A stretch of DNA of 64,000 nt from Candidatus Bipolaricaulis anaerobius (GTDB taxonomy: Bacteria > Bipolaricaulota > Bipolaricaulia > Bipolaricaulales > Bipolaricaulaceae): positions 868,001 through 932,000 of the forward strand of contig NZ_LS483254.1 of assembly GCF_900465355.1 (NCBI RefSeq). The letters are read 5' to 3'. The notes under the pieces are model-generated. The model saw nothing but the letters and a program-made list of their open reading frames with translations. It did no database searches and was not told where the DNA came from. The position numbers and the translations under genes are program-made. Within the stretch, counting starts at the first letter, position 1. Each line of letters starts with the position of its first letter. This document shows positions 1-64,000 of this stretch, one piece after another.

Positions 1-1
1 T

Positions 2-1168
2 GGGGGGGTGGCCGGGTTCACCGCGGCCCGCACGGTGCGGTCCCTCGAGCCGGGGGCGGAGATCACGGTCGTCGAGGCCGAACCGGCCCCGTACTACCTG
101 CGCCCTGGGTTGATCGAGGTCCTCGCCGGGCGGAAGACCCTTGCGGAGATCACCCCGTTCCCGCGGGCGTGGTTCGAGCACCGACGGATCGCCTTCCGGT
201 CGGGGGTTGCCGCGGTCCGCCTCGACCCGAGGCCGCACCGGCTGCGCCTCTCCTCGGGCGAAGAGCTCGCCTACGATCGGCTCCTCCTCGCCTGTGGGGC
301 GGAGGCGGTTCAGCCGGAGGTGCCGGGCGTGCACCTTGCGGGCGTGTTCACCCTCCGCTCGGCAGCGGACGCGGAGCGGATCCGGACGAGGGCCGAGGCG
401 GTCGCGGCCGCAGCCGTCATCGGGGGCGGGTGGCTGGGGATCGAAGTCGCCCGCGCCCTGCACGACCTCGGCCTCGCGGTGACGCTCCTCGAGCGAGGGG
501 CGTGGCTCCTCAACCGGCAGCTCGACGAGGGCGCGGCTCGTATCCTGACGGGGATCCTCGCCGACCAGGGGATTGAGGTCCGCGTCCGGGCGGCGTGCGC
601 AGCGGTGCTGGGGACGACGGAGGTGACCGGGGTTCTCCTCGCGGACGGGAGTGAGATCCGTGCCGGGCTCGTGGTCGCCGCGGCCGGGGTTCGACCTCGG
701 ATCGCGCTCGCGGCCGAAGCGGGGCTGGCCACCGGCCGGGGGGTGATCGTGGACGATCACCTCTCTACGTCGGACCCCGACGTTTTCGCCGCGGGCGATG
801 TCGCGGAATGGCGAGGCCACGTATACGGGATCGTCCCTGCCGCGCGGGACCAGGGCGAGGTCGCGGCGCGGAACATGGTCCAGCCGCGCTCGGTTCAGTA
901 CCCGGGAACCCCCCCCTCGAACAAGCTCAAGGTGGCCGGGGTGGACCTCCTCTGCCTGGGCAATACCCAGCCCCAGGGCGGGGCGCTCCGCGAGATGCGT
1001 CACGCCGATCCGGTGGCCGGGCGGTACGTGAAGTTCGTCCTCGGTGAGGATGGGGAGCTCGTCGGCGCGATCCTCCTCGGCGCCGCTGACCTCGCGAGGC
1101 CGGTGGAGGAACTCGCCCAGGCCGGGGTCCCCGCCGAGGACGATCTGAAGCTCCTCCTCGCGTCCTAG
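2..1168 (+). CDS. FAD-dependent NAD(P)H oxidoreductase, 5'-truncated by window edge
   Basis: Pyridine nucleotide-disulfide oxidoreductase of the rubredoxin-reductase/NirB type. The open frame runs to the window edge: the codons before the GTG at position 8 are Gly-Gly, so the text reads GGVAGFTAARTVR, which is the FAD dinucleotide-binding loop. GTG at 8 is therefore not the true start and the gene begins left of the window. The NAD(P) Rossmann loop AAVIGGGWLGIEVAR lies at about residues 135-150 of the visible protein. The second FAD motif TSDPDVFAAGDVAEW lies near residue 260. The C-terminal part (NKLKVAGVDLLCLG) resembles the small C-terminal domain of rubredoxin reductases and NirB. Electron donor and acceptor cannot be told from this part. 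No disulfide CxxxxC motif of glutathione-reductase type was seen. Confidence 0.85.
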   Translation, partial: GGVAGFTAARTVRSLEPGAEITVVEAEPAPYYLRPGLIEVLAGRKTLAEITPFPRAWFEHRRIAFRSGVAAVRLDPRPHRLRLSSGEELAYDRLLLACGAEAVQPEVPGVHLAGVFTLRSAADAERIRTRAEAVAAAAVIGGGWLGIEVARALHDLGLAVTLLERGAWLLNRQLDEGAARILTGILADQGIEVRVRAACAAVLGTTEVTGVLLADGSEIRAGLVVAAAGVRPRIALAAEAGLATGRGVIVDDHLSTSDPDVFAAGDVAEWRGHVYGIVPAARDQGEVAARNMVQPRSVQYPGTPPSNKLKVAGVDLLCLGNTQPQGGALREMRHADPVAGRYVKFVLGEDGELVGAILLGAADLARPVEELAQAGVPAEDDLKLLLAS

Positions 1169-1295
1169 CGCGGACCGACGGCCCGGCCCATCGGGGGGAC
1201 GCCCACCCGCGGCCTCCATGGATTCACCACAACCGTGAACGGAGCGCTCCACACGGGCCGGGCAACCTCGTACCCTGACCAAGGAAGGAGGCACG

Positions 1296-1709
1296 ATGAG
1301 GAAACAGACGAAGAGGGCAGCGGTGGGCCTGGTGGCCCTGGTAGCGGTAGCGATGGTGACGTTCGCGGTCTTCGCCCAGACCGATTCCGGAACCGCAGTC
1401 TCCGAGTCGAAGGGGTTGCTCGCGAGGGTGGCAGCGAACCTGGGGGTGAGCGTGGACGAGCTCGTGGCGGCGTTCACGACCACCCGCCTGGAGATGATTG
1501 ACGAGGCGCTGGCCGCCGGGGAGATCACCGCGGAGCAGGCCCAGGCGATGAAGGAGCGGATCGAGGCCCGTCAGGCGCTGCGCGACGTGCTCGCCGCGGC
1601 GATCGAGGACGGGACAATCACCCGCGATCAGCTGGCCCTCCTCCGCGGGCAGCCGGACCGGGGGCCCTGGAAGATGAGGGACCGGCGGATGGATCGGGAC
1701 TGCCGGTAG
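1296..1709 (+). CDS. small secreted helical protein with a tandem GxIT-type repeat
   Basis: A 137-residue protein with a basic N-terminus and hydrophobic core (residues 9-26, ending FAVFAQ), a good Sec signal peptide. The mature part is predicted helical. It carries two related units: LAAGEITAEQAQAMK and IEDGTITRDQLALLR. This acidic-turn IT-x-x-Q pattern is seen in small secreted DUF2680-like proteins. The tail is basic (KMRDRRMDRDCR) with one terminal cysteine. The ATG is preceded by a strong ribosome site (aaggaggcacg). It stands alone between the truncated oxidoreductase and the convergent glgP. Function unknown. Confidence 0.75.
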   Translation: MRKQTKRAAVGLVALVAVAMVTFAVFAQTDSGTAVSESKGLLARVAANLGVSVDELVAAFTTTRLEMIDEALAAGEITAEQAQAMKERIEARQALRDVLAAAIEDGTITRDQLALLRGQPDRGPWKMRDRRMDRDCR

Positions 1710-1732
1710 CGGAGGCGCGGGGACAGGGCCGA

Positions 1733-3850
1733 TCAGCCCCCCTGGTTGAGCGCGGCGCGGTAGAGCTCGCAGTACTCCCGCACCATCCGCCGCGTGGAGA
1801 AGCGAGGGGCGATGGTCCTGATCGCTTCCTTCATCACCCGCACGAACCGATGAGGGATCTCGTCGGGGCCACGGTCGTAGTAGAGCGGGACCACCTCCCG
1901 CTCCAGTAGCTGGTACAGGGCGTCGGCATCGGCGGCGGTGCGGTCGCCGGGGATTCCGTCCCCTCCGAACGCCCACCCGTTCGTCCCGGTGTACCCCTCG
2001 GGCCACCACCCATCGAGGATGGATAAGACGGGGACGCCGTTCACGGACGACTTCATCCCGCTCGTCCCGCTCGCCTCGAGCGGTGGGAGGGGGGTGTTGA
2101 GCCACACGTCCACCCCCGCCACGAGGTACTTGGCGAGGTGCTGGTCGTACTCCGCCACGAACGCGATCCGGCCGGCGAACCGGGGGTCGAGGGCCAGGCG
2201 GTACACCTGCTGGATGAGGCGCTTCCCCTCGAGATCAGCGGGGTGGGCCTTGCCGGAGAAAACGAGCTGCACGGGCCGGAGGGGATCGGCGAGGAGCCGC
2301 TGCAACCGGTCAAGGTCGTGGAGGATGAGGGTCGGCCGCTTGTATGCGGTGAACCGGCGGGCGAACCCGACGGTGAGGACGTGTGGATCGAGGAGGGTGC
2401 CGGCGGCGATGAGGCTCGCTGCGCTCGTCGTCCCACTCTGCCAGCGGCGGCGAGCCCGGGCGTCGATCTCCGCGATGAGCGCGTTCTTCCGCTCCTCGTG
2501 GACCCGCCACAGTTCCTCGTCCGGGATCCCCTCCACCCCCTCCCAGGCCGCGGGGTCGTCGGGCCGCTCCCGCCACGCCGGGCCGAGGTAACGATCGAAC
2601 AGGGCTTGGACCCGCAATGGCTCGCTCCACGTTGCGAGGTGGACTCCGTTCGTGATGGCGCGGATCGGCACGGCCGTGTCGTCCCACCGCACGCCTGACC
2701 ACATCCCGCTCGCCACCGCAGCATGACGTCGGCTGACGGCGTTCGTGGTATGGCTCAGGCGCATCGCGAACGCGGTCATGTTGAACCCCGCTCCGGGATC
2801 GGCCGGGTCAAGCCCGAGGGCGAGGACACCATCGCGGGGGATCCCGGACCGCTCGCAGTACGGCAGGAGGTACCTCTCGACCAGCGGGAACGGGAAGAGG
2901 TCGGTCCCCGCCCGGAGGGGGGTGTGCGTGGTGAACACCGTTGTCCCCCGCACCGTGGAAACGGCCTCCGACCAGCTCATCCCTCCGGCGGTGTGGGCCG
3001 CCAACCGTTCCAGAGAGGCGAACGCGGGATGCCCCTCGTTCAGGTGCACAGCCGCCGGGGTCTCCCCCAACGCGCGCAGGGCCTGCATCCCTCCGATTCC
3101 GAGCACGATCTCCTGGCGGAGCCGTTGCTCGATGTCCGCGGTGTACAGATCGTGGGAGATCGCCCGATCCCACGGCTGGTTCTGTGCAAGATCGGTGGTG
3201 AGGAGGTAGAGGGGGATCCGCCCGACCATCGTCCGCCATACCCCAATGTAGATTGGGGGATCGAAGAGGGGAACGGGGACGAGGAGCGCGTTCCCCTCCC
3301 GGTCGGCGGCGCGACGGAGCGGGTAGGCGGAGGTGTCGAAGGGCTCGCGGATCTCCTCCTGCCACCCATCGTCGCGGAGCCGCTGGCGGACGTAGCCGTG
3401 GGAGTAGATGAGCCCCACCCCGACCAGCGGGAGCCCGAGGTCGCTCGCCTCCTTGAGGGTATCCCCGGCGAGGATCCCCAGCCCGCCTGCGTAGACGGGG
3501 AGGGAGACGTGAACCCCGAACTCCGCGGAGAAGTAGGCCACCGACCCCGGCGATGCCTCGGGGTGGCCGGGGAACCCGCGCGGCGGGGTCCCGGTCTCGC
3601 GGCGAAACTGCTCCATCACCCGGTCGTAGAGGGCAAGGAATGCCGCATCGCCGGCGGCCCTCTCGAGCGCCTCCGGGGAGATCAGGCTCAGGATTCGCAC
3701 GGGGTTGTGCCCGCTCTCGCGGTACGCCTGGAGGTCGAGGGCCCGCCAGAGCTCCCTCGCCTCGGGGTGCCAGCTCCACCACAGGTTGTAGGCAAGATCG
3801 GCCAGGCCGCCGATGCGTGCCGGCAAGTTGGGGATTGGATCGTTCTCCAT
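1733..3850 (-). CDS. glgP: alpha-glucan (glycogen) phosphorylase, GT35
   Basis: Releases glucose-1-phosphate from alpha-1,4-glucans by phosphorolysis, in the cytoplasm. The 705-residue protein starts MENDPIPNLP and has the N-terminal NLWWSWHPEA region typical of the short archaeal/Thermus-type GlgP. The PLP-site signature EASGTSGMKSS is present, and substrate-loop text HLNEGHPAF and TTHTPLRAGTD match the family. The frame stays open upstream to a GTG at 3919, but the extra 23 residues do not look like family sequence, so ATG 3850 is preferred. A TACAAT hexamer ends 10 nt upstream and there is no Shine-Dalgarno. Divergent from glgB with about 100 bp between them. Confidence 0.93.
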   Translation of the reverse strand: MENDPIPNLPARIGGLADLAYNLWWSWHPEARELWRALDLQAYRESGHNPVRILSLISPEALERAAGDAAFLALYDRVMEQFRRETGTPPRGFPGHPEASPGSVAYFSAEFGVHVSLPVYAGGLGILAGDTLKEASDLGLPLVGVGLIYSHGYVRQRLRDDGWQEEIREPFDTSAYPLRRAADREGNALLVPVPLFDPPIYIGVWRTMVGRIPLYLLTTDLAQNQPWDRAISHDLYTADIEQRLRQEIVLGIGGMQALRALGETPAAVHLNEGHPAFASLERLAAHTAGGMSWSEAVSTVRGTTVFTTHTPLRAGTDLFPFPLVERYLLPYCERSGIPRDGVLALGLDPADPGAGFNMTAFAMRLSHTTNAVSRRHAAVASGMWSGVRWDDTAVPIRAITNGVHLATWSEPLRVQALFDRYLGPAWRERPDDPAAWEGVEGIPDEELWRVHEERKNALIAEIDARARRRWQSGTTSAASLIAAGTLLDPHVLTVGFARRFTAYKRPTLILHDLDRLQRLLADPLRPVQLVFSGKAHPADLEGKRLIQQVYRLALDPRFAGRIAFVAEYDQHLAKYLVAGVDVWLNTPLPPLEASGTSGMKSSVNGVPVLSILDGWWPEGYTGTNGWAFGGDGIPGDRTAADADALYQLLEREVVPLYYDRGPDEIPHRFVRVMKEAIRTIAPRFSTRRMVREYCELYRAALNQGG

Positions 3851-3898
3851 CTTGAGCTGGATTGTAGCCCCGCCCGCACGAGACCCCCACACCGAGAG

Positions 3899-3927
3899 TT
3901 GTGTTTGTGGGAACTGCACCCTATCAT
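3899..3927 (+). promoter_or_regulatory. candidate glgB promoter
   Basis: TTGTGT (3899-3904), 17-bp spacer, TATCAT (3922-3927). It ends 24 nt before the preferred glgB ATG. The -10 matches consensus at 5 of 6 positions, the -35 at only 3 of 6. Confidence 0.5.
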
Positions 3928-3951
3928 GACGGACCGACGGGAGAACGGACG

Positions 3952-5883
3952 ATGGGGGATCGCGAGGTGCGCATCGTGGACGGGGAGCCGACCTTGCTCA
4001 CAGAGCAAGACCTGTGGCTGTTCGCCGAGGGGACCCACACCCGGCTGTACGAGGTCCTTGGCGCCCACCCAATCACCGTCGAGGGGAAGGCGGGGACCCT
4101 GTTCGCGGTGTGGGCCCCCGATGCGGAGGCAGTGTCCGTGGTCGGCGACTTCAACCGGTGGGACCCGGAGCGCCACCGGATGCGACCCCACCGACAGTCA
4201 GGGATCTGGGAGTGCTTCGTCCCCGGTGTTGGCCCGGGCGCCCTCTACAAGTACCACCTCACCTCACGCCATGGCCCGCGCCTCCTCAAGGCCGATCCGT
4301 TCGCGTTCCATTCCGAGGTCCCCCCCCGATCAGCGTCGGTGGTGTGGGATCTCGCTTACCGGTGGGGGGACTCCGCCTGGCTCCAGGTGCGGGGCGAGCG
4401 CAATGCCCTGGGCGCCCCGATCTCCATCTACGAGCTCCATCTCGGCTCCTGGCAGCGCACCGAGGATGGGCGCTACCTCACGTACCGCGAGCTCGCACCG
4501 CGGCTGGCGGCCTACCTCGAGGAGCTCGGGTTCACCCACGTCGAGTTCCTCCCCGTGATGGAGCACCCGTTCTATGGGTCGTGGGGGTACCAGATCACGG
4601 GCTACTTCGCCCCCACCTCGCGCTACGGGACGCCCCAGGACTTCATGTACCTCGTCGATTACCTTCATCAGAAGGGGATCGGGGTGATCCTCGATTGGGT
4701 CCCGTCCCACTTCGCCACGGATGGCCATGGGCTCGGGCAGTTCGATGGATCACACCTCTACGAGCACGCCGACCCCCGCCGCGGGATCCATCCCGACTGG
4801 GGAAGCTTCACCTTCAACTACAACCGGCACGAGGTGCGGAGTTTCCTCCTCTCCAGCGCCCTGTTTTGGCTCGAACAGTACCACGCGGATGGGCTACGGC
4901 TGGATGCGGTCGCCTCGATGCTCTACCTCGACTACTCCCGCGCGACGGGGGAGTGGATCCCCAACGAGCAAGGGGGACGGGAGGACCTCGCCGCAATCGC
5001 GTTCCTGCGCAAGCTGAACGAGGAGGTGTACCGCCAGTTCCCTGACGTGCAGACGATCGCCGAGGAATCCACCGCCTGGCCGATGGTGTCCCGTCCCACC
5101 TCGCTCGGGGGGCTCGGGTTCGGGCTGAAGTGGGACATGGGGTGGATGCACGACACGCTCCACTACATGGCCAAGGACCCCATCCACCGCAAGCACCACC
5201 ACGACAAGCTCACGTTCCGCATGCTCTACGCCGCCCATGAGAACTTCGTCCTCCCCCTCTCCCACGACGAAGTGGTCCACGGGAAGGGGTCGCTCCTCGG
5301 GAAGATGCCGGGGGACGAGTGGCAGAAGTTCGCGAACCTCAGGCTCCTGTTGGGCTACATGTACGCCAGCGCAGGCAAGAAGCTCCTCTTCATGGGGGGG
5401 GAGATCGGGTCGTGGCGGGAGTGGGACCATGAACGGGCGGTCGAGTGGGCCCTCCTCGACCACGCCCCCCATCGCGGCGTCCAGCGCTGGGTGGCGGACC
5501 TGAACCGACTCTATCGGACGGAGCCCGCGTTGCACACGCGGGATTGCGGGGACCTTGGGTTTCAGTGGGTGGAGGCGAACGACGCTTCCTCGAGCGTGGT
5601 CGCGTTCCTGCGGTGGGGGCGCGAAGGCCGCGACGTAGTCCTCGTGGTGGGGAACTTCACGCCGGTGGTGCGCTCCGGCTACCGCGTCGGGGTCCCGTAC
5701 CCGGGCCGGTGGGTGGAGCTCCTCAACGGGGACGCGACGAGCTACGGCGGAAGCGGGCAGGGGAACTTGGGTGGGCTGGACGCGGAGCCGATCCCCAGCC
5801 ACGGGTTCCCGCACTCGCTTCCGTTGACGCTCCCCCCGCTGGCGACGCTCTTCTTGAAACCGGGTCCCGCGCAGTCTCCCTAG
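3952..5883 (+). CDS. glgB: 1,4-alpha-glucan branching enzyme, GH13
   Basis: Introduces alpha-1,6 branches into glycogen. 643 residues from ATG 3952 (an upstream in-frame start at 3901 would overlap the promoter). An N-terminal CBM48 domain is followed by a GH13 barrel. Visible GH13 motifs: [10 protein letters not shown] with nucleophile Asp at about residue 318, QTIAEEST with the acid/base Glu at about 371, and [15 protein letters not shown] around the third catalytic Asp. The C-terminal all-beta domain is present and the length is normal for GlgB. Divergently paired with glgP, so synthesis and breakdown of the polymer are encoded together. No ADP-glucose pyrophosphorylase or glycogen synthase is in the window. 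Confidence 0.95.
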
Positions 5884-5898
5884 GGGTACGGGAGCGCG

Positions 5899-8253
5899 TC
5901 ACGCCCCTGTCTCCTCTCCCTCCGGGATGAGCCCGATCCGGCGCACCGCCCCGCGCAGGTTCTTGGCCAGCCGCTTGTACTGCTCCTCCAGGTCCGGGGT
6001 CACCGAGCGCGGCGTTTTCGCGAGCGCCTGCTCGAAGTGGAGCATCGTGACCTCGCGCGCGGTGAGGGCCTCGCGCAGGGCGATCCGACCCGCCTTGCGG
6101 CACACTTCGGCGATGTCGGCCCCCGTGTAGCCGGCGGTGGCCGCGGCGAGCTTCTCCAGGTCCACGTCGGGGCCGAGCGGCATTGTCCGCGTGTGGATGC
6201 GGAAGATCGCGAGCCGCGCTCCCTGATCGGGGACGGGGACGTAGATGAGCTCGTCGAACCTCCCGGGGCGGAGCAGGGCGGGGTCCACGAGGTCAGGTCG
6301 GTTCGTGGCCCCGATCACCACCACCCCCCGCAGCTCCTCCAACCCGTCCATCTCAGCGAGCATCTGGTTCACGATCCGCTCCGTGGCGTGGGGCTCGCCG
6401 AGGGCGGACCCCCGGCGGGGGACGAGGGCATCCAGCTCGTCGAGGAACACCACCGCCGGCGCGACCTGCCGGGCGCGGCGGAACACCTCGGCGATCCTCT
6501 GCTCGCTCTCCCCATACCACTTGGAGAGGAGCTCGGAGCCCTTGGCGGTGATGAAGTTGGCCTGGGACTCGCTGGCCACCGCCTTGGCGAGGATCGTCTT
6601 CCCCGTCCCCGGCGGACCATAGAGGAGGATCCCCTTCGGCGGCGTGATCCCCAGCCGCCGGAACGCCTCGGGGGTGGTGAGGGGGAGCTCCACCGCCTCC
6701 CGCAGGAGCTGCTGGACCTCCTCCAGCCCCCCGATGTCGGCCCACGTCACGGTCGGTACCTCCACCATCACCTCCCGCATCGCCGAGGGGCGAACCTCCT
6801 TCAGGGCACGATCGAAATCCTCCCACCGCACCACGAGCTCGTCGGCCACCTCGGGGGGGATCCCCGCCTCGTCGAGGTTGATCTTGGGAAGGAGCTTCCT
6901 CAACACGTTCATCGCGGCCTCGCGAGCGAGCGCCGCGATGTCGGAACCGACGAACCCATGGGTGAGGCCGGCGAGCCTGTCCAGATCCACATCGGGAGCG
7001 AGGGGCATCCCCCGCGTGTGGACCATCAGAATCTCCTTGCGGCCGTCCCGATCCGGGACCCGGACCTCGATCTCGCGGTCAAACCTCCCCGGGCGGCGCA
7101 GGGCAGGGTCGATCGCCTCCACGCGGTTCGTGGCCGCGATCACAATCACGTTCCGCCGCTGCCGGAGCCCATCCATGAGGGTGAGGAGCTGGGCCACCAC
7201 CCGCCGCTCGACCTCGCCCGTCACCTCGGCTCGTCGCGGGGCAATCGAGTCCAGTTCATCAATGAAGATGATCGCGGGGGCGTTCTTCTCCGCCTGCTCG
7301 AAGATCTCTCGCAGCCGCCCCTCCGACTCCCCGTAGAAGCGGGACATGATCTCGGGCCCGGAGATGGCGATGAAGTGGGCATCGGTCTCCGTGGCCACCG
7401 CCTTGGCGAGCAGCGTCTTCCCCGTCCCCGGCGGGCCGTGGAGGAGGACCCCCCGCGGCGGCTCGATCCCCAGGCGATCGAACAGCTCAGGCTTCTTGAG
7501 GGGGAGCTCCACCATCTCCCGGATCTTCTGGATCACGTCGCGCAGGCCGCCGATGTCCTCATAGGCCACCTCCGGGACGTCCCGGCCGCGCTCCGCCACC
7601 TCGACGTGCTCGGGGAGAAGCTCGATCCCCGTGTCGGGGGTGATGCGGACGAGGCCGCCAGGCTGGGTGCTGACCACCTTGAGGTGGATCTCCCCCAGGC
7701 CGAAGGCCGGCCCCATCTGCTGCGTGAACTCCCGGAAGATGCGCTCGAACAGGAGGTCGCCCCCGAACGGGCTCCCCTCAGGCCGGGCCGCGGTGGACAC
7801 GACATCCCCCGTGCGCACGACGCGGCCGACGAGGACGGCCCGCAGGCTGTCCGGGGGAGCCACGAGGTGAAGCCCCTTCCGCGCTGGGGCGAGGGTCACC
7901 TGGGTGGCGGGTTTCCACTTCGCTTTCCGTATCTGCACCGTCTCCCCCACGCCGACGCCCGCGTTGGCCCGGATGAGGCCATCGATGCGCACGATGTCGA
8001 GCCCGGCATCGGCCTGGTAAGCGACGGCGGCGATGGCCCCCGTGACGCGGGCCCCTTCGAGCTCGATCGGCTCGCCCGGCGAGATCCCGAGTGCCGCGAT
8101 GTGTTCGGCGGTGAGGCGGGCGATCCCCCGTCCCACATCCGGCTGGTGGGCCTCGGCCACCTTCAGTTTCAGTTCAACCTGTTCTTCCTTCGGTGTCATC
8201 GGTATCCGTGGTTCACCCGACGAATGGTAGCGTGGCGCCGCCGGCTCGACCAT
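5899..8253 (-). CDS. Cdc48/VAT-type double AAA+ ATPase
   Basis: Protein-unfolding ATPase, presumably a cytoplasmic hexamer. 784 residues: an N-terminal substrate domain (to about 200), AAA D1 with Walker A GPPGTGKT ending near Lys279, and AAA D2 with a second GPPGTGKT ending near Lys552. Both rings keep Walker B (FIDELDS, FLDELDA), so both should hydrolyse ATP. Length and the N-D1-D2 order match archaeal VAT; bacterial members are scattered. Two starts are possible. ATG 8253 lies 7 nt after a TATAGC hexamer, the leaderless geometry. ATG 8199 gives a more usual N-terminus ([10 protein letters not shown]) but has no Shine-Dalgarno. Divergent from thpR through a shared -10 region. Confidence 0.9.
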
Positions 8254-8260
8254 AGGGATG

Positions 8261-8268
8261 GCTATAAT
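8261..8268. promoter_or_regulatory. shared -10 region for thpR (+) and cdc48 (-)
   Basis: On the plus strand TATAAT (8263-8268) ends 7 nt before the thpR GTG. On the minus strand TATAGC (8266-8261) ends 7 nt before the cdc48 ATG at 8253. Neither strand has a convincing -35 or a Shine-Dalgarno. Suggests overlapping divergent promoters giving leaderless mRNAs. Confidence 0.5.
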
Positions 8269-8275
8269 CGTCAGC

Positions 8276-8824
8276 GTGCGCCTGTTCTACTGCGTGGAAC
8301 TGGGAGATGATGTGCGGGCGGGCATCGCCCGGAGCGCCCGCTCGCTTCAGGCTAGGATCCGAGCCGGGACATGGGTTGCGCCGGAAAATCTCCACGTCAC
8401 GCTCCGGTTCCTGGGGGAAGTGGGGGAGGACCTCGTCCCACCCCTGGAGGAGCTCGGAGCGGAGGCTTCTTCCCAGCTTACGCCGTTCGAGCTACGCTTC
8501 GACCGGTTCGGGGCGTTCCCGAGCCCGTCCCGGGCCCGCGTGTTGTGGGCCGGGCCGACTGTGGACAGTGCCCCCTTCGCGGCCCTCGCCCACCGGATTG
8601 AGGAAGGGGTGCAGGCGCTCGGGTTCCCGCCGGAAAGGAGGCCGGCCCATCCCCACGTGACCCTGGCCCGGCTGCGGGTCCCGCAGGACCTCGCCCCCGC
8701 GCTCGCGGAGGCCCCTCCCCCTGATCTGCAAGCATGGGTGGACGATCTCACCTTGATGGCGTCTGAGCTCCGGCCCGAGGGCCCCCTCTACACCCCGCTC
8801 GCGCGGTGGTCCCTGGGGGGATGA
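8276..8824 (+). CDS. thpR: RNA 2',3'-cyclic phosphodiesterase / 2'-5' RNA ligase family
   Basis: 2H-phosphoesterase acting on RNA 2',3'-cyclic phosphate or 2'-5' linkages. Both HxT motifs are present: HVTLRFLG near residue 37 and HVTLARLR near residue 127. From GTG 8276 the protein begins [10 protein letters not shown], matching the usual family start (MRLFxAxxL), and is 182 residues, normal length. The in-frame ATG at 8258 would place the TATAAT box inside the gene, so GTG is preferred. First gene of a likely operon with archease and rtcB: its stop overlaps the archease start. The three together imply RNA end healing, sealing and ligase maturation. Confidence 0.9.
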
Positions 8825-9246
8825 TGCCGTACGAGATCCTCGACCACGAGGCCGATGCCGGGGTGCGGGGGATCGGGGCGACCCTCGACGAGGCGTTCGC
8901 CGAGGCGGCGCGGGGGATGTTCTCCCTGATGGCGGACCTCGCTCAGGTTCGCGCGGAGAGGGAGGTGGAGATCGAGGCCCACGGCGATACCCTGGAAGGG
9001 CTCCTCGTGGCGTGGCTGGGGGAGCTCCTGCGGGAGCGGGACGTGCGGGGCATGCTCTTCTCCCGGTTTGCGGTGTGCATCGTGGGGGAGGACAGCCGGT
9101 GGCACCTTGTCGGCCGGGCCTGGGGGGAGAGGATGGACCCCGGGCGGCACGAGTTGGGGGTCGAGGTGAAGGCAGCCACCTACGCCGGCGTGCGCGTCGC
9201 GAAGAGAGGGGATGCCTACATCGCCCAGTGCATCGTGGACCTGTAA
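8821..9246 (+). CDS. archease (RtcB activator)
   Basis: Archease helps RtcB become guanylylated and turn over. The 141-residue protein shows the family N-terminus YEILDHEADAGVRG, with the acidic metal-binding DHxAD-type motif, the middle LLVAWLGELL helix and the C-terminal VKAATYAGVRV motif (normally VKAxTYH). Note that the usual His after Tyr is Ala here. ATG 8821 overlaps the thpR stop (8822-8824); a second ATG follows at once at 8824. The gene sits directly before rtcB, the classic archease-rtcB pairing. Confidence 0.92.
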   Translation: MMPYEILDHEADAGVRGIGATLDEAFAEAARGMFSLMADLAQVRAEREVEIEAHGDTLEGLLVAWLGELLRERDVRGMLFSRFAVCIVGEDSRWHLVGRAWGERMDPGRHELGVEVKAATYAGVRVAKRGDAYIAQCIVDL

Positions 9247-9256
9247 AGGAGGGAAT

Positions 9257-10723
9257 ATGGAGCTGAAGAGGATCGGCGACTTCGCATGGGAGCTCCCCCG
9301 GGCCGGGGAGATGCGGGTCCCGGGGTGGATCTTCGTCTCAGAGGAGCTCCTCCGGCCCCTCCTCTCCGGAACGGAGGGAGGGGAGGACGAGGGAGGCGGG
9401 CACGAGTGGAACGCGCTCGTCCAGGTGAGGAACGTGGCCTGCCTCCCCGGGATCGTGACGGCCTCGATCGCCATGCCCGATATCCACCCCGGCTACGGGT
9501 TCCCCATTGGAGGGGTCGGCGCGTTCGACCCCGATGGGGGGGTGGTGGCGATGGGCGGGGTCGGGTTCGACATCAACTGTGGGGTACGGGTCCTGACAAC
9601 CCCCCTCTCCCGATCCGACGTCGAGGACCGGAAGGAGGAAGTGGCCGATTCCCTGTTCGCCCACGTCCCAGCGGGCCTCGGGTCGGAGGGGAAGATCCGC
9701 CTCACCCTGAACGGGGTGGACGAGGTGCTCAAGAAGGGGGCTGCCTTCGCCCTCGAACGCGGGTACGGGCTTCCCGAGGATCTCATGTACATCGAGGAGA
9801 ACGGGCGGATGGACGGCGCCGATCCCGGTGCCGTATCCGCGAGGGCCAAGGAGCGGGAGTTCCGCCAGATCGGGACGTTGGGCTCGGGGAACCACTACCT
9901 CGAGGTCCAGTACGTGGAGGAGATCGCCGACCGCGCGGCGGCCCGCGCCTATGGTCTGGAAGAGGATCAGATCCTCGTCGCGATCCACTGCGGCTCGCGG
10001 GGGCTGGGGCATCAGATCGGACAGGACGCGCTCCCCGAGCTGGAGCGGGCGAGCCGCAAGTACGGGATCCCGATCCGGGAGCGGGAGCTCGTGTGCGCTC
10101 CGATCCGCTCCCCCGAGGGGGGGAAGTACCTCGCGGCGGTGTTCGCGGGGATCAACTGTGCCTTTGCCAACCGCCAGGTCATCGCCCACCTCGTGCGGGA
10201 GGTCCTCGCCCCCCTGTTCTCGCTCCCCCATGGGGCGATCCGCACCCTGTACGACGTGGGGCACAACAACGTCAAGTTCGAGCGCCACCGGGTGGACGGG
10301 GAGGAGCGGACGCTCCTCGTTCACCGCAAGGGCTCCACGCGCGCCTTCGGCCCCGGACGGAGGGAGAACCCAGATCGGTACCGGGCCGTGGGTCACCCGA
10401 TCTTCGTAGGAGGGACGATGGGCACCGCCTCCTACATCCTCCGAGGGACGGAAGTGGGGATGGAGAAAGCATTCGGGTCCGGGATCCACGGGGCAGGGCG
10501 GGCGATGTCCCGCGCCAAGGCCAAGAAGCGCTGGCGGGGCCAGGAGCTCGTCCAGGACCTGGCCAAGCAGGGGATCACCGTCCGCGCTCATTCCTATGCG
10601 GGGGCAGCGGAGGAGGCGCCCGGCGCGTACAAGGACGTGGACCTCGTGGTGGAAGCGGCGGTGGGGGCGGGGCTCAACGCGCTCGTGGCCAAGGTCCGGC
10701 CGCTTGTGTGCATCAAGGGGTGA
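9257..10723 (+). CDS. rtcB: RNA-splicing ligase RtcB
   Basis: Joins 2',3'-cyclic phosphate and 5'-OH RNA ends using GTP and divalent metal, for tRNA splicing or RNA repair. 488 residues from ATG 9257, preceded by aaaggaggg. Family motifs: GGVGFDINCGVR with the metal-binding Cys, GTLGSGNHYLEVQ, HCGSRGLGHQ with metal-binding His, and LLVHRKGSTRAFGPG carrying the His that is guanylylated. The N-terminus (LKRIGDFAWELP) and full length match the archaeal/bacterial RtcB1 type. No intein was seen, although archaeal rtcB often holds one. Third gene of the thpR-archease-rtcB operon, 10 nt after archease. Confidence 0.96.
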   Translation: MELKRIGDFAWELPRAGEMRVPGWIFVSEELLRPLLSGTEGGEDEGGGHEWNALVQVRNVACLPGIVTASIAMPDIHPGYGFPIGGVGAFDPDGGVVAMGGVGFDINCGVRVLTTPLSRSDVEDRKEEVADSLFAHVPAGLGSEGKIRLTLNGVDEVLKKGAAFALERGYGLPEDLMYIEENGRMDGADPGAVSARAKEREFRQIGTLGSGNHYLEVQYVEEIADRAAARAYGLEEDQILVAIHCGSRGLGHQIGQDALPELERASRKYGIPIRERELVCAPIRSPEGGKYLAAVFAGINCAFANRQVIAHLVREVLAPLFSLPHGAIRTLYDVGHNNVKFERHRVDGEERTLLVHRKGSTRAFGPGRRENPDRYRAVGHPIFVGGTMGTASYILRGTEVGMEKAFGSGIHGAGRAMSRAKAKKRWRGQELVQDLAKQGITVRAHSYAGAAEEAPGAYKDVDLVVEAAVGAGLNALVAKVRPLVCIKG

Positions 10724-10726
10724 GGG

Positions 10727-10921
10727 ATGAAGAGGACCCTCTGGATCGCGCTCGCAGTTGGGTTGGGGGCGATCGGCGCGCCCGCCGATCCCGTGGCGAC
10801 GTGCACCCTCCGCTGGCTTGCCGCGGTCGGGTTCTCCCCCGATGGGTCCCTCATCGTGACCGCGTCCGACAACGGGCTCGTTCACCTCTGGGACGTGAGC
10901 GAGATCCTCACCGCACCGTGA
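10727..10921 (+). CDS. 64-aa exported mini-protein with a single WD40 repeat
   Basis: Starts ATG 10727, 3 nt after the rtcB stop, with gggtgaggg as ribosome site. Residues 1-18 form a signal peptide (MKRTLWIALAVGLGAIGA). Residues 35-58 are a textbook WD40 repeat (FSPDGSLIVTASDNG, then LVHLWDV). WD40 propellers need about seven repeats, so this is either the remnant of a larger exported beta-propeller protein that lost its middle, or a rare stand-alone repeat. The stop overlaps the next start (GTGA), so the frame is kept in a translationally coupled chain, which argues against a dead remnant. Function unknown. Confidence 0.55.
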   Translation: MKRTLWIALAVGLGAIGAPADPVATCTLRWLAAVGFSPDGSLIVTASDNGLVHLWDVSEILTAP

Positions 10922-11967
10922 CGATCGAGGATTGGATCCGGGGCCACGTTCCCGTGGAGGCGAGCACCTCGGCCGCGCTCCGCTACGAGCGGATGATTCG
11001 GCAGGCGGCCGAGCCCCTGCCGGGGGTCCACCGCCCGGCCGACCCCGCTCAGCCGTTCGATTGGGTGGAACAGGCGCAGATCGGGGCGTTCCTCGCCGCC
11101 CTCGGCGAGGCCCGTCGCGTGCTCGACATCGGCACCGGGGACGGGTGGCCCGCGCTTCCCCTCGCGCGGCGGGTGCCGGAGGTGGTAGCCCTCGATCCCT
11201 CCCCCCGCCGGGCCGCCCATGCCCAGGACAACGCGGTCCGCCTCGGGCTCAAAAATGTGGAGGTCGCGTGCGCACCCGCTGAGGAGCTCCCGTTCCCGGA
11301 CGGTTCGTTCGACGGCGCCGTCGCGGCGTGCGCGATCGAACAGAGCACCGATCCAGCGCAGGCGCTTCGGGAGGCGTTCCGGGTCCTCCGATCCGGGGGG
11401 CGGTTCGCCGCCATGTTCGAGGACCTGTCCGCCGAGCTGAGGAGCCCGATCGAGGAGACGGCTGAGCTGTACAGCGACGGGGAGCAAGCAGTGTACCGGC
11501 TCGTCCACCGCTCGCTTGCCCCCCTCCGCGAGGTGGAGTACGAACTCCGGTTCCGGGCGAGCCCCGGCCTACGTTCCGCTGCGGAGGAGGTGCGGCCCGT
11601 GCCCACGTTCCGCGCTACCCCGGCCGAACCGGGGCTGAGGCCGGTGGCCCCCGACGATCCCGTCCTCGGGATCCCCCTCCTCGAGGCGTCGTGCGACGAG
11701 CTCATCGCGGCGCGGTCCTTCGAGCTCCGCCACCGCTCCCCCGCGGAGACGATCGCCCTCGTCGCCGAGGCAGGGTTCGAGGGGACCCGGGCGTATGGGA
11801 ACATCACCTGGCTCGCGCGGGACTTCTTTGGCCCCGCCCACCGCGACGGCCTCCTTGCCGAGCTCGCCCCACACATGGACGGGATCACCCGCGCCTTCGG
11901 TCACCTCTATGCCGCCGTTCCCGTGGGGAAGACATCGGTGTTCTTCCTCGTAGCCAGGAAACCGTGA
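10918..11967 (+). CDS. class I SAM-dependent methyltransferase
   Basis: 349 residues starting at GTG 10918, overlapping the preceding stop by 4 nt. SAM motif I is ARRVLDIGTGDGWPALPLA at about residues 64-82, followed by VVALDPSPRRAAHAQ (acidic motif II) and a motif IV region LPFPDGSFDGAVAACAIEQ. That order is the UbiE/COQ5-like small-molecule methyltransferase pattern. A C-terminal half of about 150 residues, rich in Glu and Arg, has no recognised domain. The substrate is unknown. The same frame stays open far upstream through rtcB, but that part is only a GC-rich shadow. Confidence 0.8.
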   Translation: MTIEDWIRGHVPVEASTSAALRYERMIRQAAEPLPGVHRPADPAQPFDWVEQAQIGAFLAALGEARRVLDIGTGDGWPALPLARRVPEVVALDPSPRRAAHAQDNAVRLGLKNVEVACAPAEELPFPDGSFDGAVAACAIEQSTDPAQALREAFRVLRSGGRFAAMFEDLSAELRSPIEETAELYSDGEQAVYRLVHRSLAPLREVEYELRFRASPGLRSAAEEVRPVPTFRATPAEPGLRPVAPDDPVLGIPLLEASCDELIAARSFELRHRSPAETIALVAEAGFEGTRAYGNITWLARDFFGPAHRDGLLAELAPHMDGITRAFGHLYAAVPVGKTSVFFLVARKP

Positions 11968-11968
11968 C

Positions 11969-11986
11969 CCGCGCCGGGGGGCGCGG
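11969..11986. terminator. GC-rich hairpin between convergent genes
   Basis: Seven-bp perfect stem (CCGCGCC/GGCGCGG) with a GGGG loop just after the methyltransferase stop and facing the convergent ABC exporter. There is no T-run on either side, so intrinsic termination is uncertain. Confidence 0.35.
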
Positions 11987-12037
11987 AGATCTCCGTCCAC
12001 GCGCTCGGTGAGGACCGGGCGATCGCAACCCGCCTCG

Positions 12038-13810
12038 CTAGTTCGTCCCCTCCCGGAGCGCAGCTTGGGAGATCTCGTCCTGGACCTGGACGAGGTTCAG
12101 GCGCCGGTACAGGCCATCGTGGGCCATGAGCTCAGCGTGATTCCCCCGCTCCACGATCCGCCCGTCCCGCAACACGACGATCTCGTCCGCGCGGCGTACG
12201 GTGGACAGGCGGTGGGCGATGACGATCGTTGTCCTCCCCACCATGAGCCGTTCCAACGCCTCCTGGATGAGGAGCTCCGTCTCCGTGTCCACCGCCGAGG
12301 TCGCCTCGTCGAGGATGAGGATCGGCGCATCCTTCAGGACGGCGCGGGCGATCGCGAGTCGCTGCCGTTGGCCGCCAGATAGCTTCACCCCCCGCTCGCC
12401 GATCATCGTGTCGTACCCCTGGGGCAGCTCGGCGATGAAGTCGTGGGCGTTGGCGACGCGGGCCGCCTCGATCATCTCCTCCTCCGTAGCGTCGGGCCGG
12501 CCGAAGAGGATGTTCTCCCGCACCGTCCCGTGGAACAGGAACACCTCTTGGAGGACGAGGCTCACCTGACGGCGCAGGCTGGCGAGCGTGAGGTCGCGGA
12601 GGTCGTAGCCGTCGAGGGTGATCCGCCCCTGACACGGGTCGTAGAAGCGGGGGATGAGCATGACGATGGTCGTCTTCCCCACCCCGGTCGGGCCAACGAG
12701 GGCCACCACCGACCCGGGGGCGATGTCGAGGTTGATGTCCTCGAGCACCATCTCCCCCTCGCTGTAGCGGAAGCTCACTCCCTCGAACCGGATCGCGCCC
12801 TTCGCCCGGCCGGGGAACTCGATCGCATCTGGACGCTCGGCCACGTCGGGCTCCTGCTCGAGGAGATCGGCCACCCGCTCCGCACCAGCGACCGACTGTT
12901 GGATGCTCTCCCACACGTTGCTCAGCGCCCGCACCGGCTGGTAGAGGAGCTCCAGGTAGAGGAAGTACGCAACGAGATCCGCGATGGGAAGCGTCTGGTT
13001 CAGGACGAGCCTCCCGCCAAAGTAGATGAGAACGATTGTCCCGAGCGACGCAGCGAGCTCGACCGCGGGGTGGAATACGGCCATCAGGCGCAACGCGTGC
13101 AGGAGCGAGTCCCGATAGCGGACGATCCGGGTCCACACGCGGTCCGCCTCCGCCTCCTCCCGGGTGAAGGCCTGGATCTCGCGGATCCCCGACAGGTTGT
13201 CGTTGAGGGCGGCGTTCAGTTCCCCCAGTGCGACCTGGCGCTGGCGGAACGCGGGCCGCACGTAGCGGGCGAACCCGCGCATCGCGAGCACGATGAACGG
13301 GATGGGGATCATCGAGAGGAGCGCGAGCTGCCAGCTCATGCTCATGAGGACAGCTGTGACGCCGGCGAGCATGAGCACGTTGACGAACACGTCGGGGATG
13401 GCGTGGGCGACGAGCTGCTCAAGGAGCTCGGAGTCGTTGACCATCCGCGACATGAGCTGGCCCGTCTGTTTGTCCTCGTAGAAGCGGAGCGACAGGCGCT
13501 GGAGGTGGCGGTACACGTCGTTGCGCACGTCGGCGACCACGTGCCAGCCAGCGACGTGGGCAGCGTAGGAGCGCGTGAACTGCATCAGGGCGCGCAGGAT
13601 GTACACGGCGAGGGCGAGCAGGGCGAGCCGCGCCACGAGGGTGAGCGCCTCCGGACCCGCCCCCGGATCCGTGACCGCGGCAACCATCGTCCGCACGATC
13701 CACGGGGCAACGAGCTGGACCCCGACCAGGACGAGCATGCTCGCCACGGTCAGCACAAGCGAAAGCCGGTACCGCTTTGCGTACTGGAAGACCCAGGCCA
13801 GTCCCTTCAC
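12038..13810 (-). CDS. ABC exporter half-transporter (fused membrane and ATPase domains)
   Basis: MsbA/BmrA-type type IV ABC exporter, 590 residues. The N-terminal membrane domain has about six segments (residues 15-315), then an ATPase with Walker A VGPTGVGKTT, Q-loop, signature LSGGQRQRLAIARA and Walker B LILDEATSAVD with an H-loop (IVIAHRLST). A complete half-transporter, so it should work as a homodimer; substrate unknown (lipid, peptide or drug). Start is GTG at 13808-13810 with a strong upstream site (gaggagg on the minus strand). It stands alone, so there is no partner to suggest substrate. Confidence 0.92.
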   Translation of the reverse strand: MKGLAWVFQYAKRYRLSLVLTVASMLVLVGVQLVAPWIVRTMVAAVTDPGAGPEALTLVARLALLALAVYILRALMQFTRSYAAHVAGWHVVADVRNDVYRHLQRLSLRFYEDKQTGQLMSRMVNDSELLEQLVAHAIPDVFVNVLMLAGVTAVLMSMSWQLALLSMIPIPFIVLAMRGFARYVRPAFRQRQVALGELNAALNDNLSGIREIQAFTREEAEADRVWTRIVRYRDSLLHALRLMAVFHPAVELAASLGTIVLIYFGGRLVLNQTLPIADLVAYFLYLELLYQPVRALSNVWESIQQSVAGAERVADLLEQEPDVAERPDAIEFPGRAKGAIRFEGVSFRYSEGEMVLEDINLDIAPGSVVALVGPTGVGKTTIVMLIPRFYDPCQGRITLDGYDLRDLTLASLRRQVSLVLQEVFLFHGTVRENILFGRPDATEEEMIEAARVANAHDFIAELPQGYDTMIGERGVKLSGGQRQRLAIARAVLKDAPILILDEATSAVDTETELLIQEALERLMVGRTTIVIAHRLSTVRRADEIVVLRDGRIVERGNHAELMAHDGLYRRLNLVQVQDEISQAALREGTN

Positions 13811-13993
13811 CGCCCCTCCTCACGGGAACGTCAGGGGCATCCCCCTGGCGAACCAGGCCGCATTGTACCCGCGTCCGCCTGGGCCCGCAGTCCCTCGCGT
13901 CCGGTGCGCGATGCGGTGTTCTACCCCCGCCCTTGCCCCTCCACGGCCCGGGCCCCCCCGCGGCACGGTGAAACCGCGGGTGCCCCGACGGTG

Positions 13994-13999
13994 TAGAAT
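13994..13999 (+). promoter_or_regulatory. candidate -10 for the Cys-rich protein gene
   Basis: TAGAAT hexamer ending 17 nt before the ATG at 14017, with a ribosome site (ggaggtgg) in between. No clear -35 was found. Confidence 0.35.
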
Positions 14000-14016
14000 G
14001 CGGCGGAGGTGGTAGC

Positions 14017-14604
14017 ATGATGAAGCGGGCAATTCTCTCGACACTGGCGATCGTGCTGCTCGGGGGAGGTCTGGCGCTAGGACAGGTGTGCTGCCCTCCG
14101 CCCCCGTGCTGTCCCCCTCCCCCCCCGGAACCACCCTGTTACACCACGTTCTGGGTCGGGGAGCCGCTCTTGGTGGAGCTGGTCATCCCGTGGGGCCTGT
14201 TCTGCTGTTGCTGCTGTGGGACGACGACGATGATCACGGGGTGGTCGGTGGAGGCGTTCAGCGGGGGGGTCGTGTACCAGTACACCTACCCCGCTCCGGT
14301 GAGCGCGGACACGCAGATCGTGTGGGACCAGAAGGATCTCGCCGGGGTCCAGGTCGCACCGGGGTTCTACACGATCACGGTCACAACCACGGACAAGGTG
14401 GTGCAGACCTACGTGAAAATCGACGAGAAGCAGAGCGATTGCTGCTTCTTCCTCTGCACACCGCTCTCTAGGCCGTGCGGGATCTCACTCTGTGATCCGT
14501 ACCTCAAGGTATCGCGGGCCCCAACCTGCACCACGTGTGGCGATCCGTGTTGCGGCCCGTGCGGCTGCCTCCCGTTCCTGTTCTTCCTCGGCATCGGGAA
14601 GTGA
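14017..14604 (+). CDS. very cysteine- and proline-rich secreted protein
   Basis: 195 residues with a signal peptide (residues 1-22, LAIVLLGGGLALGQ). The protein contains 21 cysteines in clusters: VCCPPPPCCPPPPPEPPC at the mature N-terminus, FCCCCCG near residue 65, SDCCFFLC near 141, and a C-terminal run CTTCGDPCCGPCGC. The middle (VEAFSGGVVYQYTYPAP to YTITVTTTDKVVQTYV) looks like one extracellular beta-sandwich domain, similar in layout to FlgD-like or Big-type repeats. No known metal-binding family was recognised. The Cys clusters could hold metals or form disulfide crosslinks outside the cell. Translationally close to fpg, whose TTG start lies 1 nt after this stop. Confidence 0.75.
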   Translation: MMKRAILSTLAIVLLGGGLALGQVCCPPPPCCPPPPPEPPCYTTFWVGEPLLVELVIPWGLFCCCCCGTTTMITGWSVEAFSGGVVYQYTYPAPVSADTQIVWDQKDLAGVQVAPGFYTITVTTTDKVVQTYVKIDEKQSDCCFFLCTPLSRPCGISLCDPYLKVSRAPTCTTCGDPCCGPCGCLPFLFFLGIGK

Positions 14605-14605
14605 G

Positions 14606-15442
14606 TTGCCGGAGCTCCCGGATCTGGAGGTCGTGCGGGACATCCTCTCCCCCCGGATCGTGGGGCAGGCGGTCCGGGGGGTGGAGGTCAACCGTCCCGA
14701 TCTCCTCCGCACCGGGGAGGGAAGTGTATCCCTCCTCGTAAGGAAGGAACTCCACGCGATCGGGCGGCGGGGAAAGTACCTCCTCTTCTCGTTTGGGCCG
14801 GAGGCTCACCTCCTCGTTCACCTCATGCGCTGGGGATGGCTGTGGCACGGTCCGCATGGGTACACGCCGACCACGGCGACCCAGCTCCGGCTGATGTTCG
14901 ACGATGGGTCCGATCTCCGCCTTATCGAGGCGCGGTCGCCGTACCTGGCGGCGGCGTGGGTGGTTCCCGATCCGAAGACCGCTGAGCCGTTGCGGGGCCT
15001 CGGCGTGGAGCCCCTGTCCGCTGAGTTCACCCCGGAGGTCCTGCGCCACCTCATCGCGGGGAAGCGCCGGCCTCTGAAGCGGTTCCTCACGGACCAGTCG
15101 CTGATCGCCGGGATCGGGAACGCCTACGCGGACGAGATCCTGTTCCGGGCTCGGCTATCCCCGGTCCGCTACACCCATACCCTGACGGAGGACGAGCTCG
15201 ACCGTCTGTGGCACGCGATCGGGGAGGCCCTGCGCTGGGCGATCCGCGAGATCCGGGCGCGGGTGGGGGACGTACTGTTCGATCGTGAGGTGCGCGACTT
15301 CCTCTTCGTGCACGGAAAGAAGGGCGACCCGTGTCGGGAGTGCGGGACCCCGATCGCGGAGATCCTGTTCGAGGACGCCCGGACCAACTACTGCCCACGC
15401 TGCCAGGGCCCACGCGTCGCCCCTCCGCTCCGTCGCGGGTGA
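14606..15442 (+). CDS. mutM: formamidopyrimidine-DNA glycosylase (Fpg/MutM), TTG start
   Basis: Removes oxidised purines from DNA and nicks the abasic site. The catalytic residue is the N-terminal Pro exposed after Met removal. A TTG start at 14606 gives MPELPDLEVVRDIL, exactly the family start with Pro2 and Glu3; any upstream ATG would bury this Pro and inactivate the enzyme. 278 residues. Also seen: GRRGKYLLF with the conserved Lys, the helix-two-turn-helix LIAGIGNAYADEILF, and a C-terminal zinc finger of two CxxC pairs (CREC, then CPRC). Starts 1 nt after the Cys-rich gene, so translation is probably coupled. Confidence 0.93.
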   Translation: MPELPDLEVVRDILSPRIVGQAVRGVEVNRPDLLRTGEGSVSLLVRKELHAIGRRGKYLLFSFGPEAHLLVHLMRWGWLWHGPHGYTPTTATQLRLMFDDGSDLRLIEARSPYLAAAWVVPDPKTAEPLRGLGVEPLSAEFTPEVLRHLIAGKRRPLKRFLTDQSLIAGIGNAYADEILFRARLSPVRYTHTLTEDELDRLWHAIGEALRWAIREIRARVGDVLFDREVRDFLFVHGKKGDPCRECGTPIAEILFEDARTNYCPRCQGPRVAPPLRRG

Positions 15443-15447
15443 GACCA

Positions 15448-16359
15448 TCAGGAGAGGAGGAGGACGAGGATCGCCTTCTGGGCGTGGAGGCGGTTCTCGG
15501 CCTGATCGAACAGGACTGAATTCTCGCTCCGGGAGGCCTCGTAGGTGATCTCCTCCCCATAGTGGGCCGGGAGGCAGTGCATGACGAGGCAGCCCCGGTT
15601 CGCCAGCGCCAGGAGGTCGAGGTCGATCGTGAACCCGCGGAATGTCCTCCGGCGGGCCTCGGCTTCGTCCTCCTGGCCCATGCTCGCCCAGACGTCGGTG
15701 TACAGGATGTCCGCGCCCCGCGCCGCTTCCCGCGGGTCGTGGACGATGTCCACCGTCGCCCCACCGCTCCGCGCGGCCTGGACAATGTCCGCGTTGGGCT
15801 CGTGCCCCACGGGACAGGCGATCCGGAACTGCAGCCCGAACGCGGCCGACGCCTCGAGGAGCGAGTGGGCGACGTTGTTCCCGTCACCGATGAACGCCAG
15901 GGTCAGGCCCGGTAGCGATCCCACCTTCTCGCAGACGGTGAGCATGTCCCCCAGGGCTTGGCACGGGTGATGAAGGTCGGATAACCCGTTGATCACAGGG
16001 ACCGTGGCGTAGCGCGCCAGCTCCTCCACAATGTCGTGGCCGAACACCCGCGCCATGATCCCATCGGCGTACCGGGAGAGGTTGAGGGCGATGTCCTCCG
16101 TCGTCTCCCTCTTCCCAAGCTTGATGTCCTCGGGCCCAAGGTAGAGGGCGTGTCCGCCGAGGTGGGTCATCCCGACCTCGAACGAGACGCGCGTCCGGAG
16201 GGATGGTTTTTGGAAGACCATGGCGAGGGTCTTCCCCGGGAGCACGTCGCGGTGCGAGATCCCCGCCCGATGTTCCCGCTTGAGGTGCCGCGCGAGATCG
16301 AGGGCTTCCCGCAGTTCGGGAGCCGACCAGTCAGCGAGGCGCAGGAAATGCCGGTTCAC
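15448..16359 (-). CDS. argF: ornithine carbamoyltransferase
   Basis: Makes citrulline from ornithine and carbamoyl phosphate. 303 residues. Motifs: SLRTRVSFE (carbamoyl phosphate site, normally STRTR) near residue 53, HPCQALGDMLT near 131, and MHCLPAHYGEEI with the catalytic Cys near 266. HCLPAH marks ornithine rather than aspartate transcarbamylase. GTG start. Last gene of a minus-strand set after the AsnC-domain gene and the saccharopine-dehydrogenase-like gene (13-nt gap), so all three may serve amino-acid metabolism. Convergent with fpg, 5 nt away. Confidence 0.93.
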   Translation of the reverse strand: MNRHFLRLADWSAPELREALDLARHLKREHRAGISHRDVLPGKTLAMVFQKPSLRTRVSFEVGMTHLGGHALYLGPEDIKLGKRETTEDIALNLSRYADGIMARVFGHDIVEELARYATVPVINGLSDLHHPCQALGDMLTVCEKVGSLPGLTLAFIGDGNNVAHSLLEASAAFGLQFRIACPVGHEPNADIVQAARSGGATVDIVHDPREAARGADILYTDVWASMGQEDEAEARRRTFRGFTIDLDLLALANRGCLVMHCLPAHYGEEITYEASRSENSVLFDQAENRLHAQKAILVLLLS

Positions 16360-16372
16360 GGCCTACCCCCTC

Positions 16373-17605
16373 TCACGAAGACGACTCCACTTCCCGCACG
16401 GCGATCCCCCGCCGGGCGAGGTCGGCGATGAACTCTGGGTAGAGCTCACTCGTGATCGCGTCCTCCGGGGGCACGATCCCCCGCCCCCGGATCTTCCCTG
16501 CCCCCACGAAGCGGGCGCCGATCGCGGCTGCGAACCCGGTGACGCGGGCCATGGACGAGATCCCCGTCACGGGGTCCGCCTCGTCCCACAGGTAGTAGTC
16601 CACCCGGGCCTGCCGGCCGGCCTTCGTTCCCAGGACCGTGTTCCACATCACGCATACGTCCCGCTCGCCTGGTCTCGGTTGGAGCCGCGGGGTGAGCAGC
16701 CGCGCCAGGAACTCCCGCGGGACGACCGCCATCCCATCGAGGCGGACCGGGTCGAGGTCGAGCAGTCCGCACTCCCGCAGCACGTCCACCGCCGCGTAGT
16801 GGCCCGGCCAGCGGATCGTTTTCTCCGCGAAGTCCCCGAGCTCCGGCCGGGTATAGATGAAGGAGGGCATCCCGGGGGTGATCGCGCACTCCAGGGTCTC
16901 GTTCACTCCGAACTGGCGGAACGGGAACGTCTCCCGGTCGGTGAGGGCGTCGACCTCCACCACCCGCCCGTTTTTCTTCACCTGGACCTTGATCATGTAC
17001 TCGCGCAGCACGTGGTCGAACGCCCACGTCACCATGTACCGCAGGGGATGACGGGCCGCGGCCGCCTTCTCCGGGATCCCCCCCACCCGCGCCACTGCCG
17101 ACCGGGCCCGGTCCAGCTTGCGGATCCCCTCCCCAACGGTGATGTTGGAGATCCCGGGCGCGAACCCGATCCCGTCCAAGAACGTGACCTCGTTGCGGAG
17201 GGCCTGTTCGTGGAGCCACTCCCCGTACTCCTCGGCCGTCATGCCGGGGGGGAGTTCGAGCCCCTCCGTCTCGTAGGGGTCTGGCCGGCGATGGTACTCC
17301 TCGAGCATGTCCACAACGTGCACCCCGTGTTCGATGGCCTGGTGGGCCGCCCGGTAGCTCGTGCGGCGATCGGGGAGGGCATTCACCACCACGTCGTAGT
17401 CAGCGAGGACCTTCCTCACGCCCCCGCCCGCCACATCGCCGGGATGGAGCACGACCTTCTCGCTCCCGATCCACTGTTTCGTCCGCTGGAGGGCATCCGG
17501 CGACCGGGAGACGAGGCCCACGGCCTCTACACTGTCCTCCCGCACCAGATCCCAGGCCACCGCCGCTCCGATCTTCCCTGTTCCCCCGAAGACGAGGATC
17601 TTCAT
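16373..17605 (-). CDS. saccharopine dehydrogenase-like NAD(P)-dependent enzyme
   Basis: 410 residues. The N-terminal Rossmann loop is LVFGGTGKIGAAVAWDL, followed by the saccharopine reductase/Lys9-type arrangement: VVVNALPDRR, then DGIGFAPGISNI starting the catalytic domain at about residue 145. Members act on saccharopine, lysine (lysine 6-dehydrogenase) or carboxyspermidine; the sequence alone does not separate these. It lies between a stand-alone AsnC/Lrp ligand-binding domain and ornithine carbamoyltransferase, suggesting lysine/ornithine-type amino acid chemistry. The ATG at 17605 is preceded by aaaggatg. The 31-nt gap to the upstream AsnC-type gene supports one operon. Confidence 0.8.
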   Translation of the reverse strand: MKILVFGGTGKIGAAVAWDLVREDSVEAVGLVSRSPDALQRTKQWIGSEKVVLHPGDVAGGGVRKVLADYDVVVNALPDRRTSYRAAHQAIEHGVHVVDMLEEYHRRPDPYETEGLELPPGMTAEEYGEWLHEQALRNEVTFLDGIGFAPGISNITVGEGIRKLDRARSAVARVGGIPEKAAAARHPLRYMVTWAFDHVLREYMIKVQVKKNGRVVEVDALTDRETFPFRQFGVNETLECAITPGMPSFIYTRPELGDFAEKTIRWPGHYAAVDVLRECGLLDLDPVRLDGMAVVPREFLARLLTPRLQPRPGERDVCVMWNTVLGTKAGRQARVDYYLWDEADPVTGISSMARVTGFAAAIGARFVGAGKIRGRGIVPPEDAITSELYPEFIADLARRGIAVREVESSS

Positions 17606-17636
17606 GCTCGTTCACATCCTTTGTACGGATCGCACA

Positions 17637-17900
17637 CTAGTCGGTGAACTTCTTCGTCACGATGTGGGTGCTCGTCGAGGACACGCCCTCCACCTTGCGG
17701 ATCTCCTCGGTCACGATGTTGTGGAGCTCCGCCACGGAGAAACTCGCGGGGAGCTCCTCGAACTCGAGGTAGGCGATGATGTCGTAATCGCCGAACACGG
17801 TATCCACCCGCTTCACGTGCGGCTTGGTGCGGAGGATCTCCGCGATCTTCCCCTCTGTCGCCCCGCGACAGCGGACGAGGACGTATGCTGCAACTGCCAT
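17637..17900 (-). CDS. stand-alone Lrp/AsnC ligand-binding (RAM) domain protein
   Basis: 87 residues: only the effector-binding alpha-beta domain of Lrp/AsnC regulators, with no DNA-binding HTH. Starts MAVAAYVLVRC and shows the typical GDYDIIAYLEF core and the VEGVSSTSTHIV strand. Such proteins form ring oligomers and bind amino acids; some modulate full Lrp regulators or enzymes. First gene of the set with the saccharopine-dehydrogenase-like enzyme and argF, so it may sense lysine or ornithine for them. ATG 17900, with aaggggg 6 nt upstream. A TTGCCT-17-TACCAT promoter lies 26 nt upstream. Confidence 0.85.
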   Translation of the reverse strand: MAVAAYVLVRCRGATEGKIAEILRTKPHVKRVDTVFGDYDIIAYLEFEELPASFSVAELHNIVTEEIRKVEGVSSTSTHIVTKKFTD

Positions 17901-17926
17901 CAATGACCCCCTTCTTTCCGGTCCAG

Positions 17927-17955
17927 ATGGTAGCCGGCCGCGGCAGAGGAGGCAA
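17927..17955 (-). promoter_or_regulatory. candidate promoter for the AsnC-domain gene
   Basis: Minus strand: TTGCCT (17955-17950), 17-bp spacer, TACCAT (17932-17927), 26 nt before ATG 17900. The -35 lies 6 bp from the opposed gltX -35, making a back-to-back divergent pair. Confidence 0.55.
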
Positions 17956-17961
17956 AGGTCC

Positions 17962-17990
17962 TTGGGACCCCCGGAGGCGGGCGGTAGAAT
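17962..17990 (+). promoter_or_regulatory. candidate gltX promoter (leaderless geometry)
   Basis: TTGGGA (17962-17967), 17-bp spacer, TAGAAT (17985-17990). The -10 ends 7 nt before the gltX ATG and no Shine-Dalgarno lies between, so the transcript would start at or next to the start codon. Confidence 0.55.
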
Positions 17991-17997
17991 GCGGCCC

Positions 17998-19299
17998 ATG
18001 GATCCCGTGCGCGTGCGGTTCGCTCCCAGCCCCACCGGATACCTCCACGTGGGGGGGGGACGGACCGCCCTGTTCAACTGGCTCTATGCTCGGCACCACA
18101 AGGGGACGTTCATCCTCCGCATCGAGGACACGGACCGCACCCGCTCCACCGACGAGGCGATCGAGCAGATCTTCGCCTCCCTGCGCTGGCTGGGATTGGA
18201 TTGGGACGAAGTGTACCGCCAGACGGACCGCTTCGATCGGCACCGCGAGGTTGCCGCCGAGCTCACACGCCGGGGGGCGGCCTACGAAAAGGACGGCGCG
18301 CTATGGTTTAGGATCCCCAGGGACGGGGCGACGACCGTCCATGACCTCCTCGCCGGCGACGTGACGGTGCAGCACACGGAGCTCAAGGACCTCGTCATCC
18401 TCCGCTCCGATGCCACCCCAACCTACAACTTCGCGTGCGTGGTGGATGACCACGACATGGGGATCACCCATGTCATCCGGGGGGCGGAGCACCTCAACAA
18501 CACCCCCAAACAGCTCCTCATCTACGAGGCGCTGGGGTGGACCCCCCCAGCGTTCGCCCACGTCCCGCTCATCCTCGGCCCGGATCGGACGAAGCTCTCC
18601 AAGCGCCACGGGGCGGGGTCGGTCCTCGACTACGACCAGCGGGGGATCCTCCCCGAGGCGCTCGTGAACTTCCTCGCCCGCCTGGGATGGTCCCATGGGG
18701 ACCAGGAGGTGTTCACGCGCGACGAGCTCGTGGCCCTGTTCGACCTCCCCGGGGTCAACACGTCGGCGGCGGTGTTCGACGAGGAAAAGCTCCTCTGGCT
18801 CAACCATGAGTGGCTGCGGCGCCTCGATCCCCACCGGCTGGGGGACCTCCTCGCGGACCGGATCGTGGGGCGGGGGGTGGCGGATCGGGCCACGGTCGAG
18901 GCAGCGGGGAGGGACAAGCTTGCCCGGGCCGCGGTGCTCCTCCGCGAACGGGGGAAGACCCTCGTGGAGATGGCGGATCGCGCCCGGCCGTACCTCCCTG
19001 GCCCGATCCCCCTCCCCGACGACGCTCTGGACCTGTTCACTTCCGATGTGAGGGCCGCACTGCGCATCCTGGCGGTGCGGGTGGGGGAGTTGGACGACCC
19101 GACGGCCCACGGGTTCGAGACCGCGCTGCGACAGGTGGCGGACGAGCGGGGCCTCCCGTTGAAGACCCTCGCCCCCGCGGTCCGTGTCGCGGTGACGGGG
19201 TCGCGGGTCGGACCGGGGCTGTTCGACGTGCTGGCGGTGGCGGGCCCGGAGATCGTCGCAGCCCGGGTGGAGGCCGCCGCGCAGGAGGACCGATCGTGA
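17998..19299 (+). CDS. gltX: glutamyl-tRNA synthetase
   Basis: Charges tRNA-Glu, or tRNA-Glu and tRNA-Gln if non-discriminating. 433 residues from ATG 17998, which directly gives MDPVRVRFAPSPTGYLHVGG. Class I signatures: HVGG in place of HIGH, and KLSKRHGAG as KMSKS. The bacterial C-terminal anticodon-binding helical domain is present but short; most GluRS are 460-500 residues. Frame extension upstream of 17998 is not family-like. The stop overlaps the next gene's start (GTGA), coupling it to the thioredoxin-domain membrane protein, an unusual partner. Confidence 0.95.
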   Translation: MDPVRVRFAPSPTGYLHVGGGRTALFNWLYARHHKGTFILRIEDTDRTRSTDEAIEQIFASLRWLGLDWDEVYRQTDRFDRHREVAAELTRRGAAYEKDGALWFRIPRDGATTVHDLLAGDVTVQHTELKDLVILRSDATPTYNFACVVDDHDMGITHVIRGAEHLNNTPKQLLIYEALGWTPPAFAHVPLILGPDRTKLSKRHGAGSVLDYDQRGILPEALVNFLARLGWSHGDQEVFTRDELVALFDLPGVNTSAAVFDEEKLLWLNHEWLRRLDPHRLGDLLADRIVGRGVADRATVEAAGRDKLARAAVLLRERGKTLVEMADRARPYLPGPIPLPDDALDLFTSDVRAALRILAVRVGELDDPTAHGFETALRQVADERGLPLKTLAPAVRVAVTGSRVGPGLFDVLAVAGPEIVAARVEAAAQEDRS

Positions 19300-21365
19300 G
19301 GGTTGTTCTGGCCGCTCTTGTGTTGTGGAGCGCCTGGGGCCTCGCCCTGGGGGAGGAAGTGCGCCTCGCTCCGGCCCCGGAGGGGATCGCGGGCGACTGG
19401 GCACAACCGCTCATCCCCCTGCGCCTGAAGGCCACCCCGGCCCAGGCGGTGCGGTTCGATGGTCCCCCCCTCGCCCTCGCGCAGTGGGGAGAGGTCACGC
19501 TGGGCACCGCGCACTACCCGTTCCTCCTCGGGGTACGGGCCGATGGGCAGGCCGACCTGTGGGTGGATAGGAACCGGGATCAGGTGATCTCCGGCGACGA
19601 GCTCGTCGCCGGCGCCCGCGCCCCCGAGTACGTGGAATGGGGATCCGAACTTCAGGCCACCCCTGCCGGGGGAGAGCCCTTCCCTTACCCGCTCACCGTC
19701 CTATGGCCCGCGGGGCGCGGGTACGTCTACCTCCTCGGCGGGGCCCCCCGTCACGGCGAGCTCGGGGTGGACGGGGCCCGCGTCGCGTTCGTGCTCGTCG
19801 ATGGCGACCTCGACGGAACCTACGGGACGAAGGGGGACTTCTACGCGGTGGACGTGGACAGGGACGGGATCATCCACGGCGATCCCGACGGCCACGAGCG
19901 GTTCGCCCTCACCGAGGCGTTCACCGTGGGGAAGGAGAGCTACCGCCTCTCCCAGATCCACCCCGGCGGTGCGTCGGTGACGCTCACCCCCACCGGCTAC
20001 GTCTCGCCCAAGCCGCCCCTCATCCCCGGCTTCCCCGCCCCCGAGGTGCGTTTCACCGCGTTCCCCGATGGCGATCCGGTGGCCCTGTCTGACCTGCGGG
20101 GGAACATCGTCCTCGTGGACTTCTGGGCCACGTGGTGCGGGCCGTGCATGGCCGAACTCCCCCATCTCCGCGAGCTGTACGCGGCGTACCACGACGCGGG
20201 GTTCGAGATCATCGGGCTCAGCCTGGACACGAGCGAGCAGGAGCTCCGCACCGTGCTCGATAGCGAACGGATCCCGTGGCCGGTGGCGTTCGAGGGCCGC
20301 AGCTGGGACAACTCGCTCGCCCAGCTCTATCGGGTCTACCAAATCCCCACATCCTACCTCCTCGACCGGGACGGGATCATCCGCTACCGCGACCTCCACG
20401 GGGAGGAGCTCGCGGAGAAGCTGACCGAACTCCTCGCCGCGGCCACGCCCGAGCCGGAGATGGCGCCTGCTCCGATCGCGTCCGGCCCGCCCGTCCCGAT
20501 CCTGGAGATCGTGGTCCCGCCCGAGGTCAGCCTCGCCGCGGGTGAGCCGCAGGTCCTCGCCGTGAAACTCGTCAACACCGCCCCTTACGACGCGGAGGAA
20601 GTGAAGGTCTCCGTCCAGGGGCTCCCGACCCAGGTCGAACTGGAGGTGGGGACGATCCCCGCGTTCGGGGAGCGGGTGGCCGAGCTTGCGGTCGCGCCCC
20701 CCGCCGAGTCGCAGTCTTGCTCGGTGGCGGTTGTGTACCACTACTGCATCGGCGATTCCTGCTTCCAAATCGAGGACGCGGTGGGCGTCGCGTTCGCGCT
20801 CGGGGAGCCCGCACGGCAGCCGTCCGGGATCCCCGTGGGGTGGATCCTCATCGCCCTCGGGGTGGGGTTGATCCTGGCGGTGGTGCTGCGGGGCCGCGGG
20901 CTGTTCGTCGTCGCGCTATTGTTGGTCGGCGTGGCCGGGGCGAGCCTCGCCGTGGGGATCCTCCGCGGGCAGGCGACCCAAGCGAGGCGGATCGGAAGCG
21001 TCCTCTGCACGGCGTGCGTGGGGATCGAGGAGGTCCGCACCGAGGCGCCGACCCTCTCCCCCGCGGAGCGGGAGGCGTTCGCCGCGTTCCGGGGATCCGC
21101 GCACCTCGTCGTGTTCCACACCCCGTGGTGCCGATCGTGTCCCTATGTCCAAGCCCTCGTCGCCGAGGTGGCACGGGCCAACCCGCGGATCAGCTATGAG
21201 CTTGTGGACGCTGATCAGGATAGGGCACGCGCTGAGGCGGCCGGGGTCGCCGCAGCGGGGAAGGTCGTCGTCCCGGCGATCCTCGTCGCGGAAACGGGAC
21301 GGGTCCTGTTCGGGACGAGTGACCTTTCGGCGCGGATCCTCGCGGCCCTCGGGGAGATCCGGTGA
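19296..21365 (+). CDS. exported double-thioredoxin membrane protein
   Basis: 689 residues from GTG 19296 (MRVVLAALVLWSAWGLALG is a signal peptide). An N-terminal beta-rich region contains two Asp-rich, EF-hand-like loops (VDRNRDQVISGDE near residue 90 and VDVDRDGIIHGDPDG near 190). It is followed by a TlpA/ResA-type thioredoxin domain with WCGPC (Cys281, Cys284), an extracellular beta domain, then two membrane segments (about residues 510-545). A second thioredoxin-like domain has CRSC (Cys612, Cys615). If the topology is as drawn, both redox domains are outside the cytoplasm. Overlaps the following 4Fe-4S membrane protein by 4 nt, so the two likely act together in extracytoplasmic thiol redox. 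Confidence 0.82.
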   Translation: MRVVLAALVLWSAWGLALGEEVRLAPAPEGIAGDWAQPLIPLRLKATPAQAVRFDGPPLALAQWGEVTLGTAHYPFLLGVRADGQADLWVDRNRDQVISGDELVAGARAPEYVEWGSELQATPAGGEPFPYPLTVLWPAGRGYVYLLGGAPRHGELGVDGARVAFVLVDGDLDGTYGTKGDFYAVDVDRDGIIHGDPDGHERFALTEAFTVGKESYRLSQIHPGGASVTLTPTGYVSPKPPLIPGFPAPEVRFTAFPDGDPVALSDLRGNIVLVDFWATWCGPCMAELPHLRELYAAYHDAGFEIIGLSLDTSEQELRTVLDSERIPWPVAFEGRSWDNSLAQLYRVYQIPTSYLLDRDGIIRYRDLHGEELAEKLTELLAAATPEPEMAPAPIASGPPVPILEIVVPPEVSLAAGEPQVLAVKLVNTAPYDAEEVKVSVQGLPTQVELEVGTIPAFGERVAELAVAPPAESQSCSVAVVYHYCIGDSCFQIEDAVGVAFALGEPARQPSGIPVGWILIALGVGLILAVVLRGRGLFVVALLLVGVAGASLAVGILRGQATQARRIGSVLCTACVGIEEVRTEAPTLSPAEREAFAAFRGSAHLVVFHTPWCRSCPYVQALVAEVARANPRISYELVDADQDRARAEAAGVAAAGKVVVPAILVAETGRVLFGTSDLSARILAALGEIR

Positions 21366-22192
21366 CACTGCGCACCGTCCGCCGGGGGACCCAATCCCTG
21401 GGGATCCTCCTCGGTATCTTCGGCGCCACCGGGATCGGGATGACGCACCTCATCTTCCCCGGACTCCACTGTTACGCGTGTCCACTCGCGATCACCGTGT
21501 GCCCGATCGGGCTCATGCAGAACCTCATCATCTCCGGGACGGTCCCATTCTACTTCCTGGGGGCGGTCGCCGCCTATGGGCTCCTCCTCGGCCGCGGCTG
21601 GTGCGGCTGGTTCTGTCCGTTCGGGACGGTGAACGACCTCCTCTCGTTCCGCAAGGTCCGCTTCGTGCGGGCCCTGTCGCCCCTGAAACTCCTCGTCCTG
21701 GTGGGGACGGGCGTGGCCGCGTGGCGCCTCGCCGATACGTGGTTCTGCAAGCTGTGCCCTGCGGGATCGCTCACCGCCTCCCTCCCCTACCTCGGGCTCG
21801 GCGTGGCCGAGGTGAACGCGCCGTTCCTCCTCCACATGGCGACCCTGGCCGCGGTGGTGGGGGGGATGGTCCTCGTCTCCCGGTTCTGGTGTCGCTACCT
21901 CTGTCCGATGGGGGGGCTCCTCTCGTTGTTCAATCGGGTGAGCTTCTTTGGCCTGCGGCTCCGCGGCGAGCGGTGCACGGAGTGCGGCCTGTGCACCCGC
22001 TCCTGTCCAATGGGGATCGAACCCCACCGGAAGATCAACTCCGCGGACTGCATCAAGTGCGGGGAGTGCGTGGGGTCGTGCCCAACCACGGCGCTCTCCA
22101 TCGGGTTCTCCCTACCGGGGGCGAGGGGCCGTGATCCGCTACGCTCTGCTGGGTCTCCTCCAAGGGCTGACGGAGTTCCTCCCCGTCAGTAG
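21362..22192 (+). CDS. NapH/CcoG-like membrane 4Fe-4S protein
   Basis: 276 residues, GTG start overlapping the preceding stop. About five membrane segments carry cysteine motifs on their ends: CYACPLAITVCP, GWCGWFCPFG, CKLCPAG and CRYLCPMGG, the polyferredoxin layout of NapH/NosR-type proteins. Two ferredoxin clusters follow: CTECGLCTRSCPMG and CIKCGECVGSCP. Such proteins pass electrons between the quinone pool and periplasmic partners. Coupled to the double-thioredoxin gene, it may feed or drain electrons to it. The last 20 residues overlap the uppP start by 62 nt and look like coding for the other frame. Confidence 0.85.
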   Translation: MTLRTVRRGTQSLGILLGIFGATGIGMTHLIFPGLHCYACPLAITVCPIGLMQNLIISGTVPFYFLGAVAAYGLLLGRGWCGWFCPFGTVNDLLSFRKVRFVRALSPLKLLVLVGTGVAAWRLADTWFCKLCPAGSLTASLPYLGLGVAEVNAPFLLHMATLAAVVGGMVLVSRFWCRYLCPMGGLLSLFNRVSFFGLRLRGERCTECGLCTRSCPMGIEPHRKINSADCIKCGECVGSCPTTALSIGFSLPGARGRDPLRSAGSPPRADGVPPRQ

Positions 22193-22895
22193 CTCCGGGC
22201 ACCTCGTCCTCGCCCAGGCAGCCCTGGGGGTAGACGCGCCGGGGGCGGCCCTCGAAGCGGCCGTCCACCTCGGGACCCTCCTCGCTCTCCTCCTCCACTT
22301 CCGCCGCGACCTCACCCACCTCGTGGTCCGGGCGGGCCAGCGGGGGGAGGAACAGCGGTACATCGGGTACCTCGCCCTCGGCACGCTGCCGGTGGCCGTG
22401 GTGGGCCTCCTCGCCCGCGGACCGATCGAGCGGGCGTTTGCCTCCCCATCGCTCGTGGGAGGGATGCTCCTCGTGACGGCGCTCGCCCTTCTCCTCGGCG
22501 ACCGGTGCGCGGGACGAGCCGCGCGGGAGAGGGTGCGGCTGCGCGATGCCCTCGCCGTGGGGGTGGCCCAGGCGGTGGCCCTCCTCCCCGGGATCTCCCG
22601 GTCCGGGTCCACGCTGACGATGGGGATCGGGCTCGGCCTCCGGCCGACCGTGGCGGCGCGGTTCTCGTTCCTCCTCGCAATCCCGGCGGTCGCCGGCGGG
22701 AGCCTGTTTGCCCTCCTCGGGGCGATGACCGAACCCGGCCTGGATTGGATCGGCCTCGCTGTGGCCATGGGCTGCGCGTTGGGGAGCGGGCTGATCACGA
22801 TCCGCGCCTTCCTGCACATCGTCCGGTCCGGCGTACTGTGGCCGTTCGCCCTCTACTGCGCGGTCCTGGGAGGGGCGGCGCTCGTGATGGGATGA
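22131..22895 (+). CDS. uppP: undecaprenyl-diphosphatase
   Basis: Recycles undecaprenyl diphosphate to the monophosphate carrier for cell-wall synthesis. 254 residues, multi-pass membrane protein. Both family motifs are present: GLLQGLTEFLPVSSSGHL at residues 8-25 and LLPGISRSGSTLTMGIG near 152. GTG 22131 gives MIRYALLGLLQG, the normal start. It lies inside the 3' end of the 4Fe-4S protein gene (62-nt overlap), far longer than other overlaps in the window. Its presence implies a peptidoglycan-type lipid carrier cycle. Confidence 0.93.
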   Translation: MIRYALLGLLQGLTEFLPVSSSGHLVLAQAALGVDAPGAALEAAVHLGTLLALLLHFRRDLTHLVVRAGQRGEEQRYIGYLALGTLPVAVVGLLARGPIERAFASPSLVGGMLLVTALALLLGDRCAGRAARERVRLRDALAVGVAQAVALLPGISRSGSTLTMGIGLGLRPTVAARFSFLLAIPAVAGGSLFALLGAMTEPGLDWIGLAVAMGCALGSGLITIRAFLHIVRSGVLWPFALYCAVLGGAALVMG

Positions 22896-23027
22896 TTGAC
22901 CGCCCACGGCTGGACCTATGACCGCCTGCGGCGCGGACGGGAGGCCGCAGCGAGGTAACCTACATCCACCCCCCCGAGTACACCGGACGTTGGCCCCCCC
23001 AGCCCGGAACCCGACACTCGCAAGGCC

Positions 23028-23960
23028 ATGGTTGGGACCTCTACGTGGAAGCTCGCGGTACTGGGTGGGCTGCTCGGGGTAGCGGGGGCGATGGGCTATG
23101 GGATGGCCCTCCCCGCGGAGGGGTTCTGGACCAGTGGGGAGAGGTATGCGGATTGGTACTGGCTTAATCCGCAGTGCGGGGCCCAGTGGGACTTCCTCAG
23201 TCTCCCTACCGGTGGCGATTCCCACATCGCGGTCGAGGCGTTCCTCTGCCTTTCCCTCCCGAACGGGAGTGCGCCCGCGGAGATCGAGGTCCGGTTCCAG
23301 ATCGGAACCGCAGCGGAGAGGGGTCGGCTGTGGGTGGCCCGCCTCCAGCGGATCCAGTGGGAGGGGGGGCACGCGCTGTACTTCGGCCAGCTCTTCCTCT
23401 CCCGGCGGGAGATCGGGCTCGGATCGCGCCTCACGGTGCGGCTGGACGGTTCCCAGGCGGGGATTCCGTTAGGGATCCATCCAACCTCGGTTCGGATCTC
23501 GGTGGGGCCAGGAGGAGGGCTCTCCCCCGTCCTCGCCGCCGCGACCCCGAACGGACAAGGGGGAGGACAGGACGAGGTGGTGGCCGCCGGGATGGCGACG
23601 GAAGTCTCCCCTACCCGGACCCTGCCCGATTCCAACGCCGCCGAGTCGGCGCCGTTCCTCGCCCCCGGGACCTACCGTGGGTCGTTGGGGTGGGCGGGAC
23701 CGTACGCGACGCTGAACGGGAAGGGCGTGTACCGGGTCAACCTGCGGGCGGGCGAGATCATCACTGTGCACATCGAGACGGGGTCCCCGTGTGCGCTCTC
23801 CCTCCTCGATCCCAGCGGACGGAAGGTGGGGGAGATCGAGGGGAGCTCGTGGCTCGGGTTGGAATACCGGGCCCACGCGACCGGGGCCTGGCAGATTGTC
23901 CTCTCCTGCCGGGAGGCGGGTTCCCGCTTCCCCTACACCCTCTCCCTTGAGATCCGCTGA
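23028..23960 (+). CDS. secreted protein with a C-terminal PPC-like beta domain
   Basis: 310 residues with a signal peptide (hydrophobic residues 9-24). The mature part is beta-rich. The C-terminal region, from about residue 225 (GKGVYRVNLRAGEIITVHIE through SLLDPSGRKVGEIEG to YTLSLEIR), resembles bacterial pre-peptidase C-terminal (PPC) domains found on secreted enzymes, but no catalytic domain is visible. Residues 170-210 are Gly/Pro/Ser-rich linker. Only a weak ribosome site (aagg) precedes ATG 23028. Convergent with mutL, 8 nt apart. Function unknown. Confidence 0.7.
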   Translation: MVGTSTWKLAVLGGLLGVAGAMGYGMALPAEGFWTSGERYADWYWLNPQCGAQWDFLSLPTGGDSHIAVEAFLCLSLPNGSAPAEIEVRFQIGTAAERGRLWVARLQRIQWEGGHALYFGQLFLSRREIGLGSRLTVRLDGSQAGIPLGIHPTSVRISVGPGGGLSPVLAAATPNGQGGGQDEVVAAGMATEVSPTRTLPDSNAAESAPFLAPGTYRGSLGWAGPYATLNGKGVYRVNLRAGEIITVHIETGSPCALSLLDPSGRKVGEIEGSSWLGLEYRAHATGAWQIVLSCREAGSRFPYTLSLEIR

Positions 23961-23968
23961 CCGGTCCG

Positions 23969-25618
23969 CTAACGGCCGAGGCGATGGGCGAGGTCGGTCC
24001 ATTCCAGCCGGACCGCCACCGGGCGGCCGTGCGGGCACCGTGCTGGCTCCTCGGTCGCCTTCCAGTCGCGGATGAGCGCTTCCTGCTCCGCGGCGGGCAG
24101 CGGCTCCCCAGCCCGGATCGCCGCCGCGCACGCCACTTCCCGCCATAGCTCAACGAGGGGCGGCTCCCCGTCCAGCAGTCGCTCGGCCACCGCTCCAATC
24201 GGCTCCTGGAACCCAAGCCGCGATTGCCGCTCGGCGAGCGGCGCCGGCCAGCCGCGAAGGAGGAACGCCCGCTCCCCGAACGCCTCCAGGTGGATCCCCA
24301 GGCGGCGGAGGGCCGGGAGCGCCCGGCGCAGCGCCTCCGCCCGATCGAACGGGACCTCGATCTGCACCGGGACGAGGAACTCCTGGGCCGGGACAGTGGA
24401 CCCGGTGTCAGCTCGCTCGAACAGGACGCGCTCGTGGGCCGCATGTTGGTCCACGATCTCCAGGCCGTCCGCTCCCTCGACGACGATGTAGCTCGCCTGG
24501 GCCTGCCCCACCACCCGCCACGGTTGACCGGCCGGGCCGACAGGCGGGGCGAGGAGGGGGACCGCGGGACCGATCTGCGCGGAGGGCACGAGCCCCCCAC
24601 TTGGCTCCCCCGCACCCGGCCGCTCCGGCATCCCCCGCCCGCCGAGGGCGCGCAGGGCAGCCCGTCGGAGGAGATCCATCACCGCCCGCTCTGATCGGAA
24701 CCGCACTTCCTCCTTCCGGGGGTGCACATTCACGTCCACCAGCTCGGGGTCCACCTCGAGGTAGAGGAAGAACGCCGCGTGCTGCCCCCGAGGGACGTAG
24801 CGCGCGTAGGCCTGCGCCACCCCGAGGGCGAGGACGCCGGGGCGGATGGCGCGTCCAGAGAGGAACAGGTGCTGATCCACCCGCGTCGGACGGGCGAGTT
24901 CCGGCGGGCCGAACCACGCCCGCAACCGCAGCCCCGGCTCGTCCATCTCCACGGGGGCGAGCTGGGAGGCGAACGCCTCCCCATACACGTGCCCAATGCG
25001 CACGGACGGATCCCGCGCCGGGGGCACGTCGAGGAGAGGGCGGCCTGCGGAGCGCACGGCGAACCCGATCTCGGGCTGGGCGAGCACGATCCGGCGCAGG
25101 GTGGAGAGGAGGCGCCGCGCCTCGGCCGGCGGGGAATCGAGGAACTGGCGCCGCGCGGGAACGTTCCAGAATAGATCCCGCACCTCGACCGTCGTCCCCA
25201 CCGGCCGCGCCACAGGCCGCGCCCCCGTGATGAGCCCCCCCTCGACCCGGATCTCGTGGCCCTCCTCCCCCCCAGCCGGGCGCGACGCGAGCGTCACCCG
25301 GCCGACGGCGCAGATCGCGGCCAACGCCTCGCCGCGGAACCCAAGGGTGCGGATGTGGCGGAGATCCTCCTCCGTGGTGAGCTTGCTCGTGGTGTGCCGC
25401 TCGATGGCGATCCGCATCTCGTCAGGGGCCATCCCCACACCATCGTCGCCCACGCGGAGGAGGTCGATCCCCCCACCCTCGAACTCCACCGCGATCTGCC
25501 CCGCGCGGGCATCGAGGGCGTTTTCCACAAGTTCCTTCGCCACCGAGGCCGGGCGGTCCACCACTTCCCCGGCCGCGATCTTGCGGATCACCGCCTCCTC
25601 CAACCGCCGAATGGGCAT
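23969..25618 (-). CDS. mutL: DNA mismatch repair protein MutL with endonuclease motif
   Basis: 549 residues. GHKL ATPase at the N-terminus (RKIAAGEVVDRPASVAKELV, DDGVGM, HTTSKL, LGFRGEAL). The C-terminal dimerisation domain has the metal-binding endonuclease motif DQHAAHERVLFE (Asp at about residue 390) and CPHGRP near the end. This places it with nicking MutLs of bacteria without Dam/MutH. No mutS is in the window. ATG 25618 directly gives MPIRRLEEAVIRKIAAGEVV. A TAGCCT hexamer ends 9 nt upstream and there is no Shine-Dalgarno. Confidence 0.94.
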   Translation of the reverse strand: MPIRRLEEAVIRKIAAGEVVDRPASVAKELVENALDARAGQIAVEFEGGGIDLLRVGDDGVGMAPDEMRIAIERHTTSKLTTEEDLRHIRTLGFRGEALAAICAVGRVTLASRPAGGEEGHEIRVEGGLITGARPVARPVGTTVEVRDLFWNVPARRQFLDSPPAEARRLLSTLRRIVLAQPEIGFAVRSAGRPLLDVPPARDPSVRIGHVYGEAFASQLAPVEMDEPGLRLRAWFGPPELARPTRVDQHLFLSGRAIRPGVLALGVAQAYARYVPRGQHAAFFLYLEVDPELVDVNVHPRKEEVRFRSERAVMDLLRRAALRALGGRGMPERPGAGEPSGGLVPSAQIGPAVPLLAPPVGPAGQPWRVVGQAQASYIVVEGADGLEIVDQHAAHERVLFERADTGSTVPAQEFLVPVQIEVPFDRAEALRRALPALRRLGIHLEAFGERAFLLRGWPAPLAERQSRLGFQEPIGAVAERLLDGEPPLVELWREVACAAAIRAGEPLPAAEQEALIRDWKATEEPARCPHGRPVAVRLEWTDLAHRLGR

Positions 25619-25650
25619 TGCGGGGCAAGGCTACTCCCCGTGGCCCCCGG

Positions 25651-25679
25651 TTGCCACGGCAGCCGGTCAGCGCTACCCT
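25651..25679 (+). promoter_or_regulatory. candidate promoter for the HTH-like gene
   Basis: TTGCCA (25651-25656), 17-bp spacer, TACCCT (25674-25679), followed by aaaggagg and ATG 25713. Good -35 (5 of 6), weak -10. Confidence 0.45.
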
Positions 25680-25712
25680 CCGCCCAAGACAGGACAAAAG
25701 GAGGCAAATCAG

Positions 25713-26147
25713 ATGCATACCGTGCCCGAGCTGGTCCCACTGCTGGGGCTTTCGACCGAGAACCAGGTCCGGAACAGGATCGAGGCGATCCGAGACCTCC
25801 TCCTGGGCTCGCTCCGGCGCGGCCCCAACAACCAGATCCTCGTCACAGAGGAAGGCCTTCGCCTCCTCCGCGACCTCCAGGCGTTGTGCGAAACCGGGCA
25901 TACACTGACCGAAGCGTCCAACCTCTTGCGCTACAAGACGCAGAGGGACGACGAGAAGATCTCGGCCGGTTCGTCAACACTTGCCCACCGTGAGGCTAAA
26001 CCGAACCAAACGGAGGAGGCGGGGTGGGCGGCGCTGGTGGAACACCTCGCGGCCGAGGTGCGCGAGCTCGCGCAGCGGGTCGCTGCCCTGGAGGCCGCAT
26101 CCCACCGCAGTGGTCCGCCCCCGGCCTGGTGGGAGCGGTGGCGGTAG
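25713..26147 (+). CDS. putative HTH-like DNA-binding protein with C-terminal coiled coil
   Basis: 144 residues, strong ribosome site aaaggagg. Residues 1-70 (HTVPELVPLLGLS, NQVRNRIEAI, ILVTEEGLRLLRDL, THTLTEASNLLRYK written here in fragments) look like a MerR-like winged-helix: a first helix-turn-helix over LVPLLGLSTENQVRNRIE, then a wing-like stretch. A polar linker follows, then a short coiled coil (EHLAAEVRELAQRVAALEA). This layout suits a small dimeric regulator. No family was named with confidence. Divergent from mutL and 13 nt before the HD-domain gene. Confidence 0.6.
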   Translation: MHTVPELVPLLGLSTENQVRNRIEAIRDLLLGSLRRGPNNQILVTEEGLRLLRDLQALCETGHTLTEASNLLRYKTQRDDEKISAGSSTLAHREAKPNQTEEAGWAALVEHLAAEVRELAQRVAALEAASHRSGPPPAWWERWR

Positions 26148-26160
26148 GGACAATGCTCCC

Positions 26161-26913
26161 ATGACCAGCGAGACGAAACTTGCTCAGGTGAAGGAGGCGA
26201 TCGCCCGGTCGCAGCGACTGCGGACCCTGTCCGCGTGCTCGAACATCACCGCGATCGACCGCCTCAAGATCAACGACCACGGGCCAACCCACGTCCGGAT
26301 CGTGACCCGGATCGCGCTGCGGATCCTGGAGCTCCTCCACGGAGCAGGGGTCAGGCTGGGGGTGACGGACCACGGGCTCGGGTACGAGGAAGCGCAGGTG
26401 GTGGTCCTCCTCGGGGCCGCGCTCCACGACGTGGGCCACGCCATTCACCGCGCCGACCACGAGCTGTTCTCGATGATCCTCGCGCCAACCCTCCTCGATG
26501 AGCTCCTCACGGGGATCTACGACGAGCCGGTACGGACGGTGCTCCTCGCTGAGACGATGCACGCCATCTGGGCCCACCGCGCTGCCGTGCGTCCCCTCAC
26601 CGTGGAGGGGGGCGTCCTCAAGGTCGCGGATGCCCTCGACATGGAAAAGGGGCGTGCCCGGATTCCGTTCCGGGTCGGTGAGCCCACGATCCACAGTGTG
26701 TCCGCCCTCGCCATCGAGAAGGTAGAGATCAAGCCGGGGAGGGAGAAGCCGGTCCACATCCACGTGCGGATGACGAACTCCGCGGGGATCTTCCAGCTCG
26801 ATAGCCTCCTCAAGGAGAAGCTCATGACCTCGGGGCTGCGCGAGTACATCGAGGTGTCGGCGGAGATCGAGGGCGAGGAGAAGAAGATCATCGACCGGTA
26901 CACCCTCGACTGA
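26161..26913 (+). CDS. HD-domain phosphohydrolase
   Basis: 250 residues. The HD metal motif is clear: the first His in DHGPTHVRIVTRIA, then His-Asp in LLGAALHDVGHAIHRADHE (about His89/Asp90), with a later Asp in LKVADALDMEKGRARIP. This is the compact archaeal/bacterial HD fold close to proteins hydrolysing nucleotides or phosphoesters; substrate unknown. No Shine-Dalgarno precedes ATG 26161. GACAAT ends 6 nt upstream, so the gene may be read from the HTH gene's mRNA or from a leaderless start. Confidence 0.8.
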   Translation: MTSETKLAQVKEAIARSQRLRTLSACSNITAIDRLKINDHGPTHVRIVTRIALRILELLHGAGVRLGVTDHGLGYEEAQVVVLLGAALHDVGHAIHRADHELFSMILAPTLLDELLTGIYDEPVRTVLLAETMHAIWAHRAAVRPLTVEGGVLKVADALDMEKGRARIPFRVGEPTIHSVSALAIEKVEIKPGREKPVHIHVRMTNSAGIFQLDSLLKEKLMTSGLREYIEVSAEIEGEEKKIIDRYTLD

Positions 26914-27001
26914 GGGGGCCGTAACGGGCCTCCGCGGGCGGGGGGACGGGGAAAGACCCGCGCCGGTCGATGGGCGGCCGCTGTGGCCCTCTGGGCGGGG
27001 C

Positions 27002-27029
27002 ACTTGACAAAAGGCCCCTTTTGTCAAGT
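27002..27029. repeat. perfect 12-bp inverted repeat (palindromic site)
   Basis: ACTTGACAAAAG and its exact reverse complement, separated by GCCC, in the intergenic region upstream of the tyrosine recombinase. Each arm contains TTGACA. No T-run follows, so it is not a good intrinsic terminator. Could be an operator or a recombination site. Confidence 0.7.
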
Positions 27030-27062
27030 CGCCCCACCCCAGGACGGCGTTCCGGGCACGGT

Positions 27063-27091
27063 TTGACAGGCCGGTCGCCCTTATGTAAAGT
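27063..27091 (+). promoter_or_regulatory. candidate promoter of the recombinase operon
   Basis: TTGACA (27063-27068, full consensus), 17-bp spacer, TAAAGT (27086-27091). It would drive the recombinase and, by coupling, the MoxR/vWA operon. The -10 overlaps the first ATGTAAAGT repeat. Confidence 0.6.
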
Positions 27092-27112
27092 GCGATGTTC
27101 CAAATGTAAAGT
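27083..27112 (+). repeat. ATGTAAAGT direct repeats, 21 bp apart
   Basis: Identical 9-mers at 27083-27091 and 27104-27112. The 21-bp spacing is two DNA turns. The first copy covers the -10 element, the second the probable transcript start region. This is the layout of a repressor operator. Confidence 0.55.
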
Positions 27113-27128
27113 CTGAGGAGGGGTGCCG

Positions 27129-27746
27129 ATGCCGCTTGAGCTCACGCAGGAGGACTTCCTCACCCCGGACCAGGTCCGGCGGCTGAAGGCCCATGCCCGG
27201 CGGGAAGCAGACGCAGCCCGCCGCAACGGGCACAAGGGACCGGTGCGGGACTGGGCAATCCTTCACGTGGCCCTCGATGCCGGGCTGCGCGTGTCGGAGA
27301 TCGTCGCCCTGCGGATCGGGGATCTCCTCCTCGAGCCCGGGCACTCCGCGATCATCGTCCGCCGCGGCAAGGGCGGCAAGGAGCGTGGGGTGGACATCGG
27401 CCAGGCCCTGCGCGACCACCTCCGCGAGTACATCGCGTGGAAGCGGACGGCGGGGGAACCGGTGGGGCCGGAGGACCTCCTCTTCCTCTCCCCCCGCGGA
27501 GGCCCCCTCACCCGGCAGGCGGTCTACCTCATGTTCAAGCGGTTGGCCCGCGCCGTGGACCTCCCGTCGCGGTTCACGATCCACTCCTGTCGCCACACCT
27601 ATGCCTCGATGCTCTACCGGGCATCCCGGTTCAACCTCCGCCTCGTCCAGAAGCAGCTCGGTCATGCCTCGATCCGCACGACCCAGGTCTACGCTGACGT
27701 CCTGTCATCCGACGCGCTGGAAGCGGTGAACGGCCTCCCACAATGA
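27129..27746 (+). CDS. short tyrosine recombinase/integrase (catalytic domain only)
   Basis: 205 residues with the full catalytic set: Arg54 (AGLRVSEIVAL), Lys in RRGKGGKER (about 81-84), His152 and Arg155 (HSCRHTYAS), His179 (LGHASIRTT) and Tyr188. XerC/D proteins are about 300 residues with an N-terminal core-binding domain, which here is missing or reduced to about 35 residues. ATG 27129 is preferred over GTG 27123 because gaggag lies 8 nt upstream. Its stop overlaps the next start (ATGA), so it is coupled to the MoxR/vWA operon, unlike a phage or element integrase. Confidence 0.85.
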   Translation: MPLELTQEDFLTPDQVRRLKAHARREADAARRNGHKGPVRDWAILHVALDAGLRVSEIVALRIGDLLLEPGHSAIIVRRGKGGKERGVDIGQALRDHLREYIAWKRTAGEPVGPEDLLFLSPRGGPLTRQAVYLMFKRLARAVDLPSRFTIHSCRHTYASMLYRASRFNLRLVQKQLGHASIRTTQVYADVLSSDALEAVNGLPQ

Positions 27747-28999
27747 CTTGGCTCGCCTGGACCGTTCTCTGTGCGGTAGCCGTGGCGCAGCCGGGCTGGG
27801 CAGAGGTGCAGGTGGGGGGCGAGGTGGGATGGCAGGGGCAGGCGGTGCTGGGCGAGGTCAACCCGCTCACGATCACGGTGACGAACGGCAAGAGCTCCGT
27901 CCTCTCCGCCACGCTCCGCGTCGAACAACGTGTGGGATCGGGGTGGCGGGGCGCGGGGATGCAGCGGCTGCGGGCCCCGCTCCTCCTCGCTCCGGGGGGC
28001 CGGGCACGGTTCGCGTTCCCGTGGCCGGTCGAGGCGGGCTCCGCGCCGGTGACGGTGGTCGTCGAGGAAGATGGAACGGAGCTCGCGCGGGCCACGCTCC
28101 CCCTCCGGTTGATGGTGGAGAAGCCGATTGCGACCGTGGGGTCGGTCGTGGCGTACCCCGCGGGAGGGCCGATGATCGCCCTCGCCCCGGAGGACCTCCC
28201 CGAGGACCCGTTCCTCCTCAGCCCGTTTTCGGAAGTCCGCCTAACCCGAGGAGCCGCGGTGTCCGCTCCCGCGGCGGAGGCACTCGCGGCGTGGGCCGCG
28301 TTCGGCGGCGGCCTGGTCCGCGACGGGGAGACCCCAACTGTGATCCCGTCGCTATCGGCGGCGGATCTCGCCGACGCCGTGGCGCGCCATGGCCCCCGTC
28401 CCCCCCCGCGGGGCCTCCTCATCGGGGGAACCGTGCTCTACCTGATCGCGCTAGGGTTTGCGCTTCCACCTCTCTCCCGCCGCGGCCGGCCGTGGGGGAT
28501 GGCCGCCCTCATCTCCGTCGTCCTCGCGTTCTCCCTGTTTTATCCACTTTTCTTCGGATCCCCACAAGCGATAACAATGCTACTATACTCGCTTTCCTCA
28601 CGTGATGTTTCACGCTTTTCTTATGATACGCTCGTCATCGTCCCCATCCGGGAGGGGATCCAGGAGGTTTCGGGGTGGTGGGTGGAGCGGGTTCCTCCGG
28701 GAACGGAACGGTCAGGGATGGATATCGAGTGGGCGTGGGGACCCGATGGGCCACGGACCATCGTTGCGGCGAATCCGGGACAAACCATGATCCTATGGAG
28801 GTATGGGCGGGCGTGGGCCGCCGGCGGGACCCGGCACGTGGTGGGGAGCGTGGCGGTCGACGCTGGGTTTGCTCCGCTCCTCGCCGCGGTGGGACCGGTC
28901 GCCCGCGCGGGGGACCTTGTGTACACGGAGCGGATCGCGGAGCGCCAGGGGGGCGCTGCGCGGTACGAGTACCGGCTGAGGTGGGAGCCCGATGGCTAG
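27743..28999 (+). CDS. exported two-TM membrane protein, first of the MoxR/vWA operon
   Basis: 418 residues. Signal peptide at 1-20, an extracytoplasmic beta domain (about 20-125: LTITVTNGKSSVLSATLRVEQ, typical Ig-like CARDB style), then two membrane segments at about 229-246 and 254-272, and a C-terminal domain of about 140 residues. No catalytic motif. Starts inside the recombinase stop (ATGA). Codons around 28536-28640 are much more AT-rich than the rest of the gene. Similar anonymous exported proteins accompany MoxR ATPases. Function unknown. Confidence 0.72.
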   Translation: MTWLAWTVLCAVAVAQPGWAEVQVGGEVGWQGQAVLGEVNPLTITVTNGKSSVLSATLRVEQRVGSGWRGAGMQRLRAPLLLAPGGRARFAFPWPVEAGSAPVTVVVEEDGTELARATLPLRLMVEKPIATVGSVVAYPAGGPMIALAPEDLPEDPFLLSPFSEVRLTRGAAVSAPAAEALAAWAAFGGGLVRDGETPTVIPSLSAADLADAVARHGPRPPPRGLLIGGTVLYLIALGFALPPLSRRGRPWGMAALISVVLAFSLFYPLFFGSPQAITMLLYSLSSRDVSRFSYDTLVIVPIREGIQEVSGWWVERVPPGTERSGMDIEWAWGPDGPRTIVAANPGQTMILWRYGRAWAAGGTRHVVGSVAVDAGFAPLLAAVGPVARAGDLVYTERIAERQGGAARYEYRLRWEPDG

Positions 29000-29612
29000 C
29001 CTGTCCGAGCACCTCACTAATCCATACCATGCGTTCGTCATCCTCGTCGGGAGTGCGTTCGCCGCGGCGATCCTCTGGCCGGAGTCCGCCCCCGCGGCCC
29101 TCGGCCCGCTGATGCGGGGACCGTTCCTTCCCCATGCGGTGGCGTTCCTCATCGGGTTCCTCGCCCTGGAGATCGGGGAGGCGGAGCGGGGGTACGGCGC
29201 GTACCGACCTCCCCGGCGGGCCGCGCGCCTGGGAGGACTGGTCGGGTTCGGGTTGGTGCTCGTCCTGCCGTTCCTCCTCGTCCATCGGGTGGAGGCAGGG
29301 CTCCCCTGGCCGCAGTTCGCGGCGATCCTCGGCTTCCTGTACGCCTACGGGCTGGCCTGGGCGCTGGTTGGCCACGGTGCAGCGGCGGTTGTACACTGGG
29401 AGGGGCTTCGGTTTGTGCTCGAGTACGGGGCCCTCCTCGCTGTCATCGTCCTCCCGGCCGGCGCCGGTCTCCCCATCAGTCCCATCCCCGCGATCGGCGG
29501 GCTGTGGGCGGGCACGGGGGGCGGATGGGGGGGGCTCGCCCTGTACGCGGCGTTCGATGCCGGGGCGCTGGGAGCGTGGTTATGGACGAACGGGCGATCC
29601 TCCGGTGCGTGA
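28992..29612 (+). CDS. multi-pass membrane protein, MoxR/vWA operon
   Basis: 206 residues with about six hydrophobic segments (for example ALAAAI-like 14-30, PHAVAFLIGFLAL, LGGLVGFGLVLVLPFLLV, FAAILGFLYAYGLAWALV, ALLAVIVLPAGAGLPI and a last one near the end). No recognised family. ATG 28992 overlaps the previous stop by 8 nt and the 3' end overlaps the next gene by 31 nt, so all are translated from one mRNA. A membrane partner for the exported vWA proteins is the likely role, by position only. Confidence 0.65.
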   Translation: MASLSEHLTNPYHAFVILVGSAFAAAILWPESAPAALGPLMRGPFLPHAVAFLIGFLALEIGEAERGYGAYRPPRRAARLGGLVGFGLVLVLPFLLVHRVEAGLPWPQFAAILGFLYAYGLAWALVGHGAAAVVHWEGLRFVLEYGALLAVIVLPAGAGLPISPIPAIGGLWAGTGGGWGGLALYAAFDAGALGAWLWTNGRSSGA

Positions 29613-30931
29613 GACGATGGGTCCGGGCCCGCAACGGGCTCCGGGCGGGCTTGGTGGCGGTGGCGCTCGTCCTTGGGGCGGCCCTCGCCGGCCGCCTCCT
29701 CGGCCGGTCCTTGCCGACCGTGGTGTGGCTTGCCGTCCCGGCCCTGGCGGCGGTGGGGTGGGGCTGGCCCCTACCCTGGGAACGGCTCCTCCTCCAGGTG
29801 GGACGCAAGCTCGGGGTCGGGGAACGGCTCGCCGCGCTCGACGTTGTGATCGAGCGCGGTAGTTCCCCCCTGGCAGGCCCGCTCTGCGCGGAGATCGTCG
29901 CGGCCCATCCCCGGGGGTGGCGGCTCCTCGCCGGACCGGTGGAGTACGGGGCCTCCGCGCTCGTCGTGGCCCTCGCGGTTGCGGTGGGGTTCGCCTCCCC
30001 CCTCTCGGGAGCTCCGCCGCAGGCGGCGGCGCCCGCTGCGGAAGAAGTGGTTGGGACCGTGCCCCCTCCGGACGAGGCCGCAGGCGAGGCCCCGCCCCCC
30101 GTCATGGAATCCCCTGCGGTCTACCCAGCTCAGGCGGAGATCCCCGCGTACTCCCCGTATCACGACCTCCTCGCCTCGATCCTCGGGCTGGAGGACGCCC
30201 TGACGGGCGGGTTGTCCGGGGACGAGGTGGCGGCCCGGCTCGCTCAGGAGGAGGGCCTTCTTCGCCAGCTCGCGGAGCGGATCGCCGCGGCCGCGCCGGG
30301 TGGGCTATCCCCCTCCGAGCGAGCGGAGCTCGCGCCTCTGGCCCGTCAGGTGGCACGGCCCGATCTCCGCGAGCGGCTGAGCGAGCTCCTCGACCAGGGG
30401 GGGGAGGCGCCGGCCTGCGAGGCCGAGGAGGCCGTGGCCGCGGTGCTCGCCGCGGCGGACCGAGCAAGCGAGGACGGGGAGCACGAACCCACGGGGGCAC
30501 TGAGCGACGCTCCAGTTGCCGGAGCTGGCTCGGGCACGACGACGGGGGGCTCGGCGGAGGGGAAGAAAACGGTGGCGGGCCCGCCCGCCCCCCGCGACGC
30601 GGAGCTCGATGGGAGCGATCCGTTCGCGGGGGGAGAGGAGGGAGCCGACTTCCCGGGGACGGTCGGCGGCGGGCCGGTTGAGTCCGGCCCGACCGGGGAC
30701 TGGGCTCCCACCCCCGGCGAAGAGGAGCCGAACGTGGTGGTGGGAGGGGAGGGGGAGATGCGGGCGTACATCGTCCCCGGGATCCCCGGGGAGCCTTCCC
30801 CCAGTGCCGGGAACGCCCCCCCCGCGCTCACACCGCAGGATGTGGAGGTGACCCTCCGGGCGCGGGGGATCCCCCCCGAGCTGCGGAGCCTCGTCCGCCG
30901 CTACTTCGAGCTCATTGGAGGGAACCCGTGA
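29582..30931 (+). CDS. membrane protein with long acidic Pro/Gly-rich region
   Basis: 449 residues from ATG 29582. Two or three N-terminal membrane segments (about 20-60 and 145-165), then a long extracytoplasmic part that is Ala/Pro/Glu/Gly-rich and low-complexity (for example residues 165-200 and 300-400), with a helical block at about 205-290. The C-terminal segment TPQDVEVTLRARGIPPELR and LRSLVRRYFELIGG resembles the end of proteins found with MoxR/DUF58 genes. Overlaps MoxR by 4 nt. Function unknown. Confidence 0.65.
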   Translation: MDERAILRCVRRWVRARNGLRAGLVAVALVLGAALAGRLLGRSLPTVVWLAVPALAAVGWGWPLPWERLLLQVGRKLGVGERLAALDVVIERGSSPLAGPLCAEIVAAHPRGWRLLAGPVEYGASALVVALAVAVGFASPLSGAPPQAAAPAAEEVVGTVPPPDEAAGEAPPPVMESPAVYPAQAEIPAYSPYHDLLASILGLEDALTGGLSGDEVAARLAQEEGLLRQLAERIAAAAPGGLSPSERAELAPLARQVARPDLRERLSELLDQGGEAPACEAEEAVAAVLAAADRASEDGEHEPTGALSDAPVAGAGSGTTTGGSAEGKKTVAGPPAPRDAELDGSDPFAGGEEGADFPGTVGGGPVESGPTGDWAPTPGEEEPNVVVGGEGEMRAYIVPGIPGEPSPSAGNAPPALTPQDVEVTLRARGIPPELRSLVRRYFELIGGNP

Positions 30932-31899
30932 TCACAGAACGAGACTTGATCGAGGCCCGGGAGGCATTTTGCCTTCTCCGGGAGAAGATTGCAGGCGTCA
31001 TCGTGGGCCAGGAGGAGGTCGTCGAGATCGCGCTGTGGGCGCTCCTCGCCCGGGGACACGTCCTCCTTGAGGGGGTGCCGGGGCTGGGGAAGACCCTCCT
31101 CGTGCGCTCGCTCGCCCGCGCGCTCGGTCTATCCTTCTCCCGCATCCAGTTCACCCCCGACCTCATGCCGGCCGACATCGTGGGCACGAACGTGTTCTCC
31201 GGGGACGGATTCCGGTTCCTGCCCGGGCCCGTGTTCGCCCACGTCGTGCTCGCCGACGAGGTGAACCGAGCCACGCCGAAGACCCAATCTGCCTTGCTGG
31301 AGGCGATGCAGGAGGGACAGGCCACGATCGGCACGGAGACCCATCCCTTGCCGAACCCGTTCACCGTGCTCGCCACCCAGAACCCGATCGAGATGGAGGG
31401 GACCTACCCCCTCCCCGAGGCCCAAGTGGATCGGTTCCTGTTCAAGGCCGAGGTGGGGTTCCCCGACGAGGGGGAGCTCGTGGAGATCGTGCGTCGGAAC
31501 ACGGAGGGCGTGGGGATCCGCCTTCCCGAGCCCATCCTCTCCGCGGACGCCGTGCGGCGCGCCCAGGCCGTGGTGGCGGAGTACCCTGTGCCACGGCCGC
31601 TCATGGAGTACGCGGCGGCCCTCGTCCTCGCCACCCATCCCAAGAGCCCCACCGCGCCGGAGGCGGTGCGGCGCTACGTCCAGTACGGGGCGAGCCCCCG
31701 GGGGGGCCTCGCCCTCATCCTGGGGGCCAAGGGGCGGGCGTTCCTCGCCGGCCGGCACCACGTGGGGGTGGAGGACATCCAGGCTGCGCTGCGGCCGGCG
31801 CTTGTGCACCGGGTCATCCCCAACTTCCGCGCCGACGCGGACGGCGTCGGGGCGGGCCAGCTCGTGGATGAGGCGGCCCGGGCGGTCCGCGTGCCATGA
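30928..31899 (+). CDS. MoxR-family AAA+ ATPase
   Basis: 323 residues, GTG start in GTGA overlap. Walker A LEGVPGLGKTLLV near residue 50, Walker B VVLADEVNRATPKTQSALLEAMQE, sensor-1 ATQNPIEMEGTYPLPEAQVDRF. These are the MoxR signature blocks. MoxR proteins act as chaperones that mature or activate partner proteins, commonly with vWA (MIDAS) domains encoded beside them, as here (DUF58 and two vWA genes follow). Confidence 0.93.
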   Translation: MITERDLIEAREAFCLLREKIAGVIVGQEEVVEIALWALLARGHVLLEGVPGLGKTLLVRSLARALGLSFSRIQFTPDLMPADIVGTNVFSGDGFRFLPGPVFAHVVLADEVNRATPKTQSALLEAMQEGQATIGTETHPLPNPFTVLATQNPIEMEGTYPLPEAQVDRFLFKAEVGFPDEGELVEIVRRNTEGVGIRLPEPILSADAVRRAQAVVAEYPVPRPLMEYAAALVLATHPKSPTAPEAVRRYVQYGASPRGGLALILGAKGRAFLAGRHHVGVEDIQAALRPALVHRVIPNFRADADGVGAGQLVDEAARAVRVP

Positions 31900-32762
31900 C
31901 CGATGGCCCCCTCTCCCCGTCCGAGTTGCGGGCCCTGGCGCGGGCCCGGATCACCCTCCGCCGGCCGGGGGGAACCCTCCCCGGTGGCCACCTCGCACGG
32001 CGCAAGGGGACATCCGTAGAGTTCGCCGACTACCGCCCCTATCAACCGGGGGACGACTTCCGCCTCATCGACTGGGCCGTGTACGCCCGCCACCGGCGGC
32101 TGGTGACGAAGACTTTCGCCCACGAGGTGGAGGCACCTCTGTACCTGTTCCTCGACACAAGCCGCTCGATGGGGGAGGGCAACAAGGCCTCGTTCGCACG
32201 GCGCCTCGCCGCGGCCCTCGCGTTCGTCGCCTACCGCGGCCAGGACCGGTTCGCGATCTACCCGTTCCGCGACGCGCTCGTCGCCACCCCGGCACCGCGC
32301 CGGGGGAGGGTTGCCCTCTCCACCGCGTTCCAGTCCCTCATGGAACTTTCCGCCGCGGGCGAGACCGACCTCCCCCGGTCCCTCGCCGCGTGGGCCGAAC
32401 TAGGGCCTGAGCCAGGCCTGTGCGTCCTCATCTCCGATTTCCTGTGTCCGGATGGGTACCGGGATGGGCTCCTCGCCCTCCGCCACGGCCGACATGCCGT
32501 GGCTTCGGTGCAGGTCCTGTCCGCGGCCGATCTCGATCCGCCCCGGTGGGGGGAGGTGCGGCTCCGCGACGTGGAGACCCACCGCGGGAAATCCCTCGTC
32601 CTCGGGGCAGGCGCAGCCCGCGCTTACCGCGCGGCACTCCGGGAGTGGAACGAGGGACTGGCCGCAGCATGTCGGGAGCTACGCATGGCCTACTTCCTGT
32701 TCCGGAGCGATGCCGCGCCGGTCGAGGCCGCGTTGACCGTCCTCGCGGGGTGGGGCCGGTGA
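31896..32762 (+). CDS. DUF58 / vWA-like protein
   Basis: 288 residues, ATG overlapping the MoxR stop. The DUF58 motif YQPGDDFRLIDW lies near residues 50-61, after the family's GTSVEFADYRPY. A vWA-like fold follows with LFLDTSRSM as the degenerate MIDAS (DxSxS). It has no membrane segment. DUF58 proteins always accompany MoxR and are thought to be its direct substrate or partner. Third gene of the coupled block. Confidence 0.9.
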   Translation: MTDGPLSPSELRALARARITLRRPGGTLPGGHLARRKGTSVEFADYRPYQPGDDFRLIDWAVYARHRRLVTKTFAHEVEAPLYLFLDTSRSMGEGNKASFARRLAAALAFVAYRGQDRFAIYPFRDALVATPAPRRGRVALSTAFQSLMELSAAGETDLPRSLAAWAELGPEPGLCVLISDFLCPDGYRDGLLALRHGRHAVASVQVLSAADLDPPRWGEVRLRDVETHRGKSLVLGAGAARAYRAALREWNEGLAAACRELRMAYFLFRSDAAPVEAALTVLAGWGR

Positions 32763-34414
32763 GCTTCCTCCTTCCGTGGGGATGGGCCTGGCTCACCTCC
32801 GGGCTGGTCGTGGTCGCCCTGTACCTCCTCCGGCGGCGGGAGCGGGAGGAGCCCGTGTCCGCCCTGTTCCTGTGGGAGAGGATCCCCCCCGATCGGGCGA
32901 GCCGCATGGCACGGCTGCGCGCCCGGTTCGACCTCCTGCTCCTCCTCCAACTCCTCGCGGTGACCCTGTTCGCGGTCGGCCTCGCCCACCCCATCGTCCG
33001 TGTCCCCCGCACCGCCGGGGCGACGGCGATCGTCCTCGATGGCTCAGCGTCGATGGCCGCAACGGGCCGGGCCGACGCGGCACTGGCTGAGGCCCGGCGG
33101 CTGATCGGGGATTCCTCTGGCCCGTGGTCGGTCGTGGTGTGGGCCGACCCGCCGCGGGTCCTCGTCCCGCGCACCGCGAACCGCGAGGAGGTCCTCGCCC
33201 TCCTTGGCGCGTACCGCCCCACCCTTGGCGCCCGACCGCCCCTCGGCGAGGCCCTTGCCCTCCTCCCCAGCGGGTTCGGCCGCACCGTCGTCATCACCGA
33301 TGACCCGCTTCCCGACCCCGGCGTGGAGATCGTCGCCCTCCCCGCCCTGGACAACCTGGCGATCGTCGCGTTCGCGGCCCGCTCAACCCCCGACGGGTCG
33401 GGGTACGAGGCCCTGGTGCGGGTCCGCAATGACACGGACCGGTACCAGGATGTCCAGGTGGCCGTCCACACCGGTGCGGGGACGTACCTCGGGTCGCGGC
33501 TCCTCTCGCCGGGGTCCGAGGATCGGTTCGTGTTCCAGATCGGGCTCGTCCAGACCTCGCTCCGTGCCGAACTCCTCCCCGAAGATGGGTTCCCATGGGA
33601 CAACGTGCGCTACGCCGCCCTTGAGGGAGGAGCCACGGTCCGCGTGCGGTGGGTGGGCGAGGAGGACCGCTACCTGTGGGCCGCCCTGCAGGCGGCGGTC
33701 CCCGTAGAACGGGTCGGCTCCGGGGGTTGGGATCTCACCGTGGCCGTGCGGACCGAGTTGCCCGTTGCCCCGCCCGGGCCCCTCCTCCTCGTCGGGGCGG
33801 GCTCTCCCGAGGCCTCCCTCGGCGAACCCGAGCCGGCCGGGCCGATCCGGGGCGAGGCATCGCCCCTCCTCCGCCACGTCGTCCCCGAGGAGTTCCGTGC
33901 CAGCGCCGTGCATCCGCTGACCCTCCCCCCCGACGCGACCGTGGACCTGTGGGCGGGGGATGCCCCGGCCCTCAGCCACTGGGAACGCACCGACGGGCGC
34001 CGGGTCCTCCTCACCCTGGACCTCCCCCGGTCCAACCTCCCCCTGACGGTGGACTTCCCGATCCTCCTCCGGAACGTGGTTACCTGGCTCCTGCCTTACC
34101 GGCCGCGGCCGACCCTCGTCGTGGGGGAAGCGATCGAACTGCCGCCGGGGACGGAGGTGAGCACCCCAGCCGGCCCGGTGAGTGGGGTGTGGATCCCCGA
34201 CCGACCTGGGCTGTACGAGCTCCGCGGGGCGCGGCGGGAGGTGATCGCCGTGAACGTGCCGTACGAAGAGTCCCTCCCCGGCCGGGTTGCGGTTCCCACC
34301 GCGGTCCCCATATCCAAGACCCTGGCTGATCTCACCGCCTGGCCGTGGCTCGGGGCGGCGGCCTTCCTCGTCCTCACTGCCGAGTGGGGCCTGGCGCGGC
34401 GGAGGGGGGTCTGA
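32759..34414 (+). CDS. BatA/BatB-like membrane vWA protein
   Basis: 551 residues from GTG 32759 (GTGA overlap with DUF58). The N-terminal BatA signature is clear: FLLPWGWAWLTSGLVVVALY then RRRREREEPVSALFLWER in the cytoplasmic loop (written in parts), and a second membrane segment near residues 60-75. A vWA domain follows with IVLDGSASM (MIDAS DxSxS). A large beta-rich exported region and a last membrane segment near the C-terminus complete it. Members of this group form a MoxR-dependent envelope complex of unknown task (stress or cell-shape functions are reported for relatives). Confidence 0.85.
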   Translation: MSFLLPWGWAWLTSGLVVVALYLLRRREREEPVSALFLWERIPPDRASRMARLRARFDLLLLLQLLAVTLFAVGLAHPIVRVPRTAGATAIVLDGSASMAATGRADAALAEARRLIGDSSGPWSVVVWADPPRVLVPRTANREEVLALLGAYRPTLGARPPLGEALALLPSGFGRTVVITDDPLPDPGVEIVALPALDNLAIVAFAARSTPDGSGYEALVRVRNDTDRYQDVQVAVHTGAGTYLGSRLLSPGSEDRFVFQIGLVQTSLRAELLPEDGFPWDNVRYAALEGGATVRVRWVGEEDRYLWAALQAAVPVERVGSGGWDLTVAVRTELPVAPPGPLLLVGAGSPEASLGEPEPAGPIRGEASPLLRHVVPEEFRASAVHPLTLPPDATVDLWAGDAPALSHWERTDGRRVLLTLDLPRSNLPLTVDFPILLRNVVTWLLPYRPRPTLVVGEAIELPPGTEVSTPAGPVSGVWIPDRPGLYELRGARREVIAVNVPYEESLPGRVAVPTAVPISKTLADLTAWPWLGAAAFLVLTAEWGLARRRGV

Positions 34415-36840
34415 TGCGCTTCCTCACCCCGTGGGCCCTTGCTGGGCTCGTGCCGGCCGTAGTCGTGCTCATCCTCTCCCTCCGCCGGCGGGCCCTCCTC
34501 GGACGGGCCGTGACGCTCGCCCTCCTCGCCCTCGCCCTCGCCGGCCCGGAGGTCGCCGTCCGCCAGACCGGGGAGACGGTCCTCTTCCTCGTCGACCGAT
34601 CGGCGAGCGTGGGCGAGGAGGCAACGAACGCCCTCCCCGAGCTCACTTCCTCCGTCCTCGCCCGCGGGGGGAAGGTCGGGGTGATCTCGTTCGCCGACGG
34701 GTCCCAGGTTTCGCAGTGGCCGGGGGTGGGCGAGATCCCGAACGGGGGAGCGTTCTCGTCGTTCGGGACCAACATCGGGGCGGCGGTGGACCTCGCGCTC
34801 GCCCTGGCCCCCGCTGGGGCGCAGATCGTGCTCCTGTCCGACGGCCGCGCGACAGGGGGGGACCTCCTCGCCGCTGCGGCGCGGGCCCGCAGCCAACGGG
34901 TTCCGATCCACGTCTGCTCCGTCGGCCAGACTGACCTCGTCCGGTTGGCTGAATTCACGGGTCCCCGCGAGGCGCCGCTGGGGACGATCGCCCTCGCCGC
35001 CACGGTCGAGGCTTCGCAGCCGACCGCGGCCACGGCCCATCTCTACCGGGGTGGTGAGGAGATCCGGGCCATTCCCCTCGACCTCCCTGCCGGGCGGACG
35101 CGCCTCTCCCTGGCCGATGCGCCCCCCGAGGCCGGGTTCTGGAGCTACCGGGTGGAGGTGAGGGCGAACGGCGATCGGATCCCTGAGAACAACGCCCTTC
35201 CGTGGGGGGTAGCCGTGGGCGAGCCGCCGGGGATCGTCGTCGTTGGGTTGGGTCCGACCGCGACCGACGAGCTCCTCACCGCGGCGGGGCTCACGTTCCG
35301 GCGGCGGGAGGCCCTCGCGGTGGAGGATTTGGCCGGAGCGGGGCTGGTGATCCTCGACGACTACCCCCTCGCGCTCCTCGGCACCCGCACCCTCGACGCG
35401 CTCCGGTCGTACGTCGCCGGGGGGGGCGGGCTCCTCGTCATCCAGGGTCGCCAGGCCGTGGCCGGCTACCTCGGCCCCGTCGAGGAACTGCTTCCCGTGA
35501 CCTACACCGTCCCCGAGCGGGTCCAGGAGGCGACGGCAGCGGTGGTGTTCGTCCTCGACCGGTCTAGCTCGATGTCCGCCCAGGCCGGAGGCGCGACGAA
35601 GATCGACCTCCTCAAAGAGGCCGCCGCGGCCGCGGTGGAGGCAATGCCGGGGGAGGACATCGTCGGTGCGGTCGCATTCGACCGGTATCCACAGTGGATC
35701 GTGCGCCCGGGCCCCGTGTCCGAGGTCCGCGAGGAGCTGTTTGAGGGGCTGCGCAGGCTGACCGCAGACGGGGGGACATACCTGTTCACCGCCCTCGACC
35801 AGGCGGTGAAGGCCCTCCTCCCGCTCGAGGCCCGCGTCCGCCACGCGATCGTGATCTCCGACGGGAAGACGATCCGCGACGAGGCCGCCCTGAGCGCGCT
35901 CCTCGCAGAGGTGAGCGAAACGGGGGTCGGCGTGACGACGATCGCCATCGGGACCGATCCCGATCCTGAGGTCCTCCGCACGCTGGCCGAGGTGAGTGGG
36001 GGGCGGTCCTATGAACTGGCGGCGATGACCGATCTCCGGCCGGTGCTCGTGCAGGAGACGGAGCGCGTGTCCCGCCCCCGGTTCATGGAGCGGGAGACGG
36101 CCGTCCTCCCCGGACCGGGGGCTACCGCGTTCCCTCTATCGGGGGAGCTCCCCCCCCTTGCCGGCTACACCCTCACCTTCCCCAAGCCCACCGCCGACGT
36201 CGCGTTCCTCTCGCCCGCCGGCGATCCCCTCCTCGCCCGCTGGCGGGTCGGCCTCGGGCAGGTGGCGGTGCTCAACGCTGACATGTCTGGGATCTGGACG
36301 AGGGATTGGCTCCGCTCCCCCCAGCTCGGCGAGCTGTGGGGCCTCCTCCTTGGGCATCTGTGGGGCGAGCGGCAGCGCGTGCGCGTGGACTGGGAGGTCG
36401 TCGGGCCGACCCTGCGCCTGGGGGTGGAGGCGGCCGAGGGCGGGCGGTGGACGAACCGCCTCGAGCTCACTGGCGAGCTCGTCGGTCCCCGCAGATCGTG
36501 GTCGCTTTCCTTCGAGCAGGTCGCACCGGGGCGGTACGAGGCCTCCCTCGCTACCCCTGGGTCCGGGGCGTACCTCCTCACGGTGAGCGAGCCCTCCGGC
36601 CGCTACGGGGGGTCGTTCCCGGTCGTCCTCCCCTACTCGGCCGAGCTCGCCGCGTTCGGTCCCGACCTCGACGCCCTGAGTACGATCGCGCGCCTGTCAG
36701 GGGGCGAGTTCGTGCGCGACGAGCTCCTCCCCCCCTCATCGGGGGCGGGGCGAGCGTGGACCCCGATCGGCCGGGCCCTCCTCTGGGCAGCGGCGTGTTC
36801 CCTCCTCCTCGATCTCGCATTGCGCAAACTTCTCGTGTAG
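34414..36840 (+). CDS. large membrane protein with two vWA-type domains
   Basis: 808 residues from ATG 34414 (its A is the last base of the previous stop). Membrane segments near residues 5-20 and 28-45, then a first vWA-like region with FLVDRSASV (Asp61) and LLSDGRAT, then a glutamine-amidotransferase-like Rossmann region, then a full vWA domain with FVLDRSSSM (Asp382-Ser386) and ISDGKT. A C-terminal membrane helix (LLWAAACSLLLDLAL) ends it. Relatives are large exported vWA proteins of MoxR operons. Last gene of the operon; no strong terminator was seen after it. Confidence 0.83.
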   Translation: MRFLTPWALAGLVPAVVVLILSLRRRALLGRAVTLALLALALAGPEVAVRQTGETVLFLVDRSASVGEEATNALPELTSSVLARGGKVGVISFADGSQVSQWPGVGEIPNGGAFSSFGTNIGAAVDLALALAPAGAQIVLLSDGRATGGDLLAAAARARSQRVPIHVCSVGQTDLVRLAEFTGPREAPLGTIALAATVEASQPTAATAHLYRGGEEIRAIPLDLPAGRTRLSLADAPPEAGFWSYRVEVRANGDRIPENNALPWGVAVGEPPGIVVVGLGPTATDELLTAAGLTFRRREALAVEDLAGAGLVILDDYPLALLGTRTLDALRSYVAGGGGLLVIQGRQAVAGYLGPVEELLPVTYTVPERVQEATAAVVFVLDRSSSMSAQAGGATKIDLLKEAAAAAVEAMPGEDIVGAVAFDRYPQWIVRPGPVSEVREELFEGLRRLTADGGTYLFTALDQAVKALLPLEARVRHAIVISDGKTIRDEAALSALLAEVSETGVGVTTIAIGTDPDPEVLRTLAEVSGGRSYELAAMTDLRPVLVQETERVSRPRFMERETAVLPGPGATAFPLSGELPPLAGYTLTFPKPTADVAFLSPAGDPLLARWRVGLGQVAVLNADMSGIWTRDWLRSPQLGELWGLLLGHLWGERQRVRVDWEVVGPTLRLGVEAAEGGRWTNRLELTGELVGPRRSWSLSFEQVAPGRYEASLATPGSGAYLLTVSEPSGRYGGSFPVVLPYSAELAAFGPDLDALSTIARLSGGEFVRDELLPPSSGAGRAWTPIGRALLWAAACSLLLDLALRKLLV

Positions 36841-36907
36841 GTACGGACCTTCTGGCCTACGTCCCCCCACGCTCGGCTGTGAAGCCACGGCTGCGGCAAC
36901 CCACCAT

Positions 36908-36937
36908 TTGACGATCCGGCATCGTCCGCTGTATGAT
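36908..36937 (+). promoter_or_regulatory. promoter of the 36-aa peptide gene
   Basis: TTGACG (36908-36913), 18-bp spacer, TATGAT (36932-36937). One of the best consensus matches in the window. A start near 36944 leaves a leader of about 120 nt before the ATG. Confidence 0.65.
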
Positions 36938-37062
36938 CTCAACCACGGGTAACGAAAGTCACAAAAAGGGGGTTGAGAGTAGAACCAATTAGCTTGTGGG
37001 AGTTCACAGCGTCTGGAGATCGTTCAAGTGCAGGCATACAACGCGATCTAAAGGAGGAAACG
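36938..37062 (+). other. long 5' leader of the peptide gene with inverted repeat
   Basis: About 120 nt between promoter and ATG, unusually long and AT-richer than the window. CTCAACC (36938-36944) can pair with GGTTGAG (36971-36977). Ends with aaaggagga before the ATG. No known riboswitch was recognised; a c-di-GMP (GEMM) fit was tried and failed. Confidence 0.4.
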
Positions 37063-37173
37063 ATGAAGTGGGGAGAGAAGGTTACGCAGAGGCTGGGCGT
37101 TCGTGGGTTGTACGTTGTTCTTGCCATTACGCTCCTCGCCATCCTGAGCGGGGCTCACCACAAGTGGGGGTAG
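37063..37173 (+). CDS. 36-aa membrane or secreted small peptide
   Basis: MKWGEKVTQRLGVRG, then a hydrophobic helix (LYVVLAITLLAILSG), then the short polar tail AHHKWG. Basic N-terminus, about 15 hydrophobic residues, a small-residue site (SGA) and a five-to-seven residue tail: it reads like a signal peptide with a tiny cargo, or a single-span membrane peptide. Supports for a real gene: excellent ribosome site (aaaggagga, 6 nt before ATG), near-consensus promoter, and a strong terminator 40 nt after the stop. The next gene is a membrane HD-GYP protein. No family recognised. Confidence 0.6.
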   Translation: MKWGEKVTQRLGVRGLYVVLAITLLAILSGAHHKWG

Positions 37174-37213
37174 GGTAGCCTACAAGGTCACAGGTAACCC
37201 AGGTTGATGCCAG

Positions 37214-37243
37214 GGGGGGTGGTGACCCCCCTTACTTCTTTCT
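37214..37243 (+). terminator. rho-independent terminator of the peptide gene
   Basis: GGGGGGT/ACCCCCC stem (37214-37220 with 37225-37231), loop GGTG, followed by a T-rich tail (ttacttctttct). It ends 11 nt before the HD-GYP start codon, so it may also control read-through into that gene. Confidence 0.75.
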
Positions 37244-37254
37244 AGGCTCCCAGG

Positions 37255-38508
37255 GTGACAGCTTTGCCTCGGAAAGCCCGCGTATATTGGGGTCTGGTTG
37301 TGGCGGCAGGCTTGGTATGCTGCGTCTTCTACCTGAGTCAAATCAAGCTTACTTCCGAGTTTGCCCTGACCTGGATCTTGCTTGTGGTCGTCGACTTCCT
37401 TGCCGAGATCTACGAGGTGGAGTTGATCCCGGAGAGAAGGACGTCAGTGGCTGTATCGGTTGGCGCCGCCGCCGTTTTCATCGGCGGAGCTCCACTAGGG
37501 ATCGCGACGTTATGCGTCGGGTCGCTGGCAGCTGAGGTTCTTCTGCGGTGGAACAAGCTGGCCCGGGGGCCGGGGAAGTTCTTCACCTTTGTCGGATTCA
37601 ACCTCGGCCAACTCATGATCTCGGTCACGGCGGCGGGCCTCGTCCTCGAAGCTATGGGTGGAGCTCCTCCGCCCTACGCCTCCGGGACAGACTTCATCCC
37701 TCTGGTGGTGGCGTTCCTGACCTACGACATTGTCAATGCGTCACTCGTGGCGATGATCCTCCACCTCACGGAGGGGGTGCGCTTCACCTACCTTCTCCGG
37801 TTCGACCTTCGTCATCTCCACGTTCAGTTCCTAACCTTGGGAGTACTAGCGATCCTGATGGCGATCGTGTACCCCCTCTCCCCATGGTACGTGCTCCTCG
37901 TGGGGAGCCCGCTCATGGTCGTCCAGATTTCCATCCGCAGCTACGCACGGCTGCGCCAGCAAGCCAAGGAGGCGTTCGAGAGGATCACCCGGATCGTCGG
38001 GGAACGTGACTTCTACACCGGGACCCACTCTGCGAACGTGGCCGAGCTCGCCGTGAAACTGACCCGGAAGCTGCGGCTGCCGGATGAAGTGGTGGACCAG
38101 GTCGAGGCCGCAGCCCGCGTCCACGATCTGGGCAAGATCGCGATCCCGGACAGCATCCTTCTCAAGCCAGGGAAGCTCACCGCGGAGGAGTGGGCACTGG
38201 TGAAGCGCCACCCCGTCGTCGGGGCGGAACTCCTCCAGGGGCTAGAGATTTACGAGGAGATCGCGGATGTCGTGCGGCACGAGCACGAGCACTGGGATGG
38301 CGGGGGATACCCCGATGGGCTGAGCGGGGAGAAAATCCCCTTGGGGTCGCGGATCATCGCCGTGGCCGATGTGTGGAGCGCCCTCACCACCGACCGCCCC
38401 TACCGCCCAGCCTACACCGCAGACGAGGCGCGCACGATCCTCAAGGCCATGGCGGAGAAGGAGCTCGATCCCAAGCTCGTGGACCTCTTCCTCACGGTCG
38501 TGAACTGA
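37255..38508 (+). CDS. membrane HD-GYP protein, putative c-di-GMP phosphodiesterase
   Basis: 417 residues. The N-terminal half has six or seven membrane segments with long loops (about residues 10-225), an uncharacterised sensor-like membrane domain. A linker helix (SYARLRQQAKEAFERI) joins it to an HD-GYP domain: HSANVAELA, VHDLGKIAIPDSIL with His290-Asp291, HEHWDGGGYPDG with Gly351-Pro353 and ADVWSALTTDRPYR. All metal and GYP residues are intact, so activity on c-di-GMP is likely. GTG 37255 has a weak ribosome site directly after a terminator. The less GC-rich codon use of its first half differs from neighbours. Confidence 0.85.
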   Translation: MTALPRKARVYWGLVVAAGLVCCVFYLSQIKLTSEFALTWILLVVVDFLAEIYEVELIPERRTSVAVSVGAAAVFIGGAPLGIATLCVGSLAAEVLLRWNKLARGPGKFFTFVGFNLGQLMISVTAAGLVLEAMGGAPPPYASGTDFIPLVVAFLTYDIVNASLVAMILHLTEGVRFTYLLRFDLRHLHVQFLTLGVLAILMAIVYPLSPWYVLLVGSPLMVVQISIRSYARLRQQAKEAFERITRIVGERDFYTGTHSANVAELAVKLTRKLRLPDEVVDQVEAAARVHDLGKIAIPDSILLKPGKLTAEEWALVKRHPVVGAELLQGLEIYEEIADVVRHEHEHWDGGGYPDGLSGEKIPLGSRIIAVADVWSALTTDRPYRPAYTADEARTILKAMAEKELDPKLVDLFLTVVN

Positions 38509-38669
38509 GATGCGTCGCGTGCCTCGCCCAGGGGAACCCCGACCAGCACGCCTCGTGCCCACCGACGGTCCGGTGGGACGGCCCGTCAGCTCAGACGCCA
38601 TTGCTCACGAGGTGCGATGTTCCCGAGCTCGAAGAGAGGAGGCCGCGGCGGGGACCGCGGGATGAGGGG

Positions 38670-39263
38670 ATGCCGCTCCTCTGGGCCGTCGGGATCGGGA
38701 TCGTGGCCGGGCTCATCCGCCGAGGGAACTTGGCGAACCTCGGCCAGCTCAGGCTGCGCGCTCCCTGGTTGATCCTCATCGCCCTCTTGATCCAGGTCCT
38801 CATCTTTCCCGTGGGGACCAGGGGCCCCCTCATCCCCGGGGGCACAGCCTACCTCCACCTCGTCTCCTATGCCTCCCTTGCGGCATTCATCGGACTGAAC
38901 CGCCGCTACTCGGAGTTCCTCATCATGGGGGTGGGGCTGGCCCTCAACCTGATCGTGGTCGCCGCCAACGGGGGATACATGCCGGCCTCGGCGACGGCCC
39001 TCGACCGGGCCGGGCTGTCCGAGGTGGCGGCCGCCCTCCAGGAAGGAGGCCGGTCGGGAAACACGATCCTCATGGGCGAGGGAACGCGCCTCAACTTCCT
39101 CGGGGACTTCCTCTACCTCCCGGGGGGGGTCCCCCTCGCCTCAGCGTTCAGCATCGGAGATATCGTCCTAGGCCTGGGGTTGGCCGTGCTCCTCGCCCGG
39201 CGCATGGTCAACCGGGCTAGACCCAACCATCAAGGGACAGGTTCGGATCCGGCACCAGGGTGA
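38670..39263 (+). CDS. DUF5317 membrane protein
   Basis: 197 residues, four or so membrane segments (for example LLWAVGIGIVAGLI, WLILIALLIQVLIF, AYLHLVSYASLAAFIGL, VLGLGLAVLL). The middle holds the DUF5317 signature NGGYMPASATALDRAG, followed by a loop with GEGTRLNFLGDFLYLP. Function of the family unknown. ATG 38670 follows gatgagggg closely. The 3' end overlaps the convergent tsaD by 47 nt. The 161-bp stretch before it (38509-38669) holds only a 7-bp hairpin at 38558-38577. Confidence 0.8.
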   Translation: MPLLWAVGIGIVAGLIRRGNLANLGQLRLRAPWLILIALLIQVLIFPVGTRGPLIPGGTAYLHLVSYASLAAFIGLNRRYSEFLIMGVGLALNLIVVAANGGYMPASATALDRAGLSEVAAALQEGGRSGNTILMGEGTRLNFLGDFLYLPGGVPLASAFSIGDIVLGLGLAVLLARRMVNRARPNHQGTGSDPAPG

Positions 39264-40218
39264 GGGAGCCGGGGCAACCGAGCGCGGTGAACCGATGGTG
39301 GGCGCAGGCGGCGACGATCGCTGCGTTGTCCGTGCACAGCGCCGGAGGAGGGAACGCGACTTCAATCCCGCGCTCGCCGGCGCGTAGGGGCAGGACCTCC
39401 CGCAACCGACGGTTGGCAGCAACGCCCCCCACGACCACGATCCGTGTGAGCTCAAGCCTCCGCGCCGCCTGGACCGCTTTCTCCGCGAGGACGTCCACCA
39501 CCGCCTCGAGGTAGCTTGCGCACAGGTCGGGGACAGGCGTGGACGGGTGATCCCGCAGCCAGTACACGGCTGCGGTCTTGAGGCCGGCGAAGCTCATGTC
39601 GAGGCCCGACCCGATCATCGGTCGGGGGAACGCGACCGCGGTGGGATCTCCCTGGCGGGCCAGTTCGTCCATCCGCGGCCCGGCGGGGTACCCCAGGCCC
39701 ACGAGGCGCCCCACCTTGTCGAGCGCCTCCCCCGCCGCGTCGTCCCGCGTCCCACCGACGACCTTGTAGTCCCCCCACTGCCGCACCCGGACGAGGAGGG
39801 TGTGTCCCCCGGAGGCGACGAGCCCCAGGAACGGTGGCCCCGCTGCCGGCTCGCTCAGGCGCTGGGCGAAGAGGTGGGCGGCGAGGTGGTTCACCCCGAT
39901 CAGGGGCACGTCCCGCGCCACGGCGATCCCCGCGGCATGGGACATCCCCACGAGGAGCGGGCCGACGAGGCCCGGCCCGTAGGTCACCCCGACCAGTTCG
40001 ATCCCGTCCCAGCCGATCCCCGCCGTGGCGAGGGCTTCCGCGACGAGGGACGGCAGCTTGCGCAAGTGGTCCCGCGACGCCGCCTCCGGCATCACCCCCC
40101 CATAGCGGGCGTGGAGGTCGGTCTGGGAGTAGACGAGGTTCGCCAGGATCTCGTCGCCTCCCCGGAGGATCGCCACCGCCGTCTCGTCACAGGAGGTCTC
40201 GATACCGAGGGCGATCAT
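39217..40218 (-). CDS. tsaD: tRNA N6-threonylcarbamoyladenosine transferase TsaD
   Basis: Places threonylcarbamoyl on A37 of ANN-decoding tRNAs with TsaB/TsaE. 333 residues from ATG 40218, which gives MIALGIETSCDETAVAIL, the exact family start; an earlier in-frame ATG adds an atypical tail. Metal-binding HLAAH is in GVNHLAAHLFAQR, with GGxAANRRLR (GGVAANRRLREV) and DNAAIVA near the C-terminus. Follows hpt by 51 nt on the same strand. Ends overlapping DUF5317 tail to tail. Confidence 0.95.
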   Translation of the reverse strand: MIALGIETSCDETAVAILRGGDEILANLVYSQTDLHARYGGVMPEAASRDHLRKLPSLVAEALATAGIGWDGIELVGVTYGPGLVGPLLVGMSHAAGIAVARDVPLIGVNHLAAHLFAQRLSEPAAGPPFLGLVASGGHTLLVRVRQWGDYKVVGGTRDDAAGEALDKVGRLVGLGYPAGPRMDELARQGDPTAVAFPRPMIGSGLDMSFAGLKTAAVYWLRDHPSTPVPDLCASYLEAVVDVLAEKAVQAARRLELTRIVVVGGVAANRRLREVLPLRAGERGIEVAFPPPALCTDNAAIVAACAHHRFTALGCPGSLTLVPDPNLSLDGWV

Positions 40219-40269
40219 GGTCGGGGGATCGGTGATCCGGGAACGGTCCACGCAGTTCGCGAAGGCTTG

Positions 40270-40833
40270 TTACCCGTCACGGATGCATTCCGGCTTGAGG
40301 ATGGCCACGAACGGGAGGTTGCGGTACACCTCCGCATAGTCGAGCCCATATCCCACGACGAACAGGTTCTCCGGGAGGACGAACCCCACGTAGTCCACCG
40401 TCACCTCGACCTCCCGGCGGTGCGGCTTGTCGAGGAGGGTGCACACGCGGAGGGTGGCCGGTCCACGGGCGGACAGGCCAGCGAGGAGGTGGTGCAGGGT
40501 GTGGCCCGTGTCCACGATATCCTCCACGAGGAGCACATCGCGGCCGCCGATCGCACAGTCGAGGTCCTTCAGGATCCGCACCTCGCCGGGGCTCGTGCCG
40601 TTGCCATAGCTCGACACGGCCATGAAGTCGTACTCGATCGCGAGGTCAAGCGCGCGGATGAGGTCAGCCATGAACGGCATCGCCCCCTTCAGGATCCCCA
40701 CCACGAGGAGCGGTCGGCGGCGGGGATCCCGCCCTGCGCCGCCCCGGTAGTCGGCGGCGATCTCCCGCCCGAGGTCCCGCACCCTCCGGGCGATCTCGTC
40801 CGCCGAGATCACCACCCGTTCGATCTTGTCCAT
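40270..40833 (-). CDS. hpt: hypoxanthine(-guanine) phosphoribosyltransferase
   Basis: Salvages hypoxanthine/guanine to IMP/GMP using PRPP. 187 residues from ATG 40833 (ggaga 9 nt upstream). PRPP motif VLLVEDIVDTGHTL, the PPi loop GILKGAMPFMADLIRAL and the C-terminal base-binding YVGFVLPENLFVVGYGLDY with the conserved Asp. It lies at the downstream end of the purine-catabolism gene row, 93 nt from the FAD subunit, so salvage and breakdown of the same bases are encoded side by side. Confidence 0.93.
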   Translation of the reverse strand: MDKIERVVISADEIARRVRDLGREIAADYRGGAGRDPRRRPLLVVGILKGAMPFMADLIRALDLAIEYDFMAVSSYGNGTSPGEVRILKDLDCAIGGRDVLLVEDIVDTGHTLHHLLAGLSARGPATLRVCTLLDKPHRREVEVTVDYVGFVLPENLFVVGYGLDYAEVYRNLPFVAILKPECIRDG

Positions 40834-40865
40834 CCACGCTGTCTCCACGTGCCCTCCCGAGGAAC

Positions 40866-40897
40866 ACCCTCCCCGCCAGATTCCGAACGGGGAGGGT
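40866..40897 (-). terminator. 10-bp hairpin between the purine row and hpt
   Basis: ACCCTCCCCG/CGGGGAGGGT perfect stem, 12-nt loop, between the FAD-subunit stop and hpt. Poor T-tail on the minus strand, so it may be a terminator aided by Rho or an mRNA-processing hairpin. Confidence 0.45.
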
Positions 40898-40926
40898 CCC
40901 AGCTTACCGCGGTCGCGCTCCACCCG

Positions 40927-41766
40927 TCAACCGCTCGCGAGGGACGAGAGGTCGATGAGGAGGTTCCCGGAAACGCGACGCCGGTAGTCGGCCGAGGCCC
41001 GGAGATCGGAGATCGGTCGCACCGCGGACGAGAGGGCATCGCGGAGCTCAGCCAACGCCTCCACCGTGAGCGGGCGTCCCACGAGCGCCCGCTCCACCTC
41101 CCGCGGCCGGAGCACGGTGGGCGCCACCGACCCGAGGGCCAGACGCGCCTCGCGAACCGCCCCGTCCTCCACCCACACCAGGGCCCCCAGCGAGGCCACA
41201 GCGATGAGGAGGGCCTGCCTCCTCCCCACCTTGCGGAAATAGGGGTGGGCCCCGTCCTGCGGCAGGGGGATCGCGAGGGAACGGATGAGCTCCCCCGGTT
41301 GAAGGGCGGTCCTCCCTGGGCCGAGGACGAACTCCTCCACGGGCAACGACCGCTCCCGAGCTGGTCCCACCACGTTCACCCGCGCCCCGAGGAGGTACAG
41401 GGGGATGAGCCCATCCCCCGCCGGAGAGGCGTTGGCGACGTTTCCCCCCAGGGTTCCCATGTGGCGAAGGGCGGGGGAGCCGATCGTGCCGAGGGCGAGC
41501 CTGAGGATCGGGAGCTGGGCCGTGGCTGGGGCAGAGAGGATCTCGGCGTGGGTCGCGGCGGCCCCGATCTCGACCCCACCCTCCGTCGTGCGGATCCCGC
41601 GGAGCTCGGGGAGCTCCCCCACGTAGACGAGGAACGGTGGGCGTTCGGCGCCCTTCCGCAGGCGAACGAAAAGGTCCGTTCCGCCAGCGAGGGGCTTGCC
41701 CCCCTCGCCGGTAAGGCGGACGGCGTCCGCAAGGTCCCGCGGCTGGACGATCTCAGGCAGGCCCAC
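40927..41766 (-). CDS. FAD-binding subunit of a molybdenum hydroxylase (YgfM/CoxM type)
   Basis: 279 residues. FAD-binding PCMH fold of the xanthine dehydrogenase/CO dehydrogenase medium chain: KPLAGGTDLFVRLR, the second FAD loop TIGSPALRHMGTLGGNVANASPAGD, and a C-terminal CO-dehydrogenase flavoprotein domain. It passes electrons from 2Fe-2S centres to an acceptor. GTG start, overlapping the MocA-like gene by 14 nt. This row has FAD and 2Fe-2S subunits but no Mo-binding large subunit; the large subunit is across the divergent promoter at 56788. Likely YgfM counterpart of the E. coli purine cluster. Confidence 0.88.
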   Translation of the reverse strand: MGLPEIVQPRDLADAVRLTGEGGKPLAGGTDLFVRLRKGAERPPFLVYVGELPELRGIRTTEGGVEIGAAATHAEILSAPATAQLPILRLALGTIGSPALRHMGTLGGNVANASPAGDGLIPLYLLGARVNVVGPARERSLPVEEFVLGPGRTALQPGELIRSLAIPLPQDGAHPYFRKVGRRQALLIAVASLGALVWVEDGAVREARLALGSVAPTVLRPREVERALVGRPLTVEALAELRDALSSAVRPISDLRASADYRRRVSGNLLIDLSSLASG

Positions 41767-42334
41767 GATCCCTCACCCTCCCCGGGAGATCCTCCGGAGC
41801 GTCCACGTCCCGGACCACGCCCGGATCGTCCCACGGGATGACCTCGCAGTCCCCCACGAGGCCGCGCGCCCCGCGGTCCCCGGAGAGCTGGAGGAGGGCG
41901 GGCCGCAGGGAGGGAGGGAGGTAGACGGGGAACCCCCGGCGTCCGCGGTAGGCGGGCGCAACCGGACGATCCCCCGCCCGGCCGAGGACGGCCCGCGCCG
42001 CGGCCTCAGGGACCCACGGCATATCCCCCAGAAACACGAGCATCCCGCCCGCCACCGCTTCCGCCGCCCGGCGGAGGGAGCTCCCCATCCCGTCGTGCCA
42101 ATCCTCGTTCACAACCAGGTGCCAGGGGAGGTGAGCCCCCTCTCCCCGGGAGGAGAAGAACGCTTCCCGGATGGCGGTCGCCTCCGCGCCGAGGACGATC
42201 AGGCGTTCGTCCACGGGAAGCCGCTCCACGAGGTCCACGACCCACGAAAGGAGTGGCCGGCCCTCCACGGGAACGAGGAGCTTGGGGCGCCCCATCCGTC
42301 GTCCCTCCCCCGCGGCGAGCACGACCCCGGTCAT
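41753..42334 (-). CDS. mocA: MocA-like molybdenum cofactor nucleotidyltransferase
   Basis: 193 residues from ATG 42334. Nucleotidyltransferase fold of the MobA/MocA group: VVLAAGEGRRMGRPKLLVPV at the N-terminus (the GxGxRMGxxK NTP loop), NEDWHDGMGSSLR, GDMPWV and GRRGFPVYLP. The LAAGEGxRMG plus GMGSSL pattern fits MocA (makes MCD from molybdopterin and CTP, needed by xanthine-dehydrogenase-type enzymes) rather than MobA. Its place between the 2Fe-2S and FAD subunits supports maturation of the molybdenum hydroxylase. Confidence 0.85.
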   Translation of the reverse strand: MTGVVLAAGEGRRMGRPKLLVPVEGRPLLSWVVDLVERLPVDERLIVLGAEATAIREAFFSSRGEGAHLPWHLVVNEDWHDGMGSSLRRAAEAVAGGMLVFLGDMPWVPEAAARAVLGRAGDRPVAPAYRGRRGFPVYLPPSLRPALLQLSGDRGARGLVGDCEVIPWDDPGVVRDVDAPEDLPGRVRDRGPA

Positions 42335-42792
42335 CGCCTCCGCTCCGCCGCCCGAAGCACCGCCTCCACCACCTGCTCGTACCCCGTGCACCGGCACAGG
42401 TTCCCGGACAGATACTCCCGGACCTCGTCGGCGGTCGGGGAGGGGTTCTCCGCGAGGAGGGCCTGGGCGGCCATGATCAACCCCGGCGTGCAGAACCCGC
42501 ACTGAACGCCCGCGGTGGCGAGGAACGCCTCCTGCAACGGGTGGAGCTGGCCGGAGGCGGCGAGCCCCTCAATGGTGAGGACATCCCTCCCCTCCACCTG
42601 GATCGCCGCGGTGAGGCAGGAAAGGCGAGGCTTCCCATCCACGAGCACCGTGCATGCCCCACACTCCCCTTCTCCGCACCCCTCCTTCGTCCCCGTCAGG
42701 CCGAGGTCCTCGCGGAGGAGGTCAAGGAGCCGCCTCCCCGGCGGCACGTCCACCGTGACCGGGCGGCCGTTCACGCGGAACGAGAGGGTCAT
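42331..42792 (-). CDS. 2Fe-2S subunit of a molybdenum hydroxylase
   Basis: 153 residues. A plant-type ferredoxin cluster (GCGEGECGACTVLVDG, then LSCL) and the second cluster in the four-helix domain (CGFCTPGLIMAAQALL and GNLCRCTGYEQVVEAVL). This is the small chain of xanthine-dehydrogenase-type enzymes. Ends overlapping mocA (ATGA, 4 nt) and begins overlapping the threonine-synthase-like gene by 4 nt. A paralog with the same layout is on the opposite strand at 56324. Confidence 0.93.
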   Translation of the reverse strand: MTLSFRVNGRPVTVDVPPGRRLLDLLREDLGLTGTKEGCGEGECGACTVLVDGKPRLSCLTAAIQVEGRDVLTIEGLAASGQLHPLQEAFLATAGVQCGFCTPGLIMAAQALLAENPSPTADEVREYLSGNLCRCTGYEQVVEAVLRAAERRR

Positions 42793-44036
42793 CCCTCCAC
42801 CACCTTCGCCACCGCGGCGAGCGTGGGCGGGATGGCCCGTGGCATCTCCACCCCCCGCAGGGCGCCCTCGGGATCCTTGAGGCCGGAGCCAGTCACGAAC
42901 AGGACGACGCGGGAGCCGGGGGGGATCGTCCCCTCCCGCAGGAGGCGGAGGAGCCCGGCGTAGGGGGCGGCCCCAGATGGCTCCGCGAACACCCCCGTCC
43001 GGCGGGCCAACTCCTGCCCCGCGGCCACGATCTCCTCGTCGGTCACGGTCACGAACCCTCCGTCTGTCTCCGCAACGGCGAGCACGGCGCGCAGGGCGTC
43101 CTGGGGGTTCCCGACGCGGATCGAGTCGGCGATCGTCTCCGCTCCCTCCGCGGCGGGGAGGACCGGCTTCCCCTCCCGGTAGCGGGCGAAGGCGTGGGCG
43201 ATCGCCGCCGCGCCAGCCGCCTGAACCCCGTACACCCGGGGCGCCCGCTCGGCAAGCCCCACCTTGACCAATTCCTGAAACCCCTTGGCGATCCCCGCCA
43301 CCACCGCCCCGTCGCCCGCCGCGACGAGGGCGAAGTCGGGCAGGTCGCAGTGCAGCTCCTCCCCCACCTCGAGGGCTCCCGTCTTGTTCCCCTCGACGAC
43401 CATCGGGTTCTGCCCGTCGGAACGGTTGTACCACCGGAACCGGTCCGCCGCCTGGACCGCAAGGCCGTAGGCCTCGTCGTACGTTCCCTCCACCGGGAAC
43501 ACGGTCGCCCCGAACGCGAGGAGTTGGGCGAGCTTGGCCCGGGGGGCAGCCTGGGGGACGAAGATGGAGCACGGGATCCCCGCCGCGGCGCAGAACCCGG
43601 CGGTGGACGTGGCCGCGTTCCCGGTGGAAGCGCACACGAGCGCCCCCCGCCCGAGCATCCGCGCCGCGGCGATCGTGACCGCGGTGCCCCGATCCTTGCA
43701 CGAGGCGGTGGGGTTGGCCGTATCGTCCTTCACCCACAGGGAACCGAGGCCGAGCTCTGCAGCGAGGGTGGGGCAGGCGTAGAGCGGCGTCCACCCCGCC
43801 CGCAACGGTACACCGTACTCCGCGGCGAGGGGGAGGAGGGGCTCGTACCGCCACAGGGAGAACCGTCGCCCCGCGGCGAACGCCCTCGGATCGAGGCGCC
43901 GACGGAGGGCGCGGTAGTCGTAGAGGACGTCGAGCGCGCCGGCCACCGCTCCGCAGCGGGGACAGACGTGATCCACGGTCCACGGCGCGTACTCCCGCCC
44001 GCAGGTCAGGCAGCGGAAGGCGATCGGTTCACCCAT
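42789..44036 (-). CDS. threonine synthase-like PLP enzyme in the purine row
   Basis: 415 residues. An N-terminal zinc ribbon (CLTCGREYAPWTVDHVCPRC) is typical of archaeal/actinobacterial threonine synthases. Fold II PLP core: WVKDDTANPTASCKDRGTA with the PLP Lys, STGNAATSTAG (PLP phosphate loop), GDGAVVAG and SGAAP. By sequence it is ThrC. By place it sits inside a gene row (ygfK upstream, 2Fe-2S subunit downstream) whose counterpart in other anaerobes contains a PLP lyase (YgeX, diaminopropionate ammonia-lyase), so it may have that task here. Overlaps ygfK by 8 nt. Confidence 0.75.
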   Translation of the reverse strand: MGEPIAFRCLTCGREYAPWTVDHVCPRCGAVAGALDVLYDYRALRRRLDPRAFAAGRRFSLWRYEPLLPLAAEYGVPLRAGWTPLYACPTLAAELGLGSLWVKDDTANPTASCKDRGTAVTIAAARMLGRGALVCASTGNAATSTAGFCAAAGIPCSIFVPQAAPRAKLAQLLAFGATVFPVEGTYDEAYGLAVQAADRFRWYNRSDGQNPMVVEGNKTGALEVGEELHCDLPDFALVAAGDGAVVAGIAKGFQELVKVGLAERAPRVYGVQAAGAAAIAHAFARYREGKPVLPAAEGAETIADSIRVGNPQDALRAVLAVAETDGGFVTVTDEEIVAAGQELARRTGVFAEPSGAAPYAGLLRLLREGTIPPGSRVVLFVTGSGLKDPEGALRGVEMPRAIPPTLAAVAKVVEG

Positions 44037-47000
44037 CGGCCCCCCCTCGGATCAGGAACGAAAGCGAGCCCGTCACCCCACGGAGGAGGACGAGCATCTC
44101 CGCGGCCGGCCGCAGCGACCTCTCCCCGGAGAACGGCTGCTTCAGGGTCTGCTCCCGCACGCGGATGTCCGGCGTGAAGGCCACGGTCACGAAGGGGTCC
44201 TCGAACATCATCCCCCCCTCCTCCACCGCGAGGGTGGACTCGATCCCTCCCTCCCGACGGCGGACCGACCCGTGGCGGATGAAAAAGGCGGGACCTGCGT
44301 CACGGGCGAACGCCTCCTCGTCCAGGAACAGGCGGGGCTTATCGCGGTACGGCTTCCCATTGTGGACGCAGAACGTGGCGCAGTTCCCGCACTCGTTGCA
44401 CAGGTCGTCCAGGTGGACGATCTGCCGCCCCTGCCGGACCTCGAACGCCTCCTCCCTCACGGCCACGAGCGTGCCGTGGCGACAGGCGAGGACGGGGAGC
44501 GCCCACCGCAGGGGGTCCACCGCATAGGCGAGGTTACTTCGGTTCGGGCAGACCTCGACGCACTTGTCGCAGAACGTCGCGCACTGAACACAGCGGCTCG
44601 CCTCAGCCCGCGCCTCCTCCGCGCCGAGGGTCGCCTCGACGAGGTCGAACCCCGTGCGCCGTTCCCGCGGGAGCACGGCCGGACTGCGGCGGGGGAGGAT
44701 CCGCGCCCGCGCCCGTTTGGCCCGTCCCATCTCGTCCCGGGAGAGGGTCAGTCTTGGGGCCGGCCATGACCGGAACGGGATCCCGATCTCCCGGCAGATC
44801 GCGGCCGCCGCGCGCCGACCGTCGGCACAGGCCGCGACGATCGTCGCCGGGCCCCGCACCGCGTCCCCTCCCGCGTACACGCGCGTCGGCCCGGCGGCCC
44901 CCGTCTCCGGATCGGCGGCGATTCGCCCGTCCTTTCCAATTTGGATCCGGCTCCCAGCGAGAAACCCCATCTCCGGGCGTTGGCCCACGGCGACGAGGAC
45001 CGCCCCCGCCGGGACCTCGAATCCGCTTCCCGGAACGGGGATTGGGCTCCGCCGTCCGTCTGGCCCGGGCGCGCCGAGGGTCGTCCTCACACAGGCCACC
45101 CCCACCACCCGGCCGGAGCGGCGCACAATGTGCTCGGGGGAAACGAGCTCGAGGAGGGCATTCCCCTCGGCGAGGAGGTCCTCCACCTCCTCCCACTCGG
45201 CGGGCATCTCCGCCCGGCTGCGGCGGTAGAGGACGGTCACCGGCTGCCCAGTCAGGCGGTGGGCGGTCCGCGCCGCGTCCATCGCCGTGTTCCCCCCTCC
45301 GATGACAACGACGGGGGAGCCGAGCGCGGGTTCCCTCCCTGCGGCCACGGCACGGAGGAAGGAGAGGGCTCCCCACACCCCCTCCCCCTCCTCGCCCGCG
45401 ATCCCAAGCTTCGCCTCCCCTTGGAACCCGCACCCCACATACACCGCGGCGAACCCGTCATCGAGGAGCCCCTCCGGTGGCCCCGCGACCGGGTGGTCGA
45501 GGACGATCTCCACCCCGAGGTCCCGGATCCGTTGAATGTCCGCTCCCACCACCGACCGCGGAAGCCGGAACGGCGGGGCGAGGCGAAGCATTCCCCCTGG
45601 TTCGCCGTCCTTCTCGAACACCGTGACGCGAACCCCGCTCAGGGAAAGGAAGTACGCCGCGGAGAGCCCGGATGGACCGCTCCCCACAATCGCCACCTTG
45701 CGGCCGGTGGCGGGCGCTGGCGAAGGGAGGACGGGGGCCCCCCCCCGTTCAACCGCGAACCGCTTCAGGGCACGGATCCCTACCGCCTGTTCGTAGTTAT
45801 TCCGCGTGCAGCGGCGCTCGCAGGGGTGGGGGCAGGCGTAGCCCGTCACGCCGGGGAGGGGATTCTGGTTCAGGATCCCCGCCAGAGCCTCCCCGGCTGC
45901 GCCGCGGGCGATGCGGCACGCGTAGCTCGGGACGTCCTGGCCGATCGGGCACGCCTCCGTGCACGGGGCGGTGATGCAGTCGAAGAGGGCGAGCCCCGAC
46001 GTGACCTTGGGCAAGCCGTCCGGGAAGTAGCCCTTCCGGTACCGCGGCGCGGCGAGGGCCTCCTCCGCGGCCCGATCGAGGGCTGCGAGCTTGTTCTGCG
46101 CCAGCTCGTCCAGGTTCCGCGCCCGGCGGGCGCGCATTGCCCCTTCCAGGTTCTCCAGCCACCCGCCGAGGCGGGCGTACCCCCCTGGCTTGAGGAGGTC
46201 GGACGCCGCGGTGACGGTGCGGGCCCCACAGGCGAGGATCGTTGGGACGTTCACGCTATCGGCCCCTCCAGCGTAGGACACGGCGAGATCGCCCTCAAAC
46301 TCCCGGGCGAGGCGCCGGAAGAGGGCCATCGTGATCGGGTACAGGGCCCGCCCGGACATGTAGACCTCGTCCCCGGGAAGGGTTCGCTTGTGGTTGGCCA
46401 TGGCCAGGGTGTTGGAGAGCTTGACCCCGAAGGTCAGCCCTTCCCGGCCGGCCACTCCGTCGAGGGCCGTGATGAGCTCCACCGCCCGGTCGTACGGAAG
46501 GTCATGGCCGAACACGCGGTCCGGGATCGCGATCTCCCGGAACCCAAGGCGATCATGGAGGATCCCGAGCACCTCCTCCTTGCCGAGGAGGGTCGGGTTC
46601 AGCTTGACGAACGTGTGGAGGCCCCGCTCCACGAGGAGGTGACGCCCGATCTTCTCGATCTCGTCAGGTGGGCAGCCGTGCATCGTGGACAGGGTCACGT
46701 TGTCCGTGATCCGGGATGGGATCTCGATCTCGGCGAAACGCGGGAAGTTCCTCCGCAGGGTCCGGCGCAACTCCGCGATCTCCGGCGACGCATCGGTCAG
46801 GCGGTCCATGAACGCGGCCATGCGCGGGCTCCGAATCCCCTCAAGGTCATAGCCCACGCTCATGTTGAACACCGTCCCCACCGGGCCAGGGAACCCGAGG
46901 GCGTGGTGGAGGACGTGGATGAGGACCCAGGCCTTCACGTACTCGCCCGCGGACTGGTCGAGCTTGAGCTCCTGGGACCACTCCACGTTGTACCCCTCGT

Positions 47001-47310
47001 CCGCCATGTCAATGCACGGGCGGGGGATCTGGAGCTCGTCGTTGGCTTGCACCGTCTTCAGCTCGATGAACCTCCCCCCACAGAGCCAGGAGGCGACGAT
47101 GTTCTGGGCGAGCTGGGTGTGGGGGCCGGCGGCGGGGCCGATCGGCGTCGCCAGGGGATGGCCGACGAACTCCCCGCGGTACGGGGCATCGGCCCGGGGG
47201 ACGTGGAACAAGGACCGCGGGATCCCGAAGATGGCATCCTTCTCCTTGAGCTCGCCGAGGGCCCATCGGAGGAGATCCTCGAACGGCTGGACCCTCATCC
47301 GATCAGACAT
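44029..47310 (-). CDS. ygfK: YgfK-type flavin/Fe-S reductase of the purine cluster
   Basis: 1093 residues. The N-terminal part is a dihydroorotate/dihydropyrimidine-dehydrogenase-like TIM barrel (ATPIGPAAGPHTQLAQNIV, RFIELKTVQANDELQIPR). Then come a GltD-like 4Fe-4S region (CPIGQDVPSYACRIARG, CPHPCERRCTR), an FAD loop KVAIVGSGPSGLSAAYFLS and an NAD loop VVVIGGGNTAMDAAR. Two ferredoxin clusters follow at the C-terminus (CVQCATFCDKCVEVCPN, CNECGNCATFC). All domains of the E. coli YgfK (once called selenate reductase subunit) are present. In the known anaerobic purine pathway it is an electron-transfer reductase. 9 nt after ssnA. Confidence 0.93.
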   Translation of the reverse strand: MSDRMRVQPFEDLLRWALGELKEKDAIFGIPRSLFHVPRADAPYRGEFVGHPLATPIGPAAGPHTQLAQNIVASWLCGGRFIELKTVQANDELQIPRPCIDMADEGYNVEWSQELKLDQSAGEYVKAWVLIHVLHHALGFPGPVGTVFNMSVGYDLEGIRSPRMAAFMDRLTDASPEIAELRRTLRRNFPRFAEIEIPSRITDNVTLSTMHGCPPDEIEKIGRHLLVERGLHTFVKLNPTLLGKEEVLGILHDRLGFREIAIPDRVFGHDLPYDRAVELITALDGVAGREGLTFGVKLSNTLAMANHKRTLPGDEVYMSGRALYPITMALFRRLAREFEGDLAVSYAGGADSVNVPTILACGARTVTAASDLLKPGGYARLGGWLENLEGAMRARRARNLDELAQNKLAALDRAAEEALAAPRYRKGYFPDGLPKVTSGLALFDCITAPCTEACPIGQDVPSYACRIARGAAGEALAGILNQNPLPGVTGYACPHPCERRCTRNNYEQAVGIRALKRFAVERGGAPVLPSPAPATGRKVAIVGSGPSGLSAAYFLSLSGVRVTVFEKDGEPGGMLRLAPPFRLPRSVVGADIQRIRDLGVEIVLDHPVAGPPEGLLDDGFAAVYVGCGFQGEAKLGIAGEEGEGVWGALSFLRAVAAGREPALGSPVVVIGGGNTAMDAARTAHRLTGQPVTVLYRRSRAEMPAEWEEVEDLLAEGNALLELVSPEHIVRRSGRVVGVACVRTTLGAPGPDGRRSPIPVPGSGFEVPAGAVLVAVGQRPEMGFLAGSRIQIGKDGRIAADPETGAAGPTRVYAGGDAVRGPATIVAACADGRRAAAAICREIGIPFRSWPAPRLTLSRDEMGRAKRARARILPRRSPAVLPRERRTGFDLVEATLGAEEARAEASRCVQCATFCDKCVEVCPNRSNLAYAVDPLRWALPVLACRHGTLVAVREEAFEVRQGRQIVHLDDLCNECGNCATFCVHNGKPYRDKPRLFLDEEAFARDAGPAFFIRHGSVRRREGGIESTLAVEEGGMMFEDPFVTVAFTPDIRVREQTLKQPFSGERSLRPAAEMLVLLRGVTGSLSFLIRGGADG

Positions 47311-47319
47311 GCCTCGCCC

Positions 47320-48639
47320 CTACACGCGCGCCCACAGCCGCTCCGCGGCGCCCCGGGCAATCGCGAGGGCCGCCGTTTCGTCCAGTCCCAGGACCTGCCC
47401 CTCCCGGAGGCGCACCTCCCCGCCCACGATCACCGCCCACGGCCGCAGCCCCTCGTTGATCGAGCCGAACAGGAGGTGGGCAAGGAGGTTCCCCGCGTCG
47501 AGGGGGGTCGGCGGGTCGTAGTCCCACACCACGAGGTCGGCCGCGTAGCCCGGGGCCAGTTTCCCCAACGGGACCCCGAACGCGCGTTCGGCGAGGGCGT
47601 AGTTGTGGTGGACGAGGGAGAGAAGGGCGGGATCCCCAAGCGCCGTCGGATCGCCCGTGACGTGGTGCGCGAGCAGCCGCGCCGCGAGGAGCTCCCCCAC
47701 GATGTCACATCCGAACCCGTCCGTTCCGATCCCGACCCGGACCCCGCGGGCGAGCATCGCCCCCACCTGGGCCGCCCCCACCGCGTTGTTCATGTTCGAG
47801 CGCGGGTTGTGGATCACGCTCGCCGGCCGCTGGGCGAGGAGGGCGAGCTCGGCCCCCGCGAGGTGGACCCCATGGATGAGGAGCGTCCCCTCGGTGAGGA
47901 TCCCGAACCGATCCAGCCTCTCTGCGGTGCGAACACCGTGTTGGTGGAGGGCGTCCAGCGGGTCCTCCTTCCCCTCGGCGAGGTGGATGTGGAACGGAAG
48001 CTTGAGGGGAGCAGCCGCCTCCCCCGCGCGGGTGAGGGTCTCATCGGAGAGGGTGAACGAGGCGTGGAGCCCCATGTGGGCAGCGAAGTGCCCCCCCTCC
48101 CTCTCCTCACGGGCGAACCGGACGTTCTCCGCGATCCCCTCCTCGCGCTCCCTCTCCCCGCCGCGGTCCGTGACCTCGTAGCAGAGGTCGGCCCGCAGCC
48201 CGACCTGGGAGATGGCCCGTTTGAGCTGGGAGAGCGACCCCGCGATCGCGGCCGGAGACGCATGGTGGTCGAACAGGGACGTCACCCCGCACCGGAGATG
48301 GCCCACTGCCCCCACGAGCGCCGACTGGTAGACCGTGTCCAGGTCGAGGGCCCGGTCGAGCTTCCACCACAGCTGGTCCAGGATCTCCCGGAACGAATGG
48401 GGGGAGAAGTGAGGGAGGGGCATCCCCCGAGCGAGGGACGAGTAGAGGTGAGCGTGAGCGTTGACGAGACCGGGGGTGACGAGGCGCCCCCCCGCATCGA
48501 TCCGCTCAGCCCCCGCGACCTCCGGCGCTGGGCCAGAGCTTGTCGCCGCGATCCTATCTCCCTCGATGAGGAGGTACCCGGAGGGGTGGCACGTCCCCCC
48601 CAGGTCGGCAATCCGCGCCCGTTCGATGATCAAGGCCAT
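47320..48639 (-). CDS. ssnA: SsnA-type amidohydrolase
   Basis: 439 residues from ATG 48639. Metallo-dependent hydrolase: metal motif TPGLVNAHAHLYSSLARG, middle LPFHIHLAEG, LIHGVHL and Asp in GIGTDGFGCDIVGEL. This is the SsnA group, close to guanine deaminase and ring-opening hydrolases, and is always near ygfK. No Shine-Dalgarno; TACACT ends 6 nt before ATG, so a leaderless transcript from inside the gap is possible. 40 nt after ade. Confidence 0.92.
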   Translation of the reverse strand: MALIIERARIADLGGTCHPSGYLLIEGDRIAATSSGPAPEVAGAERIDAGGRLVTPGLVNAHAHLYSSLARGMPLPHFSPHSFREILDQLWWKLDRALDLDTVYQSALVGAVGHLRCGVTSLFDHHASPAAIAGSLSQLKRAISQVGLRADLCYEVTDRGGEREREEGIAENVRFAREEREGGHFAAHMGLHASFTLSDETLTRAGEAAAPLKLPFHIHLAEGKEDPLDALHQHGVRTAERLDRFGILTEGTLLIHGVHLAGAELALLAQRPASVIHNPRSNMNNAVGAAQVGAMLARGVRVGIGTDGFGCDIVGELLAARLLAHHVTGDPTALGDPALLSLVHHNYALAERAFGVPLGKLAPGYAADLVVWDYDPPTPLDAGNLLAHLLFGSINEGLRPWAVIVGGEVRLREGQVLGLDETAALAIARGAAERLWARV

Positions 48640-48645
48640 GCCACA

Positions 48646-48674
48646 AGTGTACCGGCTCCCCTTGCAGGGACCAA
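48646..48674 (-). promoter_or_regulatory. candidate internal promoter for ssnA (leaderless geometry)
   Basis: Minus strand: TTGGTC (48674-48669), 17-bp spacer, TACACT (48651-48646), ending 6 nt before ATG 48639. The -35 matches at only three positions. Confidence 0.4.
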
Positions 48675-48679
48675 CGGCC

Positions 48680-50470
48680 TCACCCCTCCCGGAACAGGGG
48701 GATCGTGGAACCGGATTCCACGTCCACAAGTCCCTGATCCGTGAGGCGGAGGGCGGGGATCACGGGCAGCGCGAGGAGGGAAAGGGTCATGAACGCGTTG
48801 GTGAGCGTACATCCACACCGGCGGAGGCCTTCGTGGAGGGCATCCATCCCCTGCGCCACCTCCTCGGCCGACCCGGTGGAGAGGAGCCCGGCAATGGGGA
48901 GGGGGATCCACGCCAACACTTCCTCGCCCCGGACGAGGCACACCCCCCCGCCTTCCTCCGCCACTTGGTTCCCCGCGCGGGCCATCGCCTCCCGATCGGT
49001 GCCGACGACGAGGAGGTTGTGGCTGTCATGGGCGACCGTGCTCGCCAGGGCGCACCCGGCGGCGAGGCCCAACCCCCGCACGAACCCCTGCCCGATCCGG
49101 CCGCTACGCTGATGCCGTTCGACCACCGCGGCGTACGCCACGTCGGGGACGAGCTCGACCGTCCCCTCGCGCACGGGGAGGCTCATCGTCACAGCGCGGG
49201 TCGGGGCCTGGTTCTCGATGACCTCGATTGCCCATACCTCGACTTCCCTGTCGGGGGCCCCTACGGCGAAGTCGGCCGCGACGAGGGGACGGGCGAGCCG
49301 CACCGTGTTCTTTGCCCACGCCGGCTGGGGGAGGGAGGCAAAGGGGTGGACGGCTGTCCGTCCCTCGTCCACGACCTCCCCCCCCGCGATCACCATGTCA
49401 ACGGAGAACCGGCCGAGGTCGGGCACGAGGAGGATATCGGCCCAGCGCCCCGGCGCGATCGCGCCCACGTCCCGCGCCACCCCGAAGTGCTCAGCTGTGT
49501 TCAACGTGGCCATCTGGATCGCGACCACCGGGGGGATCCCTGCCTCGATCGTCAGGCGCACCACCTCGTCCATATGGCCGTGGGAGAGGATCGTCTCCGC
49601 ATGACGGTCATCGGTGCAGAGGAGGACGTGGCGGAGGTCGATCCCCGCCTCGCACACCCCGCGCACCCCCGCCAGGAGATCCTGCCAGGCTGAACCCTGG
49701 CGGAGGATGGCCCGCATCCCCTGCCGAACCCGGGCCAGGGCATCCTCAGGCCGCGTCCCCTCGTGGCAGTCGGCCGGCCCCCCCGCAGCGTAGGCGTGGA
49801 AGGTCGGTCCCAGATCGGGCGATGCGTAATGCCCCCCCACGACCTTCCCCGCTGCCAGGGCGGAGGCGATCTTCGCGTGGACCACCTCGTCCCCCGCGAC
49901 CACCCCGGGGTAGTTCATCACCTCTCCCAGGCCGACGACCTCCGGCCAGCGGAGCGCCTCCGCCACCTCCTCCGGGCCGAGGGCAGCCCCGGCCGTCTCC
50001 AAGCCCGGCGCGGCGGGGACACACGACGGGACCTGGCCGTAGACCCGGAGCGGGGTCCCCTGCGCCCCGTCGAGGATGAGCCGCACCCCGCGGAGCCCGA
50101 GGACGTTCGCGATCTCGTGCGGATCAGCGAACACGCCCGTCGTCCCGTGGGGGAGGACGGCCCGGGCGAACTCGGACACGGTGAGCATCGAGCTCTCGAT
50201 GTGGACATGCGCATCGAGGAGGCCGGGGACGAGGTACCGGCCCCGGGCGGGGATGACCCGCGTCGACGGGCCGATCAGCGCCTTCGCGTTCGGCCCGCAG
50301 TAGGCGATACGGCCCTCCACCACAGCGATATCCGTGTGGTCAAGGATCTCGCCGGAGTGCACGTTCACCCACCGGCCGTCGCGGACCACGAGGTCCGCCG
50401 GGCGACGCCCCATCGCCACCGCCACGAGATCCCGCGTCACTTCATGGAGAGGCCTGCGGGAGCCGTTCAT
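48680..50470 (-). CDS. ade: adenine deaminase
   Basis: Converts adenine to hypoxanthine and ammonia. 596 residues, normal for the two-metal AdeC type. N-terminal VPGLLDAHVHIESSML and PHGTTGVFADPHEIANV, the metal-site region GEVMNYPGVVAGDE, CTDDRHAETILSHGHMD, and the C-terminal adenine-deaminase domain with HDSHNLLVVGTD. Fed by the importer encoded before it and by the enzymes after it (hypoxanthine to xanthine by the molybdenum hydroxylase). A hairpin with T-tail lies directly before its start. Confidence 0.95.
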   Translation of the reverse strand: MNGSRRPLHEVTRDLVAVAMGRRPADLVVRDGRWVNVHSGEILDHTDIAVVEGRIAYCGPNAKALIGPSTRVIPARGRYLVPGLLDAHVHIESSMLTVSEFARAVLPHGTTGVFADPHEIANVLGLRGVRLILDGAQGTPLRVYGQVPSCVPAAPGLETAGAALGPEEVAEALRWPEVVGLGEVMNYPGVVAGDEVVHAKIASALAAGKVVGGHYASPDLGPTFHAYAAGGPADCHEGTRPEDALARVRQGMRAILRQGSAWQDLLAGVRGVCEAGIDLRHVLLCTDDRHAETILSHGHMDEVVRLTIEAGIPPVVAIQMATLNTAEHFGVARDVGAIAPGRWADILLVPDLGRFSVDMVIAGGEVVDEGRTAVHPFASLPQPAWAKNTVRLARPLVAADFAVGAPDREVEVWAIEVIENQAPTRAVTMSLPVREGTVELVPDVAYAAVVERHQRSGRIGQGFVRGLGLAAGCALASTVAHDSHNLLVVGTDREAMARAGNQVAEEGGGVCLVRGEEVLAWIPLPIAGLLSTGSAEEVAQGMDALHEGLRRCGCTLTNAFMTLSLLALPVIPALRLTDQGLVDVESGSTIPLFREG

Positions 50471-50504
50471 GATAGGAAAGAGGGGCGGCCACCGCGGCCG
50501 CCCC
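50471..50504 (-). terminator. intrinsic terminator/attenuator between binding protein and ade
   Basis: Minus strand: 9-bp perfect GC stem (GGGGCGGCC/GGCCGCCCC, 50482-50504, 5-nt loop) followed by tctttcctatc. It ends right at the ade start and is read after the binding-protein gene, so part of the mRNA would stop here and the importer would be made in excess over the enzymes. Confidence 0.65.
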
Positions 50505-50524
50505 CCACACCCGCGTCACGCCCC

Positions 50525-51679
50525 TTACGGCTCACCCGGCCAGGGGCCGACCACGCCCTCCACCGCCCACTCCAGGGTGATGAGGGCATCCACAGACATC
50601 CACATGCCCTCGGGCACGCGCAGGATCCCCTTCCGGTCGTAGATCGGGCCCTGGAACGGGTCAAAGGTCACGCCTGGGTCGGCCATCTGGTTGTAGCGCG
50701 TCATCACGAGATCGTAGGCGGAAATCTTGCCGAAGACGGGATGGTCTACGCTGTAGGCCTTAAGGTCGTCCTCGAACACGGGGTTGATCATCATCCCCGG
50801 CTTGGCCCCGACCTCCACCGCCTTCTGGGAAAGGAGCCACCAGTAATCCACATGCTCCAGGTTCTCGTTGGTGTAGATCCCGTCGTGGACCTTCTGGAGG
50901 AAGTCGAGGTAGATCGCCTCCCAGTGGACGAGCTGGCCGGACACCACGTAGTCGGGGGCGAAGTCGTACATCGGGGAATAGTGGCCGAAGCTGGGCAGGC
51001 CATGCTCCGCTGCCACCTGGACCACGGTGGGAGAGTCCTCGGTGAACGCGAACACGTCACACCCCTCGGCCACCAGGGCCTCAGCGGCCTCCTTGGCCGC
51101 CGCCGGGTTGAACCACTCGTAGATCCAGCGCACATGGACCTCGGCCTGGGGGTTGACCTCCCGGACCCCGATGGCGAAGGCGTTGAGGTGCCGCTTCACT
51201 TCCGGGATGGGGAACGCGCCCACGTAGGCCACCTTGCCCGTCTTGGTGAGCGCTCCGGCCATGAGGCCGTTCAGGTAGTAGACCTGGTAGAAGTCGGCCA
51301 TGTAGGTGGCGAGGTTCGGGGCCCTCATGAACCCCGAGCAGTGGGCGAGGACCACCTCCGGGTAGCGCAGGGCGGCGGCGTAGGTCCCATCCATGAACCC
51401 GAAGCTCGTGGTGAAGACGATGTCACAGCCCTGACGGACCAGCTGGTCGATGTAGGTCTCCACCTCGCCCTCGGGCACCGACTCCACGTACACCGTCTCC
51501 AGCCAGGGGAAGTGCTCTTCGCAGATCTCGCGGGCCACGTTGTGAGCGTGGGACCAGCCGTAGTCCCCGATGGGCCCGACGTAGATGAACCCCACCTTCA
51601 TGGTCTCCGCGGCCAGGCCCAAGGTGGAAAGACCGGCCACCGCTGCCACGATCGCCGCTATCTTCAGTCCCTTCCTCAC
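50525..51679 (-). CDS. BMP/PnrA-family substrate-binding protein
   Basis: 384 residues, GTG start with aggagg upstream. Signal peptide at 1-24 (IAAIVAAVAGLSTLGLAA) without a lipobox cysteine, so it is cut by signal peptidase I. A BMP fold follows: KVGFIYVGPIGDYGWSHAH, RQGCDIVFTTSFGFMD, YADFYQVYYLNG-like (MADFYQVYYLNGLMAGAL), KVAYVGAFPIPEVKRHLNAF. BMP proteins bind nucleosides or purines. It is in the same row as the BMP-type permeases and ATPase, and next to ade, so purine or purine nucleoside is the likely ligand. Confidence 0.88.
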   Translation of the reverse strand: MRKGLKIAAIVAAVAGLSTLGLAAETMKVGFIYVGPIGDYGWSHAHNVAREICEEHFPWLETVYVESVPEGEVETYIDQLVRQGCDIVFTTSFGFMDGTYAAALRYPEVVLAHCSGFMRAPNLATYMADFYQVYYLNGLMAGALTKTGKVAYVGAFPIPEVKRHLNAFAIGVREVNPQAEVHVRWIYEWFNPAAAKEAAEALVAEGCDVFAFTEDSPTVVQVAAEHGLPSFGHYSPMYDFAPDYVVSGQLVHWEAIYLDFLQKVHDGIYTNENLEHVDYWWLLSQKAVEVGAKPGMMINPVFEDDLKAYSVDHPVFGKISAYDLVMTRYNQMADPGVTFDPFQGPIYDRKGILRVPEGMWMSVDALITLEWAVEGVVGPWPGEP

Positions 51680-51760
51680 TTTAACCTCCTTGTATGCTCT
51701 GGCTCGTCACCCATGACTCCGCGCTGATCACCGATTCATCCCCGGTTCTCACCCCCCCGT

Positions 51761-52690
51761 TCACTTCTCTCCCCGGGCATACGGAACGCCGAGGGCCCCC
51801 GGTGCTCCCCGGCGGCGCTGGGCGCCCCCGAGCCCCACAAAGGTCAGGACAATTATAGCGGCAGCGTAGGGCATGAGCTTGAGGAGCTCCGGAGCCACCC
51901 AGGGCTGCAGCCGATAGGACAGGTGATACAGGGCGCCGAACAGGACCGCCCCCCCGATCGACTGGAGGGGATCCCAGGCCACGAAGATGGTGAGGGCGAT
52001 CACAATCCAGCCCATCCCCCCGGTCATCCCCTCCGTCCAGGCGGGGCGGTACTCTACGGACAGGTACCCCCCGGCCACCCCGGCGAGGATCCCCCCGAGG
52101 ATGACCGCCAGGTACCGCACCAGGTACACGTTCACCCCCAGGGCATCGGCGGTGGCCGGGGACTCCCCCACCGACCGCAGCGTGATCCCCCACCGGGTGC
52201 GGTACAGGAGCACCCACAGCACCACCGCCAGGACCAGACCCAGGTAGGTGATGATGCTTTGGTCCTGAAAGAGCATCGGTCCCAGCACCGGGATCTCTGC
52301 TAGCCCCGGCACGGTGACCGGGGGCAGGGGGTGCTTGAGGGGGATGCCCTCCCACCCCCGTCCAAGCAAGCCCGAAAGTCCCAGGCCGAACATGGTGAGG
52401 GCGAGGCCGGAAACGTACTGGTTGGCCCGCAGGGTCACGGTGAGGAAGGCGTGGATCAGGGCGGCCCCGCCCCCCGCTGCCGCTGCCACCAGGATCCCCA
52501 GCCCGGGGTTCCCGGTGGATTGGGCCACGGCAAACGCGGAGAACGCTCCGATGGCCATCATCCCCTCCACCCCCAGGTTCACCACCCCGGACCGCTCCGC
52601 GTACACCTCCCCCAAGGTCCCCCACAGGAGCGGGGTCCCGTAGGCGAGCGCCCTCCCGATCGTGCTGATGAGCCACTCTTCCCAACCCAT
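51761..52690 (-). CDS. ABC permease, BMP-type nucleoside/purine importer (NupQ-like)
   Basis: 309 residues, eight to ten membrane segments. Family text: GTLGEVYAERSGVVNLGVEGMMAIGAF at the N-terminus and the cytoplasmic coupling region TLRSVGESPATADALGVNV. This is the second permease of BMP importers (YufQ/NupQ type). It is 3 nt after the first permease and 81 nt before the binding-protein gene. No enzyme motif. Confidence 0.9.
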   Translation of the reverse strand: MGWEEWLISTIGRALAYGTPLLWGTLGEVYAERSGVVNLGVEGMMAIGAFSAFAVAQSTGNPGLGILVAAAAGGGAALIHAFLTVTLRANQYVSGLALTMFGLGLSGLLGRGWEGIPLKHPLPPVTVPGLAEIPVLGPMLFQDQSIITYLGLVLAVVLWVLLYRTRWGITLRSVGESPATADALGVNVYLVRYLAVILGGILAGVAGGYLSVEYRPAWTEGMTGGMGWIVIALTIFVAWDPLQSIGGAVLFGALYHLSYRLQPWVAPELLKLMPYAAAIIVLTFVGLGGAQRRRGAPGALGVPYARGEK

Positions 52691-52693
52691 CTC

Positions 52694-53788
52694 TCACCCC
52701 TCGCTCTCGGCCCGTTGGGGTGCCCAGCGGACATGCCAATACATGAGGAGTTCGCTCCCGATCAAGAAAAATAGGATCAGTCCGTTGAACACGTCCGTGA
52801 CCTGGAACGGCATCGCCAGCGCCACCTTGATCACGTCCCCGGCGGCGAAGATGAGCCCAAACAGGAGTGCGGTCACCACGGCGGCGAGGGGGCTCCCCCT
52901 GGCCAGCCAGGCAACGATGATCGCGGTGTAGCCATAGCCCATGGAGATGTGGGCCGGGCTACGCAGCCGGTAGTGGACCCCCGCCATCTCCCCCGCCCCG
53001 GCCAGCCCCGCCAGTCCCCCCGAGATGAGCATCACCCAGAGCGTCACTTTGAGGAAATCGATCCCCGCGTAGCGGGCGGCGTCCTGGGACTGCCCCACCA
53101 CCCGGGTCTCGTAGCCAAGCTTCGTCCGGGAGAGGAGGAACGCGCAGGCGATAGCCATGGCCACCCCCACCACCAGGGTGATCCAATGGATGCGGGTACC
53201 GGGGATCAGGGGCAGGCGTGCCGCTGGGGGAAAGAGGTCGCTATAGGCAAACCCACGGGCGGTGGGCCCCTTCCAAGGGCCATGGACCAGCCACTCCACG
53301 ATGTACATCATGATGTAGTTCATCATCAGGGTGGAGATGACGTCGTTCACTTGGAACTTCACCTTGAGCAGGGCGGGGATCATCCCCCACACGGCGCCGG
53401 CGAGGAACCCGGCCAAAAACATGGCTGGGAGGAGCCATGGATCCGGGAGGCCGGAGAACAGGGCCACCCCGGTGGCGGCCACCGCCCCGGCGAGGATCTG
53501 CCCCTCGGCGCCGATGTTCCAAAACTGGGCGCGGAAGGCCACCACCAGCCCCACCCCGCACAGGATGAGGGGGATCGCCCGCCGCACCACCTCCGCCCAC
53601 CCCTGGGGGCTTTGGAGCGTCCCCTGGAAGATGACCCGGTAGGCATGCCACGGGTTCACCCCGTAGCCCCAAAAGATCACCGCTGCCACCAGAAGCGCCA
53701 GCACCACCGCGAGCAGGGAGATCCCGAGCACCGCCCCCCGCGATGGGGCAAGGCGCCTCTCCACCACGAACGGTCCAATCCTCTTCAT
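52694..53788 (-). CDS. ABC permease, BMP-type nucleoside/purine importer (NupP-like)
   Basis: 364 residues. About nine membrane segments; family text NPWHAYRVIFQG, FRAQFWNIGAEGQILAGAVA and FQVNDVISTLMMNYIMMYIV. The coupling region ETRVVGQSQDAARYAGID is present. First permease (YufP/NupP type). Its ATG overlaps the ATPase stop by 4 nt and the second permease follows by 3 nt. Confidence 0.9.
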   Translation of the reverse strand: MKRIGPFVVERRLAPSRGAVLGISLLAVVLALLVAAVIFWGYGVNPWHAYRVIFQGTLQSPQGWAEVVRRAIPLILCGVGLVVAFRAQFWNIGAEGQILAGAVAATGVALFSGLPDPWLLPAMFLAGFLAGAVWGMIPALLKVKFQVNDVISTLMMNYIMMYIVEWLVHGPWKGPTARGFAYSDLFPPAARLPLIPGTRIHWITLVVGVAMAIACAFLLSRTKLGYETRVVGQSQDAARYAGIDFLKVTLWVMLISGGLAGLAGAGEMAGVHYRLRSPAHISMGYGYTAIIVAWLARGSPLAAVVTALLFGLIFAAGDVIKVALAMPFQVTDVFNGLILFFLIGSELLMYWHVRWAPQRAESEG

Positions 53789-55353
53789 CGCGGATCACCC
53801 ATCACGGATCTTGTGCCGGCCATCATGAGCCCGATCTCCCCAAGCTCTGCCTCGGAAGCCTCGACTATCCCCATGATCTCCCCGCGGAACATCACGGCGA
53901 TCCGGTCAGCAAGCGATACGATCTCCTCCAGGTCCTCCGATACGAGGAGCACCCCGGCCCCCGCGTCCCGCTGCCGGAGGAGGAGCTGCCGGATGAGCTC
54001 GGTGGCCCCCACGTCCAGCCCATAGGTGGGATGGGCGGCCACCACCAGCCCTGGCTCCCCGGAGAGCTCCCGGGCGAGGATGAGCTTCTGGATGTTCCCC
54101 CCGGAGAGGAGCTTGGCCGGGGTTCGGGGGGAGGGCGTCATGATCTCATACTCCTCGATCGCCTGCTCGGCAAACTTCCTCACCTCCGAAAGCCGCAGGA
54201 GCGGTCCACTGGAGAACGGGGGCCGGTGGTGCTTCTTCAGGATGAGGTTCTCCTCCACGGTCATCCCGGGAACGATCCCCATTCGGAGGCGCTCCTCGGG
54301 GATGTGGGCCACCCCAGCATCGGCCACCGTTCGCGGCGACCTGTTGGTGAGGCTTTGCCCCAACACCACCACCTCCCCCCCCTGGGCCCGCCGGAGACCG
54401 CAGATCACCTCCACCAGCTCCCGCTGCCCATTCCCCGCCACCCCGGCGATCCCCACGATCTCCCCCCGGCACACGGTGAGGGAAATGCCCCGGAGGGCGG
54501 GAAGCCCCCGATCGTTCAGGGCCCGGAGATCTCGGAGGACGAGGGCCTCCGTCCCCGGCGTACACTCCGCCTTGGAGATGCGGAACACCACGTCCCGCCC
54601 CACCATCATCCTCGCCAAGGAAGCCTTGTCCGTCTCCGCCACGGGCAGGGTGTCGACCACCTTGCCCCGGCGCATCACCGTCACCCGGTCCGCCGCCTCC
54701 ATCACCTCGTCCAGCTTGTGGGTGATGAAGATGACCGCATGCCCCTCCTCCTTCATGCGCGCCAGGACCTTGAATAGCTCCGCCGTCTCCTGGGGGGTAA
54801 GGACGCTGGTGGGCTCGTCCAAGATCAGGACATCCGCCCCGCGGTACAGGGCCTTCAGGATCTCCACGCGCTGCTGCTCGCCGGCGGAGAGCTGCCACAC
54901 CCGGGCCTTGGGGTCGACGGGGAGGTGGTAGCGCTCGCCGAGCTCCCGGAGGCCCCGCTCCACAACCCGGGCCGGGCCGAAGAATGGGGTCCCCTGAAGG
55001 CCCAACGCCACGTTCTCCGCCACTGTATGGGGATAGACGAGCTTGAAGTGCTGGTGGACCATGCCGATCCCGCACGCGATGGCATCGCGGGGGGAGCGGA
55101 TGTTCACCTTCCTGCCCTTGACGTAGATCTCCCCTGCGTCCGGGTGGTAGAGGCCGTAAAGGATGTTCATCAAGGTCGTCTTCCCGGCACCGTTCTCCCC
55201 GAGGAGGGCGTGGATTTCGCCGGGGCGGACATCGAGGGTGATCCGGTCATTGGCCACGACCCCCGGGAACGACTTGGTGACCCCCTCGAGGAGGATCAGA
55301 GGCGGGTAGTTCTGGTTCCCATCGAGATCGCCAGCGCCCGGGGCGGCCATCAT
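53785..55353 (-). CDS. ABC importer ATPase, double-domain (NupO-like)
   Basis: 522 residues with two ABC domains. First domain: Walker A LLGENGAGKTTLMNILYGLY, signature LSAGEQQRVEILKAL, Walker B LILDEPTSVLT. Second: Walker A region GIAGVAGNGQRELVEVICGL (degenerate), signature LSGGNIQKLILARELS. This is the sugar/nucleoside importer layout of the BMP system. First gene of the leftward purine row. ATG 55353 (or 55350) lies 8 nt after a TATACT box with no Shine-Dalgarno. Confidence 0.92.
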   Translation of the reverse strand: MMAAPGAGDLDGNQNYPPLILLEGVTKSFPGVVANDRITLDVRPGEIHALLGENGAGKTTLMNILYGLYHPDAGEIYVKGRKVNIRSPRDAIACGIGMVHQHFKLVYPHTVAENVALGLQGTPFFGPARVVERGLRELGERYHLPVDPKARVWQLSAGEQQRVEILKALYRGADVLILDEPTSVLTPQETAELFKVLARMKEEGHAVIFITHKLDEVMEAADRVTVMRRGKVVDTLPVAETDKASLARMMVGRDVVFRISKAECTPGTEALVLRDLRALNDRGLPALRGISLTVCRGEIVGIAGVAGNGQRELVEVICGLRRAQGGEVVVLGQSLTNRSPRTVADAGVAHIPEERLRMGIVPGMTVEENLILKKHHRPPFSSGPLLRLSEVRKFAEQAIEEYEIMTPSPRTPAKLLSGGNIQKLILARELSGEPGLVVAAHPTYGLDVGATELIRQLLLRQRDAGAGVLLVSEDLEEIVSLADRIAVMFRGEIMGIVEASEAELGEIGLMMAGTRSVMGDPR

Positions 55354-55361
55354 GAGGGACC

Positions 55362-55391
55362 AGTATAGCGACCCCCCGTTGCGATGGTCAA
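55362..55391 (-). promoter_or_regulatory. promoter of the leftward purine operon (leaderless geometry)
   Basis: Minus strand: TTGACC (55391-55386), 18-bp spacer, TATACT (55367-55362), ending 8 nt before ATG 55353. Five of six matches in both boxes. The -35 is one base from the opposed -35 at 55393. Confidence 0.7.
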
Positions 55392-55392
55392 G

Positions 55393-55422
55393 TTGCCTGA
55401 CAGGTTGGGCGGCCGCTATACT
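55393..55422 (+). promoter_or_regulatory. promoter of the rightward hydroxylase operon
   Basis: TTGCCT (55393-55398), 18-bp spacer, TATACT (55417-55422), 17 nt before the GTG at 55440. Back to back with the leftward promoter, so one regulator bound between them could switch both operons. Confidence 0.65.
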
Positions 55423-55439
55423 GCGCCCGGTGAGTTGAG

Positions 55440-56288
55440 GTGCGCCTGACGGGAATTCGCCGGTTCCACTTCGCCCGGGATGCAGAGGAAGCCCTTTCCC
55501 TCCTCGCCGCCTACGACGGCCGGGCGGCCCTCCTCGCGGGCGGGGTCGACCTCCTGCGGTCCCCGCGGGGCGACATCGAAGGGGTCATTGACATCACGCG
55601 GATCGGCCTCTCCTACGTTCGCGAGTCCCGCGGCGGCCTCGTGATCGGGGCCACGACGACCCTCACCGAGGTCCTCGCCTCCGCTGCGGCCCCCGCGTAC
55701 GCCGGAGGCCTGCTCGCCTCCGCCCTGAGCCAGGTGGCGGTCCCCCCGCTCCGGAACATGGCCACGCTCGGGGGGGCGCTCGTATCGGCCCATCCGTGGG
55801 CCGACATCCCCACCGTCCTCGTGGCCCTCGGGGCGGAGGTCCGCTGGCAGGGGGAGAAGGAAGGGAAGGCGCCGGTTGAGGAGCTGTACGGGACCTCGTT
55901 CCGCGGGCTGTTCCGCCGCGCCGTAGCGCTGGAGGTGGTCCTCCCGCCGTGGGAGGGAGCCTTCGTCCACGAGAAGGTCTCCCGCACCCGGTACGATATC
56001 GCCCTCCTCAACGCGTGCTGCGGCGTAGGGCTCGACGGGGAGGAGATCCGGTGGGCGCGGGTCGCCGTCGGAGCACGGCCCAACCGAGGGGAGAGGCTCC
56101 CCTGGGCCGAGGAGGCCCTGATCGGCCGCAAGCCCGGAGGGGAGCTATGGAACGAGGTTCAGAGGCTGGTGGAGAGCCGGGTCGAAGTGGGAGATGACCG
56201 CCGCGCGGGGGCCATCTGGCGCCGCCGCACCGCGGGGGTCCTCGTCCGCCGGGCCCTCGCCCGCGCTGCCCAACGGGGTGGGACGTGA
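55440..56288 (+). CDS. FAD-binding subunit of molybdenum hydroxylase (rightward operon)
   Basis: 282 residues, GTG start with weak ttgagg upstream. FAD-binding PCMH fold: RAALLAGGVDLLRSPRGDIE, LSQVAVPPLRNMATLGGALVSAHPWAD and a C-terminal flavoprotein domain with RTRYDIALLNACC. Same family as the subunit at 40927 but with clearly different loops, so it is a paralog and not a recent copy. First of three genes (FAD, 2Fe-2S, Mo subunit) in the usual CoxM-S-L order. Its stop lies 35 nt before the preferred 2Fe-2S subunit start. Confidence 0.9.
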   Translation: MRLTGIRRFHFARDAEEALSLLAAYDGRAALLAGGVDLLRSPRGDIEGVIDITRIGLSYVRESRGGLVIGATTTLTEVLASAAAPAYAGGLLASALSQVAVPPLRNMATLGGALVSAHPWADIPTVLVALGAEVRWQGEKEGKAPVEELYGTSFRGLFRRAVALEVVLPPWEGAFVHEKVSRTRYDIALLNACCGVGLDGEEIRWARVAVGARPNRGERLPWAEEALIGRKPGGELWNEVQRLVESRVEVGDDRRAGAIWRRRTAGVLVRRALARAAQRGGT

Positions 56289-56323
56289 TGTTCCCTTTTC
56301 AGCAGGACCAGTGCGGAGACAGG

Positions 56324-56797
56324 ATGAAACTCTCCTTTGAATTGAACGGAATCGAGCACTACCTCGATGTCGAGCCGGGCGAGCCGCTCCTCTCCCTCCT
56401 CCGTCGGTTGGGGATGAAATCTGTGAAGGAAGGATGTGGGACCGGAGACTGCGGGGCGTGCACCGTGCTTTTGAATGGGCGGGCGGTGCGGTCGTGCCTT
56501 ATGGTCGCCCCCCAAGTCCAGGGGAAGCGGGTCATGACCCTCGAAGGGCTGGGCACGGTGGACGATCCTCACCCGCTCCAGGAAGCGTTCCTCGAATGTG
56601 GGGCTGTGCAGTGTGGGTTCTGCACGCCGGGGATGATCCTCGTCGCCTATGAGCTCCTCGCCCGCACCGGCGATCCCACGCCCGACGACGTGCGGAAGGC
56701 AATCGCAGGGAACCTGTGCCGGTGCACGGGGTACGTGAAAATCGTGGATGCGGTCCTCCGCGCTGCGGAGTGGAAGCGGGAGGGAAGATGGCGGTAG
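56324..56797 (+). CDS. 2Fe-2S subunit of molybdenum hydroxylase (rightward operon)
   Basis: 157 residues from ATG 56324 (MKLSFELNGIEH), with ggag 7 nt upstream. An earlier GTG at 56285, in GTGA overlap with the FAD gene, would add 13 residues and remains possible. Clusters: GCGTGDCGACTVLLNG with RSCL, then CGFCTPGMILVAYELL and GNLCRCTGYVKIVDAVL. Overlaps the Mo subunit gene by 10 nt. Confidence 0.9.
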   Translation: MKLSFELNGIEHYLDVEPGEPLLSLLRRLGMKSVKEGCGTGDCGACTVLLNGRAVRSCLMVAPQVQGKRVMTLEGLGTVDDPHPLQEAFLECGAVQCGFCTPGMILVAYELLARTGDPTPDDVRKAIAGNLCRCTGYVKIVDAVLRAAEWKREGRWR

Positions 56798-59109
56798 AGA
56801 CGCAGCAGAGGGGGGCAGTGGGCCAGAGCGTGCGCAAGGTGGACGGGCCGTCCCTCGTCGCGGGGAAGCCCCTGTTCACCCTCGACCTCGACATCCCGGG
56901 ATCCCTCGTGGGGGCAATCCTCCCCTCCCCTCACGCCCACGCCCGGATCGTCAGCGTGGATACGTCCGAGGCTGAACAGGTCCCGGGGGTGCGGGCGATC
57001 CTCCACCACGGGAACGTGCCCCGTGTCCCGTACACCACCGCCGGGCAAGGGTGGCCGGAGCCCTCCCCCTACGATACGGTCCTGTTCGATACGAAAGTCC
57101 GCTTCGTCGGGGACCGGGTGGCGGCGGTGGCCGCGGAGACGGAGGACGCAGCGGCGGAGGCGCTAGCTAAGATCCGCGTGGAGTACGAACTCCTTCCCCC
57201 CGTCCTCTCCTCCGAGGAGGCCCTCGCCGCCGGAGCCCCGATCATCCACGACGAGCCGGATGCGGAGGGGATCTACGATGCTGCGCACAACATCGCCGCG
57301 GCAGTGGACATCCCGATCGGGGACGTGGCGGCGGCCCTCGCCGCGGCCCCGGTGACGGCCGAGGCGACGTGCGAGATCCCGTACTCCCAGCACGCGACGA
57401 TCGAGCCTCACTGCGTAATCGCCTACTTCGACGACGCGGGGCGGCTCATCCTGCGCACCTCGACCCAAGTCCCATTCCACGTCCGGCGGATCGTAGCGAG
57501 GGTCGTTGGGCTCGACCCGGCCCGGATCCGGGTCGTCAAACCCCGCATCGGCGGGGGGTTTGGGTCCAAGCAGGAAGTCCTCCTCGAACCGGTGGCGGCG
57601 CTGCTTGCCCGGCGGACGGGCCGGCCGGTGCGGATGACCTACACCCGCCAGGAGGTGTTCGTGGCGAGCCGGACCCGGCACCCGATGAAGGTCACGGTGA
57701 GGCTGGGAGCGAGCAAGGACGGAACCCTCCACGCCCTGGAGATGGGCGTCCTCTCCAACACCGGCGCCTACGGGGCCCACGCCCTGACCGTGCTCTCCAA
57801 CGTGGGATCGAAAACGCTCCCCTTGTACAACAAGGCACCTCACGTCCATTTCCACGGGAGAGCGGTGTACACGAACCTCCCCGTGGCCGGTGCCTACCGC
57901 GGGTACGGGGCGACGCAGGGGTACTTCGCCCTCGAGGTGGCGATGGACAAACTCGCCGAGAAGCTGGGCCTTGACCCGGTGGAGCTCCGGAGGAGGAACC
58001 ACATCCGGGTCGGGGAGACGTCGCCCATCTTCGAGAAGATCGGGGAAGGCCGCGAGGGAACGGCGCAGATCGTGCGGTCGTGCGCCCTCGAGGAGTGCCT
58101 CAGGATCGGGGCGGAGCGGATCGGGTGGCGCGAGAAGCGGGGCCAGCGACGCGAGGAAGGGCCATGGGTCCACGGCCTGGGGATGGCGTGTGCGATGCAG
58201 GGATCGGGGATCACGGGCGTGGACATGGCGGCAGCGACCCTCGTCATGCAGGACGACGGGAGCTTCCGGCTCCTCGTGGGGGCCACCGACCTCGGGACGG
58301 GGTCGGACACGATCCTCGCCCAGATCGCCGCTCAGGAGCTCGGCGTGCCGGTGGACCGGGTCCTCGTCTACTCCTCGGACACCGACTTCACCCCGTTTGA
58401 CACCGGGGCCTACGCCTCCAGCACGACCTACGTGTCGGGGAACGCCGTCCTCCGGGCCGCGTCCGAGGTGCGGGCCCAGATCCTGGACGTAGCAGCCGCG
58501 GCCCTGGGGGAGCGCGCCTCCGCCCTCGAACTCGCCGCTGGCGTGGTGCGCAGCCGCAAATCGGGGAAGTCCCTCACCCTGAGCGAGGTCGGCCACCGCG
58601 CGACCTACGTGGCTGATCAGCGCCAGATCGCGGCCACGGCATCCTTCGCCTGTCCCGAGTCCCCGCCCCCGTTTGCCGCGTTCTTCTGCGAGGTCGCGGT
58701 GGACCGCGAGACGGGCGTGGTGCGGGTCGAGCGGTTCGTGGTCGCCGCCGACTGCGGGGTGGCGATCCACCCCCAGGCGGCGGAGGGGCAGCTCGAGGGG
58801 GCGGTCCTCCAGGGAATCGGCCATGCCCTGTGCGAGGAGATGCTCTTCTCCCCACGGGGCCGCTGCGTGAACGCCGGGTTCTTCGATTACAAGATCCCGT
58901 CATCCCTCGATGCGCCCGAGATCGAGACGATCCTCGTCCCGAGCGAGGAACCGACCGGGCCGTGGGGGGCGAAGTCCATCTCCGAGGTCGGGATCAACGG
59001 GCCGCTGCCTGCGATCTCGAATGCGATCTACGACGCAGTGGGGGCGCGGATGGTCCGCGCTCCGTTCACGCCGGAGCGGGTGCGGTTCGTCCTCGGCGCG
59101 GTCCCCTAG
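56788..59109 (+). CDS. molybdopterin-binding large subunit, xanthine dehydrogenase/XdhD type
   Basis: 773 residues. Aldehyde oxidase/xanthine dehydrogenase large chain: N-terminal a/b hammerhead (GKPLFTLDLDIPGSLVGAIL), Mo-cofactor loops PRIGGGFGSKQEV, AYRGYGATQGYF and GTGSDTILAQIAAQELG, and WGAKSISEVGINGP carrying the catalytic Glu. The IRVGETSPIF and SISEVG text resembles the selenium-dependent hydroxylases (XdhD) of purine clusters; labile Se cannot be seen in sequence. It probably oxidises hypoxanthine/xanthine or other purines. The only Mo subunit in the window, so it may serve both sets of small subunits. Confidence 0.9.
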   Translation: MAVETQQRGAVGQSVRKVDGPSLVAGKPLFTLDLDIPGSLVGAILPSPHAHARIVSVDTSEAEQVPGVRAILHHGNVPRVPYTTAGQGWPEPSPYDTVLFDTKVRFVGDRVAAVAAETEDAAAEALAKIRVEYELLPPVLSSEEALAAGAPIIHDEPDAEGIYDAAHNIAAAVDIPIGDVAAALAAAPVTAEATCEIPYSQHATIEPHCVIAYFDDAGRLILRTSTQVPFHVRRIVARVVGLDPARIRVVKPRIGGGFGSKQEVLLEPVAALLARRTGRPVRMTYTRQEVFVASRTRHPMKVTVRLGASKDGTLHALEMGVLSNTGAYGAHALTVLSNVGSKTLPLYNKAPHVHFHGRAVYTNLPVAGAYRGYGATQGYFALEVAMDKLAEKLGLDPVELRRRNHIRVGETSPIFEKIGEGREGTAQIVRSCALEECLRIGAERIGWREKRGQRREEGPWVHGLGMACAMQGSGITGVDMAAATLVMQDDGSFRLLVGATDLGTGSDTILAQIAAQELGVPVDRVLVYSSDTDFTPFDTGAYASSTTYVSGNAVLRAASEVRAQILDVAAAALGERASALELAAGVVRSRKSGKSLTLSEVGHRATYVADQRQIAATASFACPESPPPFAAFFCEVAVDRETGVVRVERFVVAADCGVAIHPQAAEGQLEGAVLQGIGHALCEEMLFSPRGRCVNAGFFDYKIPSSLDAPEIETILVPSEEPTGPWGAKSISEVGINGPLPAISNAIYDAVGARMVRAPFTPERVRFVLGAVP

Positions 59110-59127
59110 CCGGGCGCGGACGGGCCC

Positions 59128-60315
59128 CTACCGGCGGAGGCGCGCCCGGCGGGCGAACCGGGATGAGCCAGGCCGCGCCTCACCTGCCACCGCCCCGCCG
59201 TAGTCGAACCCGGGAAGCCGTCGCGACTCGATCGGCTTCCCCACCGCCTTCTCCACCCAGCTCCGCAGGAGGCGGTCCGCCGGCGCGGACAAACTGAGGG
59301 CGTGGCCGGTCTTGGCGAGTCGCCCCGTGCGGCCCACGCGGTGGGTGTAGGCGTCCACACTATCGGGCAGGTCGAAGTTGATGACGTGCGTGATGTCCTC
59401 CACGTCAATCCCCCGCGCCGCGACATCGGTGGCAACGAGGATCTCGTACTCCCCGGACCGGAACCCGTCGAGTGCTCCCTGCCGGTCCCGTTGCGACATG
59501 TCACCCTCGATCGCCGCCACGTTGAGCCCCGCACCGGACAGGAACGAGGCAAGGCTCTGGGCGCGGCTCTTGGTGCGCGTGAACACGAGCACCCGCCCCG
59601 TCGCCGGGCCCTGGAGGAGGGCGAGGAGGAGGTCCCGCTTTCGCCCCTCGGTGATCGGGTAGAACGCGTGGGACACCGTCTTCGCCGGGACACCCGCGTC
59701 CACCTGCACCGTGACCGGAGCGCGGAGGATCCCCTGCGCCAGGCGGCGGATCTCGGGGGGCATCGTTGCCGAGAAGAACAGGGTCTGCCGATCGTTGGGC
59801 AGGAGGGCGAGGATGCGCCGGATGTCGGGGAGGAACCCCATGTCGCACATCCGGTCGGCCTCGTCGAGGACGAGCACCTCGACATGGGAGAGGTCGAGCG
59901 CCCGATCCCCATCGAGATCGAGGAACCGCCCGGGGCACGCGATCACGACGTCCACGCCCCGCCGGAGCGCGGCCGCCTGGGGCCACTTCTTCACCCCGCC
60001 GTAGAGGGCGACACTGCGAACGCCGATGTCCCTCCCGAGCAGGCGGGTCGCCTGGTGGATCTGCTCGGCGAGCTCCCGCGTCGGGGCGAGCACGACCGCG
60101 CGCACGTGGTCCCCCGGCCGCTCTGCGAGGCGGTGGAGGATGGGGAGCATGAACGCCGCCGTCTTCCCGGTTCCGGTCTGGGCGACGCCGATCATGTCGT
60201 GCCCCTCCAGGATGACGGGGATCGCCTGCTGTTGGATCGGAGTAGGGTGGGTGTAGCCAGCGGCCTCGATCCCGGACAGGATCCGGGGGTGAAACGCGAA
60301 ACTTCTAAAATCCAC
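59128..60315 (-). CDS. DEAD-box RNA helicase
   Basis: 395 residues from GTG 60315 with aaggagg 7 nt upstream (the open frame extends further but without family sequence). Q motif FHPRILSGIEAAGYTHPTPIQQ, motif I AQTGTGKTA, II VLDEADRM, III FSATMP, V ATDVAARGID, VI HRVGRTGR. RhlE-like core with a short basic C-terminal tail (residues 370-395, Arg-rich). Unwinds structured RNA in ribosome assembly or decay, perhaps for cold or heat adaptation. A TATACT hexamer on the minus strand at 60430-60425 suggests a leader of about 100 nt. Convergent with the Mo subunit gene. Confidence 0.93.
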   Translation of the reverse strand: MDFRSFAFHPRILSGIEAAGYTHPTPIQQQAIPVILEGHDMIGVAQTGTGKTAAFMLPILHRLAERPGDHVRAVVLAPTRELAEQIHQATRLLGRDIGVRSVALYGGVKKWPQAAALRRGVDVVIACPGRFLDLDGDRALDLSHVEVLVLDEADRMCDMGFLPDIRRILALLPNDRQTLFFSATMPPEIRRLAQGILRAPVTVQVDAGVPAKTVSHAFYPITEGRKRDLLLALLQGPATGRVLVFTRTKSRAQSLASFLSGAGLNVAAIEGDMSQRDRQGALDGFRSGEYEILVATDVAARGIDVEDITHVINFDLPDSVDAYTHRVGRTGRLAKTGHALSLSAPADRLLRSWVEKAVGKPIESRRLPGFDYGGAVAGEARPGSSRFARRARLRR

Positions 60316-60395
60316 TGAAAGCCTCCTTGGCCTTCGTGAGCCAAGTCGCACTCTCAGCTCAGGGTCTCGGTTGGCAACCCCGCGATTGGGGTATG

Positions 60396-60405
60396 CGATG
60401 CATCG
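60396..60405. repeat. short perfect palindrome in the helicase leader
   Basis: CGATGCATCG, a 10-bp palindrome, in the 171-bp gap between the rnhA stop and the helicase start. Downstream of a candidate TATACT box for the helicase. Role unknown; may be chance. Confidence 0.3.
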
Positions 60406-60486
60406 TTTGGGTTTTCTTGAACGAAGTATACGCGCTGTTGCCGGATCCGCCAGTCGCAGGCACCGCGGGCGATCCCTCAGGGCCTG

Positions 60487-60927
60487 CTACCGACCCTCGG
60501 CGGCACGGCGGGCGAGGCGGTCGGCGCGCTCGTTCTCCGCATCCCCGGCGTGGCCGGCGAGCCAGTGGAAGTGCACTCGGTGCATCCCCGTCAGCCGATC
60601 GAGCTCCCGCCATAGGTCCTCGTTCGCCAGCGGGAGGAGCCGCTTCCCCTCCCGCCGCCGCCAGCCCTCCTCCTTCCAGCGGGGGAGCCATTCCGTGATC
60701 CCCCGCTTGAGGTAGACGGAGTCCGTGAACAGGTCCACTTCCGCTGGCTCGCGGAGGGCACGGAGGGCCTCGATCGCCGCCCGGAGTTCCATCCGGTTGT
60801 TCGTCGTCCGCTCCTCGCCTCCGGAGAGCTCCTTGCGGTGAGGGCCGGAGAGAAGGACCGCCCCCCATCCACCGGGGCCGGGGTTCCCGATGCACGCGCC
60901 GTCGGTGTAGATCCTTACTTTCTTCAC
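60487..60927 (-). CDS. rnhA: ribonuclease HI
   Basis: Cuts RNA in RNA-DNA hybrids. 146 residues. The catalytic set is intact: Asp in [20 protein letters not shown], Glu in [13 protein letters not shown], Asp in [16 protein letters not shown], and the late His/Asp in [11 protein letters not shown]. The basic protrusion [14 protein letters not shown] is present as in E. coli RNase HI. GTG start 8 nt after a TATACA box, no Shine-Dalgarno, so a leaderless transcript is likely. Confidence 0.95.
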
Positions 60928-60935
60928 AACAGGGA

Positions 60936-60964
60936 TGTATAGCTGGTCCCCCTTCTTCTGTCGA
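60936..60964 (-). promoter_or_regulatory. rnhA promoter (leaderless geometry)
   Basis: Minus strand: TCGACA (60964-60959), 17-bp spacer, TATACA (60941-60936), ending 8 nt before GTG 60927. Five of six matches in both boxes. Confidence 0.6.
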
Positions 60965-61061
60965 GGTCGCGGGGCGCCCCACGGGGCCCCATTGCCCGCA
61001 ACCGGGTACGATGAGGGGTCGGGGTGGGGCCCGTGTCTTCTGCCCGACCAAGGAGAGAAAT

Positions 61062-61829
61062 ATGAGGGAAACCGCTGCCTGCCTGTTGGTGGCCCTGGGA
61101 ATTGGGCTCCCCGCCTTCAGGAGTGGGGAAGGAATGCCTCCATTCGACCTCACCGGAACGTGGGCGGTGATGCAGGTGACCTCGGACATCGTCGTCTACC
61201 CGTTCGTGGGCCAGCGCATCCGCACCACGACCCTCATCCTCCACGTCGAGATGGGGCAGACTGGGAGCATCGTCACGGTGTCGGAGACCCACTGTCTCGT
61301 GGATACCGACGACGGGACGGGCATGGTCGTCACCGAGATCCCGGACGCCTTCCTCCGCTCGCTCGGCACTGTGGACCGGATAGCCACGCTGGAAGGAACG
61401 GGCGAAGGGTGGCGGTTCGTCGAACTCTGGCCGACCGAGGTCCACGGGGCCCGGCTCGCCGATCCCGTGAGCGACCCGCTGCCCACGACCGCCGATGATC
61501 CCCGCATGTTCGACCAAGACGGGGATGGCCAACCCGGGATCACGGTGCGGGTGAGGGTCCTCGGCCTCATCTCGGGTGAGGTGTACGTTGTGCAGCGCCT
61601 GTCGAAGCTCCTCGACGGGCAGGTGCTGGCTCCCGACCTCATCCGCGGGCTCCTCACGTGGACGAACGAGCAGGTGACGCTCGGGGCGAGCAACCCATTC
61701 CTCAACGCGGGCGGGGAGGCCCACGTCGACCCGGTGCGGGAGCGGAGCTACTTCGTGGCGATCCGCGTCCCAGCGGGGACGACCTGCGCGAATCTCACGG
61801 CGAACTGGCGGACCCTGTTCGATCGCTAG
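61062..61829 (+). CDS. secreted protein of unknown function
   Basis: 255 residues from ATG 61062, ribosome site aaggaga. N-terminal signal peptide ([20 protein letters not shown]). The mature part begins [20 protein letters not shown] and is mostly beta; the FDLTGTWAV start recalls lipocalin-like secreted domains. A loop [10 protein letters not shown] (about residue 150) looks like a calcium-binding dockerin-type DxDxDG motif. No catalytic signature. Its stop overlaps the convergent glycosyltransferase stop by 4 nt. Confidence 0.65.
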
Positions 61830-62968
61830 CGCGGATCGTGCTCGACGTGGATCTGCCTCCCCTTCCACGTGCCGCGGCCCCGCAGGTGCCAGAGGAGCGA
61901 TCGCAGGGCGATCCCGAAGACGAGGAGGATCGTCACCGGGTAGAGGAGGACCTGAGCAAGCGGCAGCCGGAACCGCACTGCGGAGAGCACCCACGTGACG
62001 AGGGACAGCCCGATCGTGGCCGCTGCGGGGACGATCATCCCCTCGGCCACCCTGCCGCCCACGGCATTCAAGATGAGGACAAGCGGGGGTTGACAGGCGA
62101 GCCACAGGAGCCAGGTCCACACGAACAGGTATAGCGGGACGTTGTACCGGAACACGGGGAACAGGTTCTTCGCCAGGCCCCGCGCCGCCTCGTTCCACCC
62201 CTGGTACATCCGCGTCGTGACCCGCCCGGATCCGTCGAGGAACGCCCAGCCGAGGCCTGCCCGGTGCACGTTGCGGGCCAGGGCGAGGTCGTCCACGACC
62301 TCGGACCGGATCGCGGCGTGGCCCCCGACTGCCTCGTACGTTCCCCGCCGGAAGAGCATGAACTGCCCCACCGCGGTCGGTATCCGTCGGGGGAGGATGA
62401 ACAGGACAAACGTGTGGATGACCCATGCCAGGACCGGGATCACGAGCCTCTCGCCCCAGCTCCCCACCGCCTGGCGGGGGAGGACGCTCAGCACGCCCGC
62501 CCCCTCCGCGTGAAGGGCCCCCACCGCGTCGCGCAGCGCCAACGGATGGTGGACCGTGTCGGCATCCGTGAACAGGAGGAGCTCGCTCTGGGCAGCCTGG
62601 GCGAGCTGGTGGCACGCCCAGTGCTTCCCGAGCCAGCCAGCGGGGACCGGCTCCCCGGCGAGGACCCGTACCCGTCCCCCGGACCGCGCCGCGATCTCCT
62701 GGAGCAACGCCCACGTCCCATCGTGGGAGTCATCGTCGAGGACGATCACCTCGAACTGCGGATAGTCCTGGCGGAGGAGGGACTCCACGCAAGCTTCAAT
62801 GTTCCGCTCCTCATCGCGGGCGGGGACGAGGATTGAGACCGCGGGGTACTTGGACAGAGGGGGGTGCCTGCCGAGCCGCCGCATCGCGACGAGGTTCGTG
62901 AGGGAAATGCCCGCCAGGACCGCCATGAACACGGCCAGGCTCCACTCGTGGGAGACGAAAAAGCTCAT
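61826..62968 (-). CDS. membrane glycosyltransferase family 2
   Basis: 380 residues from ATG 62968. One N-terminal membrane segment (AVFMAVLAGISLTNLVAM), then a GT-A domain with VSILVPARDEERNIEACV, VIVLDDDSHDGT, LLFTDADTVHHP (DxD) and the acceptor region EVVDDLALARNVHRAG. Three C-terminal membrane segments (about 270-360). The layout matches the HpnB/CrtQ-like GT2 group, which acts on polyprenyl or lipid carriers. Coupled to plsY (ATGA, 4-nt overlap), which supports a role in membrane lipid glycosylation. Confidence 0.87.
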   Translation of the reverse strand: MSFFVSHEWSLAVFMAVLAGISLTNLVAMRRLGRHPPLSKYPAVSILVPARDEERNIEACVESLLRQDYPQFEVIVLDDDSHDGTWALLQEIAARSGGRVRVLAGEPVPAGWLGKHWACHQLAQAAQSELLLFTDADTVHHPLALRDAVGALHAEGAGVLSVLPRQAVGSWGERLVIPVLAWVIHTFVLFILPRRIPTAVGQFMLFRRGTYEAVGGHAAIRSEVVDDLALARNVHRAGLGWAFLDGSGRVTTRMYQGWNEAARGLAKNLFPVFRYNVPLYLFVWTWLLWLACQPPLVLILNAVGGRVAEGMIVPAAATIGLSLVTWVLSAVRFRLPLAQVLLYPVTILLVFGIALRSLLWHLRGRGTWKGRQIHVEHDPR

Positions 62969-63555
62969 GTGGATCCCCCTCGCGGGCGCCACCGCGGCGG
63001 GGAGCGGAGCTCACGGCGGTGGGTCCAGACGAGGAGGGCAAAGTTCGCTCCCAAGGTCGCAAGGAGCCACGGCTCGGCCCGACGCAGGATGAGGTACACG
63101 GCGACAACGGGGAAGGACAGGATCACCGTCCACCCGTCCACCGCCTGCACGGTCCGGACGAGGGCAAACGAGAGCCCGAGCACGGTCGGGACCTCCCAGT
63201 ACGTGAGAGCGGACCACGCCCCGAATGTGGATGCCACGGCCTTCCCGCCCCGGAAGGCGAGCCAGGGAGAGAACGCGTGGCCGAGGAGGGGGGCCAACGC
63301 CACCGGGAGAAGGGCCCAGCCTCCGAGGCCCCCGCGCGAGCGGGCGAGCGCGACGGGGAGGGCGCCCTTGGCCACGTCGAGGACGAGGGCGAGGAGCCCG
63401 ACCCGCCACCCCTCCGCCCGCCATGCGTTGACCGCTCCCGGGTTCCCGTCCCCCCGGGCGCGGACATCGGTCTTGGTCCAAATTTTCCCCACCCAAACTG
63501 CGAACGGGAGCGATCCCAGTCCGAAGCCGAGGAGAAAGAAGAGGAGGACCGTCAT
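62965..63555 (-). CDS. plsY: acyl-phosphate glycerol-3-phosphate acyltransferase
   Basis: Starts phospholipid synthesis by transferring an acyl group from acyl phosphate to glycerol-3-phosphate. 196 residues, about five membrane segments. Family motifs: DGNPGAVNAWR (usually SGNIGATNxxR), LGHAFSPWLAFRGGKAVAS (usually GHxxPxxxxFKGGKGVAT) and a variant third motif. Motif changes (Pro for Ile, Ala for Thr) are modest. ATG 63555 (MTVLLFFL) is the preferred start. Presence of PlsY means bacterial ester-type lipids despite the archaeal-like gene content. Confidence 0.88.
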   Translation of the reverse strand: MTVLLFFLLGFGLGSLPFAVWVGKIWTKTDVRARGDGNPGAVNAWRAEGWRVGLLALVLDVAKGALPVALARSRGGLGGWALLPVALAPLLGHAFSPWLAFRGGKAVASTFGAWSALTYWEVPTVLGLSFALVRTVQAVDGWTVILSFPVVAVYLILRRAEPWLLATLGANFALLVWTHRRELRSPPRWRPRGGST

Positions 63556-63634
63556 CCCCACCCCCCGGATCGGCACCCCCCTGCCCGATCGGCCATCGCC
63601 GGAGTCTACGCGATCCCCCGCCAACAGGGGAACC

Positions 63635-63663
63635 TTGTCCCACGGAAGGGAACGGGCTATCCT
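63635..63663 (+). promoter_or_regulatory. tRNA-Gln promoter
   Basis: TTGTCC (63635-63640), 17-bp spacer, TATCCT (63658-63663), 10 nt before the mature tRNA 5' end. Confidence 0.55.
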
Positions 63664-63673
63664 CCTTTAGCAC

Positions 63674-63745
63674 TAGGGCGTAGCCAAGTGGCAAGGCAGC
63701 GGCCTTTGGAGCCGCCATTCGGAGGTTCGAATCCTCCCGCCCTAG
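63674..63745 (+). tRNA. tRNA-Gln (UUG)
   Basis: 72-nt cloverleaf. The acceptor stem is perfect: tagggcg (63674-63680) with cgcccta (63738-63744), discriminator G63745. Anticodon stem GCGGC/GCCGC closes the loop CTTTGGA with anticodon TTG at 63706-63708. T-arm GGAGG-TTCGAAT-CCTCC. Discriminator is followed by ccca, so CCA is not encoded at the right place and must be added. A single tRNA, no others nearby. Confidence 0.95.
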
Positions 63746-63844
63746 CCCATCTCCACGGAACTGCCGCACCGTCGCTCCACCATCTCCATCCCACCGGGGC
63801 ACCCTCGTCGCGCCTCCCCACCAGGAGGCAAAGGAGGAACGACG

Positions 63845-64000
63845 ATGACCCAATGGAATGTGGTTCTCCTGACAGGGCTTGCGGTGTTCACGTCGGGCAT
63901 GTCCGTCGCCCTGCTCCGCTGGGCGTGGAGGAGCACTGCTCTGCGGCCGGTCCGCGCTCCTGTCCCCCGGGGGCCCTCCGTAGCGAGCGAGAGAACCCCG
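63845..64000 (+). CDS. small membrane-anchored protein, truncated at window edge
   Basis: The open frame runs off the right edge after 52 codons. It starts MTQWNVVLLTGLAVFTSGMS with a hydrophobic segment (about residues 5-24) followed by a basic stretch (LLRWAWRSTALRPVRAP), so one membrane helix with the rest in the cytoplasm. The ribosome site aaaggagg 7 nt before ATG is among the best in the window, which supports a real gene. Function unknown. Confidence 0.6.
   Translation, partial: MTQWNVVLLTGLAVFTSGMSVALLRWAWRSTALRPVRAPVPRGPSVASERTP

Follow-up and report, generated by a model that had tools for sequence, protein, structure and literature searches.

A 36-codon gene beside a MASE9-type sensor gene in Candidatus Bipolaricaulis anaerobius: a candidate peptide-signal precursor in a recurring three-gene module

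A gene of 36 codons in Candidatus Bipolaricaulis anaerobius may well encode a short peptide signal in precursor form; its locus would then be one copy of a widespread module composed of the peptide, a MASE9-type sensor that reads the peptide's C-terminal tail and a DUF5317 membrane protein; we put the probability of this reading at roughly 0.55. Comparison of genomes shows that the open reading frame is a genuine gene under selection and linked to the sensor gene, with DUF5317 as a constant third partner, and that the tail stays constant between tandem copies while changing between species. Release of the peptide, its binding by the sensor and an effect on phosphodiesterase activity are steps that we infer from sequence.

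The small gene and its neighbours

The host genome is a single contig of 1.32 Mb, and the window is the whole stretch of 64,000 nucleotides analysed here, to which all coordinates refer. The features of the locus are as follows.

36908..36937, forward strand: promoter-like site of the small gene (TTGACG, 18 nt, TATGAT; 10/12 in a consensus scan)
36944..37062, forward strand: leader of about 119 nt (AAGGAGG at 37051-37057, 5 nt before the ATG)
37063..37173, forward strand: small peptide gene, 36 aa (translation; homologs phylum-wide; pN/pS 0.33)
37147..37170, forward strand: conserved C-terminal tail SGA-HHKWG, which may hold both the signal and a processing site (K34/W35 invariance; synonymous change in arrays)
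37212..37233, forward strand: terminator-like hairpin between the peptide and sensor genes (9-bp stem, 4-nt loop, then ACTTCTTTCT)
37255..38508, forward strand: sensor gene, with a MASE9-like membrane domain of several helices (about residues 1-235) and an HD-GYP domain (246-408) (PF13487, MASE9 profile, AF2)
38670..39263, forward strand: membrane protein of 197 aa belonging to DUF5317, the third member of the module (PF17248, E = 3e-35, 121.9 bits against a cut-off of 25)

An earlier note on this DNA had described a near-consensus promoter, a leader of about 120 nt and an ideal ribosome site, and all three were borne out. The promoter-like site is one of two found in the region against 0.2 expected from shuffles, and its TTGACG and TATGAT hexamers are identical in the relative G007. 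The note had also described a strong terminator; the hairpin is present and is kept in G007, but its strength is only fair, since a scan for terminator-like sites returned four against 1.6 expected by chance, three of the four being this same hairpin, and the tract 3′ of it is moderately T-rich. The leader matched no Rfam family and folded no better than its shuffles (z = -0.03), and a riboswitch or other structured leader was dropped on these grounds.

The translated product, MKWGEKVTQRLGVRGLYVVLAITLLAILSGAHHKWG, has an N-terminal MKWG and basic region, a hydrophobic core at residues 16-28 and the tail SGAHHKWG. Pooled over nine genus-level sequences, pN/pS was 0.33 in frame compared with 0.94 and 3.4 in the shifted frames and 0.99 on the reverse strand. 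By this measure the 36-codon frame is under purifying selection and is a real gene, of a kind that annotation pipelines would overlook. Searched against Pfam and NCBIfam, the peptide matched no family above noise, and membership of a known peptide family was dropped. The genes upstream of the module (31896-36840 in the window) resemble a BatA/VWA-type aerotolerance operon (DUF58 and VWA proteins) and show no apparent link to the module.

The sensor contains an HD_5 domain (PF13487, E = 9e-42, 143 bits) with HD and GYP motifs present, and the closest solved relative of this half is 4mcw (E = 8e-39). The earlier description of a multi-pass membrane domain joined to an intact HD-GYP thus stands for the multi-TM domain and for the domain match, and needs amending on "intact": the HHExxDGxGYP metal motif (window 38220-38330) reads EHEHWDGGGYP, with EHE for HHE. 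This change of the first His to Glu is common to most of the subfamily and could possibly affect the metal content or activity of the domain.

The MASE9 profile (PF20972) scored 13.7 bits against the sensor in the window, where the gathering cut-off is 24.3, and matched the membrane domain in most relatives (23/28, E up to 1; best E 1.2e-5). In the AF2 model of the sensor (pLDDT 88.9), the best fold matches of the membrane half, after HD folds, were the ECF-transporter S-components FolT (TMt 0.60), BioY (0.57) and RibU (0.55); the best of these had a probability of 0.98 but was weak, with an E of 0.26 (0.26 or more for all). The model thus points weakly to a resemblance to these ligand-binding proteins, which in transporters bind small ligands from outside. 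The helical fold predicted here (TMt 0.5-0.6) differs from S-components in that there is no sequence family match and in that it is fused to HD-GYP or kinase domains rather than paired with an ECF module. A search of the open-access literature found no relevant work on MASE9 and no published function for it.

The DUF5317 protein gave an AF2 model with a pLDDT of 90.9, for which a search of the PDB returned no fold match. Its invariant residues are N77, N93, N100, D146 and D164. In two Actinomycetota loci, L304 and L318, a single reading frame joins DUF5317 to an MFS transporter (MFS_1/MFS_3), a hint, at the level of domain architecture, of a role in transport or export. Further long open frames containing DUF5317 were also seen. 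Nothing on DUF5317 was found in the open-access literature.

Pairing with the sensor and selection on the tail in Bipolaricaulota

Homologs of the peptide lie directly 5′ of the orthologous sensor gene across genus, family and class, next to sensors as little as 42-47% identical. In an alignment of 20 diverse peptides, W3, K34 and W35 were invariant and M1, K2, L19, L28 and A31 nearly so; in Bipolaricaulota K and W thus recur at both ends of the peptide, and the net charge of the N-terminus is positive in nearly all peptides. The guess in the earlier note would have been refuted had the small frame not been kept next to HD-GYP homologs, and on this point it came through very strongly, with relatives throughout the phylum. 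When a peptide profile and the sensor membrane domain were counted in 100 Bipolaricaulota genomes (most of the genomes surveyed being MAGs), presence or absence of the two agreed in 90, with both found in 67 and neither in 23. In the remaining ten (G008, G014, G023, G027, G038, G041, G046, G062, G063 and G086) the lone member always sat at a contig end, as would be expected if arrays of repeats interrupt the assembly; on this ground a broken association in some genomes was dropped. With the mismatches counted, the co-occurrence has a Fisher p of 3e-13, a descriptive value because the genomes are related.

Using the Pfam model, DUF5317 was detected in 72/72 genomes with the sensor and in 10/28 without it. 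Its gene usually lies immediately downstream of the sensor gene and in a few genomes is on a different contig. Because of these few, and of the ten sensor-less carriers, the link between peptide and sensor is the tightest of the module. At one locus (L200, G008:C26) two peptide copies are separated by about 8 kb; the second is at a contig end, whereas the first has no sensor nearby and may be an orphan gene, which counts against the signal reading.

Many loci carry tandem arrays of two to five peptide copies. Within 16 arrays, identity between copies was 61% for the leaders, 85% for the hydrophobic core and 96% for the tail, taken from five residues before KW onward, and the tails differ between species. 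The codons of the tails showed 67 synonymous and 6 nonsynonymous differences, whereas the preceding 19 codons showed 112 and 149 (Fisher p 6e-15, for pairs that are not independent); in G094, 10 of 12 tail codons differ synonymously between two copies and the amino acids are unchanged. The many synonymous and few nonsynonymous differences indicate protein-level selection on the tails and not recent copying, and gene conversion as the source of identical tails was dropped because there are too many synonymous differences. As judged from these codon counts, selection keeps every copy in a given genome to the same tail, which is what reading by a single receptor would predict. The part of the peptide to which the earlier note had drawn attention (about AHHKWG) is thus the part that array evolution marks as being under protein-level selection.

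Compared with Sec signal peptides cut by signal peptidase I, which have a basic n-region, a hydrophobic core and small residues at -3 and -1, the peptides give a mixed picture: the n-region is positively charged and an SGA/GGA motif is frequent, yet in some Bipolaricaulota tails Glu replaces the Ala of SGA (LAENIKWRPGGR, MSETLKWRPG). These Glu variants exclude a single universal cleavage point after the Ala of SGA, and the proposal that cleavage always follows SGA was dropped.

Occurrence outside Bipolaricaulota

The module was also found in Bacillota, Actinomycetota and Chloroflexota, in which peptides of 21-36 aa, consisting of a hydrophobic core, GGA or SGA and a short aromatic/basic tail, lie beside MASE9-type sensors. 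The outputs of these sensors include HD-GYP, histidine kinase (HisKA), GAF and GGDEF-EAL domains, and the gene order is peptide-sensor-DUF5317, DUF5317-peptide-sensor or sensor-DUF5317-peptide. A GTDB genome scan with the full sensor protein had found the same sensor type in other phyla, several loci having an upstream small ORF that ends in SGA-x-x-KW. A search that started from DUF5317 found it in 90/300 genomes from the phylum of a Clostridiales MAG and in 93/297 from the phylum of an Actinomycetota MAG, with the loci drawn mainly from the better-scoring matches.

Among 40 Bacillota loci, 26 of the 38 MASE9 genes had a peptide of 21-36 aa with core, GGA and tail no more than 420 nt upstream (for example MKNLLWILLTLMALAMAGGANYRW and MLKVLVALVSLVLAGGAHVKW), and ORFs with this motif total only 27 in 556 strand-kb. 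A looser detector found a small ORF upstream of 31/38 MASE9 genes compared with 12/73 control genes; the detection of short ORFs needs a Shine-Dalgarno site, and some starts are missed. Desulfotruncus arcticus DSM 17038, which is in culture, carries sensor, DUF5317 and the peptide MRRWYPVLVIMAFILSSIAGHKW (loci L133 and L237). In Actinomycetota, MSKRLLVAMSSLAALVLSAGANVSWIR and other peptides precede MASE9-HD-GYP genes, and one precedes a GGDEF-EAL protein. The peptides of both Bacillota and Actinomycetota lack the N-terminal KW and retain the C-terminal motif; an N-terminal MKW as a universal motif was dropped because outside Bipolaricaulota only the C-terminal motif persists.

Searching 350 Chloroflexota genomes for the peptide only gave 25 matches; 13 have a MASE9 sensor as neighbour and another 4 have DUF5317 but no MASE9 (17/25). 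The sensors of this phylum include histidine-kinase and GAF versions. Some Chloroflexota peptides thus adjoin DUF5317 or GAF proteins with no MASE9 gene in view, which counts against the signal reading. At L253, L258 and L263 the peptides have longer aromatic tails (SGANFADGVFAWSW, SGANWFNFGFFGWGW and AGAQWTDAFASTDWADFF) and precede reading frames, one of them GAF-like by eye, with no MASE9 or DUF5317 gene in view, and may represent a further branch. Several other Chloroflexota loci (L229, L245, L247, L250 and L254) encode, immediately 5′ of the peptide, a conserved protein of some 200 aa that contains the motif I-x-EIHV...PKQIVRDIES.

A candidate peptide signal and its alternatives

According to the proposed model, the positive N-terminus would stay inside and the hydrophobic core would cross the membrane (N-in/C-out, as the positive charge of the N-terminus suggests), so that the tail SGAHHKWG would face outward. 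The tail would then either be cut near the small-residue SGA/GGA motif, in the manner of signal peptidase I, or stay anchored and be displayed. The sensor's membrane domain, S-component-like in the model and facing outward, would bind the tail and so alter HD-GYP activity and with it the level of c-di-GMP; DUF5317 may process, export or co-sense the peptide, and additional array copies would supply a higher dose of one identical peptide. The guess in the earlier note, a peptide signal paired with a c-di-GMP receptor, is in this way partly supported, through the conserved pairing of peptide and sensor and the selected tail; it did not mention DUF5317, tandem arrays or the presence of the module in other phyla and with other output domains. 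More tentatively, and with slightly less than even confidence, we suggest that the peptides form a multi-phylum family of cell-cell (or self-sensing) signals with precursors of 21-50 aa missed by gene callers, in which DUF5317 proteins mature or export the peptides and MASE9 domains are receptors coupled directly to histidine kinases or to the turnover of c-di-GMP.

The main rival casts the peptide as a single-helix mini-subunit that is never cleaved. Packed against the MASE9 domain (or DUF5317), it would determine how stable or active that partner is, with the KW at its ends as interfacial anchors. We regard this as less likely than a signal but as a serious competitor: a peptide of this length spans a bilayer, and one of 21 aa might just as well be an ordinary transmembrane helix; the K and W found at both ends in Bipolaricaulota are residues typical of the membrane interface; co-occurrence with the sensor is strict; and the small SGA/GGA motifs also fit helix packing. 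However, a structural helix should conserve its membrane core, and in the arrays the tail is kept while the core varies more. Up to five copies with diverged leaders would be odd for a stoichiometric subunit, and the retention of the C-terminal motif where the N-terminal KW is absent, in Bacillota and Actinomycetota, also speaks against it. Because the tail and not the membrane core is held constant, the array data favour a signal over such a subunit.

Hydrophobic small ORFs in arrays with a membrane partner also resemble, in outline, some type I toxins and bacteriocin clusters, with DUF5317 as the immunity protein and the HD-GYP gene as a regulator. This seems improbable, since the constant partner is the MASE9 sensor and not DUF5317 alone, tails are species-linked and preserved through synonymous change, and no killing feature was identified. 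The ORF precedes the sensor gene and a hairpin separates the two, an arrangement that would suit an attenuator-like leader peptide that controls the HD-GYP gene by being translated, but the amino-acid sequence is under selection, as is the tail from copy to copy, the leader RNA is unstructured, and in some Bacillota (L233, L237 and L244) the peptide follows DUF5317, away from the sensor start; we consider this less probable still. A chance ORF beside an unrelated HD-GYP gene, for which nothing speaks but small size, is already refuted by conservation across families and phyla, by pN/pS and by co-occurrence.

Like the agr system (AgrD propeptide, AgrB membrane protease and AgrC receptor), the candidate signal module comprises, in outline, three neighbouring genes for a small membrane-bound propeptide, a membrane protein of about 200 aa and a multi-TM receptor with a cytoplasmic output. 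It differs in that AgrB is absent and the neighbouring membrane protein matches only DUF5317, in that the peptide has no conserved Cys or thiolactone-type core, its invariant residues being W3, K34 and W35, and in that the receptor is MASE9 plus HD-GYP, without homology to the AgrC kinase. Perhaps, by analogy, the module works like agr; it is not a member, as no agr components are common to both. A very short mature peptide at the C-terminus of a small secreted precursor would recall RRNPP/Phr, SHP and signal-peptide-derived pheromones, but RRNPP peptides are re-imported to cytosolic TPR receptors, whereas the partner here is a membrane MASE9-like and HD-GYP protein. DbfQ, a small exported protein encoded beside a membrane sensor, is reported to regulate that sensor; compared by description, it differs in being a periplasmic regulator of a two-component system, DbfRS (PMC12714742).

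No peptide/HD-GYP pair was found in the open-access literature, nor was the link between peptide, DUF5317 and MASE9 found described there. If our reading is right, the mechanism would be of a known kind, peptide signalling, with new parts. Two uncharacterised families, DUF5317 and MASE9, would gain functions, as would hundreds of micro-genes that lack annotation; a c-di-GMP phosphodiesterase would be reading a peptide input from outside the cell directly; and peptide signalling would be placed in Bipolaricaulota and Chloroflexota, phyla without a record of it in the literature found. What MASE-type membrane sensors sense would become directly testable with short synthetic peptides. DUF5317 was present in 2 of 14 named control genomes, those of Thermotoga maritima and Thermus composti, so a carrier tractable in the laboratory may exist.
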